Source: a virus
Virus record (IMG/VR): IMGVR_UViG_3300006865_000003
Coordinates: 1-42,808 of that record
Length of the DNA: 42,808 bases
Direction: 5' to 3' (one strand)
In this document: one piece after another, positions 1 to 42,808 of the stretch
Layout of the letters: every line of letters starts with the position of its first letter
Numbering within the stretch: the first letter of the stretch is position 1
Notes under the pieces: generated by a model
The model's database searches: none
What the model was told of the DNA's origin: nothing
Seen by the model: the letters and a program-made list of their open reading frames with translations, nothing else
Position numbers and translations under genes: made by a program

Positions 1-123
1 GGCTATCACGCTATCTGCTATCTGCGCACTGATGGACGCCGGCATAATCCGCCGCACGCTGGTTATCGCGCCGATGCGCGTGTGCCAACTGGTGTGGGAG
101 CAAGAGGCGGCGAAGTGGACGCA
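1..123. repeat. Terminal direct repeat, left copy
   Basis: These 123 bases are identical to 42686-42808. The helicase reading frame passes through both copies without a break, so the repeat is best read as the overlap left when a circular (or circularly permuted) phage molecule was assembled, not as a physical terminal repeat. Removing one copy leaves about 42,685 bp. Confidence 0.9.
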
Positions 124-2008
124 GTTTCGTCACCTTAAGTTCGCCAACATGGCCGGCAAGCCCGCCGAGCGTCGGCTGGGCATGCTCAAGTCGGACGCCG
201 ACATTTGGCTGATAAACCCCGAGGGCGTTGACTGGCTGTGCAAGCAGTTTTTCGGCACGCTTCTTCCGTTCGACACACTGGTTATCGACGAGCTGACGAA
301 GTTTAAAAACCCGCGCGCGGTGCGGTCAAAGAACCTGCACCCGTTCGCCGACAAGATCGCGCGACGCTGGGGTCTGACCGGCACGCCCATCCCGAACGGC
401 TACATGGACTTGTTCGGTCAGATGCGCATGATCGACGGCGGCGCGTCGCTGGGCAAGTACATAACGCACTTCCGCGACCGCTTCTTTAACACGGGCCGCG
501 ACGGCTTCTCTTACGAGCTGCGCCCCGGCGCCGATAAGCAGATCGAACAAGCCATCGCGCCCTACGTGTTCCGCGCGTCTGCGTCCGACTACCTTGAGTT
601 GCCGCCGCTGGTAGACAACCCAATTATCCTTCGCCTCGATAATAAGACGATGCACCAATACAAAGCGCTTAAGCGCGACATGGTGTTGGAGCTGGAAGGC
701 AAGACGGTCACGGCCGCCAACGCTGCGGCTGTTTACAACAAGCTGCAACAGTTCACCGGCGGCGCTGTTTACACCATCGCGCCAGAGTACACGCACGTCC
801 ATGACGTGAAGATTGACGCGCTTAAAGACCTAGTGGAAGAGCTTAGCGGACAACCGTTGTTCGTAGCTTACGCCTATGGTCACGAGCTGGAACGCCTACA
901 GAAGGTGTTTCCCGACGCACCGTTTATCGGCGGCGGCGTCAGCGCCAAGACAGCTGCGCAGATCGAGCAGGATTGGAACGCCGGCAAGATACCCGTGCTG
1001 TTCGGTCATCCGGCCAGCGTGGGACACGGGCTAAACTTTCAGCTTGGCGGCGCGGCGAACATTTGCTGGTTCACGCAAACATGGGACTATGAGCTGTATG
1101 AGCAGTTTATTCGCCGCATCCACCGCCAAGGCACAAGCGCGGCGCGCGTTATCAATCACAAGCTGGTTGTTGAAAACACTATTGACGAGCTGGTGGCCGA
1201 GGCGGTAGAGAAGAAAGAGACGACACAGCTTTCGTTGTTGTCCGCGCTGAAAACCGAGTTTGAAGGCACGGGCGTTGTTGTAGTGGATAAGGGAGCTTCT
1301 GATATGCGTAAACTTGTTTCACCGACCGGTGCGCCGGTCGAGCAAGCGCCGGCCCAAGCTGGCTGGGGAACACCGCAGTCCGCGCCGGCCGGCTGGGGCC
1401 CGTCACAGTCCGCGCAGACCACACAGCCTGTGGCCGCGCCCGTGCAAGCGCCGGCCGGCTGGGGCCCGCCACCACAAAGCACGCCGGGCGGTAGCTGGGC
1501 CGCGTCGCAGCAACCGACGCCCACGCAGGCCCCGGTGCAGCCTACGGGCTGGACCACCTCGCAGCCGGTGCAGGCCGCGCAGTCGCCAGCGCAAACCGTC
1601 CCGCCCGCGCCCACGGGCTGGGGCCAGACCGTCCCTGCGCAGCCGCAGGTTCAAGAAACCGGCCCCAACATTGCCATTCCCGGCACCACGCCGGAAGGGC
1701 TGGCGTTGTTCGGCCAGCCGGGCATTGTCAGCACAGACACGCCGCAGCCGCCTTGGAACGAGGCGCAGCAAGCCGTAAAGCCGGCAATGGAGACCAAGGA
1801 AGCCAAGAAAACCAGGACAAAGCCTGCTGGCGGCCAAAACACGGTAGGTGAAATATCCGATCTTGCTAGGTTCGAGGTGTCGGCTATCCGCCCGGCGCGC
1901 GGTCACACCGCCATCACCGTTGACTACGCCGCGCTGGTCGTGCTTTACGGGGGTGACTACGCAAAGGCTGCTGACGCCGTGTCGGCGCTTCTGGACCGTC
2001 TTAACTAA
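2..2008 (+). CDS. SNF2/DEAD-like superfamily 2 helicase, C-terminal part with GW-rich linker
   Basis: This is the rest of the gene that begins at 42561; joined across the circle it encodes about 710 residues. The ATP-binding loop (LDPGMGKTAIT) lies at the right edge of the window. Here one sees motif II as VIDELTKFKNP (DELT in place of DEAH), motif III in GLTGTPIPNG, motif V in GHGLNFQ and the arginine-finger motif VI in YEQFIRRIHRQG, the order of SNF2-type phage helicases. The helicase core ends near 1260. It is followed by a Pro/Gln/Ala/Thr-rich segment (about 1340-1660) carrying five GW and one SW motif, then a short folded-looking tail of about 50 residues. It probably remodels DNA or displaces proteins during phage replication or recombination; the gene directly follows two nuclease genes. 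The tail function is unknown. Confidence 0.9.
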   Translation, partial: AITLSAICALMDAGIIRRTLVIAPMRVCQLVWEQEAAKWTQFRHLKFANMAGKPAERRLGMLKSDADIWLINPEGVDWLCKQFFGTLLPFDTLVIDELTKFKNPRAVRSKNLHPFADKIARRWGLTGTPIPNGYMDLFGQMRMIDGGASLGKYITHFRDRFFNTGRDGFSYELRPGADKQIEQAIAPYVFRASASDYLELPPLVDNPIILRLDNKTMHQYKALKRDMVLELEGKTVTAANAAAVYNKLQQFTGGAVYTIAPEYTHVHDVKIDALKDLVEELSGQPLFVAYAYGHELERLQKVFPDAPFIGGGVSAKTAAQIEQDWNAGKIPVLFGHPASVGHGLNFQLGGAANICWFTQTWDYELYEQFIRRIHRQGTSAARVINHKLVVENTIDELVAEAVEKKETTQLSLLSALKTEFEGTGVVVVDKGASDMRKLVSPTGAPVEQAPAQAGWGTPQSAPAGWGPSQSAQTTQPVAAPVQAPAGWGPPPQSTPGGSWAASQQPTPTQAPVQPTGWTTSQPVQAAQSPAQTVPPAPTGWGQTVPAQPQVQETGPNIAIPGTTPEGLALFGQPGIVSTDTPQPPWNEAQQAVKPAMETKEAKKTRTKPAGGQNTVGEISDLARFEVSAIRPARGHTAITVDYAALVVLYGGDYAKAADAVSALLDRLN

Positions 2009-2017
2009 GGCCGCGAC

Positions 2018-2275
2018 ATGGACGAGCATACCTACCTTCCGCCCGACCAACGCCCCGGCGGCCCGCTAAGTCGGTTCCCGCGCAAGGGCTGGAAAACCTA
2101 CGCCATCGGCTTTGGGACGATCTTCTTCTCCATGCTGGGCGGTATTGACTGGAACATGGTATTTTCCGGCCGATACGCCTACGAAATGGCGGCGGTGGCG
2201 GGAGCTGGGGTTGTGCTCGGTCGTGCTATCGTGTCATTGTTTAAACGAATAGCGGAGGACCGAAGTGTTTCCTGA
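2018..2275 (+). CDS. Putative holin (small two-helix membrane protein)
   Basis: The product has 85 residues. After a polar N-terminus (PPDQRPGGP) there are two hydrophobic stretches, YAIGFGTIFFSMLGG and MAAVAGAGVVLGRAIVSLF, followed by a basic end (KRIAEDR). Size, two predicted membrane helices and position directly upstream of a nested spanin pair fit a class II-type holin, which would make the hole that starts lysis. An AAGG lies 11 nt before the ATG. No family is recognised by sequence, so the holin role rests on topology and context. The last 11 bases overlap the next gene. Confidence 0.55.
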   Translation: MDEHTYLPPDQRPGGPLSRFPRKGWKTYAIGFGTIFFSMLGGIDWNMVFSGRYAYEMAAVAGAGVVLGRAIVSLFKRIAEDRSVS

Positions 2276-2567
2276 TTTTATCCCGTGGTGGCTTTGGGTC
2301 GTTGTCGGCCTCGCCGTAGTTATCGCCGTTAATCGTTACGTTAGCCTGCGCGCCGCGTTCGCCAGCGCCGTCGTGATCGTCACCGCCCTGGTTTACAAGC
2401 TGGGCCGGCGCAAGGGCGCCGAGAAGGTACGCGAACAAGCCATCGAGAAGGATGCCAAGGATGCCGAAAAGATCACCGAAACTGCGACCGATGCGCGTGC
2501 TCGCTCTGACCGCCGCAATGCTGATCCTACCGAGCTGCGCAAGTCTGACGGCTGGCGGCGAGACTAG
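2265..2567 (+). CDS. Putative inner-membrane spanin (Rz-like)
   Basis: The product has 100 residues starting at a GTG, with a GGAGG six bases upstream. The N-terminus is strongly hydrophobic (WWLWVVVGLAVVIAV, then a second apolar stretch to about residue 46). The rest is a charged, helical, probably coiled-coil region rich in Lys, Glu, Asp and Ala. This is the layout of an inner-membrane spanin, which with the lipoprotein encoded inside it would join the inner and outer membranes and disrupt the outer membrane at lysis. The second apolar stretch is unusual for a classical Rz, which has one. The assignment is supported mainly by the embedded lipoprotein gene. Confidence 0.65.
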   Translation: MFPDFIPWWLWVVVGLAVVIAVNRYVSLRAAFASAVVIVTALVYKLGRRKGAEKVREQAIEKDAKDAEKITETATDARARSDRRNADPTELRKSDGWRRD

Positions 2568-2700
2568 GAAGGCGCTGTGCGCCGCGTTCCGGCCGATTAG
2601 CTGGTCCACGCAGGACACCGACCAAACCATCCGCGAAGTAAAGGCACACAACGCCGTGGGCGTAACCGTGTGCAGGTGGGAGGCTCCCAATGGCCCATAA
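2491..2700 (+). CDS. Outer-membrane spanin lipoprotein (Rz1-like), partly embedded
   Basis: The gene overlaps the end of the inner-membrane spanin gene in another frame. The 69-residue product begins MRVLALTAAMLILPSC: a short signal peptide ending in the lipobox LPS|C, so Cys17 should be lipidated and the mature protein of about 53 residues sorted to the outer membrane. The mature part holds the pattern WSxxDTDxTIRxVKxHNAVG, which I recall from small phage proteins at lysis loci; that recollection was not checked. An in-frame ATG further upstream (2452) would put charge before the signal, so 2491 is preferred. The embedded arrangement is typical of Rz/Rz1 pairs and shows a Gram-negative host. 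Confidence 0.75.
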   Translation: MRVLALTAAMLILPSCASLTAGGETRKALCAAFRPISWSTQDTDQTIREVKAHNAVGVTVCRWEAPNGP

Positions 2701-2845
2701 AGACGAGCGCCCCGAGTACAGCGACCGCGAGAAGGAGCTGCGCAAGGAAGTCGAGCGCCAGCGCCGCATCTGGCGGCCTGGAACCGACGAAGCGACTCTG
2801 CGCCGCGCGGCTATCAACGCACTCATGGACAAAGGAGACTGGTGA
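2690..2845 (+). CDS. Small charged hypothetical protein (51 aa)
   Basis: The ATG at 2690 overlaps the end of the spanin lipoprotein gene and has a GGGAGG ribosome-binding site in front of it. The product, MAHKDERPEYSDREKELRK to an end at DKGDW, is highly charged (many Arg, Glu, Asp) and probably helical. The stop TGA shares bases with the ATG of the next small gene, so the three are translationally coupled. No family recognised. Confidence 0.6.
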   Translation: MAHKDERPEYSDREKELRKEVERQRRIWRPGTDEATLRRAAINALMDKGDW

Positions 2846-2949
2846 TGCTTGGCGCGCTTGTCGTAGGATTTGTGGCGTTCACCGCCATTGTGATTATTAT
2901 GCTGTTGATATTCATCGCCGCCGCGATTGGTGCTGGTAGCGATGGCTAG
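2845..2949 (+). CDS. Tiny membrane protein (34 aa)
   Basis: The product is one hydrophobic helix with short polar ends (MLGALVVGFVAFTAIVIIML, then LIFIAAAIGAGSDG). A good site (AAAGGAG, eight bases before the ATG) and ATGA coupling to the previous gene support expression. It lies next to the lysis genes and could be an accessory holin or antiholin, but this is context only. Confidence 0.5.
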   Translation: MLGALVVGFVAFTAIVIIMLLIFIAAAIGAGSDG

Positions 2950-3823
2950 GCCGTTCGAGCCCATGCTGGCTTCGCCGCGCGGCGAGGCTCGTTTTCCCTG
3001 TATCGTACAGCCCAAGCTGGACGGTATCCGCTGTGTTGTGCGCGGCGGGCTCGCCATGAGCCGCAAGCTGGAAGCCATACCAAACCGCGCCATCGCCGCG
3101 CTGTTGTCACAGCCGGTGTTTGAGGGCTTGGACGGTGAGCTGATCGCCGGCCCCGCCACCTGTAAAGACGTTTATCACAACACTGAGAGCGTGGTCATGA
3201 GCCGCTTCGCTGATCCCAGCACGGTCGTGTTCTACGTGTTCGACGACTTCACCGACCCTACGCAGCCGTACTCGGCCCGTCTTGATAATGCGTTGGCGCG
3301 CGTGGGCCGGCGCGATCCCTTGCGCGTGGTCGAGAGCTGGATTGCCGATGACGAAACCGATCTGGCGGAGTTAGAAGAGTGGTTCCACGCCCAGGGCTAC
3401 GAGGGTGCGATGGTTCGCGACCCCGAAGGCCCGTACAAGTACGGCCGCGCTACCGAGCGCGAGGGCTGGCTATGGAAGATGAAGCGTTTCCAAGACGACG
3501 AAATGCGTGTGATCCGCGTCGAGGAAAGGATGCACAATGGAAATGATGACGTTCGTTCGGCTACTGGAAAAGCAAAGCGGGGGCACTCTAAAGCTGGCCT
3601 AACACCGACGGGTACTCTTGGGGCACTTGTCGGAGTTAGCGAAAAGTGGCCGGGGGAAGAAATCCGCGTTGGTTCTTCAAACCTACCCAGGCTACCGCTC
3701 GAAGAAGCCAAGCGCTTTTTTGTTGGGCAGCTTGTTACTTTTAAGCACCAGCCGGCCGGTGCGAAAAACAAGCCAAGGTTCCCGGTCTACAAAGGAATAA
3801 GACACGAGGCGGATTTGTCATGA
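2942..3823 (+). CDS. ATP-dependent DNA ligase
   Basis: The enzyme seals nicks in double-stranded DNA using ATP, here presumably joining Okazaki fragments. With the ATG at 2942 the product has 293 residues, in the range of small phage ligases. The nucleotidyltransferase motifs are in order: motif I QPKLDGIRC with the lysine to be adenylated (about K25), motif III FEGLDGELI, motif IIIa around FYVFDDF, motif IV YEGAMVRDP and motif V LWKMKRF. The C-terminal part (about residue 190 on, ending RFPVYKGIRHEADLS) matches the OB-fold of T7-like ligases. A TTG five codons upstream is a less likely start. The gene overlaps the tiny membrane protein by 8 nt and the next gene by 4 nt. Confidence 0.92.
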   Translation: MARPFEPMLASPRGEARFPCIVQPKLDGIRCVVRGGLAMSRKLEAIPNRAIAALLSQPVFEGLDGELIAGPATCKDVYHNTESVVMSRFADPSTVVFYVFDDFTDPTQPYSARLDNALARVGRRDPLRVVESWIADDETDLAELEEWFHAQGYEGAMVRDPEGPYKYGRATEREGWLWKMKRFQDDEMRVIRVEERMHNGNDDVRSATGKAKRGHSKAGLTPTGTLGALVGVSEKWPGEEIRVGSSNLPRLPLEEAKRFFVGQLVTFKHQPAGAKNKPRFPVYKGIRHEADLS

Positions 3824-4104
3824 TAGTCAACCTTGACAACGAGCGCATGCGTCGCGCTTTCAAGTCTAACCCCGAGCTGGCCGCCTTGCCGCTAGGCGGC
3901 GAGCTGTCGCAATGGGACATTGAGATACTGGCGCAACAAGACGAGGCGACGATTGAGGCGTTCTTTCGCGTCCGGCGGCGCTATCAGGCGCAGCAATGGC
4001 GTTTTGTGTGGCAGTTGGGCTGCGGCCCGGCGGCGCGAGAAGGGTTGTCAAACGCCATTTCGCCGGCGTATAGTTATGAAATAGCAACACAGTTTTTCAA
4101 CTAA
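3820..4104 (+). CDS. Hypothetical protein (94 aa)
   Basis: Starts with an ATGA overlap at the ligase stop, so it is coupled to ligase translation. The protein is helical and mixed in charge, with an aromatic and Gln-rich middle (RRRYQAQQWRFVWQ). No signal peptide, membrane segment or known motif is visible. I do not recognise the family. Confidence 0.7.
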   Translation: MIVNLDNERMRRAFKSNPELAALPLGGELSQWDIEILAQQDEATIEAFFRVRRRYQAQQWRFVWQLGCGPAAREGLSNAISPAYSYEIATQFFN

Positions 4105-4120
4105 GTAAGGAGACACACAC

Positions 4121-5365
4121 ATGAGCAACGTCAGCAACAAGTCTATTAATCTGACGAAGCGCGAAGCCGAGCGCTTCGTGAACGTCTACAACAAGCATTT
4201 CGGCGACGCCACGGCCGCCGGCGCCGAGTTTGGCATGTCGAGGGAAGCGTTTAAGCGCCGCCTCGCCGCCGCAGAGGGCCAATACGGGCTCAAGCCCAAG
4301 AATTTCTCGCTGCTCGAAAGCCGCGCTAAGCTGGCGGCCGATCCCGACAAAGCCGCCGCTGTGAACCTGCTTAAAGAACGGGCCAGTCATTCCTACACAA
4401 AGACGATGCTCAAGCAGACGCAGGCCGATCTGGAAAAGCTCCAAAAAGAACTGTCACGGTACGCCTACGCCGCCAAAGCGTCTGCGGTCGCCGCCGACTG
4501 GACGCTTAAGCCGCGCGTGGGCTCCAAGGGCGAACACATGCCCGTGCTGCTGGTATCCGACGCCCAGGTGGGCGAAGTGGTCGACGCCGACGAAACTGAG
4601 TACGGTCGTGGCTATAACACGCAAATCTTCCGCGAGCGTTACCGCGAGCTGGTGAACACAACCATCTACCTTGCTGACAAGCACATGCCGCAAGAGTGGA
4701 AGTTTCCCGGCCTGATCTACATTCGCGGCGGCGACGCCATCAGCGGCGGCATCCATGAAGAGCTGCGAGAAACCGACGACGCCAGCCCGCTTGAGAGCGC
4801 GCGCATCGTGTTCGAGGAAGAAGCGGCCGGCATCCGCCACCTTGCTGACTTCTTTGGCCGCGTGGAGGTTAAGTCAGTGGCCGGCGGCAACCACGACCGC
4901 ACTACACTTAAGCGTCGGTCCAAGAAGCGTTACGACAACTATGACGCGCTGGTTGACTACATGCTCGCCGAGCATTTCAAAAACGACAAGCGGGTGACCT
5001 TCCAGCTCACGAAGTCGCCGGACGTGGTGTTCCCGATCTTCGAAAAGCTGGCGCTGGCCTCACACGGCGACAACATCGGCTCCGGCGGCGGTACCGGCTT
5101 TATCGGCCCGGTCGCCAACATAGCCAAGGGCGTGCAGAAAATCATGCTCGAACAGCGCCACCTTGGGCGCATGATCGACCACGTTTTCGGCGGCCACTTC
5201 CACACGTTTCACCACTGCCGGCAATTCACCTTCAACGGTAGCTTCCCCGGCTACAGCGAGTTTGCCAAAAGCTTCCGCATGCAACCCGAGCCGCCGACGC
5301 AGGTGTTCCAAATATGGCACCCCACGCGCGGGCTGGTGGACATTCGCCCCATCGTGCTCAAATGA
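4121..5365 (+). CDS. Calcineurin-like metallophosphoesterase with N-terminal HTH
   Basis: The product has 414 residues. Residues 10-60 (LTKREAERFVNVYNKHFGDA then GMSREAFKRRL) look like a helix-turn-helix of the kind that recruits phosphoesterases to DNA; a coiled-coil stretch follows (residues 80-115). The catalytic domain has the metal-binding motifs in order: SDAQVGE near 145, RGGD near 203, GGNHDR near 255, SHGDN near 314 and GGHFHTF near 356. Such phage enzymes are thought to cut DNA or remove phosphates from nucleic acids; the substrate is not known here. It has a strong site (AAGGAG) and lies between ligase and a DnaJ-like gene in the replication block. Confidence 0.88.
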   Translation: MSNVSNKSINLTKREAERFVNVYNKHFGDATAAGAEFGMSREAFKRRLAAAEGQYGLKPKNFSLLESRAKLAADPDKAAAVNLLKERASHSYTKTMLKQTQADLEKLQKELSRYAYAAKASAVAADWTLKPRVGSKGEHMPVLLVSDAQVGEVVDADETEYGRGYNTQIFRERYRELVNTTIYLADKHMPQEWKFPGLIYIRGGDAISGGIHEELRETDDASPLESARIVFEEEAAGIRHLADFFGRVEVKSVAGGNHDRTTLKRRSKKRYDNYDALVDYMLAEHFKNDKRVTFQLTKSPDVVFPIFEKLALASHGDNIGSGGGTGFIGPVANIAKGVQKIMLEQRHLGRMIDHVFGGHFHTFHHCRQFTFNGSFPGYSEFAKSFRMQPEPPTQVFQIWHPTRGLVDIRPIVLK

Positions 5366-5640
5366 AGCCGTCACACGCAGCCGATATGCTTCGCGTTAGT
5401 CTGGACAACCTCACTGAGGACCATATTAACGCGGCGTTTGCTGAGGCCGTTAAAGCCAGCCATCCAGACCTTGGGGGCGCGGGTAATATATATGCTTTAA
5501 AGGCGGCTCGCGACGTGCTTAGACAAGAGCTGGCCAAGGCGCCGCGCGGCGTGTGTCTCACGTGCCGAGGCAAAGGCGTTGTCAAGACTAGCATGTTTTC
5601 CAAGATGTGTGAGAGCTGCGAAGGAAGGGGCTACCAATGA
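5362..5640 (+). CDS. DnaJ-like mini-protein: HPD motif plus one CxxCxGxG zinc knuckle pair
   Basis: The 92-residue product joins a shrunken J-domain-like part with HPD at residues 34-36 (SHPDLGG) to a C-terminal zinc-binding pair, C65-x2-C68-R-G-K-G and C83-x2-C86-E-G-R-G. In cellular DnaJ proteins HPD switches on the DnaK ATPase and CxxCxGxG pairs bind zinc and unfolded clients; here the Gly/Phe linker and substrate domains are missing. It may recruit host DnaK to a phage complex. The start at 5362 gives an ATGA overlap with the phosphoesterase; a longer reading from 5314 would lie inside that gene. Confidence 0.75.
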   Translation: MKPSHAADMLRVSLDNLTEDHINAAFAEAVKASHPDLGGAGNIYALKAARDVLRQELAKAPRGVCLTCRGKGVVKTSMFSKMCESCEGRGYQ

Positions 5641-5909
5641 ACGAGCTTGCGATCTTTGTTGGTCAGTATCTGGCCAGCTTCTCGTTTATATTCTTGCGAG
5701 CGTTCCAGCAGCGCAACGTGGCGTTCGACAATTACTGGTGGATTATGCCCACGTCCATGCTCATGGCGTTGACAGAAGTGTTTGTCATCGCCAACGTGGC
5801 CACGCTGGGCTACGACCTTGCCCTGGTGTTCGCTATGGGCCTAGGCGGCGGCACCGGCTCGCTGTCGGCCGCTCTTCTGCACAAACGTTACCTGACCAAG
5901 AAAGGCTGA
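5637..5909 (+). CDS. Polytopic phage membrane protein (90 aa)
   Basis: The product appears to have three membrane segments: residues 5-22 (AIFVGQYLASFSFIFL), 35-55 and 62-82, with FQQRNVAFDNYWW between the first two and a positive end (HKRYLTKKG). I recall similar 80-90 residue membrane proteins, with a Gln-Arg-Asn-Val type loop and an MGLGGGxG stretch, in other tailed phages without a known role. A very good site (AAGGAAGGGG) and a 4-nt overlap with the DnaJ-like gene support it. It could be a second holin-like protein, but topology alone does not show this. Confidence 0.75.
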   Translation: MNELAIFVGQYLASFSFIFLRAFQQRNVAFDNYWWIMPTSMLMALTEVFVIANVATLGYDLALVFAMGLGGGTGSLSAALLHKRYLTKKG

Positions 5910-5911
5910 CT

Positions 5912-6388
5912 GTGCTTCCTACCGACCCCAAAGAGCGCAAGAACACGCCAGTTATGACCGGCGTTATCGACTACTTCCCGCGCGCCATCGCCTCCATCGC
6001 TCGCGTCAGCAAGGCCGGCAACGACCAACACAACCCCGGCCTGCCACTGGGCTGGTCCAAGGGTAAGTCTACCGACCACGCCGACACGATGCTGCGGCAC
6101 GCCATGGAGCGGTTCGGCTACGACACGGACGGCCAACTCCACGCCGCCAAAATGGCTTGGCGGGCGTTGGCGTTCCTTGAGACGCTTTTGGAGGCTCAAG
6201 AGGCCGGAATAACCTATCAGGCGTACGTTGACCGACTTGTTGCAGCTGAAAAAGCGAAAACGCAACCAGAGCCTCGTGCAGCGGGTTCTAAGGACGACTA
6301 TACCGACACAAGGAGCGAGCGCGCCAACGCCGTCAGCGAGGCTTGTGGCGCGTTCGACTACGGCAGTGGGTACGTTTACAGAGGGTGA
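5912..6388 (+). CDS. dATP/dGTP diphosphohydrolase N-terminal-domain-like protein (DUF5664-like)
   Basis: The start is the GTG at 5912, directly after the membrane protein gene; readings from further upstream overlap it completely. The product has 158 residues. Residues 1-95 carry the pattern DPKERKNTPVMTGVIDYFP, AIASIARVSKAGNDQHNPG, then WSKGKSTDHADTMLRH and DTDGQLHAAKMAWRAL, which I recognise as the family annotated as dATP/dGTP diphosphohydrolase N-terminal domain. The conserved His, Asp and Glu could bind metal. By family it may hydrolyse deoxynucleotides or shape the nucleotide pool. The tail (from about 115) is polar and low in complexity. No PurZ-like gene accompanies it. Confidence 0.65.
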   Translation: MLPTDPKERKNTPVMTGVIDYFPRAIASIARVSKAGNDQHNPGLPLGWSKGKSTDHADTMLRHAMERFGYDTDGQLHAAKMAWRALAFLETLLEAQEAGITYQAYVDRLVAAEKAKTQPEPRAAGSKDDYTDTRSERANAVSEACGAFDYGSGYVYRG

Positions 6389-6390
6389 CT

Positions 6391-6603
6391 ATGACCAAGC
6401 CCGCCACCAATCGACGCTCTGAGCTGGAAGCTGGGCGCACGGCCGCGCTCATGGCCGACGCCTATGAAGTTGAAGGCGCCGCCGCTGGTACGACCACGGT
6501 GCGGCGCCGGCTCATGGCTCAAATCGCCACGCGCTACCGCGATCTGGAAGCATTGCACGCGCGGCTGGCCGAGCTTCTTCCCGCGCCCAAGGCCAAGCGT
6601 TAA
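6391..6603 (+). CDS. Small helical hypothetical protein (70 aa), last gene of the rightward block
   Basis: The ATG at 6391 follows a GAGGGTG site 7-13 nt upstream. The product is Ala/Arg/Glu-rich and helical throughout, with no known motif. Its TAA lies in the TTAA at 6600-6603, which also provides the stop of the convergent gene on the other strand. No hairpin terminator is visible between the two blocks. Confidence 0.6.
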   Translation: MTKPATNRRSELEAGRTAALMADAYEVEGAAAGTTTVRRRLMAQIATRYRDLEALHARLAELLPAPKAKR

Positions 6604-6893
6604 GCGTGTCCGAAGACGAAGTTAAACGCGTCTTTTGCGAATACGCCGATAATCGAGAACACAAAGCCGGCGGCTGCGGCGATGCCCAGTATACGGGTAC
6701 GGAAGTGCTCCATAGAACTAACACGACGCGCCAGCTCGTCACGCTCGCTGTCACATTCGTCGGCGTGATCTGCCGTGTTTTTCATGTGATTGTCCACGCG
6801 CTCCACCAGCACAGACACGGCTACGGTCTGTGCGGCGACTTCCGTAGTCAGCCGACGCACCTCGGCAATGAGAATGTCGTTACTGTCGGCCAT
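6600..6893 (-). CDS. Coiled-coil protein with C-terminal membrane anchor (XhlA/holin-accessory type)
   Basis: The 97-residue product has a helical N-terminal part (TEVAAQTVAVSVLVERVDNH), an acidic middle with a His-Cys pair (ADHADECDSERDEL) and a hydrophobic C-terminal helix (ILGIAAAAGFVFSIIGVFA) before a short tail. This layout is seen in small phage proteins of the haemolysin XhlA type and in holin accessory proteins. It is the last gene of the leftward virion block, directly after the transglycosylase-bearing ejection protein. A role in lysis or in membrane penetration is possible; no motif decides it. Confidence 0.65.
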   Translation of the reverse strand: MADSNDILIAEVRRLTTEVAAQTVAVSVLVERVDNHMKNTADHADECDSERDELARRVSSMEHFRTRILGIAAAAGFVFSIIGVFAKDAFNFVFGHA

Positions 6894-6897
6894 CGCA

Positions 6898-9800
6898 TTA
6901 ATTCCATTTTTCCTCGAATGATTGGAGCACTTGTTCTGCGGTCAGCGCCCGGTCACCGTCGTAGAATATAGCAGGGTTCGCCTCAGCGGCTTGCGGCATA
7001 ATAGCCGCCGCGCTCTGGTTGTCGCCAGCCTCGGCGGCGTTAATCAGCCGCTTAGCCCCGCCCACGCCAGCAAAGTGGGCCGCATAAAGCTCACCCGGCG
7101 TCGGCTCGCGGCCCAGCGTGTTGGCCAGCGCCGCGTAGTTATCGGCCGTCAACGCCCGAGCGGCGAGCGTGGCCACCTCGGGGTCAAAGCGAAGGTCCAG
7201 AATGGCTTGCCTTGCTTGAGCGTTAATCGGTCTACCGCGCTCGTCGAAGTACGGCCCAAGGCCAAGACTTTGCCCGTGCTTAGCCATCGTGGCCAGCCAC
7301 GTGCTCTCAACAAACTGGAACAACCCGGCCGCGCTAGAGGTGGCGGCTTGTGCGCCGGGGTCGCCGCCACTCTCGATTTCCGCCAGTCGTTGCAAGTATT
7401 CGTCCGCGATTTCCTCGGGCGCAACCGGCTCGAAACTGGTGGCCGTCACCTCTTCCGGCGGCGCACCGGGCGTGTAGGGCACTTGTCCGGCGGCCTCGGT
7501 AGTGTCAGGCGAGCCGGTCGCAGCCGTGGCGGCTTGACCAGCAGCGAGCGGAATGCGTGCGACAATCTGCTCGGCCAATTGGCGGGCCCGTTCTTGACTG
7601 CCGGTGTACTTTTTCAGCATGGCGATAAGCTGACGGATTTTAGTCGGGTCGTAGGCCAGCTCGGCGATCTGGTTGGCCGCACGCTCGTCAACGTCGAGCG
7701 AGGACAACAGCTCGGTAAACGTGCCGGCTTGGAACGCACCGCCCGAGCGGCCCGACAGAATAACGGCCGCCGCCGCGCCCCGGCGCGTGGTGTCGCGGGT
7801 GTCTTGGTCCACCGTGCGGGCGCGGGCCGGTGTGGCTTGGCGAAGGTTATCCGACGCGCGCGCAGCCACCTGCCCCAGCTCGGCCAGTCGTTGTCCCTCT
7901 TGCGGCCCCAGCACTTCGCTTATTCCGCGCTGCAAGCCGGTGTCGTTGGACAGGCTTTCGGCCAGTGCGGCGGCCTGGGACGGGCCACGGATGGCGCGCT
8001 CTTCAAGAGCGGTGCGCACACCCTCTTGGGCGCCGGCGCGCAAAGGCGCGGCCACAAAGTCCGGCGAGCCGGCGCCACGCGCTAGCGCCATGGCCTCGGC
8101 GTCGCCGCTGGACGAGACAACGCGGCTGCCGGCGTTAATGCCGTCCGCGCGGCTAAGAGCGCTAGAAAGGTCACGCAGACCGCGCTCGTAAAGCTGGCCC
8201 GGCGCGCCCGCGTTGCGCGCGATCTGACGCACTTTGTTGGAAAGGTCGAACATGCCGAAGCGGTTGCCGGCTTCACCGTAGTTACGAAGGCCCTGACGGA
8301 TACTGTCGATTTCGCGGATAGTCAGGACAACGGGCTTAGCCGCCTCGGCTGCGGCGGTGCGTGCAGCGGCGGAAGCGCGCGCGGCGGCTTGGCGAAGGCG
8401 CGTGTCTTGCTGGCGCAGAGCAGCGAGGCGCTGGCGCGCCCGCACGCGGTCGCCGGCCTTGTCCATGTCGGCTATGGCGTCGCGAAGGCGGTCGATTTCC
8501 TGACGGTTTTGGGTGACAGCTTGGGTAGCCCGGCTGGCCTCAGCGCGGGCGGCGTTGGCCGCTTGCTTGCGAGCCAAGGCGGATTGGATGCGCTGGCCGG
8601 TGTCGCCAAGCGAGCCTTGTGGGTCGTTGTAAAGGCCCCGGATCGCTTGGTCGTTAAGCAGGCGAAGCTGTGCATCGTTGAGCGTCACCGGCGCGTTTTC
8701 CACGCGACGCATAACCCGACTAAAGCCTTCGTTCGCTTCGGCTTTAACGCCCACGGCGGACACGGGTTTATTTCCAGCTTGGATAGACCGCCCAAGGTCA
8801 GCCGGCCGCGCGTCCCGTAGCGCTTCGCCGGTAAGGCCCGCGCGCTCAGTGGACGACGACGACCGGCTGACAAGGGTGCGAACGTCCGCCGCTCCGCGCG
8901 GCTCTACGACTTCGACGAACGCGGGTTGTGTACCAACGACACGTTCGAAGTCATCGACGGAACGCTCGATCTGTTGCGGGCTTTGCTTTAGGCGGGCTGC
9001 AATGGCCTGTACGCCAGCGTTCTCGCTGACGCGGCGTACGATAGGCGCGACAACCGGCTCGGCTGCGGCGGCTACGCCACGAAGCGCGACGCCAGCCCCG
9101 GCGCCCAAGGCCGCGCCCGTACCAGCACCCTCGGCTGCGCCCTCCACCGTGCCGGCGCGCGCGCCGCCCTCGGCTGCGCCATAGACAGCGCCGCCAGCCG
9201 CACTAGGGATGGCCACGCGCGCAGAACCGCGAAGTATTTGGCCCGTGCGGCCTCCACGCCGGGCGACTTCGGAGACGCGCGCTGTTTCACCAATCCGGCT
9301 GGCGGGGGCTACAGGAGCGAGCCTAGCGCCAATTGCAGCGCTGGCGCGCGGCGCGGCTTGGCTGGCGGCGCGAACTACGGCGCTGGTGGCCGCGCCGCCC
9401 ACGGGCAAGGTGGCCACAATGCCCGCGCCTGTACCGGCGGCGGCCGAGTACGGGTTAGCGCGGCGAACTTCTTCTTCGTAAATCGACTGCGCACGCAAAC
9501 GACCGCCGAAAGACGGGCCTTCGCGGCCACGAACCGCGTCCTCTACTGCGCCACGCGCGGCGGCCGCGTAGGATCCGACATTGAACAAAGCTTGGTTCGC
9601 GCCCGAGCGTGCAGCGTTGGCTCGCGCGACCGCGTCGCCACGGCGCGCGTCTTGGCGGGCCGCGCGGCGCGCCGCCAACTCAAACAGAACATCGCGCGCC
9701 TGTTGGGCGTTTCCTTGTCGAGATAGCTCGGTTGCGCGGTTGGCCAGACGGTATTCCTCAACGGTGGCCGGCTGGAATTGGCCAACGCGTGGGAGCTGTC

Positions 9801-9912
9801 CGGTGCGGGCCTGTAGCTCACGGTAGCGCGGCTCTAGGCGGCGAACCTCTTGCACGTCGCCTACGTCGGCGGCGCGCTCGATAGCGGCGCGCACGTCATC
9901 AATTTCGGCCAT
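6898..9912 (-). CDS. Large internal virion/ejection protein with C-terminal lytic transglycosylase (SLT) domain
   Basis: The product has 1004 residues, the largest in the genome. Residues 120-300 are Ala/Gly-rich and low in complexity with apolar stretches, as in proteins ejected into membranes; the middle is helical and rich in Arg/Ala/Gln. The C-terminal part (about 840-1000) is an SLT-type lytic transglycosylase domain: RLAEIESGGDPGAQAATSS with the catalytic Glu, then AAGLFQFVESTW and ELYAAHFAGVGGA. It would cut peptidoglycan to let DNA cross the cell wall, as T7 gp16 does. It follows two other ejection-type genes. In the absence of a visible endolysin it might also add to lysis, though that is speculation. 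Confidence 0.85.
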   Translation of the reverse strand: MAEIDDVRAAIERAADVGDVQEVRRLEPRYRELQARTGQLPRVGQFQPATVEEYRLANRATELSRQGNAQQARDVLFELAARRAARQDARRGDAVARANAARSGANQALFNVGSYAAAARGAVEDAVRGREGPSFGGRLRAQSIYEEEVRRANPYSAAAGTGAGIVATLPVGGAATSAVVRAASQAAPRASAAIGARLAPVAPASRIGETARVSEVARRGGRTGQILRGSARVAIPSAAGGAVYGAAEGGARAGTVEGAAEGAGTGAALGAGAGVALRGVAAAAEPVVAPIVRRVSENAGVQAIAARLKQSPQQIERSVDDFERVVGTQPAFVEVVEPRGAADVRTLVSRSSSSTERAGLTGEALRDARPADLGRSIQAGNKPVSAVGVKAEANEGFSRVMRRVENAPVTLNDAQLRLLNDQAIRGLYNDPQGSLGDTGQRIQSALARKQAANAARAEASRATQAVTQNRQEIDRLRDAIADMDKAGDRVRARQRLAALRQQDTRLRQAAARASAAARTAAAEAAKPVVLTIREIDSIRQGLRNYGEAGNRFGMFDLSNKVRQIARNAGAPGQLYERGLRDLSSALSRADGINAGSRVVSSSGDAEAMALARGAGSPDFVAAPLRAGAQEGVRTALEERAIRGPSQAAALAESLSNDTGLQRGISEVLGPQEGQRLAELGQVAARASDNLRQATPARARTVDQDTRDTTRRGAAAAVILSGRSGGAFQAGTFTELLSSLDVDERAANQIAELAYDPTKIRQLIAMLKKYTGSQERARQLAEQIVARIPLAAGQAATAATGSPDTTEAAGQVPYTPGAPPEEVTATSFEPVAPEEIADEYLQRLAEIESGGDPGAQAATSSAAGLFQFVESTWLATMAKHGQSLGLGPYFDERGRPINAQARQAILDLRFDPEVATLAARALTADNYAALANTLGREPTPGELYAAHFAGVGGAKRLINAAEAGDNQSAAAIMPQAAEANPAIFYDGDRALTAEQVLQSFEEKWN

Positions 9913-11153
9913 TAGCGGCCTCCCGCGCCAACTCGGCGCATGTAGTCCTCCACGCTCTCGCCGGGACGGCGAACGTTGCGGTTAGTGGGCGCAGCAGGCG
10001 CACCTTGACGTTGCTGTTGGGCAGGTCGCGCAGACGCTGCGGCGCGCGGAGCTTGTTGGGAGCGCGGCACCGGTCGGTTAGTCGTGGACGGCGCATAGCC
10101 GCCCCGTCCGCGCTCTTCCGCGTTGCGAAGCGAGTTGGCCAGCGACTGTTGTAGCGCCCGCAGCGCGCGGGCGGCGGCTGCCGGCGATTGGTCACGTTGC
10201 AGACTTACAAACGACTGGCGCACGGCCTCGCGGTCAGCGTCAGACACGGGCGTTTGGCCCTCAAGGATGGCCAGCGCTGCCCGGCCAGCGTAACCCTCGG
10301 CTTCGTTGAGGCGTGCGAGCGCGTCGGCGGCCGGCGTGCCGGGCACAACGCCGGCGGCGCCGAAACCGCCCGTTTCCAGGCGAGTAAGGTTAGGCAGGCC
10401 GAAAATGGCGTCGAACCCTTCACTGTTAAGCAGGCCGTCAATCGACGTGATCGCTCGGGTCGTGAACTCACGCAACGCCGGCAGAGAAGCCGCCACGTCC
10501 GCGTCGGTGGCGCCGGCGCGCCGGGCGCGGGACCGCTCGTAGGTGACCGTTGGATCGGCCTCGTACCGCCGCATTTCCAGGTTGCCTTCGGAAACGCCGA
10601 CGCTGCGGTCACGCAGCCCGAGCCCAACTTCGCCTTGGTCAAGGCGGCGGCTCTGGATGGCAAGCTCACGGTCGCGTTGGGCGATGCGTGCGCGCTCAAT
10701 AGCCTGCTCGGGGTTTTCCAACACTGAGATCATCTGGTCCGCCAGCTCCGGGTTGGCGATCAGCGCCTCGCGCATCTGCGACAAACGCTCGGCGGACACG
10801 CCAAGCGCCGGCATAATCCCGGCGATGCGGTCGAACGCTTGGCCGCGCGCCGCTGCTATCTGTTCTGGCGTAGCGCCGTCCGTGGCGATACGGTCGTTCA
10901 TGGCTTTAAACGCGTTAAGCGCGGCCAGACCGGCGCGCTGATAACGTTCGCTCTGTATCTGGCGTTGTTGGTTTTCCTGATCTTGGAGCTGCATAGTCTG
11001 TTCTGGCCGCGCGGCTGCGGCTACACCGTACTGGCTCTCAAGGGCCTGATAGGCACGGTCGTCGCGCTGTTGCAGCGTGCGTCTGCGCTGGCGTTCCTCG
11101 ATAGAAGCGCGAAGAGCGCGGGCGTTGTTGAGGGCGTTGAAGTAGGCTTCCAT
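9912..11153 (-). CDS. Putative internal virion/ejection protein (413 aa)
   Basis: The gene shares one base with the large ejection protein gene downstream. The product is nearly all helical and rich in Gln, Arg, Ala and Glu (for example RASIEERQRRRTLQQRDDRA near the N-terminus); it has an extended Pro/Arg/Gln/Ala-rich region near the C-terminus (about 340-395). Composition and position between a smaller ejection-type protein and the transglycosylase protein match the second of three ejection proteins in P22- or T7-like phages. No enzyme motif is visible. Confidence 0.65.
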   Translation of the reverse strand: MEAYFNALNNARALRASIEERQRRRTLQQRDDRAYQALESQYGVAAAARPEQTMQLQDQENQQRQIQSERYQRAGLAALNAFKAMNDRIATDGATPEQIAAARGQAFDRIAGIMPALGVSAERLSQMREALIANPELADQMISVLENPEQAIERARIAQRDRELAIQSRRLDQGEVGLGLRDRSVGVSEGNLEMRRYEADPTVTYERSRARRAGATDADVAASLPALREFTTRAITSIDGLLNSEGFDAIFGLPNLTRLETGGFGAAGVVPGTPAADALARLNEAEGYAGRAALAILEGQTPVSDADREAVRQSFVSLQRDQSPAAAARALRALQQSLANSLRNAEERGRGGYAPSTTNRPVPRSQQAPRAAASARPAQQQRQGAPAAPTNRNVRRPGESVEDYMRRVGAGGR

Positions 11154-11162
11154 TACCGCACC

Positions 11163-12086
11163 TTAAAACAGGTCATCGAGCACGGAACCGATAACCGCGC
11201 CGAAGATGCTGCCGCTGCCGTTTTGGTTATACTGCGCCGCGTTTGCGCCGCCGGTCGAACCCGCCGAACCGATAGCTTGGATACCCTGTAAGCCCTGTTG
11301 GCTGATCTGCGAGCCGGCCGCCAAGCCCGTACCAGACAAGCGCGAGAGCTGGCCAAGGTAGTTTTCAAACTCGGCGCTGGCGAGGTTCTGGCCTAGCTCT
11401 TGGTTGGCGCGAAGCGCCGCGCCGCTGTTCAGCAAGCCACGAGCCGCTGCGTTGCTGGTGATCGCGCGCTGGCCTTCGCCAAGTCGGAACTGGTAACCGG
11501 TGGAATTAAGGTAGTTTTGGAACGCGTCGCCGGCGTTGCCGCCGCCGGAAGCGGTGGGCGCGGGCTGTTGGACCATAACGCCGGCAGAACCTCCACTGGA
11601 CGAGATAGGGACCATGCCGCCGCCGGTCATAGGGCCAGCCGGGAGCGTGCCTCCGTTGGCCGCCGCTAGCGAGCCGTTGGGGCCGTAGAACGTGCCCCAG
11701 TGTCGCCCGGTGGCCTGTGGGATGATCTGTCCGCCCGGTGTGATTTGGTAACCCGGCGGGATAGTGCCCTGTTGCGTCGGCGCGGCGGTCGTAGGAGCGC
11801 TGTAGGTCGAGCCGCCGCCCACACCCAAGAGCGAAGCCATGGCGTTGTTGGCCGCCCCGCCCGGCGCGAGGTAGTTGTTGTAAAGCGCCGTGCTCGCGCC
11901 GGTGCCTTGGTTGATGTACTGTTGAAGCTGCGGGCTGTTGCGCAGATAGTTGAAGCCCTGCATCGCCTGTTCTTGCGCACGGCGGTCGTCGCCACGGCCA
12001 AGCAGGCCGCCCACAAGGGATGCGCCGGCGCTTACAAGGGAGCCGATTGGGATGGGCAAGGTGTTCTCGTATTTGGCTATCCCCAT
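11163..12086 (-). CDS. DNA-transfer/ejection protein (P22 gp7/p32-like group)
   Basis: The first ATG of the frame (12086) is taken as start, giving 307 residues; a TTG at 12143 would extend it by 19. Residues near 10-35 hold an apolar Gly-rich stretch (GSLVSAGASLVGGLLGRG), often found at the start of DNA ejection proteins. The middle is Gly/Pro/Ser/Thr-rich and variable. The C-terminal half has FQNYLNSTGYQFRLGEGQRA, then AARGLLNSGAAL and FENYLGQLSRLSGTGLAAG, a segment I recognise in podoviral ejection/DNA-transfer proteins. It is the first of three ejection-type genes in a row. Confidence 0.7.
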   Translation of the reverse strand: MGIAKYENTLPIPIGSLVSAGASLVGGLLGRGDDRRAQEQAMQGFNYLRNSPQLQQYINQGTGASTALYNNYLAPGGAANNAMASLLGVGGGSTYSAPTTAAPTQQGTIPPGYQITPGGQIIPQATGRHWGTFYGPNGSLAAANGGTLPAGPMTGGGMVPISSSGGSAGVMVQQPAPTASGGGNAGDAFQNYLNSTGYQFRLGEGQRAITSNAAARGLLNSGAALRANQELGQNLASAEFENYLGQLSRLSGTGLAAGSQISQQGLQGIQAIGSAGSTGGANAAQYNQNGSGSIFGAVIGSVLDDLF

Positions 12087-12139
12087 GCAGGCGGGGCAAC
12101 CTGGGCGCGTTCGGCCGGCGCGCGACAGCGCGGATAGAT

Positions 12140-12176
12140 ACAATTAACCGGTTTAGGTTAATGTGTCAATGTCAAG
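12140..12176 (-). promoter_or_regulatory. Candidate leftward promoter with TTAACC/GGTTAA inverted repeat
   Basis: The gap between the fibre gene and the first ejection gene reads, on the minus strand, two overlapping TTGACA copies followed by an AT-rich stretch with the inverted repeat TTAACC...GGTTAA and ending near TAATTGTATC. The -35-like element is perfect but no good -10 lies at 17 bp, so the promoter call is weak; the inverted repeat could be an operator. It could drive the three ejection genes separately. Confidence 0.3.
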
Positions 12177-13323
12177 GGTGTTTCTTTACGTAGTCCACAA
12201 ACGCCGCCGCCAGATAGTCCACAGCTAGCTGCATGCGTTCTAAGCGCTCGGTAATAGACGCTTTGTCGTCAGGGTTGGACTTGTCTAGTCCGCGACGCCT
12301 AGCTTCTTTAAGCGTAATAAAACCGGGCAACGCTTTGTCGGCTTCCAGTCGTTCTAAGTAGGCTCGATAATCGCCAGGACGAAAACCCTCGGCGAGCATG
12401 TCAAAGTGACGCTTAGCCGTGCGGTGTTTGCGTTTTTTAGGCAAAGGCTCGCCCTCGACTGCGACGGGCTCGGGAACAAGCGCGTCCCAGTCGGCTTGCG
12501 ACATTTCCGGATTAAAGGGCGCACAGATCAGCACGCCATCGTCGTACACGGCCGTTGCGTTGAGTGTGCCGACTCCTTGGTCGCCGCCTGTGGCTGTGGC
12601 TGTGTAAGCGCCTGCGCCGATAAAAAACCTAGTCCCGTTGCTGCCGGCTGAAATAGTGCCGAAACTAATAGCACCGTCTTCGGAGCCGTCCGTTGGATCA
12701 ACCAAAAATCCATTAATGCTGCCGTAAACGTGAATGCCTCCGACGCTGTCTCGACCTCTAAACGACACTTCTCCCAAAAAGTCGCTCGCGGCTGGGCTGC
12801 TGCTATCTCGAAACAAAATGTTGATCGGTCCCGATCCTGATCCGGCGTCGACGAAGTTTGATGCCAAACCGACAAGGCCGGTGCTTTCTATACCGTTTGC
12901 GTTAACAAAAGACTTTTTGCCAGTAATAACTTGGTCTGTAGTAATGTCCACAAACGAGCTCGCGAACGCGTTGGGGATAAGCTGCCAGCCCGCGTCGGGC
13001 GTCCAGGTGAGTGTGCTGTTAACCGGCAGCGCCACGCGCACCATAACGCGCTCGGTGCCGCTCGTGTCGTGGCGAACGATAACCGTGTGCGCCACCGTGT
13101 CGGCGTTGAATATCGACAGATACTTGACCTGACGCTGTGTGCTTGCGGCCGGCGCCGACACGATGGTCACGCTGGTCGTGCCATTAAGCGCGCCGTTGAA
13201 CGCCCCAGCTACGAAGGTGGAGACGGTGAGGTCCGCATAAGAGACGTGGTAGACCGGGTTGGTCGTGGTCGCTGCGGCGACAAGAACCGCCTCGATACTT
13301 TCGGTGGTGGCTGCCAAGATCAT
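12172..13323 (-). CDS. Tail fibre / receptor-binding protein
   Basis: The product has 383 residues. Residues 1-110 look like a small beta-rich module (TTSVTIVSAPAASTQRQVKY, then the NTLTW-type strand pattern); residues 115-270 carry repeated short strands with Gly/Ser/Thr (ITGKKSFVNANGI, GTLNATAVYDDGVLI) typical of trimeric fibre shafts. The last 100 residues are different, strongly charged and helical (KKRKHRTAKRHFDMLAEGF and on) and could be an assembly or chaperone-like end. It is the last gene of the tail set before the ejection proteins, the usual fibre position. No depolymerase motif is visible. Confidence 0.6.
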   Translation of the reverse strand: MILAATTESIEAVLVAAATTTNPVYHVSYADLTVSTFVAGAFNGALNGTTSVTIVSAPAASTQRQVKYLSIFNADTVAHTVIVRHDTSGTERVMVRVALPVNSTLTWTPDAGWQLIPNAFASSFVDITTDQVITGKKSFVNANGIESTGLVGLASNFVDAGSGSGPINILFRDSSSPAASDFLGEVSFRGRDSVGGIHVYGSINGFLVDPTDGSEDGAISFGTISAGSNGTRFFIGAGAYTATATGGDQGVGTLNATAVYDDGVLICAPFNPEMSQADWDALVPEPVAVEGEPLPKKRKHRTAKRHFDMLAEGFRPGDYRAYLERLEADKALPGFITLKEARRRGLDKSNPDDKASITERLERMQLAVDYLAAAFVDYVKKHP

Positions 13324-13324
13324 G

Positions 13325-14230
13325 TTAGAACCCCAAGCTTATACGGCGCATAATGTCGTCAACAGAACCCACGGCGGCCAGCGTACCCTCAAAGAAGAAA
13401 GCCGCGCGCGTGGAGAAGGTTTGGTTCGGCGCCTGCGATACCGACAATGACGTGGTGTTGTACTCGTACCACGAGTTGACCGTGTGCATCGTGCCGCGCA
13501 CGTTTGGCTGCCAAGACGCCGAGCCGGTGGTTTGAATTTCAAGGATACGAACAACAGTGGTGCCCGTTCCCGACTGGTTGGAGACAGCGACTACGTAACG
13601 CTGGCTAGCCGTTAGAGCAACCGGCGAAGAAAACGGAAAGCGCGTAAACACGGGGTTAGTGGTCGCGGGCTGTACAACCGTGCTGGTGGCCACGATAGAG
13701 ACTACCGTGCCGGAGCCGTTGTCCGTGTAAATGGTGACTTGGTGATTTTGTCCGGTGGCGCTGGCGTCAATGCCGAACCACACGGCTTCAACCGAAAAGC
13801 TTTCATCGGGTGTAAACGCCGAGCCCTTGGTCGCGAAAGCGTTTATGCCCACGTTGTTCGGCGCGCCCGTGGCGCCGAAAATGCGGTTAGAGCCCCCGCC
13901 GCCGCCTCCGCCGGTGCCGTTGGCCGCGAGCGTAATGCGGCCTTGTGCGTCAACGGTAATGTTGGCGTTCGTGTAGCTGCCGGGCGTGACCGCTGTGTTC
14001 TCAAGGTCGATGGTAATATTGCCCGGTCCGCCGAGCGCACCGCCGCCGCCGAGCCCAACGCCGGCGATAACTTGCCGGCCAAGAAGCGCGTTAAGGTCGA
14101 CGGTGATACCGTCGATAGTGACGTTGACACCGCGTTGCTGCGCCCACTGACGCAAGAACTGTGCGGTGGGCAGCCCGGTTTTCGGGTCAACGATGGGCAG
14201 GTTCCACTGTAGCGGATTAATCTTGCTCAT
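13325..14230 (-). CDS. Putative tail/receptor-contact protein with glycine hinge
   Basis: The ATG at 14230 is preferred to an upstream TTG (14257), giving 301 residues; it overlaps the previous gene by 14 nt. The N-terminal part (MSKINPLQWNLPIVDPKTGL, then FLRQWAQQR) resembles the short anchor found at the start of several podoviral tail proteins. A Gly run near residue 110 (TGGGGGGGS) acts as hinge to a C-terminal beta-sandwich-like part (about 120-290) with strand patterns such as HQVTIYTDNGSGTV, as in carbohydrate-binding modules. It probably joins the fibre or contacts the host surface. Confidence 0.6.
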   Translation of the reverse strand: MSKINPLQWNLPIVDPKTGLPTAQFLRQWAQQRGVNVTIDGITVDLNALLGRQVIAGVGLGGGGALGGPGNITIDLENTAVTPGSYTNANITVDAQGRITLAANGTGGGGGGGSNRIFGATGAPNNVGINAFATKGSAFTPDESFSVEAVWFGIDASATGQNHQVTIYTDNGSGTVVSIVATSTVVQPATTNPVFTRFPFSSPVALTASQRYVVAVSNQSGTGTTVVRILEIQTTGSASWQPNVRGTMHTVNSWYEYNTTSLSVSQAPNQTFSTRAAFFFEGTLAAVGSVDDIMRRISLGF

Positions 14231-15020
14231 TGCGGTCTTCCAAGTCGGCGCCGTCAATGGTGAGCAATCCGCCCACGTCCTCGATTTTAAACACGCGGCC
14301 CGGTGCGCGGATCAGCCCGAGCCCGCGCCAAGACAAGTCTTGCGTGCGGTTTTGAACGACCGTTAGGCTGCCTCGGTTGTTCCAGGTGACGCCTTTGTCG
14401 TCGCTGATAGAAAGGCTCACCGACGGAGCCGGCGAAGCCTCAAGCGTAGTCTGCGGCGTGGTGGCGAGGATAAGCGAACCCGTGCGCATCGTCTTGCGGC
14501 CGTTCATCGGGATAAATCCGGTTACGCGGCGCGTAATCAGCCTGAAGTCGTCGTCAAGATAGCTGTCGGGGTCTAGCTTCCAGATCGTACCGTTGGACTG
14601 GTCGCCGGCGTATACGCCGCCGTTCCACTCAACGCCGTATTCCATGTTCCAAGTGATAATGCCCTCAGTGCCCCACTGCGACCACTGGTCCGTCATGGTG
14701 TCGTAAACCCAGGTGCCGGTGTTGCCGAGGTGCAGCACATAGAACTGGTGCATGTCGAACGTGAAGCCCCACGCGCGCGACTTGGACTGCGTGGCCGGGC
14801 CGGTCACGTAGGAAACTAGGACGAATGCTTCACTTACTTGGGCCACGGGCTTATCCTGCAAAACTGAAACAAACGCACACGCCTCTGACACGTCGATAAA
14901 CCGTGGCGGCGGCGGCCCTGTAGAGACAAGGACGAAGGCTTCCGATACCGCCGCCGCGCCCCTGTCGCTTTGAATAGAGGCGAGCGTGAATAGCTCGGGG
15001 ACTTGAGCGTAGCCGGACAT
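14217..15020 (-). CDS. Tail propeller/gp10-type protein, C-terminal-half-like
   Basis: The product has 267 residues. Residues 20-75 contain three copies of a short strand, VSEAFVLVS, VSEACAFVS and VSEAFVLVS, separated by Pro-rich or polar linkers. The rest (RAWGFTFDMHQFYVLHLG, VYDTMTDQWSQWG, NGTIWKLDPDSYLDD, ISDDKGVTWNNRGS, APGRVFKIEDVGGLLTIDGA) has the repeated W/D/G blade pattern found in the C-terminal half of podoviral packaged-DNA stabilisation (P22 gp10-like) and related tail proteins. It probably closes or extends the tail below the portal. The matching N-terminal half lies two genes upstream, with a LamG protein between. Confidence 0.65.
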   Translation of the reverse strand: MSGYAQVPELFTLASIQSDRGAAAVSEAFVLVSTGPPPPRFIDVSEACAFVSVLQDKPVAQVSEAFVLVSYVTGPATQSKSRAWGFTFDMHQFYVLHLGNTGTWVYDTMTDQWSQWGTEGIITWNMEYGVEWNGGVYAGDQSNGTIWKLDPDSYLDDDFRLITRRVTGFIPMNGRKTMRTGSLILATTPQTTLEASPAPSVSLSISDDKGVTWNNRGSLTVVQNRTQDLSWRGLGLIRAPGRVFKIEDVGGLLTIDGADLEDRNEQD

Positions 15021-17155
15021 TACAACGTCCTGTCAAGGCGCAGTTTTGCTCCTACAAAGGTTGAAGGGGTCAACGCTCCCGAAGTGGACGGATCGGTAGT
15101 GATGATGTCGGTGTAGTAGGTAAAGGACGTGCTGATCGGACGGTCAGCGCCGTTGGCCGAGCTGTTGTCGGCCGTGACAAGCGCGGCCTGAACGTTCGCG
15201 TCGCCAGTGTCCGTCTTACGCGCTCGATAGACGAGAGACGCGGCGCGAACGCCGGTAGTCTGCGACGGTAAGCGGCCAAGTAAGAACTCGCTTTCGCCCG
15301 GTATGTTGAGCCCGCCCGTGAGCGTGCTCGCCGTCCAAGAGCCATTTGCCAACGTCTCGGTTGTGCCAATCGAGTTGCCCGCCGTGCCCGGCGTGTTGGC
15401 CGTGGCGCGCATCTGGTTGTTGCCGATGTTGAGCGCCGAGGCGTTAGTGCTGGGCGTGGTTCCGATGCCGTAGATCGTGCCCGAGCCGGGGTCGCCGTTT
15501 ATCGCCGCCACAAGGTTGTCGATGCTGGCGCTAATCGAGCCGCCGATAAGAACCGAGCCAGCGCCGCCCAACACCGTGTTGAAGGTGTAGGTCACGCCGT
15601 CAAACACAACGGTTTCTCCGTTGCTTATAGTGCCCGTGATCGTCAGCACGCCGGTCGCGGCTGTGTAGGCTGCTTCAACGTAGGTATCGTCGCGCGGCTC
15701 GGTCTGGTTGATCGTCTTGTAGTCGCCCGGCGGCGTGTCGTCTACGAGCAGGAAGTTGGCTGTGCCGATGGTCGAAACAGCGCGCGCGAAGCTGCTATCA
15801 TCAACAAGGCTGCCGTTAAAGCCGAGCAGAAGCGACACGCTGCTGAAGCTCGGGTCGTCGGTGCTGTTGCGACCGAACGCGGCGGTGGGAGCGACAAAGC
15901 CCGTGGCGTTGTAGCGCGCCACGCCCTTAGTGACGCGGAACTCGTCGATAAACCCGTTGAAGATGCTGGTGGTGATAACCGACGCGACACCGTTTTGCTC
16001 GCCGCCAAGGTTGAAAGTCGCCGTGCCGTCGAAGTACGTGTTGGCGTCGGCCTTCGGCGCGGTGAGCGGCACACCGTCAACAAAGATAACCGTGTTGCCG
16101 CTTAAGCGTTGCACGCAGATGTGATACCAACGCCCCGTGATCGGCGCGAAGGTGCATTCGGCAATGGTCGTAACGGTAGCGCCTGTGCCGTCCGTGCTGA
16201 CAACGAAGTCAAGCGTGCCGCCGAGCGACGGGCCGGTAAGCTCAAGAATGTAGCTGCGCTCATTGGTTGCCGCGCGCCACTTGCCGAACAGCACGGCCTT
16301 GTTAGAGCCGGTCGGTAGTGCGCGGAACTTAAAGAAGCCTTCGATGGTGTAATCGCCGTTGCTAAGCTCAAGCGGCGCGCTGTCGACGCAAGTCAGCGCC
16401 GCATCGGTGCCGTCGAACTGCGCAACGCCCGTGCCGAACTTAAAGCGCGTTACGCCAACCCAGCCGCTCGCTGGCGCGTCGGCTACAACCGGTATAGTGG
16501 CCACACGCACGGTGCCGGGAAAGTCGTTGTTCGAGCTGCCGTTGGCGTCGTTGACGTGCAGGTCGTCGATGTAAAAGCCCACGGACGAGCCGCCGTCAGC
16601 GTTAGTGATCCAGTGCTTGAGTTGCGCGATGGCTGTAGCTCCGGTGTTGACGTTGGTAAGCGTCAACACCGTAATGTTGTCAACGCGCACTTCGACCGAG
16701 CCGACCGTCGCGCTCTTAACCACCTTAATGGCCACGTGCTGCCACGAGCCGGCCACGATAGCGTTGTTCGGGGACGAGCCAAGGTCGGTGCTGGCCTCGT
16801 TGATGTAGGCGAGCGCGCCGGTAGATTGCAGCACAAGCCGGCCGATGCGGTTGTTCGAGTTGTCGCGGAAGTCGCAGATGTTGAAGGTGTTGTTGTTGAT
16901 CGGTAGCTGCGTCGCGTACAGCCCGAACGACACGAACAGGGTCGTGTAGGTGGAAGGCAAAACGAGGCGCGCGCCTTGGAAGCTAGCCCCCGACTGCACG
17001 GGGCAGAACAGTGCTCCGATGCCCGTACGGGCGCCGAATGAGGGATACTGTGGCGACGGGCCGGACATTTCGGCCCAACGGCCTTGCGTCATGGCGGTAG
17101 CGGCGGGCCCGCCGGTGCCGTAAATGTCGAAGCTCTCTTGGAAAAGGACAGCCAT
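15020..17155 (-). CDS. LamG/concanavalin A-like lectin tail protein (711 aa)
   Basis: The product begins MAVLFQESFDIYGTGG and has at least two lectin-like folds: residues about 1-210, and residues about 240-445 with the LamG pattern (DYTIEGFFKFRAL, RWYHICVQRL, TVIFVDGVPL, IFNGFIDEFRVTKGVARYNA). A further module near 530-620 (FDGVTYTFNTVLGG to ATANTPGTAGNSIG) is also found in the gp10-like protein encoded next door. LamG folds bind sugars or proteins, so this is a strong candidate for host-surface binding. The gene touches both neighbours by one base (TAATG), showing tight coupling. No cutting or chaperone domain is visible. Confidence 0.75.
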   Translation of the reverse strand: MAVLFQESFDIYGTGGPAATAMTQGRWAEMSGPSPQYPSFGARTGIGALFCPVQSGASFQGARLVLPSTYTTLFVSFGLYATQLPINNNTFNICDFRDNSNNRIGRLVLQSTGALAYINEASTDLGSSPNNAIVAGSWQHVAIKVVKSATVGSVEVRVDNITVLTLTNVNTGATAIAQLKHWITNADGGSSVGFYIDDLHVNDANGSSNNDFPGTVRVATIPVVADAPASGWVGVTRFKFGTGVAQFDGTDAALTCVDSAPLELSNGDYTIEGFFKFRALPTGSNKAVLFGKWRAATNERSYILELTGPSLGGTLDFVVSTDGTGATVTTIAECTFAPITGRWYHICVQRLSGNTVIFVDGVPLTAPKADANTYFDGTATFNLGGEQNGVASVITTSIFNGFIDEFRVTKGVARYNATGFVAPTAAFGRNSTDDPSFSSVSLLLGFNGSLVDDSSFARAVSTIGTANFLLVDDTPPGDYKTINQTEPRDDTYVEAAYTAATGVLTITGTISNGETVVFDGVTYTFNTVLGGAGSVLIGGSISASIDNLVAAINGDPGSGTIYGIGTTPSTNASALNIGNNQMRATANTPGTAGNSIGTTETLANGSWTASTLTGGLNIPGESEFLLGRLPSQTTGVRAASLVYRARKTDTGDANVQAALVTADNSSANGADRPISTSFTYYTDIITTDPSTSGALTPSTFVGAKLRLDRTL

Positions 17156-18393
17156 TATGACGTTCTTTCTATTTCAAGCGCTAGGCGAATTTTCTCGCTG
17201 ATGGCGGCGTCGCTGATGGGCGTCGGTCCGCCGGCAACGCGGTAAACGATGTTGTCGTCGCCCACGATAAACACGCTGTCGGCCAGCTTAACCACTGTAC
17301 CTTGAAGCGCGCCACGCGCAAATGGTCGGCCGGCCACACGCACGAAAGGCGCGTTGGGGTCCGTACCGTCTAGGTACCACGGCTCGGTGGAAGACTGGCC
17401 GAAAAACCATACCTGATCGCCGATGGTAATAGCGTCAATCAGGGTATCGGGCTCACTCTCGGCCTCAAAGAAGTTAAGCGGGTTAATTGTAATCTCGCCC
17501 GGTTCGATCCAGTAAACGCGCTGACTGTTGGCCACCACGCAGAGGATGTACGAGCTAAGGACGGTGACGCTGGAAATGCCCACGTCATCCGGCGTTTTGA
17601 TCCCCGAAAGCGCGTTAAGGCCCGACGCCACGAGGTTGGCGCTGGACCACGCCAGACCGTCTGCACCGCCGGTGGCCGTAACCGACACGGGTATAGCCGG
17701 AAAGGGCGCACCGCCGCCACGGTTGCGCACGCTGACCGTTGTAGAACTGTTAGCGTTGCTCTCGACGCGCGCGTTGGCCACAAGGCCGGTGGAGTAGTCA
17801 GTTCCGGCTACACCGGTGCCGTTAACGGCTTTGCGAAGGTTCGCCAGCGCGTTGGCGTTGGAACCAGCCACCGCCACACGGTAAGGCGAGGCGAGCGTAC
17901 CAGCGCCGGCGCTGGGCGGGGTGGTTTGGAACTGGTAGTAGATGCCGTCAATGATCACCACGTCATCAGATATGGTGCCGGGCGTGAGCGTAAGCGTGGC
18001 GGTGTAACTCTCGCCGCCGTAGAACTGTAGAAGCGTGCCGTCAGCGATAAACAAGCGCTGATAGGCCGCGCCAGACACGCCGGCCATGCGCGGGTTGCCC
18101 GGCGAGGTCACCGAACCGGATATAGTAACGATGGTGCCATCAGCCTTGTAGCGGTAGAGCGCGGTGTCCGACACAGAGAACAAGTCGCTGTCAAACAGGC
18201 CCTTGAGCGTGAAATTTTGACGGATCGGACCCGCACCGAGCACGGCTTCAAGCGTGGTGCCCGGCCGGGCTAGCAAGCCCACTTCGTCGGTGCGGTTAGT
18301 GGGGTTGGCCTCAAAGAAGCGGTTGTAAAGCTCCACCTCCGGGCCGCCGTTGTAGGTGCGGTTGTAGGCCCCACGGCCAAGCGGGATACGCAT
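17155..18393 (-). CDS. Packaged-DNA stabilisation / tail hub protein, gp10-like (N-terminal-half-like)
   Basis: The ATG at 18393 (one base overlap with the upstream stop) is chosen over a TTG at 18405; the product has 412 residues. The start MRIPLGRGAYNRTYNGGPEV and the later segments NPLNFFEAESEPDTLIDAI, WFFGQSSTEPWYLDG and GDDNIVYRVAGG match the P22 gp10-like family, which plugs the head-tail channel after packaging. Residues about 135-260 form a module (VVIIDGIYYQFQTTPP and on) also present in the LamG protein. The end (AISEKIRLALEIERTS) is where longer family members, as I recall them, continue into the part encoded at 14217-15020. Confidence 0.7.
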   Translation of the reverse strand: MRIPLGRGAYNRTYNGGPEVELYNRFFEANPTNRTDEVGLLARPGTTLEAVLGAGPIRQNFTLKGLFDSDLFSVSDTALYRYKADGTIVTISGSVTSPGNPRMAGVSGAAYQRLFIADGTLLQFYGGESYTATLTLTPGTISDDVVIIDGIYYQFQTTPPSAGAGTLASPYRVAVAGSNANALANLRKAVNGTGVAGTDYSTGLVANARVESNANSSTTVSVRNRGGGAPFPAIPVSVTATGGADGLAWSSANLVASGLNALSGIKTPDDVGISSVTVLSSYILCVVANSQRVYWIEPGEITINPLNFFEAESEPDTLIDAITIGDQVWFFGQSSTEPWYLDGTDPNAPFVRVAGRPFARGALQGTVVKLADSVFIVGDDNIVYRVAGGPTPISDAAISEKIRLALEIERTS

Positions 18394-19130
18394 TACACGT
18401 ACCAATCATTGATGCCGAGGCGGAAAGTCTGCTCGCTCTCGGTGACGCGGCTGTTGGCGATGGCGACGGCTTGGCTTTGCTTGTACTGCGTCTTACAGCG
18501 TTTGAGCATAGCCTGGAACATAGAGGCGATTTCAGCCGCCGCCGGCTGCTCGTTGCGCGGTCCCATGCGCACGGCGATGTAAGTCACGAACAGGTCGTTG
18601 AACACGGGAGGCAGGGGAAGAACATCGTTAAGGCCCAGCTCTTTCACCTCGACCCAGGCCCCAAGGTCGGCGCGGTAGAAGAACTCTTTGCCGTTAAGGG
18701 CTGCCGCCGTCTCATAAACCACGGTTGGCGCGTTGACGAACAACACGCCGTTGGCGTCCAGAGTGACCGAGTACGGACCAGACCCCACGTCCACAAAACC
18801 GATGCGGGCCCCGTCACTGGGGCTAGGCGGCAGAGTTAGCGTCGTGTCCGCGGTAATGCGGAGTAGCACACGCGAGTTGACGGGCGGGTTGAAATACCAA
18901 GTCGTGCCCTGGTTCTCGCTAACCAAGTTTTCAGGCAAGCCGCGCTGCTTCTCGGGCGGCGGGACCAGCCAATTCTGTGTGTACTCCCCCAGCTCGATAC
19001 CGAACAGGGCGCGCCAGAAGTCGTTTAGACGCGACAACGCCTCGGCCTGTTCCTCGGCGGTGGGCGCGTCGCCCAGCTTCGTAATGTTGGCGTCGCGATA
19101 GCCCGCCGCGATGGCTTCGGAAACAAGCAT
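18393..19130 (-). CDS. Head-tail connector / tail accessory protein (P22 gp4-like)
   Basis: The product has 245 residues. The N-terminus MLVSEAIAAGYRDANITKLG, then EALSRLNDFWRALFGIELGE and WLVPP, is a helical region I recognise in podoviral proteins at the gp4 position, which sit under the portal ring. The middle (RVLLRITADTTLTLPPSPSD and on) is beta-rich; the C-terminal part (NDLFVTYIAVRMGPRNEQPA, AEIASMFQAMLKRCK) is again helical. It stands directly before the gp10-like gene, as in P22. It would join head to tail and hold the DNA in. Confidence 0.7.
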   Translation of the reverse strand: MLVSEAIAAGYRDANITKLGDAPTAEEQAEALSRLNDFWRALFGIELGEYTQNWLVPPPEKQRGLPENLVSENQGTTWYFNPPVNSRVLLRITADTTLTLPPSPSDGARIGFVDVGSGPYSVTLDANGVLFVNAPTVVYETAAALNGKEFFYRADLGAWVEVKELGLNDVLPLPPVFNDLFVTYIAVRMGPRNEQPAAAEIASMFQAMLKRCKTQYKQSQAVAIANSRVTESEQTFRLGINDWYV

Positions 19131-19133
19131 CGC

Positions 19134-19469
19134 TTAGTCTTTCTTGATAAAGAACTCGTCGGCGGTAATGTACTCTACCGGCACTTCGGAAGCGCGCGAG
19201 AACACGCGCATTTCGCCCGTCTCGCGGTGGTAGCGCGCGGTGGGGCCGCTAAACTCGTCGCCGCCCTTTGCGGCCTTGGAAAGCGTGGCCACAAGGCCAA
19301 AGCGGGCGGCCGTTACGGTCACTTCGGTTGCGAAGTATTCCTCGAACTCGGCTTGGGTAATCTCGGGAGCGGCCGGTGCCTCTGGCGCGCGCTGCGCCGT
19401 AAAGCCGGGTGGCAGGTTGTCCACGAACTCGTTCTTGGCCGGCTTGATCGTCTTACGAGGCTGTTCCAC
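19134..19469 (-). CDS. Hypothetical protein between coat and connector genes (111 aa)
   Basis: It starts at a GTG with AGGAG in front. The first 40 residues are Pro/Ala-rich and loose (KPAKNEFVDNLPPGFTAQRA); the rest is a small mixed fold. Its place after the coat gene, downstream of a strong hairpin, suggests a minor head or joining protein. No family recognised. Confidence 0.65.
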   Translation of the reverse strand: MEQPRKTIKPAKNEFVDNLPPGFTAQRAPEAPAAPEITQAEFEEYFATEVTVTAARFGLVATLSKAAKGGDEFSGPTARYHRETGEMRVFSRASEVPVEYITADEFFIKKD

Positions 19470-19524
19470 GAGGTTCTCCTGTTAGTTTCCGTTTACCTTA
19501 CCAACAGTCCGCGCGCAAAGCAAG

Positions 19525-19550
19525 AGCGCCCCGGCGTTAACCGGGGCGCT
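19525..19550 (-). terminator. Strong hairpin terminator after the coat gene
   Basis: A perfect 10-bp GC-rich stem (AGCGCCCCGG with CCGGGGCGCT) around a 6-nt loop lies between the coat protein stop and the next gene. Read on the minus strand it is followed by TCTTGCTTTG, which is only moderately T-rich. It likely lets part of transcription stop after the head genes. Confidence 0.75.
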
Positions 19551-19572
19551 TTGTTGGTCGTTAGGGCTGGCC

Positions 19573-20862
19573 TTAAGCCGAGCTGCCGTACAGGCGAGCG
19601 CCGAGTCGGCGATCCGCGTTGATGACGCCGTAGATCATGTCCCAACGGTGGATGTGAGCACCGGTGGCGATGTCCGAACCGCGCCAGTAACGGATGGAGA
19701 TACCCGTTTGAGGATCGGTCGTGAACGCGCTTTCGCCAGTCATCGGTCGTTGCAGCTTCGCGGACACCAGGGCCAGCGCTCGCTTGTGGAAGGCCACGCG
19801 CGGCGTGTAGGTCGTGTTGATCGCACCGTCGAAGGTGATCGCCGCGTCGTCCGCCGGAACCGCGCTAACGGTGCCGAAGGCCGAGTTGGCCACCGTGTCA
19901 ACGCCATCGCTGGTGCCGGGCACGATGATCGCGGGAGCGATATTAACGGTAACGGAGCCGTCCGAAGAAGAGGTCGTGTAGCTGCCGTCCGCCGTGTTCG
20001 GATTGGGGAGAACCACGAAGCGCTGGTCGTCGGTAAGAGCGCGTTGGTTGCGCCAATCGTACTCTTTAACGCCGCTGATCACGAACGTTTCGCCGGCGTT
20101 GACCTTCTTGGAGTTACCAAGGCCGTCAATGACGAACGTTTGCTGCATGCCGGCCTTAACGTCCTTGTAGTTGACGTTTTGGTTGGCGCCCTTGACCGCC
20201 GGACCGGCAGACATGGTGTGATCGCCGTTGGTGTAACTAGGCAGGTTCTGCGTCGCATACGGGTCGATTTCCGACATGACCGGAATACGGGCCCGCTCCA
20301 ACGCCGTGCGGTTGACTTGCTGAATGTCGCCGCCGACCAAGGAACCACGGATTTTTTCGCCATCAACGAAGGCCAGAACCGCCGAAAGCTGCTCGTTCGG
20401 CACACCCTGAGCCATAAGGCGGGTGTGGACCGGGAAGAACTCCGCCGGACTGTCAATCGTAAGGCCAACCAAACCCGCCATGGTCGGGAACTCAAGCGCC
20501 TTGTTGGCGATAGAGCGGTCAACCGCGTGGGCCAGCGTGCTCGCCGCGCTCATCATGGCGCTGTTGCGCATCAAGTCGTTGAACGACTGGACGTACTCAA
20601 GATCGCCGATGTTGATGTGGACGTTCTTGTACTCGTTGACTGCAACGGTGCGCGAGCCGATCAGCAAACGCTGGGCTTGGAGCGCGGCGCCGTTTTGGGC
20701 GACGAACTGGGGCGGCGCCTTGATCGAAGTCGTAAGACCGTTTTCGTCGGTAACCTCGTTCTTAAACTGGCCGTCGACCAGCTTTCCCCACACGAGCTGG
20801 TTCTTCAATAGAACCATCATCACGTTGGAGAAGGTTTGTGCGTTAAGAAAACCGTTAGACAT
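19573..20862 (-). CDS. Major capsid (coat) protein, P22 gp5-like
   Basis: The product has 429 residues, the usual size for P22-type coat proteins. The N-terminus MSNGFLNAQTFSNVMMVLLK with the following NQLVWGKLVDGQF, the TVAVNEYKNVHINIGDLEY segment and the C-terminal RYWRGSDIATGAHIHRWDMI with YGVINADRRLGARL are features I recognise in the P22 coat family of HK97-fold proteins. A Gly/Ser/Thr-rich inserted part (about 290-345) may be the surface-exposed domain. It stands after the scaffold and before a strong terminator, which fits its need for high expression. Confidence 0.88.
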   Translation of the reverse strand: MSNGFLNAQTFSNVMMVLLKNQLVWGKLVDGQFKNEVTDENGLTTSIKAPPQFVAQNGAALQAQRLLIGSRTVAVNEYKNVHINIGDLEYVQSFNDLMRNSAMMSAASTLAHAVDRSIANKALEFPTMAGLVGLTIDSPAEFFPVHTRLMAQGVPNEQLSAVLAFVDGEKIRGSLVGGDIQQVNRTALERARIPVMSEIDPYATQNLPSYTNGDHTMSAGPAVKGANQNVNYKDVKAGMQQTFVIDGLGNSKKVNAGETFVISGVKEYDWRNQRALTDDQRFVVLPNPNTADGSYTTSSSDGSVTVNIAPAIIVPGTSDGVDTVANSAFGTVSAVPADDAAITFDGAINTTYTPRVAFHKRALALVSAKLQRPMTGESAFTTDPQTGISIRYWRGSDIATGAHIHRWDMIYGVINADRRLGARLYGSSA

Positions 20863-20868
20863 TTCCTG

Positions 20869-21897
20869 TTACCTTTTTGAGACTGAAGCCAAGATTGCTC
20901 GCTCCGCATCCTCAAAGTTTTCACTGTCAACGGCTGGCGTTTTCGATCCGCCGCCGCCTTTAATGGCGGTCAACGGGGCCGGTGCCTTGCTGACAACAGG
21001 CGCAGCTTTGCGCCGTGCTTCGAGAACTGCTTCGAGCTTTCCCAGGCGCGCGGCTTGCTGAATATCGGGAAGCCGGGCGATTTCCTTCGCCAGATTGGGG
21101 TTCCGGTGAAGGTGAACAGCAATCTCGCGGCCCATCGGACTGTCAACGATGTATTGGGCTGCGGTAAGGGAAACTGGGTATTCCTGACGTTCGGCGGCGG
21201 CAAGCGCTTCTTTGAAGCCCTTAACGCCCTTATCATCGTCCTGGAACCTTTCCAGTTTGGCGACAAATTCCGGCGGAACATCCGCCGAGGCTTTACCGGG
21301 GCCTTGCTCGGCCCGCAGTTGGTCTTTGACTTTCGTCAAGTACTCTTTGCGAGCGTCACGGTAATCCATATACGCTTCTGTGTAGTCTTTGTCAAATTCG
21401 CCCAGCTCGAACTTGGAAGGGTCCGGCGCTTGTGGAGCCTTCGGGTCCTTTTTCATGAACTCGACGGCCTGTTTATCCAGGTCCTGCTTGGTTGCGGTCG
21501 TCGCGCCGGCTTGCGCGGTTTGCTCAAGCGCGGCAAGTCGACGCTCAAGGTCGCGGTTCTTGGCCGTGAGCTGGCCGATGCGCCCGGAAGCCATCTTCTT
21601 GGCCTTCTCGCGCGCGAGACGGTCAATTTTCTGATCGGGCGTCTCGTCCGGCGACACTTCTTCCTCACCCTCTTCGGGCTCAGACACCGGGTCGGTATCT
21701 GGTTCGTCGTCGTCGGGTCGCGGGTTGTTCTCGTCTTCGTCGGGAACATCGTCCACGCGCAAACCGTCAGGAGCAAGCTCGGTGTCGTCGCCGCCCGTGG
21801 CGGCGGCTTTGGCCGGATCGACAAGCTGCCCGTCTTTGTATTCTTCGGTGATAAACCCAGCAAACGGGTTTTCTTGCTCTTTGGTTTCGGTCGTCAT
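20869..21897 (-). CDS. Scaffolding protein
   Basis: The product has 342 residues. The first third is strongly acidic (VDDVPDEDENNPRPDDDEPD and on to about 95), the middle is a long helical, coiled-coil-prone region (KIDRLAREKAKKMASGRIGQ, LTAKNRDLERRLAALEQ), and the C-terminus is basic. The position between portal and coat genes and this composition are typical of P22-type scaffold, which directs coat assembly and then leaves the procapsid. No protease motif is visible, so it probably exits intact. Confidence 0.85.
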   Translation of the reverse strand: MTTETKEQENPFAGFITEEYKDGQLVDPAKAAATGGDDTELAPDGLRVDDVPDEDENNPRPDDDEPDTDPVSEPEEGEEEVSPDETPDQKIDRLAREKAKKMASGRIGQLTAKNRDLERRLAALEQTAQAGATTATKQDLDKQAVEFMKKDPKAPQAPDPSKFELGEFDKDYTEAYMDYRDARKEYLTKVKDQLRAEQGPGKASADVPPEFVAKLERFQDDDKGVKGFKEALAAAERQEYPVSLTAAQYIVDSPMGREIAVHLHRNPNLAKEIARLPDIQQAARLGKLEAVLEARRKAAPVVSKAPAPLTAIKGGGGSKTPAVDSENFEDAERAILASVSKR

Positions 21898-24048
21898 TTA
21901 AGGCTCCATCTGCGCGGGAGGCGCCGGCGTCGCCCCAGTGTTGGCCGGTTGATTTTCGAACACCTCATTGCCGAAGGCTTCCACAATGCGCGTGGCCTCG
22001 CTGGCCACGAGCATTTCGGCGAACTCGCCGGTAGTCTTGAGCGCGTTGGCCTTAGTGGCGGCGATTTGCGCGTCGATAAGCTCAATCTGCTTCTGCGCCA
22101 GCGCGGCCTGCGCTTCTGCGCGCGCGGCGTCGGCCAAAGCCTTTCGGATGTCGGCCTGCGCCTTTTGTAGCTCGGCTTCAAAGGCGGTCTGTTGCAGCAT
22201 TTGCTGCTGCTGCGCCTGTTGGGCGGCCTGCGCTTGTTGTGCGGCCAATCGCTGCTGCTCTTCGGGCGTAAGGTCGTCGGGGTCCAGCAAGTTGGGCGGA
22301 AGCGTCTTCCGCAGCCGTCGCGCGAATTTGTCGGCTCCGGGAAAGTCCATCTGCTCAACCCAAAGGTCGGCGGCTGCGGCGAAAGTCTCGGGCGCGGCGT
22401 TGAACACCGAAAGCATGGCCTCGCGGGCCTCCACGCGCCGCGTCGAAGTCGTCGGGCCGGTGGTAATAGAAGTGGAATAGCGTCCTACGCCAATGTCGTA
22501 AGAATTGGGGTCGGTCGGGTCGTTGACGCGGATAAACGACTCACGGTCGTTTTCGTCGATGGTTTTAAGCGTCCGCACCGTGTCATAGGCAATGGGGATA
22601 AGCTCGTTGATCACTTCGCCCAGCTCGGCGATAGCGTCGTTAAGGTTATCAAAATATACCACTGTGCCGATGTCGCCGACGCGCTGGCGCGCCAGAATGG
22701 CCTTGCCGCTGACTTCGTTGGAAGTCTGTCCCATGGAGGCTTCGTGCAGGTTCGACACGTCGCGCAAGTCCTGCACGCTCATGTTCGCTTCCTGCACCAG
22801 CGCTGCTTCAAGCTGCGCCGGCGCCGTGTAAACGGGCGGCGTACCGCTGTCGCCGTTGTAGATCAGTAGCGGGTCGTCGGAGAGGTGCGCGTTGCGCCAA
22901 GCGTTTTCCCGGCCGGCCACAGCGTCAGAGCTGGCGACCCAGCGCGCACGTGGCGTGAGCATGAGCTTTTCGGCGATGGTGGAGCGCCAGTAGTTGTGAA
23001 GGCGCTGCGGGTCCTTGAGGAAGCGCACCATGCCAAAGCGGTGGCGCGTGCCGTTTATCGTGATTTCCCAAGCCGGAACGCGGAAAACCGGAACGCGGCT
23101 GATTTCCAGCTCGTAGGGGCCTTCGAGAATGTTCTTTCCCGAAATGATGTACTTTTCGGCGTACGGGCACTCGGTTTCGCGCACGACCGGAAGGCCCGTG
23201 CGGGGATTAACCTGCACCTGCGACATAAACTCTTCGTCGTCTTCTTTGCCCGTAGCGTCAACGATGTTGCCGTTTTGCAGCATAGCAAGCGTTTTGGCGC
23301 GATAGCGCACGCGCCAAAAGGCGGCGACGCGCACGTCATCTTGGGTAAACCAGCCGTCTTGGTATTGCTGGTTGTCGTAGTTAATGTCGGCTACTTGGGC
23401 CCACGGGTAGCGCTCTTTGAACGTGTTCTTGGGCATGCGCGTTAGCACGAAAACGTGTGTGGCGTCCTTGCCGGTCTTGTCAATCGCCATACGGTCCCAA
23501 ACCACGTCGAACGGGTCGGGATACTCGACAACGGTAATGTCTTGGTCGAACACGTCATAGCTGGCGTAAGTCAGCTCGACGCCGAAGTTACCGATGCCGC
23601 CGATAGCCGAGCACTGAAGAGCGGTGTCGTAGGCGCGCGACGCCTTGGAGACTTTTTCGATATTACGGATAACGCCTTGTCTAACTAGCGCCAGCTCTCT
23701 CGTGCCGCCGGTTTCAGGGTTAACCTTGATGACCGTTTCGTTCATTCGCCGGTTGCCGACGAGCTGTCCCACGAAGGCCACACAGCGGTTGATTGTCAAA
23801 ACGGGCTTGCGCTTGTTGGTGCGCAGTTGTCTAACGCTGCTGTCCCACTGGTCGCCGGCGAAAAAGCGCCCGTCCTCGATAGCGGGGTCACGGTTGGCCT
23901 TGTCGTAGTCCAAATCGTCCTGAAACAGCCGCAACGCGTGCTGGACAAAGTCATCCTCCGACTTGAAGTCGGAGGGTAGCTTGAGTTTCGGACGTTGAGC
24001 CGTCGAACTTTCGCTCGACGGCTCAACGTCGCCCGGAGCTAGCGGCAT
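21898..24048 (-). CDS. Portal protein, P22 gp1-like
   Basis: The product has 716 residues, close to the P22 portal. The N-terminal part (FFAGDQWDSSVRQLRTNKRK, PVLTINRCVAFVGQLVGNRR) and YPDPFDVVWDRMAIDKTGKD are family features. The C-terminal 120 residues are Gln/Ala-rich and helical, ending in Pro-rich sequence, and could form the long helical barrel seen in P22. Twelve copies would form the ring through which DNA enters and leaves the head. The stop TAA directly precedes the scaffold ATG. Confidence 0.9.
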   Translation of the reverse strand: MPLAPGDVEPSSESSTAQRPKLKLPSDFKSEDDFVQHALRLFQDDLDYDKANRDPAIEDGRFFAGDQWDSSVRQLRTNKRKPVLTINRCVAFVGQLVGNRRMNETVIKVNPETGGTRELALVRQGVIRNIEKVSKASRAYDTALQCSAIGGIGNFGVELTYASYDVFDQDITVVEYPDPFDVVWDRMAIDKTGKDATHVFVLTRMPKNTFKERYPWAQVADINYDNQQYQDGWFTQDDVRVAAFWRVRYRAKTLAMLQNGNIVDATGKEDDEEFMSQVQVNPRTGLPVVRETECPYAEKYIISGKNILEGPYELEISRVPVFRVPAWEITINGTRHRFGMVRFLKDPQRLHNYWRSTIAEKLMLTPRARWVASSDAVAGRENAWRNAHLSDDPLLIYNGDSGTPPVYTAPAQLEAALVQEANMSVQDLRDVSNLHEASMGQTSNEVSGKAILARQRVGDIGTVVYFDNLNDAIAELGEVINELIPIAYDTVRTLKTIDENDRESFIRVNDPTDPNSYDIGVGRYSTSITTGPTTSTRRVEAREAMLSVFNAAPETFAAAADLWVEQMDFPGADKFARRLRKTLPPNLLDPDDLTPEEQQRLAAQQAQAAQQAQQQQMLQQTAFEAELQKAQADIRKALADAARAEAQAALAQKQIELIDAQIAATKANALKTTGEFAEMLVASEATRIVEAFGNEVFENQPANTGATPAPPAQMEP

Positions 24049-24062
24049 TGTTCACCTACAGA

Positions 24063-24710
24063 TTAGGAACCAACGTTCCCGAGGTCCACGTACCAGATGT
24101 CAAGCGTGCCGGTGAAGCGGCAAGTGCCATCGGCGGCAAGCTGCGTGTCAGGAGACGACACGTTGAAGAAAAGCTGCGTGGTGGCCGTGTCGGCAACCAA
24201 AAGGCCAGAAATCGCGCCCGTGGAGCCGACAAACGAGGCCGCAACTGGCGTGGCGGCGTCTTTGACGATGTTGGTAAGCGTGGTAGCCGGGATGACGTTA
24301 ACAGCCGTGGTGGCGATGGGGTTGGCGGCGGCAACTGCCGTGCCGACGCCAATAACCGGGTCGTCGTCGTTGGCGTAGTCGCCAGAAAACACTGCCGAGC
24401 CGACCAGCTCTGCTTGCAGGATCAGGATGTTGCGGTCGGGCAGGTTGGCAATTGCCACGCCGGCAAAGTCGGTGGCGGCGGTAACGGTAACCAGGACGCT
24501 TGAAAGCTCGATGCGGTGACGGCGAATCGTGACCGGAACGTCAAAAGCCGACACAGCGCCCGCCGAAACAACCCCAGTAGGACGGCGAACAATGTCCTCG
24601 TAGGCCGCTTCTGCGCCGGTGAACTTTACCTGCGAACCATCGGCGCCGCTACGGCGCGCAAACCACGGGGCGACAGGCTTAAGGTTCGTAAGGTTGGTGT
24701 CAACTGACAT
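24063..24710 (-). CDS. Putative virion structural protein (215 aa)
   Basis: The gene lies between the large terminase and portal genes. The product starts MSVDTNLTNLKPVAPWFARR and is then rich in Ala, Val and Thr with alternating strand patterns (RHRIELSSVLVTVTAATD, TTQLFFNVSSPDTQLAADG), suggesting a beta-rich fold. Such a protein could decorate the head or form a small fibre. I do not recognise a family. No membrane segment or signal peptide is present. Confidence 0.6.
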   Translation of the reverse strand: MSVDTNLTNLKPVAPWFARRSGADGSQVKFTGAEAAYEDIVRRPTGVVSAGAVSAFDVPVTIRRHRIELSSVLVTVTAATDFAGVAIANLPDRNILILQAELVGSAVFSGDYANDDDPVIGVGTAVAAANPIATTAVNVIPATTLTNIVKDAATPVAASFVGSTGAISGLLVADTATTQLFFNVSSPDTQLAADGTCRFTGTLDIWYVDLGNVGS

Positions 24711-24771
24711 TTTCGTGTGTCCTAGCTTAATTGAGCGCTAACCTTAACGAAGCTCGGCGCGTTAGTCAAGT

Positions 24772-26400
24772 TTAAGCCATCCAGCCCCCGCCGCCGACTT
24801 CCCACGGCGCCAACCCGGCTGTGTGGTCCACCTCGCTTGCGGCCGGCCCATCGACAAGTCCAAACGACTTTTTGGTATTGGCGTTTTTGTATTCGGCAAT
24901 GTAGGTGGTGTCGGCAAACGTAAGTCCCAAAGCATCCGCCAAGTCAGGCGAACGCAGTCCCGCAGTCCTCATTTCCTGTTTTGACACCAATACTAGGTCA
25001 TTTGTCAGGCTTGGCTTGATTTTTATGCTAACCAAGTCTTTTTGAAGCACGTCCATGTCGGGAATACTTACGCCTTCTTCAAGCGCGAGCCATTCTTTAA
25101 GACGCAACTGCATTTCCGCACGGCGGTTTTTAGGCCCCGGAGCCTTCGGACGGGCCAATTTAGCCTGCGAAGGCGCGCCGAAGTTGACGCCGCGCACGCG
25201 GGGCGGCCCGTAGGCCGGTCCTTTGGCCCGAAGGCTAGACAACACGGCCCTACCGATGCCGCCGGCGTCGATAAACACAACCGCCGGCTCAGCCTCGTCG
25301 ATGACTTCTTTCAACCACTCCACGGCGGCCACGTGGTCGATTTTGTCGCGCCAAACCACCTTCTCGCACACGTAGCCGCGCCGGAACGCGATGGCGAAGC
25401 GGTCGCCGCCCTCGCCGGCGGGGTCAACGCCCAGCACGAGCGGGCCGGCGGGCTCGATGCGGCGCTTTCTGGCGCGCATAATGTCGGCGCTGTTGTGATA
25501 GGCGCCTTCGGCCTTCTGTTGGAACGCCAGCTCCAAGGTGGCCGGGTATTCCTGGTCGAAAAGGCGCACGCTCCGCAGCTCGTGGATTTTGGCGCGCCGC
25601 CAAGCCATCTGATCAAGGCTTAGGCCGAACAATCCGGCGTATTCAAGCTCCGAAAACAGCTCGCCATCCTCGACGGTGTCGCGCAATTCGAAACCCTCGG
25701 GCGCGGGGCGGCTGTATTCCTCTTGGAGATACCAGGGAATAAAACACACCTCGTAGTCGCCAATACCCGCGATAGCGTCCTGCGTGCGCTCGTAGAACTC
25801 GCCCGTGACTCCGTTTGCGGTGCTCTCAAGGATAATCTCGGTGCCGGGTAGGTCGGGCACTGTCTGCACGGACGCCGCAAAGTGGTCTGCCGCGTTCGGC
25901 CAGAAGGCCGCTTCCGATCCGTGGAACAGCGTCATCGACTTTCCGCGCCCGCCGGCCTTGGAGCCGGCCGTCGCGACGGTGTAGGAGCTGTCTAGCTGGT
26001 CAAAAACCAGCTCTCGCACGTTGGCGGCGCCGACATGAGGCGCAAACGGGTTGTTTTTCTGGTAGCGCTCGACGATGCCGAACAACGCCTCTGACGCTGT
26101 CTGCTCGTGAGCCAAAATGTAGGTATTCACGCCCCTGTTCATCGTTGTGCGATGATAAAACCTCGCGCCCGTGTACGTCGAAACGCCCTGCTGACGCGAC
26201 TTGGGCACAATCATTCTGACTTTGCCCTTGCTTTTTTTTTGGTTTTCAAGCTTTTGGTGAAGCAGCAGCTGCGCCTCGTTCAACACGAGCGTTTTCTGGT
26301 TCCCCGCCTTATCGCGGATGCGCAAAATCGTCCGCGCGTACAGCGGAAAATCCTCGCGCAGCGTCGCGAACGCTTCTAGCAGCTTGCGGTCAGCAGTCAT
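24772..26400 (-). CDS. terL: Terminase large subunit (ATPase-nuclease)
   Basis: The motor pumps DNA into the head and cuts it. The product has 542 residues. The ATPase has a deviant Walker A (VPKSRQQGVST, about 65-75) and Walker B (MTLFHGSEAAFW, about 156-167, catalytic Glu following Ser). The coupling motif may be ILESTANG (about 189-196). The RNase H-like nuclease shows its acidic positions: GVDPAGEGGD (D325), VVFIDAGGIGRA (D377) and SPDLADAL near 508. The upstream gene overlaps it by ATGA. From sequence alone I cannot say whether packaging is headful or site-specific, although the circular assembly agrees with headful. Confidence 0.92.
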   Translation of the reverse strand: MTADRKLLEAFATLREDFPLYARTILRIRDKAGNQKTLVLNEAQLLLHQKLENQKKSKGKVRMIVPKSRQQGVSTYTGARFYHRTTMNRGVNTYILAHEQTASEALFGIVERYQKNNPFAPHVGAANVRELVFDQLDSSYTVATAGSKAGGRGKSMTLFHGSEAAFWPNAADHFAASVQTVPDLPGTEIILESTANGVTGEFYERTQDAIAGIGDYEVCFIPWYLQEEYSRPAPEGFELRDTVEDGELFSELEYAGLFGLSLDQMAWRRAKIHELRSVRLFDQEYPATLELAFQQKAEGAYHNSADIMRARKRRIEPAGPLVLGVDPAGEGGDRFAIAFRRGYVCEKVVWRDKIDHVAAVEWLKEVIDEAEPAVVFIDAGGIGRAVLSSLRAKGPAYGPPRVRGVNFGAPSQAKLARPKAPGPKNRRAEMQLRLKEWLALEEGVSIPDMDVLQKDLVSIKIKPSLTNDLVLVSKQEMRTAGLRSPDLADALGLTFADTTYIAEYKNANTKKSFGLVDGPAASEVDHTAGLAPWEVGGGGWMA

Positions 26401-26798
26401 GCTTGATGAACAGTCCTGTCACGCCGGCAAATGGCCGAAACTCGCAGCCCGTAGCCGTCTCGGCGTGCAATTTCAGCCATCCGGTTGACGCGGCGGCTCA
26501 CGTCAGCTTGACACGCGCCCTCGGTTTGGAACACATCGCGCGTTTGATACGCGCGGCACGCGATTTCGGCTCCGTTTTCGTCCAAAACGCAGGCCCGAGC
26601 GTAGCCCCGGAACGGAAAAAGCTCGTTATACAGGTCGCGGTAGTCTTCACGGCGCTCGGTTTGGTGGCGCTCGACACTCTGAGCCGGCGTTTGTCCCTGT
26701 GCGCCGACAAAAATCGCGACGATAATCCAGAAAAATAGGCAGTAAACCAAAACCGCCGGTAAAATAAACGCTGAAACTGTCCGCGTAGTGTTGCGCAT
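26397..26798 (-). CDS. Small membrane-anchored protein upstream of terminase (133 aa)
   Basis: The ATG at 26798 is chosen because it places one hydrophobic helix (FILPAVLVYCLFFWIIVAIF, residues 10-29) just after a short basic start. The remainder is polar, Arg-rich and contains four further Cys (CVLDENGAEIAC, CQADVS, ICRRD), which could form disulfides if it faces the periplasm. It overlaps the terminase start by 4 nt. Function unknown; the anchored layout would also allow a lysis or exclusion role. Confidence 0.6.
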   Translation of the reverse strand: MRNTTRTVSAFILPAVLVYCLFFWIIVAIFVGAQGQTPAQSVERHQTERREDYRDLYNELFPFRGYARACVLDENGAEIACRAYQTRDVFQTEGACQADVSRRVNRMAEIARRDGYGLRVSAICRRDRTVHQA

Positions 26799-26898
26799 GT
26801 CTGTGGCCCCGAAAGCGGCGGCGGCGCGCCAAGGAGCCAAACGCGCCGCCGCCGTCCCGCCTTATCGCTGCGGTGCGTGCGCTTACAAAGCGCAGCAG

Positions 26899-27231
26899 TT
26901 AACTCTTACCCGCTTTTTCCAAGCTGTCAACAACCACCGCCTCGAACTCCAACACGGTGGCTTTGCGCGGCGGTTCCAGCTTCGCTTTCTCGATGGCGTC
27001 AATCAGCGCCTCTACCGAGCGGTCGTCGTGCACGCTCACTTCGCGAGGCTCCAACTTCGCCACTAGCTTCAACACTTCCAGATAATTCTCATCGTTGGCG
27101 CTGGCGAACTCGTTCAGCCGCTCTTGACCGCCCGCCGCCTCTAGCGCGCTGTGCAGCATGTCCTTGAAAAGCTTCTTGTCCCGCGCCAGCGCGGTCATGA
27201 GGGTCCCAGGAAGCGGCAGCACAGCGGTCAT
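26899..27231 (-). CDS. Putative small terminase subunit-like protein (110 aa)
   Basis: The product is helical: DKKLFKDMLHSALEAAGGQE, then LNEFASANDENYLEVLKLVA and KLEPREVSVHDDRSVEALID. The segment with ALxxAGG, a short helix and KLxPREV resembles proteins often found just before large terminase genes in podoviruses and siphoviruses. The position, two genes upstream of the large subunit, agrees. There is no clear helix-turn-helix, so the call is tentative. It overlaps the upstream gene by 4 nt. Confidence 0.45.
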   Translation of the reverse strand: MTAVLPLPGTLMTALARDKKLFKDMLHSALEAAGGQERLNEFASANDENYLEVLKLVAKLEPREVSVHDDRSVEALIDAIEKAKLEPPRKATVLEFEAVVVDSLEKAGKS

Positions 27232-27491
27232 CCAAAGTCAACAGGCTCTTCGTCCTCGACGAATACGCGCCTCATGGCGATCTCCGCCCGCTGCGACGGG
27301 TCCAGGTCCGCGTACAACGGCGGCGAGGTGCGGGCGTCGCGCACGACACGCCCGTTCTGAACGCGAGCGCCGGGCACAACGACCATGTTGTTCGAAGGAT
27401 ACGCCCGCAGCACCACGCCCACGCCCGGCACCTCCATGGCGTAAGTCACGCCCACGCCGGTATCCTCAAGCGCCCTCCACAGCTCGGCCAC
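27228..27491 (-). CDS. Hypothetical protein (87 aa)
   Basis: Starts at a GTG. The product is a small beta-rich protein (VGVTYAMEVPGVGVVLRAYP, NNMVVVPGARVQNGRVVRD) with an acidic end. It sits in a run of four coupled small genes at the head of the virion block. No family recognised. Confidence 0.65.
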   Translation of the reverse strand: MAELWRALEDTGVGVTYAMEVPGVGVVLRAYPSNNMVVVPGARVQNGRVVRDARTSPPLYADLDPSQRAEIAMRRVFVEDEEPVDFG

Positions 27492-27752
27492 TCAGCTCTC
27501 CATGCGCGTGAACAGCAAGTCCACGAAGGTCTCGGCCAGCTCTTTTGTAGCCTCCACCTTAGCGTTGCCGGCCAGCCGCGAGCCGCGCAGCGCCTCGGCG
27601 GCCATGGCGATGGCGACCAGGATATGATCCGGGGTGACGACGCCAGCGCGGCTCTCGTCCTCGTCCTTGTGACCGCGCTCTGGACCGCCGTCGCTCTCGT
27701 TCGCAGCGCGAGTCGCAATCAGCTCCGCAATTGAGGCTACCTTCGCGCTCAT
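27492..27752 (-). CDS. Helical hypothetical protein (86 aa)
   Basis: The N-terminal half is polar and charged (ESDGGPERGHKDEDESRAG) and the C-terminal half is a long amphipathic helix (DHILVAIAMAAEALRGSRLA and on). The stop directly abuts the start of the next gene and its ATG overlaps the previous stop. A DNA-binding or small-terminase role is possible but nothing proves it. Confidence 0.65.
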   Translation of the reverse strand: MSAKVASIAELIATRAANESDGGPERGHKDEDESRAGVVTPDHILVAIAMAAEALRGSRLAGNAKVEATKELAETFVDLLFTRMES

Positions 27753-28072
27753 TGTCGCCCCCGCAGTCCGGCCGGGGGACGACGTCGCACGAGCCCCAGG
27801 TCCTCGCCGTAGGCGCGGGCGCCAGCAGCAGCCGTGTCAGCCAAGCGCCTGGCCCCCGCGCCCAGCGCGTTTATCGCCCCAGAGGCAGCCCGTTCGGCGT
27901 CTTGGGCGGCGCGCCCGATGGAGCGCTGTACTTGGCCGGCCGCGTTGTCAACTCGCCGCACGCGGCGCAGGAAGTTAGCCCCCTCTTGTCGGTTTGCTGC
28001 GGCTCGCGCGGCGGCTGCGGCCGGGTTCACCCGCTGGTGCAGCAATGGACGTTCGCCTTGTCGGTCGGGCAT
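27749..28072 (-). CDS. Ala/Arg-rich basic protein, first gene of the leftward block (107 aa)
   Basis: The ATG at 28072 gives MPDRQGERPLLHQRVNPAAA; longer readings would run through the promoter-like AT-rich stretch and a 9-bp repeat array and are rejected. The product is basic, Ala-rich and helical (ARAAANRQEGANFLRRVRRV), with a basic Pro/Arg tail. Such composition suggests nucleic-acid binding or a minor virion protein. No ribosome-binding site of usual form precedes the ATG. Confidence 0.55.
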   Translation of the reverse strand: MPDRQGERPLLHQRVNPAAAAARAAANRQEGANFLRRVRRVDNAAGQVQRSIGRAAQDAERAASGAINALGAGARRLADTAAAGARAYGEDLGLVRRRPPAGLRGRQ

Positions 28073-28254
28073 GGGAGGTCTCGGCTGTGGGTACGCTGTT
28101 GGGAGCGAGGCCGGGTACCGCCCCCGGCGAACGACGGTTATGAGCCGACGCTGGCCCTTGGCCACCTCGCTTCGGGCATAGTGCAGGAATTTTGGCGGAT
28201 AGTCAAGTTGGGCGCCGGGTTTTGTGAGTTTGGTTGGTTTAGGGCTCGGCGGCC

Positions 28255-28315
28255 AAAAATTGGTATATATTTTATGTGGAAATTTAATTACTTGGGAATT
28301 TGGTATATGTAGTGT
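28255..28315 (-). promoter_or_regulatory. AT-rich stretch with two TTGGTATAT repeats, candidate start of the leftward block
   Basis: In otherwise GC-rich DNA, this segment is AT-rich and carries the near-identical elements TTGGTATATATTTT and TTGGTATATGTAG about 40 bp apart (28260 and 28300). On the minus strand they read as ATATATACCAA and ACATATACCAA, each containing a TATA-type -10-like core. The first virion gene begins about 180 nt downstream. Two tandem late promoters, or two sites for one regulator, would fit; no matching strong -35 is seen. Confidence 0.4.
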
Positions 28316-28393
28316 CTCGGCAGCTCCAAGGCCAACCAAGTCAACCACACGAACCACCCCCCCGTCTGGCCGGTTAACCCCGCGGTCGGCGCG

Positions 28394-28456
28394 CCAAGTC
28401 AACCAAGTCAACCAAGTCAACCAAGTCAACCAAGTCAACCAAGTAAACCAAGCAAA
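28394..28456. repeat. Seven 9-bp tandem repeats (CCAAGTCAA)
   Basis: Five perfect and two decayed copies of CCAAGTCAA follow one another without spacers (the last two read CCAAGTAAA and CCAAGCAAA). A related CCAAGTCAA copy also lies at 28336-28344. The array sits between the small leftward gene with its terminator and the candidate late promoter, where iterons or binding sites for an early regulator might be expected. Confidence 0.85.
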
Positions 28457-28460
28457 CAAA

Positions 28461-28489
28461 GCTTGCCATTAACCCAGTTAATGGCAAGC
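28461..28489 (-). terminator. Rho-independent terminator of the small leftward gene
   Basis: A perfect 13-bp stem (GCTTGCCATTAAC with GTTAATGGCAAGC) closes a 3-nt loop. On the minus strand it is followed directly by TTTGTTTGCTTGG, a T-rich tail; on the plus strand there is none. It lies 24 bp past the stop of the minus-strand gene 28513-28761 and insulates it from the virion block. Confidence 0.8.
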
Positions 28490-28512
28490 CAAGTAAACAA
28501 GGTTACCAAGTG

Positions 28513-28761
28513 TTAAGCTTGTTTAAGCAAGCCCACCAGGCTGGGGCGCTTACGCTTCCCAAAAGAACAACACGAAGAAGGCGCGTTGCCTTGATCGCGG
28601 GATAAACCTTTGACACTTGAGATGTCATGTTCCTTCGCGCCCTGGAACTTGGCGCGCGGCGTATCGCCGGTCCAATCGGCTTTGACGGCTTCGTCGCTGG
28701 GTCGGTACGGCGCGATGGCGAAGGCGAAGCGTCGCTCTTGGGGTTGGTGGTTGTTGGTCAT
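28513..28761 (-). CDS. Small isolated leftward protein in the control region (82 aa)
   Basis: The ATG at 28761 (MTNNHQPQERRFAFAIAPYR) has a GGAG nine bases upstream. The middle is a mixed charged sequence (KADWTGDTPRAKFQGAKEHD), followed by a short basic tail with a Cys-Cys pair (SSCCSFGKRKRPS). A TTGACA lies about 50 bp upstream on the same strand and a hairpin terminator lies just downstream, so it looks like a single-gene unit, perhaps made early. No family recognised; its place suggests a regulator. Confidence 0.5.
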   Translation of the reverse strand: MTNNHQPQERRFAFAIAPYRPSDEAVKADWTGDTPRAKFQGAKEHDISSVKGLSRDQGNAPSSCCSFGKRKRPSLVGLLKQA

Positions 28762-28831
28762 TGCGGTTGCTCCGTTGGTTGAGTGGTCATGGCATAGCAC
28801 GGGTGCGTTGTCAAATCGTTAAGGCGGGAGC

Positions 28832-28902
28832 GGCGGGTCTAGGGTTCCGTGACGTGGGGTCTGAGCGGCGTGGGGTCTGAGTGGCGGGTCTAGGGTTCTG
28901 TG
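28832..28902. repeat. Pair of interleaved direct repeats in the control region
   Basis: GGCGGGTCTAGGGTTCNGTG occurs at 28832-28851 and 28883-28902 with one difference. Between them, CGTGGGGTCTGAGNGGCG occurs twice, at 28853-28870 and 28869-28886, overlapping by two bases. No gene is seen here. Confidence 0.8.
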
Positions 28903-28972
28903 GCCAGGTGGCTAGGTGGCTCGGCGGCTAGGTGGCCAAGTGGCCAGGTGGCTCAGTGGCCAGGTGGCGTGG
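28901..28972. repeat. Nine 8-bp degenerate tandem repeats (TGGCCAGG)
   Basis: Nine consecutive octamers follow the pattern TGGC(C/T)(A/C)(G/A)G with few changes (for example TGGCCAGG, TGGCTAGG, TGGCTCAG). The array directly follows the 20-bp repeats and precedes the AT-rich island, a layout like protein-binding repeats beside an unwinding region. Confidence 0.8.
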
Positions 28973-29018
28973 GTATGGGAATTTAGCAGCGTGGGGAGCC
29001 AAGTGGCGGAGCAGTGTT

Positions 29019-29190
29019 GTACTAAACATAAAAACTAAGATAACGTAGCAAAGTTAAATTATTATAAATATATTAGTAAGACCTTGCTCGCGCGTTATGT
29101 TCTATTGGGCGGAATAACTAATATAATAATAAATATAAAAGAAGCATAAGATATAGTAGTTATACTGTAAAAACAAACATATAAGGAATC
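29019..29190. other. AT-rich island, candidate replication origin
   Basis: About 170 bp are very rich in A and T (runs such as AAATTATTATAAATATATTAG and AATATAATAATAAATATAAA) in a genome that is otherwise GC-rich. Repeat arrays lie on both sides and transcription diverges around it. These are common traits of a DNA-unwinding element at an origin. No ribosome-binding site or coding frame is seen. Confidence 0.45.
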
Positions 29191-29244
29191 AGAGCAACTC
29201 GCCTGTTAAGGGTGCGACATTCTGTCCATTTTTCTCCCCACACA

Positions 29245-29319
29245 CGTGCTCGCCACATTCTCGTCACAACATTCTCGCCGCATTCTCGTCACAATCGTGC
29301 TCGCCACATTCTCGTCACA
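29245..29319. repeat. 24-bp direct repeat and CATTCTCG array
   Basis: The 24-bp sequence starting CGTGCTCGCCACATTCTCGT is present at 29245-29268 and 29296-29319. The core CATTCTCG(T/C)C(A/G)C also occurs between them, making four copies within about 75 bp. It lies upstream of the first rightward gene and may bind a regulator. From 29320 to 29450 I see no gene and no clear promoter. Confidence 0.8.
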
Positions 29320-29466
29320 CACGCCACCGCGTAAACGACCGGCGAAAAGACTACACACAAAGCCAAAAATAAATAATCGCTAACTACGATTATGGCTAGA
29401 ATTTAAACGCACGCCAGTCTATAACCCTCCCACGCGCGACGTGCGCGCCGCGAAGGAGCAACCACA

Positions 29467-30765
29467 ATGGCGATGTCCCCAGGTACTAAAAAATGGTCCA
29501 CACTGGCCTCGTGGTCGGATGAGGACGTTTATAGCTATTTCAGAAACACGATGCGCCAACCCCCAGAGCATGCCCGTAACTCGCTTGTGGCGGTCCGGCG
29601 CTCTTACGACCGGCGCGGCGTGCGTTACTTTTCAGGCGAGATGCCTTCCTATAAAGACGCCTTTAGTGCGCTCTCGCAGGACGTGCGTGACAATATCTTG
29701 CGCGATATAAACGTGCGTGGCAATATCTTGCGCGATATAAGCAGCGCCGAACCGACGCCCCAAGAGACGCACAAGGCCGAGCCCACGCCTGTTTTCGTCC
29801 CGCCCCAAGAGACGCGCAAGGCCGAGCCCACGCCTGTTTTCGTCCCGCCCCTAGACTTGCCGGCGGCTGACCCCGCCATGAAGCCTTTGGCGGCGATGAT
29901 CGCGCCGCACCTGGCTGACCTGTTGGCCACCTCAATCCAGAACGCCGTGCGCGCCTCGCACGAGGCGCTGGCGGCTAACCAAGTCACGCGCCTTGCGGTC
30001 GTGAGCAACGGTGAGCCGCCTCGCGTTATCGAGGGACTGCACCACGAAGCGGCGTCTAAAGTCATCTCGCTTGTGGGCGCGGGCGCTAACGTGATGCTAG
30101 TCGGCCCGGCCGGGTGTGGTAAGACGTCCATCGCCTCCAGCGTGGCCAAGGCTTTCCAGCGCCCGTTGACGGTCATATCGTGCAGCGCCGGCATGAGCGA
30201 GGCGCAGTTGCTGGGGCGCTTGCTCCCGCTTGGCGAGGGCGGCGCGTTCCGCTACGTTGAGAGCCCGTTCGTGCGGGCATACAGCACCGGCGGCGTAATC
30301 CTGCTCGATGAACTGGACGCGGCCGATAGTAACCTGCTTCTTGTGATAAACGCCGCGCTGGCCAATGGGTTTATTACCGTAGAGGCGCGTGCGTCTTCTA
30401 ACCTCGATACGCGCGTGGTGCGTCACCCCGACACGCTGATAATCGCTGCGGCGAACACTTGGGGACATGGAGCCGACAGTCAGTATGTCGGGCGCGCCGC
30501 GCTGGACGCCGCTACGCTGGACCGGTTTTATCGGCTCGCCATTGATTATGACCACGCTCTAGAGCGCGCCATTGGCTCGCCCGAAGCGGTAGCGTATGTG
30601 CAAATACTTCGCAAGAAAGCGCGCGAGGCGAAGCTTAAGCGCGTGGTGTCAACGCGTATGATCGGCCGGCTTGACGCCGGCGTGCGCGCTGGCCTGACGC
30701 TGAAGCAAGCGTGCGAGGACGAGCTAGCGGCGTGGTCGCCTGATGAGCGCGCCAAGGTGGCGTAA
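29467..30765 (+). CDS. MoxR/CbbQ-type AAA+ ATPase
   Basis: First gene of the rightward block, with an AAGGAGCA site. The product has 432 residues. Residues 1-130 are a variable head with two in-frame duplications (NILRDINVRGNILRDI; PQETHKAEPTPVFVPP repeated). The AAA+ core shows Walker A GPAGCGKTS (about 213-221), Walker B GVILLDELD (about 276-284) and a sensor region LIIAAANTWG near 325-335. In cells MoxR-type ATPases act with VWA-domain partners to remodel protein complexes. The next gene encodes a partner candidate. In the phage early block it may act on a host complex or on replication or modification enzymes; which one cannot be seen. Confidence 0.85.
   Translation: MAMSPGTKKWSTLASWSDEDVYSYFRNTMRQPPEHARNSLVAVRRSYDRRGVRYFSGEMPSYKDAFSALSQDVRDNILRDINVRGNILRDISSAEPTPQETHKAEPTPVFVPPQETRKAEPTPVFVPPLDLPAADPAMKPLAAMIAPHLADLLATSIQNAVRASHEALAANQVTRLAVVSNGEPPRVIEGLHHEAASKVISLVGAGANVMLVGPAGCGKTSIASSVAKAFQRPLTVISCSAGMSEAQLLGRLLPLGEGGAFRYVESPFVRAYSTGGVILLDELDAADSNLLLVINAALANGFITVEARASSNLDTRVVRHPDTLIIAAANTWGHGADSQYVGRAALDAATLDRFYRLAIDYDHALERAIGSPEAVAYVQILRKKAREAKLKRVVSTRMIGRLDAGVRAGLTLKQACEDELAAWSPDERAKVA
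29681..29846 (+). repeat. Two tandem in-frame duplications in the AAA+ gene
   Basis: Positions 29681-29710 and 29711-29740 are a 30-bp unit repeated with one change. A second unit of 45 bp is repeated at about 29757-29801 and 29802-29846, also nearly exact. Both keep the frame and lengthen the linker before the ATPase core by 10 and 15 residues. Their near identity means they are recent. Confidence 0.85.
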
Positions 30766-30835
30766 TTTTAAAAAGCGGCGCAACGTATTGACGGGGTGAC
30801 CGCGCCGCCTCATTGTCGGGATAGGAGCAAGTCCA

Positions 30836-31711
30836 ATGTCTAACAAGTTTTCTATAGCGCATTCGTTCGATAGCGTTAGCGAGCTAGTGGCGCACGCACG
30901 GCGCGTCGAGAGCGAGTGCGGGATTTTTGAAAACGCAAAAATCGGCGCGCTTGATCGCGTGCCGCGCGCGTGGATATGCAGTGACCGGCCTTATGTGAAC
31001 AGCTACAAGGACGCGTTACAAGCTCTAGAAGAACCCCGATTTGACGCTGGCGTTGATCGTATCGAGAGGCTGACTGAGAAGATTGTAGCGCCGGCCCCAA
31101 CCAGCGTTGCGCGCAAGCTACGGCGCGGCGCGGAGGGCGATGAGTTGGACCTGGCCCGCGTGTGGGACGGCGAGCTAGATACCGCGTGGACAATGGCGCG
31201 ACGCACGCCCGTCCCTAAAGCCTCGCGTGTGCTGGTCGTGGTGCGCGTTAACGCCATGGCTTTTATTAAGGCCGATGTGCTGGCGTGGCGCGGCGTCGCG
31301 GCGCTGGCGTTGGCGGACAGGCTGGAAGCGGCCGGCTACGTTGTGCGCATCGCTGCGCGCCGTCTAGCTGATATTCGCTACGTTAACAGAGCTTACAAAG
31401 GGACGCACACCGTTGACGTGACGGTGCGTAAAGAAGGCGAGCCGCTGGACATTCACCGCGCCGCGTCTCTTATCGCCTCGCCGCTTTTATTTCGAGGCAT
31501 CATGCTTCCTATGACGGCGTTTGAAGCGCCGGCGCGCGTGTCGCCATCGTTTAGTGTTACCTCAAGCGATGGCGATGACGTCGAGGCCCCACCCGGCTTT
31601 GACTTGGTGTTTGTAGCCACAGATCGCGTTAGCGACGCCGATAGCGCCAGCGCATTTGTGCGGCACGCCGTGGCGCGTCTTGAGGCTATAAACACGGAGC
31701 GTGATGCATGA
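30836..31711 (+). CDS. Hypothetical partner of the AAA+ ATPase, possible degenerate VWA-like fold (291 aa)
   Basis: A good site (TAGGAGCAA) precedes the ATG. The centre (about 125-190) has a strand SRVLVVVRVN, then a helix WRGVAALALADRLEAAGY and a second strand VVRIAARR, an order like the first part of a von Willebrand A fold, but the metal-site DxSxS is not seen. The C-terminal part again has strand DLVFVATDRV and a helix. MoxR-type ATPases usually have a VWA partner as next gene, which makes this reading attractive; it remains inference. A loose stem-loop lies in the gap before it (30775-30808). Confidence 0.7.
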   Translation: MSNKFSIAHSFDSVSELVAHARRVESECGIFENAKIGALDRVPRAWICSDRPYVNSYKDALQALEEPRFDAGVDRIERLTEKIVAPAPTSVARKLRRGAEGDELDLARVWDGELDTAWTMARRTPVPKASRVLVVVRVNAMAFIKADVLAWRGVAALALADRLEAAGYVVRIAARRLADIRYVNRAYKGTHTVDVTVRKEGEPLDIHRAASLIASPLLFRGIMLPMTAFEAPARVSPSFSVTSSDGDDVEAPPGFDLVFVATDRVSDADSASAFVRHAVARLEAINTERDA

Positions 31712-31766
31712 GGGCCGTTAGACTGCTTTGCCTGCACGATGACTTATCACGTTATGCGCCCGGTTT

Positions 31767-31787
31767 GGGGCGATGAGCTAAAGGAGC
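31767..31787 (+). promoter_or_regulatory. Recurring ribosome-binding leader (copy 1)
   Basis: The 21 bases ending CTAAAGGAGC, which include the ribosome-binding site of the methyltransferase-like gene, are repeated exactly at 32437-32457 in front of the next gene. In the second place the first bases are also the end of the methyltransferase-like coding frame. Such copying would move a working translation start from gene to gene. Confidence 0.75.
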
Positions 31788-31795
31788 AAACAAAA

Positions 31796-32446
31796 ATGGC
31801 AATGTCGCCCGGCGTTGAAAATGGTCTACACCGGCCGCCCGGCCGCGAAATGCGCGTGCTCGTTGCCTGCGAGCAAAGCGGCGTGGTGCGGCGCGCGTTC
31901 GCTGCGCGTGGGCATGACGCATGGTCATGCGATTTGCTACCCGCCGAAGATCGAAGCAACAAACACATTGTGGGCAAAGTCGAGAACATACTAGATTGGG
32001 GCTGGGACCTCATGGTCGCGCATCCGCCTTGCACACGTCTCTGCAACAGCGGCGTCCGTTGGCTGCACACGCCGCCGCCAGGCCGGACGAAGCAGGACAT
32101 GTGGGACGATATGTACGCCGCCTGCGACCTGTTTATGACGTTGTGGAAGGCGCCCGTCGAGCGCATCGCCATAGAGAACCCGATCATGCACAGGCACGCA
32201 CGCGAGCGAATGGGTTCGAGCCTACCGCGCCACGCGCAGATCATACAACCTTTCCAGTTTGGTCACGGCGAGACGAAAGCGACGTGCTTGTGGCTCAAGA
32301 ACCTGACGCTTCTTGTACCGACGAAAATAGTTGATGGCCGTGAGCCACGCGTTCATCTCATGTCGCCCAGCGCCGACCGCTGGAAAAAACGCTCGCGAAC
32401 ATACACGGGCATTGCCGAAGCGATGGCCGATCAATGGGGGCGATGA
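31796..32446 (+). CDS. Phage DNA cytosine methyltransferase-like protein
   Basis: With the start at 31796 (site AAAGGAG) the product has 216 residues; an ATG at 31850 gives the form without the 18-residue leader. The part from MRVLVACEQSGVVRRAFAAR, GHDAWSCDLLPAED, DLMVAHPPCTRLCNSG and RIAIENPIMH is a family common in phages and annotated as cytosine methyltransferase: it has the SAM-loop-like start, a PPC motif that in true C5-methyltransferases holds the catalytic Cys, and an ENP in the position of ENV. It is shorter than real enzymes and has no clear target-recognition domain, so activity is uncertain. It could protect phage DNA from restriction. Confidence 0.7.
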   Translation: MAMSPGVENGLHRPPGREMRVLVACEQSGVVRRAFAARGHDAWSCDLLPAEDRSNKHIVGKVENILDWGWDLMVAHPPCTRLCNSGVRWLHTPPPGRTKQDMWDDMYAACDLFMTLWKAPVERIAIENPIMHRHARERMGSSLPRHAQIIQPFQFGHGETKATCLWLKNLTLLVPTKIVDGREPRVHLMSPSADRWKKRSRTYTGIAEAMADQWGR

Positions 32447-32457
32447 GCTAAAGGAGC
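32437..32457 (+). promoter_or_regulatory. Recurring ribosome-binding leader (copy 2)
   Basis: Exact 21-base copy of 31767-31787, here crossing the stop of the methyltransferase-like gene and supplying AAAGGAGC for the gene starting at 32465. Confidence 0.75.
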
Positions 32458-32464
32458 TAAGCAC

Positions 32465-32668
32465 ATGACACCTGACTTTGTAATTCTCTCACCCGTCGCA
32501 GGAACGCCGCGAGTTGAGGCAGTCGCCTACACAGACAGTATCACAGCCGCCGCCTGCGTTGTGCGCTCCCTAAGGGCCACAGGGCGTGCGGCTTGGTTCC
32601 GGCGCGCCAATCCAATCGAGGTGCTTTATCGCGAAGCCGGCGCGTTTGACGTACCAAAGGAGGCTTGA
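32465..32668 (+). CDS. Small hypothetical protein (67 aa)
   Basis: The start MTPDFVILSPVAGTPRVEAV has a strong site (AAAGGAG). The product appears to be a small alpha/beta fold with Arg-rich middle (RSLRATGRAAWFRR). Its 3' end holds AAAGGAGG, which is the site for the following gene. Family not recognised. Confidence 0.65.
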   Translation: MTPDFVILSPVAGTPRVEAVAYTDSITAAACVVRSLRATGRAAWFRRANPIEVLYREAGAFDVPKEA

Positions 32669-32671
32669 GCT

Positions 32672-33385
32672 ATGATTAACGAAGTTACCTTCTGGAACGT
32701 GGTTTTTGGCGCTGCTCGCGTGTATGACAAAGCTAACGTGTCCGGCGACGCTCGCGTGTCCGGCTACGCCAGCGTGTCCGGCGACGCTCGCGTGTCCGGC
32801 GACGCTTGCGTGTATGACAAAGCTAACGTGTACGGCGACGCTCGCGTGTCCGGCGCTGCTCGCGTGTCCGGCGACGCTCGCGTGTCCGGCGACGCTCACG
32901 TGTCCGGCTACGCCAGCGTGTCCGGCAACGCTCACGTGTATGGCGACGCTTGCGTGTCCGGCGACGCTCACGTGTCCGGCGACGCTCGCGTGTCCGGCTA
33001 CGCCAGCGTGTCCGGCGACGCTCGCGTGTCCGGCGACGCTCACGTGTCCGGCGACGCTTGCGTGTCCGGCGCTGCTCGCGTGTCCGGCGACGCTCACGTG
33101 TATGGCGACGCTCGCGTGTCCGGCGACGCTCACGTGTCCGGCGACGCTTGCGTGAACACTAAAACCGGCTGCATGCACGGTTATTTCCGCGCACGCAGTG
33201 GGACCTATTGCTTGACGTTGTTCACGACCAAGAGCGGGCGCGTGGGCTTCACGTGGGGGTGTAGGAGCGGAGACGATTTGCGCGCTTATCTTTCCGACCC
33301 CTCTTATGACTGGTTGCGTGACCTTCCTTTAGCTTTTTTGCGTGTGTTCGAGATTACTAACGGGATTGGTCGGGAGAGTGATTAA
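32672..33385 (+). CDS. Hexapeptide-repeat protein (left-handed beta-helix), YdcK-like
   Basis: The product has 237 residues. Residues 15 to about 164 are 25 consecutive hexads of the form A-x-V-(S/Y)-G-(D/Y/A), the sequence code of a left-handed parallel beta-helix, giving about eight coils. Val and Ala point inward; the residue after Ala varies among Arg, His, Cys, Ser and Asn. A C-terminal part (about 165-237: CMHGYFRARSGTYCLTLFTT and on) is a separate small fold. In bacteria such helices occur in acyltransferases (YdcK type), but no catalytic His-loop is evident. A binding surface, perhaps mimicking a charged partner, is equally possible. Site AAAGGAGG. Confidence 0.8.
   Translation: MINEVTFWNVVFGAARVYDKANVSGDARVSGYASVSGDARVSGDACVYDKANVYGDARVSGAARVSGDARVSGDAHVSGYASVSGNAHVYGDACVSGDAHVSGDARVSGYASVSGDARVSGDAHVSGDACVSGAARVSGDAHVYGDARVSGDAHVSGDACVNTKTGCMHGYFRARSGTYCLTLFTTKSGRVGFTWGCRSGDDLRAYLSDPSYDWLRDLPLAFLRVFEITNGIGRESD
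32714..33163 (+). repeat. 18-bp tandem repeat array coding the hexapeptide helix
   Basis: Twenty-five 18-bp units of the type GTGTCCGGCGACGCTNNC follow each other in frame. Third bases are nearly fixed, so units have been copied recently; changes concentrate in the codon after Ala (CGC, CAC, TGC, AGC, AAC) and in the Asp codon (GAC, TAC, GCT). Confidence 0.9.
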
Positions 33386-33627
33386 TGCGGATGCTTGTTC
33401 AAGAACGACACCCCGGCCCGGGCGGCACCCAGTACGTAACGCGCGCGGCCTTTGGCTCCCGGTCCGAAGCGCTTGCCTACGTGGCCAGTCAACCGCCCGC
33501 GACCGCTAGACGCCTATCCGTGTTCGACACGGGTACGCGACAAGAGATAACCCAGGACCGCGCCCACGGATCGGCGTGGTTGACGCAAACCCTTGACGCG
33601 CAGTACGCAACTGGGCTAAGGCGGTGA
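33385..33627 (+). CDS. Hypothetical protein (80 aa)
   Basis: Its ATG overlaps the stop of the repeat protein (TAATG). The product has the sequence pattern of a small beta-alpha fold (MRMLVQERHPGPGGTQYVTR, FGSRSEALAYVASQ). No motif recognised; probably coupled to the repeat protein. Confidence 0.65.
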   Translation: MRMLVQERHPGPGGTQYVTRAAFGSRSEALAYVASQPPATARRLSVFDTGTRQEITQDRAHGSAWLTQTLDAQYATGLRR

Positions 33628-33631
33628 AACT

Positions 33632-34237
33632 ATGCGAGCTACTTACTGGATAATCCGATACGGTCAGGACGGTATGTCTACAAGCGTTTCTGCTGACTTC
33701 CAGGAGGCTCTTAGTAGGCTCGCTGAGGCCACCGGCTTGTCGCAAGACCCTAAACGCGTGCGCCAAGCGTTGGCGCTGTCTGGCGGCTTGTACGCCCAAG
33801 CAGACGGGGCCGGAAGCGTTTATGTCATGGTGCGTGAGCGCCTGACACCCAAAAAGACGAAGGGGCCCGGCGCAAAAGACGCGCGGTGTCGCGCATACAG
33901 CGCCACGGTGCGTGTGGTGAGGGTCTATTCGACAACGCAAAAGCTGGTGACCAAGACAAATCTAAGCGACATAGCGGGCTTGTTCGAACTGCTGTCCGTC
34001 GAGGCTTTTCGCGTCGCCTTGACTGCGATAGGCGACGAGCCTTGCGTTTATTCGAGCTTTGCCGAACAAGAAATAAAGCACCGACTTCCAGGTATTCGCG
34101 CCAATCTGGCCAAAGCAAAGGCCGAAGGCAAAGAAACCATAACCGTAATATTTCCGAAAACCAAAGAAAACGAGGGGCTTGAAGTCATGAAAACACCTGT
34201 GGGAGAGTTTTGGATCGGCGTTGATATTCAGGTCTGA
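33632..34237 (+). CDS. Hypothetical protein (201 aa)
   Basis: Starts MRATYWIIRYGQDGMSTSVS, resembling the start of the previous small protein (both open with a short strand, Gly/Gln turn and a later helix), so the two may be related. The middle is basic (RLTPKKTKGPGAKDARCRA). The end is helix KHRLPGIRANLAKAKAEGKE, then strand TITVIFPK. No known domain. It directly precedes the primase-helicase gene. Confidence 0.65.
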   Translation: MRATYWIIRYGQDGMSTSVSADFQEALSRLAEATGLSQDPKRVRQALALSGGLYAQADGAGSVYVMVRERLTPKKTKGPGAKDARCRAYSATVRVVRVYSTTQKLVTKTNLSDIAGLFELLSVEAFRVALTAIGDEPCVYSSFAEQEIKHRLPGIRANLAKAKAEGKETITVIFPKTKENEGLEVMKTPVGEFWIGVDIQV

Positions 34238-34239
34238 CC

Positions 34240-36510
34240 GTGAATATTGACGATAAAGTACTTAACGACTTGGCGCGCTCTGGTATAGACCCACGCCTTG
34301 CCTTCGCCGATCCGCCGCATGGGCTTGGGTTTGGGGTTACCGACGACGCCAGCGTTGACGTTCACCCTAGCCTTAAGCCCAAGCCAGGTCTGGTTATCCC
34401 CTACTACGGGATAGACCGCTCGCCTATGCTGGGCGATGACGGCCGGCCGTTCCTGCGTGTGCGCATCTTTGAGGAAGACGAAGCGTTGCCCGTCGGCGGC
34501 TTTGTGAAGCCCAAGAAAAAGCCGAAATATCTTCAAGGCGAGGGCACCGGCGTTCGCGCCTATTTCTGTCCGATTGTGGACTGGGAAGCTGTGTTTTCGG
34601 ACAAAAATCAGCCGGTCGTGATTACAGAGGGCGAGAAGAAAGCCGCGCGCGCCTGCGTGGAGGGCTTCCCTACTATCGCGCTTGGCGGCGTTTTCAACTT
34701 TATGCAGGAAGGCCGCTTCTTGTCGGATCTGGCCAATCGCGGCGACGCGTGGCGTGGTAAGATTGTTTATATCGCCTTCGATAGCGACCGCCGCTCTAAC
34801 GCCTGGATCAGGGAAGCCGAGCGCCGGCTGGCGCACGAGCTTTCGACCTTGCGGCACGCCGATGTGCGGCTGGTCGACATACCCGGCAAAGACGCCGGCT
34901 ATGATCTTGATGGAAAGAAGCTACCTGACATTAAAGTCGGCCTTGACGACTTCCTACAAGACCGTGGGCCGCAGGCGCTGGCCGATCTGTTCGCTTCGTC
35001 CGAAAGCATGTCAGAGCTAGACAAGAAAGTCCTACAGATTAACCAGTTCGCCGCCTGGATCAGCGCAGAAGGCAAGGTGTACTACCCCGAAAAGGGGCGC
35101 TACGTCGCCAAGAACGATTTCATCAAAGGCGAGGACGCGGGGGCCATAAAAATTGAGCGCATCGGCGTGAGCAAGAAAGGCCCAAAGCCGCTTACGCCGC
35201 TGCGCGTGGCTGACGAATGGCTTTCACACCCCAACCGACGCGGCTACGACGATGCTCAATTCGCACCCGGCATGCCTGCTGTGTTTAACGACGACAGAAC
35301 CGGCCAAGTCATCTTGAATACGTTTTCGGGATTACATTCCGAAGAAGGCGACGTGTCTCGCTTTCTGCGCATGACCGAGCTGGTGTTCGGCGAGCTTAAC
35401 GACGACCTTAAAGACTTCGCGTTGAAGCTGGTGGCCTATAAAGCGCAGAACCCAGGTGTTAAGCCGCCTATCGCCATCTTGCTTGTGGGCAACGAGGGTG
35501 GCGGTAAGGGCTTGTGGTGTACGATGGTGCAAAAGGCGTTCGAGCCTTACTCCATGTATATGGAGGCTAATACCCTTCTTTTAGATTATAACGGTTACCT
35601 TGAGCGCAACCTTATCTTGTTTGTGGACGAAGCCCAGGGCGACACCATGCACAAGGTCGCGCCGCGTCTGCGCGCCTACGTTGTCGGCAACACAATGACG
35701 ATTAACGAGAAGTACCGCAAAGCGCGCGAGATGCGCAGCCCGAGCATGTTTCTGATTACCGCCAACGACCGCGCGGCCGGCTCGTTTAAAGATGACGACC
35801 GCCGGTATTTTGTCGTGCAGGCCCCGAACGCCGACCCGGCGCTCAAAGAGTTCTACGTGGAAAGCTACGACTGGGTTAACCGCCAAGACGGCGGCAAAGC
35901 CATCATGCACTATCTGCTTAACTACGATCTCAAGGGCTGGACGCCGCCGATGCGCGCGCCGCTCACGCAAGAGAAGTATATCGCCCGCACCGAGGGCATG
36001 ACGCCTATTCAGCGCGTCGCGGCGCAGATGAAGGAAGCCGACATTAACATCGTCTTCCAATGGATCACGGCCGCGCTCGACTACGCCGCCCAGGCGAAAC
36101 AGTCTGCCAGCGCAGGCACGCCAGCCAAAGAGCTTAAACGCCTCACTGATCTTGAGATTTATCTACCGCTTATGCCGATTCGCCCGTTCTACACGGCGGA
36201 GGAGCTTAACATGATTTTCCCTTATCTGGCCGAGCAGCTTGTCGGCGCACGCAATCGAGAGCTGCGAGAGCTGACGCCGGCGCAGTTGTCGCGCCAGCTT
36301 CGCAACGCCGGCATTATGACGCTCAAGCCCGCCGACGAGGACTGCGTGGCCGGCTTCAAACACAACGGCAAGCGAGACCATTACCTGATCGTGTCCAACG
36401 TCGATCACCCCTGCTGGAAAGAGAAGTGGACACAGGAGAGATTTTCTGCTGCAATGAAAACGTTCCAAAGCTACGGGCAAATCGCCCAAGACATGAGGGC
36501 AAAAAAGTGA
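34240..36510 (+). CDS. Primase-helicase: DUF3854/toprim-like domain plus SF3 (D5-type) helicase
   Basis: The product has 756 residues from a GTG start. The N-terminal part holds a toprim-like domain: VVITEGEKKAARAC near 127-140 and VYIAFDSDRRSN near 176-187, as in DUF3854 proteins of plasmids and phages. The C-terminal part is a superfamily 3 helicase with Walker A LLVGNEGGGKGLW near 415-427 and Walker B LILFVDEAQGD near 457-467, followed by SPSMFLITANDRAAGSF. It would unwind the origin and make or prime start sites for the family A polymerase. The last 29 codons have been copied into the next segment (see 36424-36796). Confidence 0.85.
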   Translation: MNIDDKVLNDLARSGIDPRLAFADPPHGLGFGVTDDASVDVHPSLKPKPGLVIPYYGIDRSPMLGDDGRPFLRVRIFEEDEALPVGGFVKPKKKPKYLQGEGTGVRAYFCPIVDWEAVFSDKNQPVVITEGEKKAARACVEGFPTIALGGVFNFMQEGRFLSDLANRGDAWRGKIVYIAFDSDRRSNAWIREAERRLAHELSTLRHADVRLVDIPGKDAGYDLDGKKLPDIKVGLDDFLQDRGPQALADLFASSESMSELDKKVLQINQFAAWISAEGKVYYPEKGRYVAKNDFIKGEDAGAIKIERIGVSKKGPKPLTPLRVADEWLSHPNRRGYDDAQFAPGMPAVFNDDRTGQVILNTFSGLHSEEGDVSRFLRMTELVFGELNDDLKDFALKLVAYKAQNPGVKPPIAILLVGNEGGGKGLWCTMVQKAFEPYSMYMEANTLLLDYNGYLERNLILFVDEAQGDTMHKVAPRLRAYVVGNTMTINEKYRKAREMRSPSMFLITANDRAAGSFKDDDRRYFVVQAPNADPALKEFYVESYDWVNRQDGGKAIMHYLLNYDLKGWTPPMRAPLTQEKYIARTEGMTPIQRVAAQMKEADINIVFQWITAALDYAAQAKQSASAGTPAKELKRLTDLEIYLPLMPIRPFYTAEELNMIFPYLAEQLVGARNRELRELTPAQLSRQLRNAGIMTLKPADEDCVAGFKHNGKRDHYLIVSNVDHPCWKEKWTQERFSAAMKTFQSYGQIAQDMRAKK

Positions 36511-36796
36511 GCAACATACCCAGTGATCCGCGCGACATGCTGCGTCTTTACCGCGACATGCTGCGTCTTTACCGCGACGTGCTGCGTCTTTACCGCGACG
36601 TGCGCGAGAAGCGCTTGCTTATGCAGAAGCAAGTGGACACAGGAGAGATTTTCTGCTGCAATGAAAAACGTTCCAAAGCTACGGGCAAATCGCCCAAGAC
36701 ATGAGGGCAAAAAAGTGAGCAACATACCCAGTGATCCGCGCGACATGCTGCGTCTTTACCGCGACGTGCGCGAGAAGCGCTTGCTTATGCAGAAGC
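36424..36796 (+). repeat. Nested tandem duplication across the primase end and next gene start
   Basis: Unit A (36424-36630) and unit B (36631-36796) share the primase C-terminal coding, the junction and the start of the next gene. Both units and the sequence after B begin with AAGTGGAC (36424, 36631, 36797), the signature of duplication at a short homology. Unit A has three copies of a 21-bp piece (GACATGCTGCGTCTTTACCGC and variants), unit B one. Unit B has one extra A (five instead of four after ATG), so its copied primase end is out of frame. Confidence 0.92.
36507..36704 (+). pseudogene. Truncated duplicate start of the 124-residue gene
   Basis: The GTG overlaps the primase stop. The reading begins MSNIPSDPRDMLRLYRD as in the intact gene, has two extra MLRLYRD-type heptads, continues to MQKQVD and then runs into the copied primase end in a wrong frame (TGEIFCCNEKRSKATG) and stops. 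It is the upstream half of a recent duplication; a 65-residue peptide might still be made since the start signals are intact. Confidence 0.75.
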
Positions 36797-37089
36797 AAGT
36801 GGACGCCGTGTCGAAGTTCGAGGGAGAGCTTAAGAACGCCCTTATCGACGCCATCCCCAAGAGCGGCGACGGTATTGTTGCTGACGGCTACAGCGCCGTG
36901 GTCACGACAAAAACCAAGCCAACGGTCAAGGACTGGGCGGCGTTCCACGAGTATGTGGCCAACACGGGCCGGTTTGACATGCTGCAAAAACGCTTGGCCG
37001 ACGCCGCCGTCACTGATACAGAGGGCTGGGAGAGTCTTCCCGGCATGGGCACTTTCAACGTGGTTGACCTTAGCGTCACCAAAGTCTAG
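36715..37089 (+). CDS. Conserved phage replication-associated protein (124 aa)
   Basis: The GTG at 36715 is the start of the intact second copy. A helical N-terminus (MLRLYRDVREKRLLMQKQVD) is followed by a short alpha/beta part: AVVTTKTKPTVKDWAAFHEY, GRFDMLQKRLADAAV, then FNVVDLSVTKV. I recognise this pattern (KTKP.V.DW..F..Y and FNVV.LSVTK at the end) in small proteins near replication genes of many phages; function unknown. Readings from further upstream (36523) run through copied primase sequence and are rejected. Confidence 0.75.
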   Translation: MSNIPSDPRDMLRLYRDVREKRLLMQKQVDAVSKFEGELKNALIDAIPKSGDGIVADGYSAVVTTKTKPTVKDWAAFHEYVANTGRFDMLQKRLADAAVTDTEGWESLPGMGTFNVVDLSVTKV

Positions 37090-37100
37090 GAGATAACGCC

Positions 37101-37439
37101 GTGGAAAACGAAACTGTTGAAAACCGCGAAGTTCCCGAGTTCACCGAGGAAAAGCGCGAAGCCTGCATCGCCTTGGTTAACAACTTCGGGCAGATCACCG
37201 CACAGGTCGCCGATGGCGACTGGCTTTTCGTCGCGACGGTAGGCGCTTCGTTCGCCGCCGCCGCTGTCGCTCAAGGTTATTTCAATCAACGGCTTGCCGA
37301 CGACGCGGACCCCGTGCGCGTCGCTAACGTGACTGAGGAAGTGTCGCGCATGTTTCAAGAGCTTCTGCAAACGACAATCGAAGAAATTGAGCGTTTGTCC
37401 GCAGAAAAGCGCTTGACGGACGCCGCCGCTGACTACTAA
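37101..37439 (+). CDS. Hypothetical helical protein (112 aa)
   Basis: Starts at a GTG with TAGGAGA in front. Acidic at the N-terminus (ENETVENREVPEFTEEKREA), with an apolar middle helix (WLFVATVGASFAAAAVAQGY) that could be buried in a bundle, and acidic helices at the end. The next protein has similar length, acidity and an Ala/Val-rich core, so both may be related. Unknown function. Confidence 0.65.
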   Translation: MENETVENREVPEFTEEKREACIALVNNFGQITAQVADGDWLFVATVGASFAAAAVAQGYFNQRLADDADPVRVANVTEEVSRMFQELLQTTIEEIERLSAEKRLTDAAADY

Positions 37440-37475
37440 GGTCACGCTGCCGGTATGGCTGTAGGAGCAAAGCAC

Positions 37476-37967
37476 ATGAGCGCCGAAGACAAGATCAAGA
37501 CCAGAACCATTGGCCCGGATGGGCCGGACCGCGTTTTTTTGGAAGAGGCTGAAAATGTGGCGAGCGACGCGCTTGCGACGATTGTCGCAGCTACGCGTGG
37601 CGACGATCACCGTGTTATTAACGTTGTTTCCATCCTCGCGACCATGGCCGTGGCAAAGATTGCCGCTTCGCAAGTGGTTGTCGACAACGCCAACAAAGGA
37701 GCTGATCTGCAAGGCATACTAGAGGCGTTGAGTAACGTGGACAACACCATCAAAATGGGCGATCAAATTACCGAGGCTATCGCTGAAGCCATCCGTCACG
37801 ATATTCGCGGCGTTTTGTCAAAGCGCGCGGCGTTTTTGACCGCCATGTCGCTTCTCGCCGCGAAGGCTGACGCCGACGCCGAGGCTGCCAAGGCGAGCGC
37901 GGAAATCACAACGGCGGCTCCGACTGCTGAGCCGGTGGAACCGCGTAAGACTGAGACCGTTCACTAA
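37476..37967 (+). CDS. Hypothetical helical protein (163 aa)
   Basis: The ATG at 37476 has a TAGGAGCAA site; an upstream in-frame start at 37455 covers the site itself and is rejected. The product has long Ala/Val-rich helices (VINVVSILATMAVAKIAASQ, RAAFLTAMSLLAAKADAD) and a Thr/Ala/Glu/Pro tail. It could be a small oligomeric helical protein. No known domain. Confidence 0.65.
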   Translation: MSAEDKIKTRTIGPDGPDRVFLEEAENVASDALATIVAATRGDDHRVINVVSILATMAVAKIAASQVVVDNANKGADLQGILEALSNVDNTIKMGDQITEAIAEAIRHDIRGVLSKRAAFLTAMSLLAAKADADAEAAKASAEITTAAPTAEPVEPRKTETVH

Positions 37968-37978
37968 GGAGAACATGC

Positions 37979-38791
37979 GTGTCTAACGATCTGGTTAACT
38001 ACGAGCAAGCATACGCGGACGCGGCACGCATGTATGCGGAACAAGACAGAGCCTCCGGTGAGGCTCTGTCCATTTCCACTCGCGCCGGCGTCTTGAGCTT
38101 TCGCGACAACGCGCTGCCTGGCAACCAACTTGCCTGCGTTATCCTTGACAGCGTTCTCACGAACACTTTCTTCCTGGGCCGCTTCGATCCTAACAACGTC
38201 GAGCCGCCGCGCTGCTACGCTTTCACGCGCGGCAACGCTGACGACATGCGCCCCCACCTTGAGAGCATGAGCGCGGCGAAAGACTTCTTTATACCGCAGA
38301 ATTTACAGCCGGACGGGACCATCGGCGGCTGCAAGACATGCCCGCAAAACCAGTACGGTTCGGCCGACACAGGCAAGGGCAAGGCGTGCAAAAACCAGTA
38401 CGTGCTTACCATCGTACCGGCCGGCATGTACTCGCCAGCGCGCAACGCGCGTGACTGGGAGCTTGACGTTTACGACACCGAAGAACACTACGCTTCGGTG
38501 GACGCCGTCAAGATTAAGGTTCCCGTGACCAGTGGCAAGCGCTTTGAGGACTATCGCCGCATGGTGCGAAACAACCACGGCCGCGCGCCGTTCGGCGTGT
38601 TCACCCGCATCTGGCTTGCTCCCGATCCGCGCTCGCAGTTCGTCATGAATTTCGACTTCATTGACTTGGCGCCTAACCACCTTGCGCCGGTATTGTTCCG
38701 TCGAAACGGTGAAATTATCAACGCACCGTTCGAGGGATACAAGAAGCCCGAGCCGAAGGAAAACCAGCCGGCCGGCTTTATCCGGCGCTGA
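37979..38791 (+). CDS. Putative ssDNA-binding-like phage protein with Cys cluster (270 aa)
   Basis: The start is GTG at 37979 with AAGGAG eight bases before it; a nearby ATG is out of frame. The central segment GCKTCPQNQYGSADTGKGKA with following CKNQYVLTIVPAG is a pattern I know from replication-block phage proteins of about this size, with three Cys that may bind zinc. The rest is beta-rich (DAVKIKVPVTSGKRFEDYRR, APFGVFTRIWLAPDP) with a polar tail (KPEPKENQPAGFIRR). Directly upstream of the polymerase gene, a single-strand-binding role is reasonable but not shown. Confidence 0.6.
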   Translation: MSNDLVNYEQAYADAARMYAEQDRASGEALSISTRAGVLSFRDNALPGNQLACVILDSVLTNTFFLGRFDPNNVEPPRCYAFTRGNADDMRPHLESMSAAKDFFIPQNLQPDGTIGGCKTCPQNQYGSADTGKGKACKNQYVLTIVPAGMYSPARNARDWELDVYDTEEHYASVDAVKIKVPVTSGKRFEDYRRMVRNNHGRAPFGVFTRIWLAPDPRSQFVMNFDFIDLAPNHLAPVLFRRNGEIINAPFEGYKKPEPKENQPAGFIRR

Positions 38792-38793
38792 TC

Positions 38794-40767
38794 ATGCTTA
38801 TAACGCTGGATACCGAAGGGCTGCCCATTGGCTCGCGGCCTGAGACTTATCCGCCGCGACCCATTGGTGTTGCTGTGAAGTACGGCAATCGGCCGTCGCA
38901 TTATTATGCATTCGGCCATAAAACGGGTAACAACTGCTCGCCCGCCGACGCGCGCGCCGCGCTTGGAGAAGCGTTAGCTGTGCCAGGGGCGAGCTTTCTT
39001 TTTCACAACGCCAAGTTTGACCTTGAGGTCATAGCCGAGTTCTTTGGCTTTCCGTTCTTGCTCGATCCGGCAAACTGGGCGCGCTTTCACGATACTTCGT
39101 TCTTGGCCTTCCTGGTCGATCCGCACGCCCACTCTCACGGGCTTAAAAACCTCGCCGAGCGTCACCTTAACTGGCGCGCCGATGAGCGCGATGTTATCTC
39201 TGAATACGTGTGGGAGAACCGCCAAGCTATTCAGAAAGACAGCGGCCGGCGCGTCAACCGCAAACCCGGTAAGCCCGAGCGCGGCAATGTGTGCGCCTCC
39301 AACGCCATGGAGTTCATGGAATACGTGCCCGGTGACATGGCCGGCGCTTACGCGTGTGGTGACGTTGACCGAACCTACGCATTGTTCCAGACCTTCTACG
39401 GCGAAGTAACACGCGCAGGCATGTCGGAGGCTTACGACCGTGAGCGCCAGCTTATGCCGATACTGCTTGAGAACGAGCGGCTTGGCATCCGCGTCGATCT
39501 GGACGCGCTGGCGCGCGATTGTGAGATGTTCGGCAAAGTTATGGCCTACGTTGAGGACCAGCTACGGCGTCGGCTGGGCGCGCCTGATCTTAACTTTGAC
39601 GCGGACCAAGACTATGCGCACGCCTTAATACGGTCCGGCGTGGTGGACGAGAACCGCTTCGCGCGCACCGAAAAGCGTGGCGACTTCCGCGTTGGCAAAG
39701 ACGCGTTGACCCCGGATATGTTCAACGACCCGCGCGTAGCCAGCGCTGTGGGCTACCGCAACCGCCTTAAAACGTCGCTTACCATGTTCATGGACAAGTG
39801 GCTTGACCAAGGTATGCGGCGTTCCGGCGTGGTGTCCACCGGCTGGAACCAAACGCGTGGCGGCGAGGGCGGCACACGTACCGGCCGGCCGTCCACGTCC
39901 GGCGAGTTTAACCTGCTTAACATCGCCAAGAGCTTTGAGGACCGGCCGGACGGATACGAGCACCCGGAGTTCTTGGGCGTTCCTAAGCTGCCGCTGGTGC
40001 GTTCCTACATGCTGCCGGACGAGGGCGGCGTGTGGTGTCACCGTGACTTTAGCGGCCAAGAGCTGCGCGTTTTTGCTCACTACGAGGCCGGCGCGCTTCG
40101 GCAAGCCTACCTTGAGAACCCCGCGCTTGATCCGCACGAATGGGTGCGTGACGTGATGCAGCAACTTGTGCCCTCGCTGTTGCCGCCGGATAGCTGGAGC
40201 AAAGAGCGCAAGGAAGCGTTCAACAAGGCGCTGCGCACCAAGGTCAAGGTGACAAACTTCCGTTCGCTTTACGGCGGTGGTGTGGGCGCCATTCAAAAGA
40301 GCCTGGGGCTGACAGAACAAGAAGCCAAAGAGTTCAAAGCCTTTCACGACCGCGCGCTTCCTGGTCGCAGGCTGTTGAACGACGCACTCACCAAGGCGGC
40401 TAAGAGCGGCCAGCCGATCCGCACGCTGGGCGGTCGGTTGTACTACGTCGAGCCTTCTAGGGTCATTAACGGCCGCTTGCAGGACTACTACTACAAGCTT
40501 ATCAACTACCTTATCCAAGGCTCTGCCGCCGACCTGACTAAGCAAGCGCTGATCGATTGGTACTGGCACCCCGACCGCAAGGCGCGGTTCTTGGTGACCG
40601 TGTACGACGAAATCAACATCAGCGTGCCCGGTGAGCTTGGCTCGCAGAATGTGCTTGATCAAATGCGGCTTCTGCGCGAAGTTATGTGCGCGCCCCGCTT
40701 GAGCGTTCCGATGCTGTCGGACGGCAAGATGGGCCTTTCGTGGGGAGCGCTCAAGAAATGCGAATGA
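38794..40767 (+). CDS. Family A DNA polymerase with 3'-5' exonuclease
   Basis: The product has 657 residues, near T7 polymerase. Exonuclease motifs: LITLDTEG (D6, E8), FHNAKFDLEV near 70 and YACGDVDRTY near 186. Polymerase motifs: A, HRDFSGQELRVFAHYE near 417; B, RTKVKVTNFRSLYGGG near 482; C, VTVYDEINIS near 601, where a Tyr replaces the His of the usual HDE. No 5'-3' exonuclease domain is present. It copies the phage genome together with the primase-helicase and ligase. There is Phe at the motif B position that in E. coli Pol I is F762. The gene end overlaps the next start by ATGA. Confidence 0.95.
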   Translation: MLITLDTEGLPIGSRPETYPPRPIGVAVKYGNRPSHYYAFGHKTGNNCSPADARAALGEALAVPGASFLFHNAKFDLEVIAEFFGFPFLLDPANWARFHDTSFLAFLVDPHAHSHGLKNLAERHLNWRADERDVISEYVWENRQAIQKDSGRRVNRKPGKPERGNVCASNAMEFMEYVPGDMAGAYACGDVDRTYALFQTFYGEVTRAGMSEAYDRERQLMPILLENERLGIRVDLDALARDCEMFGKVMAYVEDQLRRRLGAPDLNFDADQDYAHALIRSGVVDENRFARTEKRGDFRVGKDALTPDMFNDPRVASAVGYRNRLKTSLTMFMDKWLDQGMRRSGVVSTGWNQTRGGEGGTRTGRPSTSGEFNLLNIAKSFEDRPDGYEHPEFLGVPKLPLVRSYMLPDEGGVWCHRDFSGQELRVFAHYEAGALRQAYLENPALDPHEWVRDVMQQLVPSLLPPDSWSKERKEAFNKALRTKVKVTNFRSLYGGGVGAIQKSLGLTEQEAKEFKAFHDRALPGRRLLNDALTKAAKSGQPIRTLGGRLYYVEPSRVINGRLQDYYYKLINYLIQGSAADLTKQALIDWYWHPDRKARFLVTVYDEINISVPGELGSQNVLDQMRLLREVMCAPRLSVPMLSDGKMGLSWGALKKCE

Positions 40768-40916
40768 CCGACACCGAGGAAGCGCTGTTCGAGGCACAGC
40801 TGCGCGCCATTGGTGTGGGCTACGAGCCGCCGCCGCGTGCGGTTATTAACCGCGACGACTACGACGACAAGGGTGTTATGCTCCCGTCGCCGCCACCCGA
40901 TCACGAGGCTTTTTGA
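40764..40916 (+). CDS. Small acidic protein (50 aa)
   Basis: The ATG at 40764 overlaps the polymerase stop (ATGA) and its own TGA overlaps the next ATG, so it is embedded in a coupled run. The product (MTDTEEALFEAQLRAIGVGY then a Pro/Asp-rich tail) is acidic and contains no known motif. Confidence 0.6.
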   Translation: MTDTEEALFEAQLRAIGVGYEPPPRAVINRDDYDDKGVMLPSPPPDHEAF

Positions 40917-41227
40917 TGACCGTGACATTTATCGAGAAGCCGCTTATGACCGCTGCTGAAATCGACGCGGCCGTGGTCGCGTTGTCAGAGCTGCGCGACG
41001 CGTACAAAGAGTATGCGCGCATCACAACGAAGCTGCCGGCCACTTGTCCCGACACGCTGGACTTGTTTTTTGGCGCGTCCGGCAACCCTTCTGACGAGGA
41101 AATGAGCCGGCACATCAGAAACGCCGTTGAGGCTAACTGGGATTATCTGTGCAAAGCGGCCGTGGCGGCTGTGGTAGAACGCGTTCGCGCCGCCGAAAAA
41201 GCCGTGGTGGAAGGGCTCAAGACGTGA
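40913..41227 (+). CDS. Hypothetical helical protein (104 aa)
   Basis: Two ATG codons in a row (40913, 40916) follow the upstream stop; the first gives the 4-nt overlap. The product is helical (TAAEIDAAVVALSELRDAYK, EYARIT; VAAVVERVRAAEKAVVEG). The end overlaps the nuclease start by GTGA. No family recognised. Confidence 0.65.
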   Translation: MMTVTFIEKPLMTAAEIDAAVVALSELRDAYKEYARITTKLPATCPDTLDLFFGASGNPSDEEMSRHIRNAVEANWDYLCKAAVAAVVERVRAAEKAVVEGLKT

Positions 41228-41910
41228 GCGCGTGGAGTTATTCGCGGCTGTCGCTTTATGAACAGTGTCCGCGTCGTTACAAGCACAAGAACATAGACAA
41301 GCTCGATGACGTTCGTAATGAAGCCATGGAGCGCGGCGACCGTGTACACAAAGGCGTGGCCGCGTATCTTATCGGCCAGCCCATCGTCGAGAAGGGTATA
41401 ACCTACGGGCCCGAGCTACGACATGAGGCTAAAGCCATAGATCGGTTCGAACCGGTGTTTAATCAGATAAAAGCCAATGACCCGGTGGTCGAGCAGCAAT
41501 GGGCGTTCACGCCCAACTGGGGCACATCCACGAGCTGGTTTGGAAAAGACACTTGGTACCGAAATATCCTTGACGCGGGCGTGTTGTGGCCCGACAATAG
41601 CTTCACTGTGATTGACTGGAAAACCGGCAAAGCCTGGGGCTCCAACCAAGAGCAGATGGAGCAGTTCGCGATAAGTGTTTTCGCGCGCTATCCTCAAGTT
41701 CATTTTGTCGAAACACGGCTGGAATATCTGGACACAGGACAAGAGCAACATGGTGAGTTCACCCGATCCGAAGCGCCGGCGCTCAAGCGAAAGTGGGCCG
41801 ACCGCGCCGCGCCGCTACTTGCCGACAAAACCTTTGCGCCCCGACCTGGGTCGTATTGCAAAAAGTGCCCTTTCGGCAAAAGCAAAGCGGGCCCTTGCCC
41901 ATTTGGCTGA
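41224..41910 (+). CDS. Cas4/RecB-like PD-(D/E)XK exonuclease with Fe-S-type cysteines
   Basis: The GTG at 41224 overlaps the upstream stop; longer readings lie inside that gene. The 228-residue product begins SAWSYSRLSLYEQCPRRYKH, the usual Cas4-like start with the first Cys (C15). The nuclease core shows LDAGVLWPDNSFTVIDWKTG with the Asp and Asp-x-Lys of the PD-(D/E)XK site near 117-132, then a Gln in the QMEQFAISVFARY helix. Three more Cys close the protein (C212, C215, C225). Four Cys in this arrangement bind a 4Fe-4S cluster in Cas4 and AddB. It probably resects DNA ends in phage recombination. No Cas1/Cas2 is nearby. Confidence 0.88.
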   Translation: MSAWSYSRLSLYEQCPRRYKHKNIDKLDDVRNEAMERGDRVHKGVAAYLIGQPIVEKGITYGPELRHEAKAIDRFEPVFNQIKANDPVVEQQWAFTPNWGTSTSWFGKDTWYRNILDAGVLWPDNSFTVIDWKTGKAWGSNQEQMEQFAISVFARYPQVHFVETRLEYLDTGQEQHGEFTRSEAPALKRKWADRAAPLLADKTFAPRPGSYCKKCPFGKSKAGPCPFG

Positions 41911-42268
41911 TCATCTTGGCATACTGCCGAGCACAACCACGGCGATGCTTGCCGTCGAGAGCTGGGCCGCCTCGCTCGATAGCGAGCTGACAGATGTTTA
42001 CGCGCCGACAAAAGCCAAGCCGTTCTGGCGCGTTGTGCTGTACGCCGAAGGCGAGACGCTGGCCAAGCAAGAGTTGCGTGCACCGGAATACGGCACGCAC
42101 CGCTGGGCCGACTTTTGGGCCGAGCACCTGCTGGGCGAAGACGACTACGACCTTTATACGAAAATCCGCGAATATCTGTCGGACGACTTCAAGCGTGGAG
42201 TCGCCACCGGTCGAAAGTTCGCGGACCAGCGCGCAGCGCTACTGCTGTATATCCTAGGCGTGCGATGA
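41750..42268 (+). CDS. Hypothetical protein overlapping the Cas4-like gene (172 aa)
   Basis: The frame stays open well inside the nuclease gene. Starting at the ATG at 41750 would make about 160 nt double-coding; the segment there (RIAKSALSAKAKRALAHLAD, HLGILPSTTTAMLAVESW) reads as plausible helical protein in front of the unique part. A start at the ATG at 41944 would avoid the overlap. The rest contains FWRVVLYAEGETLAKQELRA and a Trp-rich acidic part (HRWADFWAEHLLGEDDYD). The end overlaps the next gene by 4 nt. Function unknown; start uncertain. Confidence 0.65.
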   Translation: MVSSPDPKRRRSSESGPTAPRRYLPTKPLRPDLGRIAKSALSAKAKRALAHLADHLGILPSTTTAMLAVESWAASLDSELTDVYAPTKAKPFWRVVLYAEGETLAKQELRAPEYGTHRWADFWAEHLLGEDDYDLYTKIREYLSDDFKRGVATGRKFADQRAALLLYILGVR

Positions 42269-42564
42269 CCGAAGGCTACGTCAGAAAGACCTGCATAAGG
42301 CTAGCCCAGCACTGGGGCCTGCTGCACAAGCGCCTGCACTTTGGGAAGGGAGCTGCGACCGGCTGGCCAGATGACGTGTTTATATTCCACAACGGCACGA
42401 CGCTTTGGGTCGAGTTTAAAAGTGCGACTGGCAAGACGAGCAAGCGTCAGGACTTGGTTATAGATAAACTTAGACAACGCAACTGCCACGTCGCGGTTAT
42501 AAACGACCCCGCCGACTTTGAAGACTTGGTGGCTACGTTGTACGAAATGGATCAAGCCGAATGA
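42265..42564 (+). CDS. VRR-NUC domain nuclease
   Basis: The ATG at 42265 overlaps the upstream stop (ATGA). The 99-residue product is a minimal VRR-NUC fold, a PD-(D/E)XK branch found in phages as stand-alone nucleases: RLHFGKGAATGWPDDVFIF with the catalytic Asp (D36), then LWVEFKSATGKTSKRQ with E50 and K52, and a final strand CHVAVINDPADFEDLV. Such proteins can cut Holliday-junction-like structures. It is coupled to the SNF2-type helicase gene that follows, as is common in phages. Confidence 0.88.
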   Translation: MTEGYVRKTCIRLAQHWGLLHKRLHFGKGAATGWPDDVFIFHNGTTLWVEFKSATGKTSKRQDLVIDKLRQRNCHVAVINDPADFEDLVATLYEMDQAE

Positions 42565-42808
42565 TGAGGCGAATCGCCCCCAACCACAAGGAGTGGACGC
42601 CGCACGAATACCAAGCGCGCGCGGTGGACCACCTTTGTATGCGCGGTTCGGCGGCGTTGTTCCTCGACCCTGGTATGGGTAAAACGGCTATCACGCTATC
42701 TGCTATCTGCGCACTGATGGACGCCGGCATAATCCGCCGCACGCTGGTTATCGCGCCGATGCGCGTGTGCCAACTGGTGTGGGAGCAAGAGGCGGCGAAG
42801 TGGACGCA
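42561..42808 (+). CDS. SNF2/DEAD-like superfamily 2 helicase, N-terminal part
   Basis: The ATGATGAGG start overlaps the nuclease stop. The visible 82 residues run MMRRIAPNHKEWTPHEYQAR (Q-motif-like HEYQ), then SAALFLDPGMGKTAITLSAI with the Walker A loop, then TLVIAPMRVCQLVWEQE (motif Ia). The gene leaves the window here and continues at base 2 without loss of frame. An alternative start three bases on changes one residue. Confidence 0.92.
   Translation, partial: MMRRIAPNHKEWTPHEYQARAVDHLCMRGSAALFLDPGMGKTAITLSAICALMDAGIIRRTLVIAPMRVCQLVWEQEAAKWT
42686..42808. repeat. Terminal direct repeat, right copy
   Basis: Exact copy of 1-123; see that entry. Confidence 0.9.

Follow-up and report, generated by a model that had tools for sequence, protein, structure and literature searches.

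A gp10-like tail nozzle protein apparently encoded in two genes around a lectin-like gene in a clade of viruses

Introduction

P22 gp10, Sf6 gp8 and the stabilization (needle head) proteins of Pan3 and Pam1 belong to one group (phrog_578, Hc3), in which a single chain was found in the eight relatives fetched for this study and in the solved structures. In evolved distal tail (evoDit) proteins, a sugar-binding module is part of the carrier chain. A tail ring protein serves as the carrier in evoDit proteins with carbohydrate-binding modules (PMC9128512). A receptor-binding layer round the tail tube of a podovirus is represented by the non-contractile receptor-binding sheath (NCTSP) of N4, in which gp65 and gp64 constitute a six-fold sheath and gp65 is the receptor-binding protein (PMC12633501). 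Furthermore, Tetraselmis virus S20 and Mesorhizobium phage Cp1R7A-A1 harbor a lectin-like gene of the phrog_2448 type that is followed by a gene with short repeats.

The present study concerns a stretch of 42,808 nt (hereafter the window) of the IMG/VR virus record IMGVR_UViG_3300006865_000003, in which a gp10-like protein appears to be encoded in two genes with a lectin-like gene between them. The window has the profile, the fold and the position between the adaptor and the later tail genes in common with the P22 gp10 group, whereas it encodes two chains instead of one, with an added domain in the first chain and a repeat extension on the second. Its likeness to the N4 sheath would lie in a receptor-binding layer round the tail, and an NCTSP domain is fused to the C-terminal half of gp10 in the same slot of one relative (L052); in contrast, the scanned proteins of the window have no such domain, and its cargo, a lectin-like protein, has a gene separate from that half. 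In S20 and Cp1R7A-A1, the lectin-like gene is homologous to that of the window and the gene after it has the same kind of repeat, but the place of gp10 as anchor is taken by a siphophage baseplate hub protein in S20 and by a stand-alone 103-aa protein in Cp1R7A-A1. Like the evoDit proteins, the window may use a tail ring protein as a carrier of sugar-binding modules, whereas it encodes the cargo on a chain of its own and divides the carrier into two.

Results

The three genes of interest are located on the minus strand, namely gp10-N (412 aa, 17155..18393), encoding the N-terminal half of a P22 gp10/Hc3-like nozzle protein, the M gene (15020..17155), encoding a lectin-like protein of 711 aa with a phrog_2448-type N-terminal part and a LamG domain at residues 249-409, and gp10-C (267 aa, 14217..15020), encoding the C-terminal half of the nozzle protein behind a 77-aa N-terminal extension. 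An earlier note on this DNA had placed the lectin-like protein between the two halves with TAATG overlaps on both sides, and both internal junctions (gp10-N/M and M/gp10-C) were confirmed to be of this kind. The start of gp10-N also lies in a TAATG overlap, shared with a probable head-tail adaptor gene upstream in the gp4 position (18393..19130, minus strand; Pfam SU10_adaptor, E 0.008, below the cut-off). The order of adaptor and gp10 genes is that of Pan3 and Pam1, and gp10 is located, as expected for phrog_578, after the coat (19573-20862) and adaptor genes and before the ejection proteins (an ejection-type protein at 11163-12143). No further gp10 ORF was found in the window.

PHROGs profile searches revealed that gp10-N matched positions 5-279 (E 2e-34) and gp10-C positions 286-453 (E 8e-27) of phrog_578 ('head closure Hc3', family length 486), the family being covered in successive, non-overlapping stretches by gp10-N and then gp10-C. 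The solved-structure search placed both halves on the same Pan3 chain (9vyg_M), with gp10-N matching 3-90 and 118-260 and gp10-C matching 269-421, and no significant Pfam family was obtained for either half. The AlphaFold model of gp10-N, built from a 23-row alignment (mean pLDDT 80.7), aligned to P22 gp10 (8eap_D) over 11..288 with Z 19.1 and 2.9 A over 239 residues, a score well above those of the non-phage rows, and to Pan3 9vyg_M with Z 21.5. The gp10-C model, built from 21 rows, had a mean pLDDT of only 61, with the repeats and most of the extension below 50. It aligned to P22 gp10 over 284..472 (Z 10.3, 3.9 A over 178), and the best structure rows were the nozzle proteins of P22, Sf6, Pan3 and Pam1, which stood only slightly above unrelated rows reaching Z 9. 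Because of these unrelated rows, the fold match of gp10-C is weak alone and its assignment is carried by the sequence profile. P22 gp10 is thus tiled by the two chains, with the cut at about residue 284-288.

A single gene of 442-491 aa was found in all eight phage relatives fetched (Pan3, Pam1, ctkAd229, ctNMl277, DSL-LC05, VvAW1, ctfPj964, and BA3), whereas the window, with two ORFs, departs from this usual one-chain trait of phrog_578 and was filed as a two-chain variant. The earlier note had read the 412-residue protein as stopping short of longer gp10-like relatives, with its continuation two genes downstream, and this reading stood: the profile search that it proposed placed both proteins in one family rather than in unrelated ones, and the phages with a single fused gene that it suggested looking for exist. 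Nor did the second protein turn out to belong to a stand-alone family, yet the gp10-C of split relatives has an N-terminal extension of its own. It is therefore well supported by the sequence profiles that the 412-aa and 267-aa proteins represent the N- and C-terminal portions of a single ancestral protein. In addition to these parts, and beyond what the earlier note had described, gp10-N contains an extra domain of ~130 aa (17614..18015, minus strand), which corresponds to an alignment gap in the eight unsplit phage relatives and resembles a domain in the lectin-like protein (BLASTP 38% over 74 aa, E 2e-5; profile matches agree). Moreover, the first 77 residues of gp10-C are non-gp10 sequence with three VSEA[FC]xxVS repeats on the minus strand, namely VSEAFVLVS (14922..14948), VSEACAFVS (14865..14891), and VSEAFVLVS (14811..14837).

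A first IMG/VR scan was run with a 3-member alignment, and 80 of 390 relatives were kept. According to N and C profiles, the N and C parts were in separate ORFs in 25 of the 80 and in one ORF in 42, and 13 contigs were cut off before the C part; the gp10-N of the best relative (L026) was 59% identical to that of the window. A second scan used a pattern derived from split gp10-C sequences and kept 80 of 113 relatives; all 80 loci were split, a count that is uninformative on the frequency of splitting since the pattern was built from split genes. Some contigs carried two locus ids from the two scans and were merged by clustering of the split loci at 90% identity of gp10-C, which gave 63 clusters including the window. 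The same split at the same place, with open frames, was observed in the 63 clusters, and in the relatives listed gp10-N extends only slightly past a conserved ISxxxIEERIR helix, with the C part beginning at (R)AWTFxxDGHxFYVL.

Quick trees, built without bootstrap, were used for both halves. The N tree separated 30 split from 50 unsplit rows by one change (SH-aLRT 99), with 9 of the 30 'split' rows classed by the gp10-N end alone, their C part being out of view, and with 9 short or cut rows excluded; the C tree separated 26 split genes, including that of the window, from 50 unsplit ones, also by one change (SH-aLRT 99). Since the split genes form a single clade in the trees of either half, one ancient split can be inferred. 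The predicted gp10 of the window is a fixed two-chain gp10, in agreement with the fixed two-subunit version that the earlier note had raised as one alternative. The other alternative, an ancestral gene split by insertion of a receptor-binding gene, holds in part: the split clade probably originated by one gene fission, which is the simplest explanation, whereas insertion of the lectin gene as the cause is possible but not needed, as 7 of the 63 split clusters have no lectin gene in the gap.

One scan of bacterial and archaeal genome contigs yielded 17 loci, all with the N and C parts in one ORF, and no host is therefore named for the split clade. Split gp10 in phages was not indicated by tblastn with the window halves and a distant split relative against 50,697 records (insensitive searches, with 8 matched records examined), and single-protein scans of viral contigs with either gp10 half found no relatives.

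In the lectin-like protein of the window, the N-terminal part matched phrog_2448 (residues 5-228, E 4e-13; PHROGs), LamG (PF13385) scored 46.7 bits against a Pfam cut-off of 27.6, the domain in common with gp10-N lies at about 495-615, and the C-terminal part is conserved. The alignment of this protein gave only weak matches to solved structures, of which two involved lectin-type or S-layer chains. A lectin-like gene of the phrog_2448 type, often with LamG, occupies the slot in 56 of the 63 clusters, in two main sizes: the proteins of about 350 aa consist of the phrog_2448 type alone, and those of 700-800 aa carry LamG and the domain also present in gp10-N. In L062, counted among the clusters with a lectin gene, another gene intervenes in the slot. 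No lectin-like gene was found within the fetched flanks of the unsplit loci examined.

In the seven clusters without a lectin gene, gp10-C starts with 237-578 residues of other domains, fused in frame. The fused part in L052 consists of the NCTSP_N and TIM-barrel domains of an N4-type sheath (Pfam E 2e-132 and 1e-77) and matches chains 9lc0_M (Gp64) and 9lc0_I; both domains were absent from the eight window proteins scanned with Pfam. The fused domain of L115 showed a weak PQQ-propeller match, and little or nothing was recognisable in those of the other lectin-less clusters. Comparison of the sequences at these loci shows the gap between the gp10 halves to be an exchangeable cargo slot that usually holds a phrog_2448-type lectin-like gene. 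The lectin-like protein may be receptor-binding, given its LamG domain and the swap in L052, phrog_2448 itself being a family without known function.

Variants of a strand-like, "VSQAxVLV"-type repeat with 17-20-residue spacing are usual at the start of gp10-C in split relatives when the lectin gene is present, and their positions often keep a fixed phase relative to where the gp10 part begins (about -19, -36, -54, and -72). A register scan matrix built solely from the repeats of Cp1R7A-A1, S20, and phiCbK, three phages outside the clade, gave phased matches in most gp10-C extensions. A motif-blind periodicity test (best ungapped self-match at lag 14-24 compared with shuffles) was also applied to the 63 clusters, with a cut-off of p<0.02 fixed before the outcome, and detected repeats in 45 of 56 clusters with the lectin gene and in none of the seven without it (Fisher 5.8e-5). 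At p<0.05, the counts were 51/56 and 0/7, and five lectin-positive clusters had no significant repeats even at this level. Among the controls, p<0.02 was reached by none of the 67 unsplit gp10 genes and by 7 of 200 other ORFs, and p<0.05 by 16 of 200 other ORFs. Taken by themselves, the repeats of the window give a weak signal (p 0.027), failing 0.02 and passing 0.05.

L137 and L156 combine the lectin gene with both a fused domain and repeats, indicating that the repeats track the lectin gene and not the length of the extension. The lectin gene changes five times on the best tree, with two changes on well-supported branches, and the paired test was underpowered and not significant; as the clusters are related and changes on the tree are few, the co-occurrence of lectin gene and repeats is not phylogenetically independent. 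Neither the 80-aa N-terminal extension of gp10-C nor the repeat protein of Cp1R7A-A1 matched anything else in the phage collection by tblastn, as expected for short repeats.

Outside the gp10 clade, 16 contigs with a profile-detected M gene were chosen for that gene, and they show how often repeats accompany a lectin gene, not repeats without it. Repeats were present in the next gene at 7 of the 16, six of them identified by the periodicity test and the motif by eye, and S20 (L010) from motif inspection, outside the periodicity run. The other nine were counted as lacking repeats; L014, L016, L022, and L208 are among the contigs with ORFs next to the M gene at p about 0.02 but without the motif by eye. 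One of these nine is a Brevundimonas phage in which the second-next gene has what look by eye like degenerate repeats. A profile made without the phrog_2448-type proteins of S20 and Cp1R7A-A1 still matched both (E 1e-69 and 3e-43, respectively). The repeats are placed on diverse proteins of phages whose tails are unrelated: in S20 they connect a LamG domain with BR0599 and a baseplate hub attachment domain, in Cp1R7A-A1 they constitute the stand-alone protein mentioned above, and in phiCbK they occur in a 69-aa protein upstream. Moreover, they begin a distal tail protein in L198, a protein with a minor-head match in L199, a virion structural protein in L200 and a tail assembly protein in L201, and a protein of unknown function in L202 has them on its C-terminal side.

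Discussion

The locus is likely to encode a two-chain gp10/Hc3 nozzle of a P22-like podovirus, with a fixed split, a cargo slot and repeats that dock the lectin-like protein. By analogy with P22 gp10, gp10-N and gp10-C would lie next to each other in the usual ring, with six copies of each. The repeats at the start of gp10-C may serve as a strip to which the lectin-like protein docks, as their co-occurrence suggests, and the lectin-like protein would in turn contact the host surface, turning the nozzle exterior into a receptor-binding surface of the phage. More tentatively, and with the balance leaning somewhat against it, the repeats could constitute a portable docking code of tailed phages, in which each 17-20-residue repeat would be a strand binding a single copy of the C-terminal domain of a phrog_2448-type lectin. 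Any repeat-bearing virion protein (gp10-C, distal tail protein, hub, or minor head protein) could then carry a chosen number of lectins; in the clade of the window, this code would be accompanied by a split of the nozzle at the docking point.

The docking of the lectin-like protein is proposed from co-occurrence. A serious, though rather unlikely, alternative would be that the split is fixed while the lectin-like protein is only co-transcribed and resides elsewhere in the virion, the repeats being a decoration of gp10-C or a ring-assembly device. Translational coupling through TAATG could by itself keep the gene order, and some M genes elsewhere have no repeat neighbour. However, repeats were undetected in all seven lectin-less clusters although gp10-C stays, and the same type of repeat is found beside the same type of gene on unrelated virion proteins, both of which argue against this alternative.

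It appears improbable that gp10-C lies outside the ring as a separate cargo adaptor and that the nozzle is formed by gp10-N alone. Such an arrangement would suit the confident, propeller-like model of gp10-N by itself and its conservation up to the cut, but gp10-C retains the conserved residues and the fold of P22 gp10 284-472, which argues for a place in the ring. Still more remote is the possibility that the gap is an intron or intein, removed at the RNA or protein level to restore one gp10 chain: the flanks do add up to a full-length gp10, yet the middle ORF and gp10-C each begin with a separate start, the closed gp10-N ORFs listed end in a stop of their own, loci that lack the lectin carry an N-terminal domain joined in frame to gp10-C, and the middle protein is lectin-like, with no match to an intein or endonuclease family in Pfam or PHROGs. 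Finally, a sequencing error, a frameshifted pseudogene or a recent insertion in one genome, for which nothing speaks except that single-gene relatives are common, is refuted by independent contigs with the same split; the cut recurs with open frames in the 63 clusters, and the split genes group together as a single clade in both trees.

No report of a split gp10 or of VSQAxVLV-type repeats was found in the titles and abstract starts of the open-access literature, most subscription papers lying outside this search. Nozzle proteins of the gp10 type belong to the conserved core of podovirus tails, with one chain in the eight named phages fetched. A clade with a two-chain nozzle, in which the cut serves as an exchangeable cargo site, would illustrate a route from a core tail part to a receptor-binding platform. 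Furthermore, if the repeats dock the lectin, they would provide an address tag by which receptor-binding proteins and their site in the virion may be predicted among the unannotated proteins of podo- and siphophages.

The extra domain, an ~130-aa domain inside gp10-N (the separately encoded N-terminal half of the P22 gp10-like nozzle protein; window 17614-18015), was also detected in the lectin-like protein encoded between gp10-N and the C-terminal half, gp10-C (window 15311-15673), with the two copies matching at 38% over 74 aa. The gp10-N proteins of the related loci L062, L115, L135, and L144 were 284-307 aa in length, shorter by about one extra domain (~130 aa). Within the gp10-N of L056 (2-1807), several extra-domain matches were arranged in tandem, suggesting that the domain has been expanded on the nozzle. 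Moreover, gp10-N was encoded by two ORFs in L059 (1878-3714) and L060 (6986-8822), with the break falling within the extra domain, which may represent a further insertion or a frameshift.

Outside the gp10 clade, strand-like repeats of the kind that usually start gp10-C where the lectin gene is present were found to form the N-terminal segment of a distal tail protein (L198 5709-6455), a minor-head-like protein (L199 2613-5174), a virion structural protein (L200 5702-6952), and a tail assembly protein (L201 6094-7542), and in each of these loci a phrog_2448-type gene, as the lectin gene is, directly preceded the repeat-bearing gene.

Other cargo was also observed at the split in relatives. In L062, a second cargo gene (8928-9386) resembling the podophage GP4 fiber I protein gp80 was placed between the lectin gene and gp10-C, and L052 (8257-10593) harbored a P22-type gp10 whose C-terminal half is naturally fused with an N4-type non-contractile sheath (NCTSP_N and TIM barrel). 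In the window, the gene after gp10-C (the gene at 13325-14257), which overlaps the gp10-C end, showed DUF4082 and tail-fibre matches, both weak, and its product is probably a needle or fibre.

Follow-up and report, generated by a model that had tools for sequence, protein, structure and literature searches.

The window analysed here is the whole 42,808-base virus record IMGVR_UViG_3300006865_000003 of IMG/VR. Two consecutive genes on its plus strand are the subject of this study. The first (positions 29467 to 30765) encodes a 432-residue AAA+ ATPase that belongs to AAA_5 and PHROG_249 and is CobS/NorQ/Midasin-like. The second (30836 to 31711) encodes a 291-residue DUF7192 protein that we consider, on the basis of a family match, a structural model and profile alignment, to be a degenerate VWA adaptor. 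Both open reading frames have exactly the coordinates, strand and lengths that an earlier note on this DNA had given them, and Shine-Dalgarno-like stretches are found 5' of the ATPase gene (GAAGGAG) and of the DUF7192 gene (ATAGGAG).

These are the first two rightward genes beyond a non-coding gap (28823 to 29466), AT-rich in part, that separates them from a leftward late block. No sigma-70-type site above chance was found within this gap. From about 26.4 kb, genes for the terminase, portal, scaffold, major capsid protein and head closure run leftward. The rightward block is of the replication type, with genes for a primase-helicase, a family A DNA polymerase (PolA), an exonuclease and a helicase, and we count with it the genes for an SNF2-type helicase, a ligase and another exonuclease at the start of the window. 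No integrase was detected among the window proteins scanned, which were a subset of the open reading frames. Directly 3' of the pair (31739 to 32446) is the gene for a PHROG_757 (DNA methyltransferase) protein without a Pfam match, and the early block also encodes a 237-residue beta-solenoid protein with short repeats that is YdcK-like and Bactofilin-like (32672 to 33385). The edge of the leftward block (28400 to 28510) carries tandem repeats of the CAACCAAGT type, together with a strong hairpin.

The ATPase and its pairing with DUF7192

The ATPase matched AAA_5 with an E-value of 9.6e-21 and PHROG_249, which is labelled 'porphyrin biosynthesis', with an E-value of 2e-52. When a profile of 19 ATPases was compared with solved structures, it matched Midasin (2e-55) and CobS (1e-18), and also CbbQ and NorQ. 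The AAA core extends from about residue 190 to residue 430, and the N-terminal region is variable; in the latter (about 29745 to 29850 of the window) a QETxKAEPTPVFVPP repeat is duplicated. The Walker A motif GPAGCGKTS (residues 213-221; 30103 to 30129, plus strand) and the Walker B motif VILLDELD (residues 277-284; 30295 to 30318, plus strand) are both present, as the earlier note had read them, and G213, G216, G218 and K219 of the former and D281, E282 and D284 of the latter are invariant in all 19 relatives. The same holds for N330, R353 and R397. We take K219, D281/E282, N330, R353 and R397 to be the Walker A, Walker B, sensor 1, arginine finger and sensor 2 residues, respectively, names that were assigned by alignment position and family knowledge. 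The helix-2-insert motif reads GRLLPLG (residues 250-256; 30214 to 30234, plus strand). Compared with the GRxLL/I motif, GRLL is present in the window protein and the terminal T is not kept; G250 is found in 19 of 19 relatives and R251 in only 12.

Judged by its sequence, the ATPase belongs to the CobS/NorQ branch and has the full set of catalytic motifs, and on the basis of its family it would form a ring. The label 'MoxR-type' that it had received holds in the broad sense; strictly, the match is to AAA_5 (CobS, NorQ/CbbQ, GvpN, Midasin). The ATPase of kayvirus 812 (locus L162, 10302-11421) is annotated as split, with a premature stop, and that of phage K (locus L025, 4965-5849) has GGAGSGKN as its Walker A, without the usual T or S after the K. 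The ATPase of the kayvirus lineage may be altered.

Pairing was counted for those distinct ATPases whose downstream sequence was 500 bases or longer. A DUF7192 gene accompanies all 88 of them and lies directly downstream on the same strand in 86, and a single spurious DUF7192 match, a weak one (E 0.05), was encountered among 5,621 open reading frames. On genome contigs, downstream sequence was available for 14 true ATPase relatives, and each of them is paired. The pairing of the ATPase with DUF7192 is essentially obligate; the earlier note had put the two genes forward as a pair, and this survey shows that the adjacency of their families is conserved with almost no exceptions. We read the pair directly in Acinetobacter, Rhizobium, Mycobacterium and Tunturiibacter phages, and among Staphylococcus phage records 236 carry each of the two genes (236 match the ATPase and 236 match ORF14 of phage K). 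No close relative of the partner was found on plasmids. One open reading frame that joins ATPase and partner (locus L103, 6052-6987) lies at a contig end and was not used, since a deletion or an assembly join is suspected.

A VWA-like partner with a predicted finger and no MIDAS motif

The 291-residue partner matched the Pfam family DUF7192 (PF23822) with an E-value of 4e-16 (59.5 bits, for a cut-off of 27), and it is a member of this family, to which PHROG_35469 and PHROG_1909 correspond, without any difference from it. The libraries searched carry no annotation of function or of a VWA relationship for the family, and no paper naming DUF7192 was found among open-licence papers. Scanning viral contigs directly with this one protein found nothing, and a divergent alignment (A1) contained no conserved stretch usable as a search query; the relatives were therefore reached through the ATPase, in IMG/VR. 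DUF7192 was matched by 68 of the 69 partners collected.

None of these 69 proteins matched the Pfam VWA models, so that a plain family search misses the fold, and comparison of a sequence profile of the partner with the PDB gave no more than a suggestive match to CobT (E 0.054). AlphaFold2 yielded a first model from 14 sequences (pLDDT 79.9) and a second one from the 69-sequence alignment (pLDDT 90.1, pTM 0.88). In Foldseek searches the top five PDB matches of the second model were all NorD VWA domains in NorQD complexes (E 1e-4, probability 1.00), and NorD VWA domains of NorQ-NorD complexes were also the top PDB matches of the first (E 3e-5, probability 1.00); many other VWA folds matched more weakly. 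TM-scores to NorD were low (about 0.20-0.28, with an rmsd of 7-11 Å) and global superposition was poor, so that the match of the predicted structure is one of local structure and order and not of close superposition. In the viral library BFVD, DUF7192 members came first, followed by phage CobT/VWA proteins (E 5e-6 to 4e-4). After its fourth strand the model is one strand-helix unit short of a full VWA, the last unit being the one that is missing.

Profile alignments were made with hhalign, the E-values of which apply to single comparisons: the 69 DUF7192 proteins aligned with six NorD VWA domains over 138 columns with an E-value of 2.6e-6, against a yardstick of 2.8e-7 for NorD with CobT. DUF7192 with CobT gave 1.3e-4, and the controls gave 0.15 (the ATPase) and 0.52 (an unrelated protein). 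NorD sequences were obtained by a NorQ family search and CobT sequences via CobT_C. The alignment with NorD spans the finger, the MIDAS strand and a later 'K..EPLD...PG.F.R' block. Models and alignments support the assignment of the partner as a degenerate VWA protein. The pLDDT 90.1 model shows the strand-helix-strand order that had been proposed for this protein as that of a VWA core, and the VWA fold suspected from it is backed by the NorD matches, at low TM-scores, and by the profile alignment.

Conservation within DUF7192 peaks at residues 90-122 (SVARKLRRGAEGDELDLARVWDGELDTAWTMAR; 31103 to 31201, plus strand), where it reaches 1.75 bits, compared with 1.02 on average, for the 69 members. 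This most conserved part of the family is predicted to form a strand-helix-strand unit (strand 96-98, helix 106-110 and strand 118-120 in the partner model). It directly precedes the first VWA strand, in the same place as the finger of NorD, and a G-x-ELD motif in the finger region is common to NorD and DUF7192 in the hhalign alignment. Cryo-EM of NorQD has shown that the NorD finger (residues 403-448) sits in the NorQ pore, and that its helix contacts the NorQ helix-2 insert with its GRxLL/I motif; deletion of the finger abolishes metal insertion, and the finger is essential for remodelling (PMC13036017).

The first VWA strand, which carries the degenerate MIDAS position, corresponds to residues 131-142 (RVLVVVRVNAMA; 31226 to 31261, plus strand). 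The MIDAS motif DxSxS is found in 0 of the 69 members, the window protein included, in agreement with the earlier reading that the usual metal motif is absent. At the position of the first MIDAS Asp, 55 of the 69 members have N or D and the window protein has R137; where the MIDAS Thr aligns, most of them have F or Y. The MIDAS of NorD is required for target activation and not for NorQ binding (PMC9976466), and it is thought to bind the target and not NorQ (PMC13036017, PMC9976466). The C-terminus of NorD, an important contact in NorQD, has no obvious conserved counterpart in DUF7192. Our core finding is that DUF7192 has lost the MIDAS, as well as the last strand-helix unit in the model, and that it appears, from prediction and alignment, to retain the finger. 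Motor coupling (finger) and target grip (MIDAS), which occur together in NorQD, would thereby be separated.

Relation to known pairs of AAA+ and VWA proteins

NorQ-NorD, the motor that activates nitric oxide reductase, resembles the pair in that a CobS/NorQ-type AAA+ ATPase adjoins a VWA partner. In profile alignment the finger block, the MIDAS strand and the later blocks follow one another identically in both, and NorD is the best fold match; NorD has an intact MIDAS, required for target activation (PMC9976466), and about 640 residues, whereas the DUF7192 protein has 291 residues and no MIDAS. CobS-CobT, including the 'cobST' gene clusters published for tailed viruses (PMC8651126), likewise combines an AAA_5 ATPase with a CobT-like VWA protein encoded by the adjacent gene, and the start of the VWA aligns between CobT and DUF7192. 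CobT differs by its DNSGS MIDAS and its long N-terminal part, which are both absent from the DUF7192 partner. The published MoxR-vWA pair of jumbo phages is, like the window pair, a phage-encoded chaperone with a co-chaperone, but its vWA domain is fused to a metallopeptidase (PMC7824862) and no peptidase family was detected in the window protein. A MoxR-vWA pair of an archaeal virus has also been published, as cited in PMC7824862. The view that a pair of this type is undescribed in phages is not supported: MoxR-VWA pairs of phages are known already. Among open-licence papers we found no description of a MIDAS-less, finger-retaining class of VWA partner.

The PHROG_249 label, the cobST proposal for tailed viruses and the distant CobT similarity of the partner would fit a cobaltochelatase helper of the CobST type through which the phage raises cobalamin synthesis in its host. 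Several results make this highly improbable. The ATPase scores 19 bits, far below the CobS equivalog cut-off of 559, and the CobT_C model matches nowhere in the window. The metal site is missing from every collected partner, the window partner has 291 residues when cellular CobT open frames mostly have 550-700, and no family match to CobN was obtained among the subset of open reading frames scanned. Cobalt chelation by the pair is unlikely, and the 'porphyrin biosynthesis' label that the ATPase receives automatically, a possible source of claims of phage vitamin B12 genes, is put in question.

A proposed remodelling motor, its timing and its candidate targets

We favour, with moderate confidence, the reading that the pair is a bipartite, NorQ-NorD-like remodelling motor with a metal-free adaptor, probably made early. 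If it works as NorQD does, the ATPase ring would hold the DUF7192 adaptor by its finger. This finger, which immediately precedes the first VWA strand, would enter the ring pore and contact the helix-2 insert, a step that is based on structure prediction and conservation. ATP hydrolysis would twist or pull the target complex bound to the adaptor. Since the MIDAS is absent, the adaptor would grip this target without the usual metal bridge, and the grip would probably come from its first 80 residues or from the remodelled former MIDAS face. The two families, the intact ATPase motifs, the missing MIDAS, the conservation of the finger-equivalent block and the near-obligate pairing are observed, and the ring, the physical complex, finger insertion, timing and target are the parts of the motor model that we infer. 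DUF7192, a family that occurs in hundreds of sequenced phages, among them staphylococcal phage K and many mycobacteriophages, thereby gains a testable fold and mechanism.

Early synthesis is suggested by the position of the pair as the first genes of the block on the replication side and by the transcription that would be expected for it in kayviruses. The pair of kayvirus 812 lies at 19.4-21.4 kb with an annotated promoter just upstream, after a tRNA-Met gene (14.2 kb) and before a lytic transglycosylase gene (31.4 kb). According to PMC7698491, tRNA-Met belongs to TU8 and the lytic enzyme gene to TU13 in kayvirus 515A1, and the units with late promoters are 7, 18, 22 and 29 (late only) and 13, 16, 19, 20 and 28 (mixed). 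If the gene order of 812 is that of 515A1, the pair would lie in an early-only unit; the pair genes are not named in the main text of the kayvirus and Listeria phage transcription papers. Early synthesis would make a host or replication-stage complex a more likely target than a virion part.

Alternatively, the pair could act late, as a chaperone of virion assembly that works on head or tail proteins. The MoxR-vWA pairs of jumbo phages and of an archaeal virus, for which such a role has been proposed, are published precedents (PMC7824862), and terminase genes rank among the most frequent of the pair's annotated upstream neighbours. However, the window pair shares strand and block with the replication genes, opposite the head genes, and the kayvirus pair is apparently among early-class transcription units, as judged from PMC7698491. 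Moreover, at three Bacteroidota chromosomal loci the pair lies among housekeeping genes (GNAT, dnaN, pheS and LptF/G-type), where there is no virion to build. We regard virion assembly as rather improbable. Chromosomal pairs occur in Saprospiraceae and another Bacteroidota genome (L112, L113 and L121), with a GNAT acetyltransferase gene directly upstream in L112 and L113, and at least one other genome-contig locus (L110) looks phage-derived.

In a more specific form of the motor model, the pair would serve counter-defence or host takeover by dismantling a host complex. The pair forms the first genes of the early block and its carriers span a very wide host range. Neighbour surveys of the pair revealed no recurrent third gene that points to a target, and the lack of a conserved phage partner gene fits a host-encoded one. 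On the other hand, PADLOC gave only P-loop-level matches to IetA, and the chromosomal copies among housekeeping genes oppose a purely phage-takeover role; we regard this version as a tentative possibility. Doubtful as well is the idea that DUF7192 and its AAA+ ATPase constitute a distinct, metal-independent class of MoxR-VWA motor, present in many phages and on some Bacteroidota chromosomes, with which phages would remodel one conserved host complex early in infection. Many of the mycobacteriophages (hits H65-H76) have two DUF7192 places per genome, with 174 places in 99 records.
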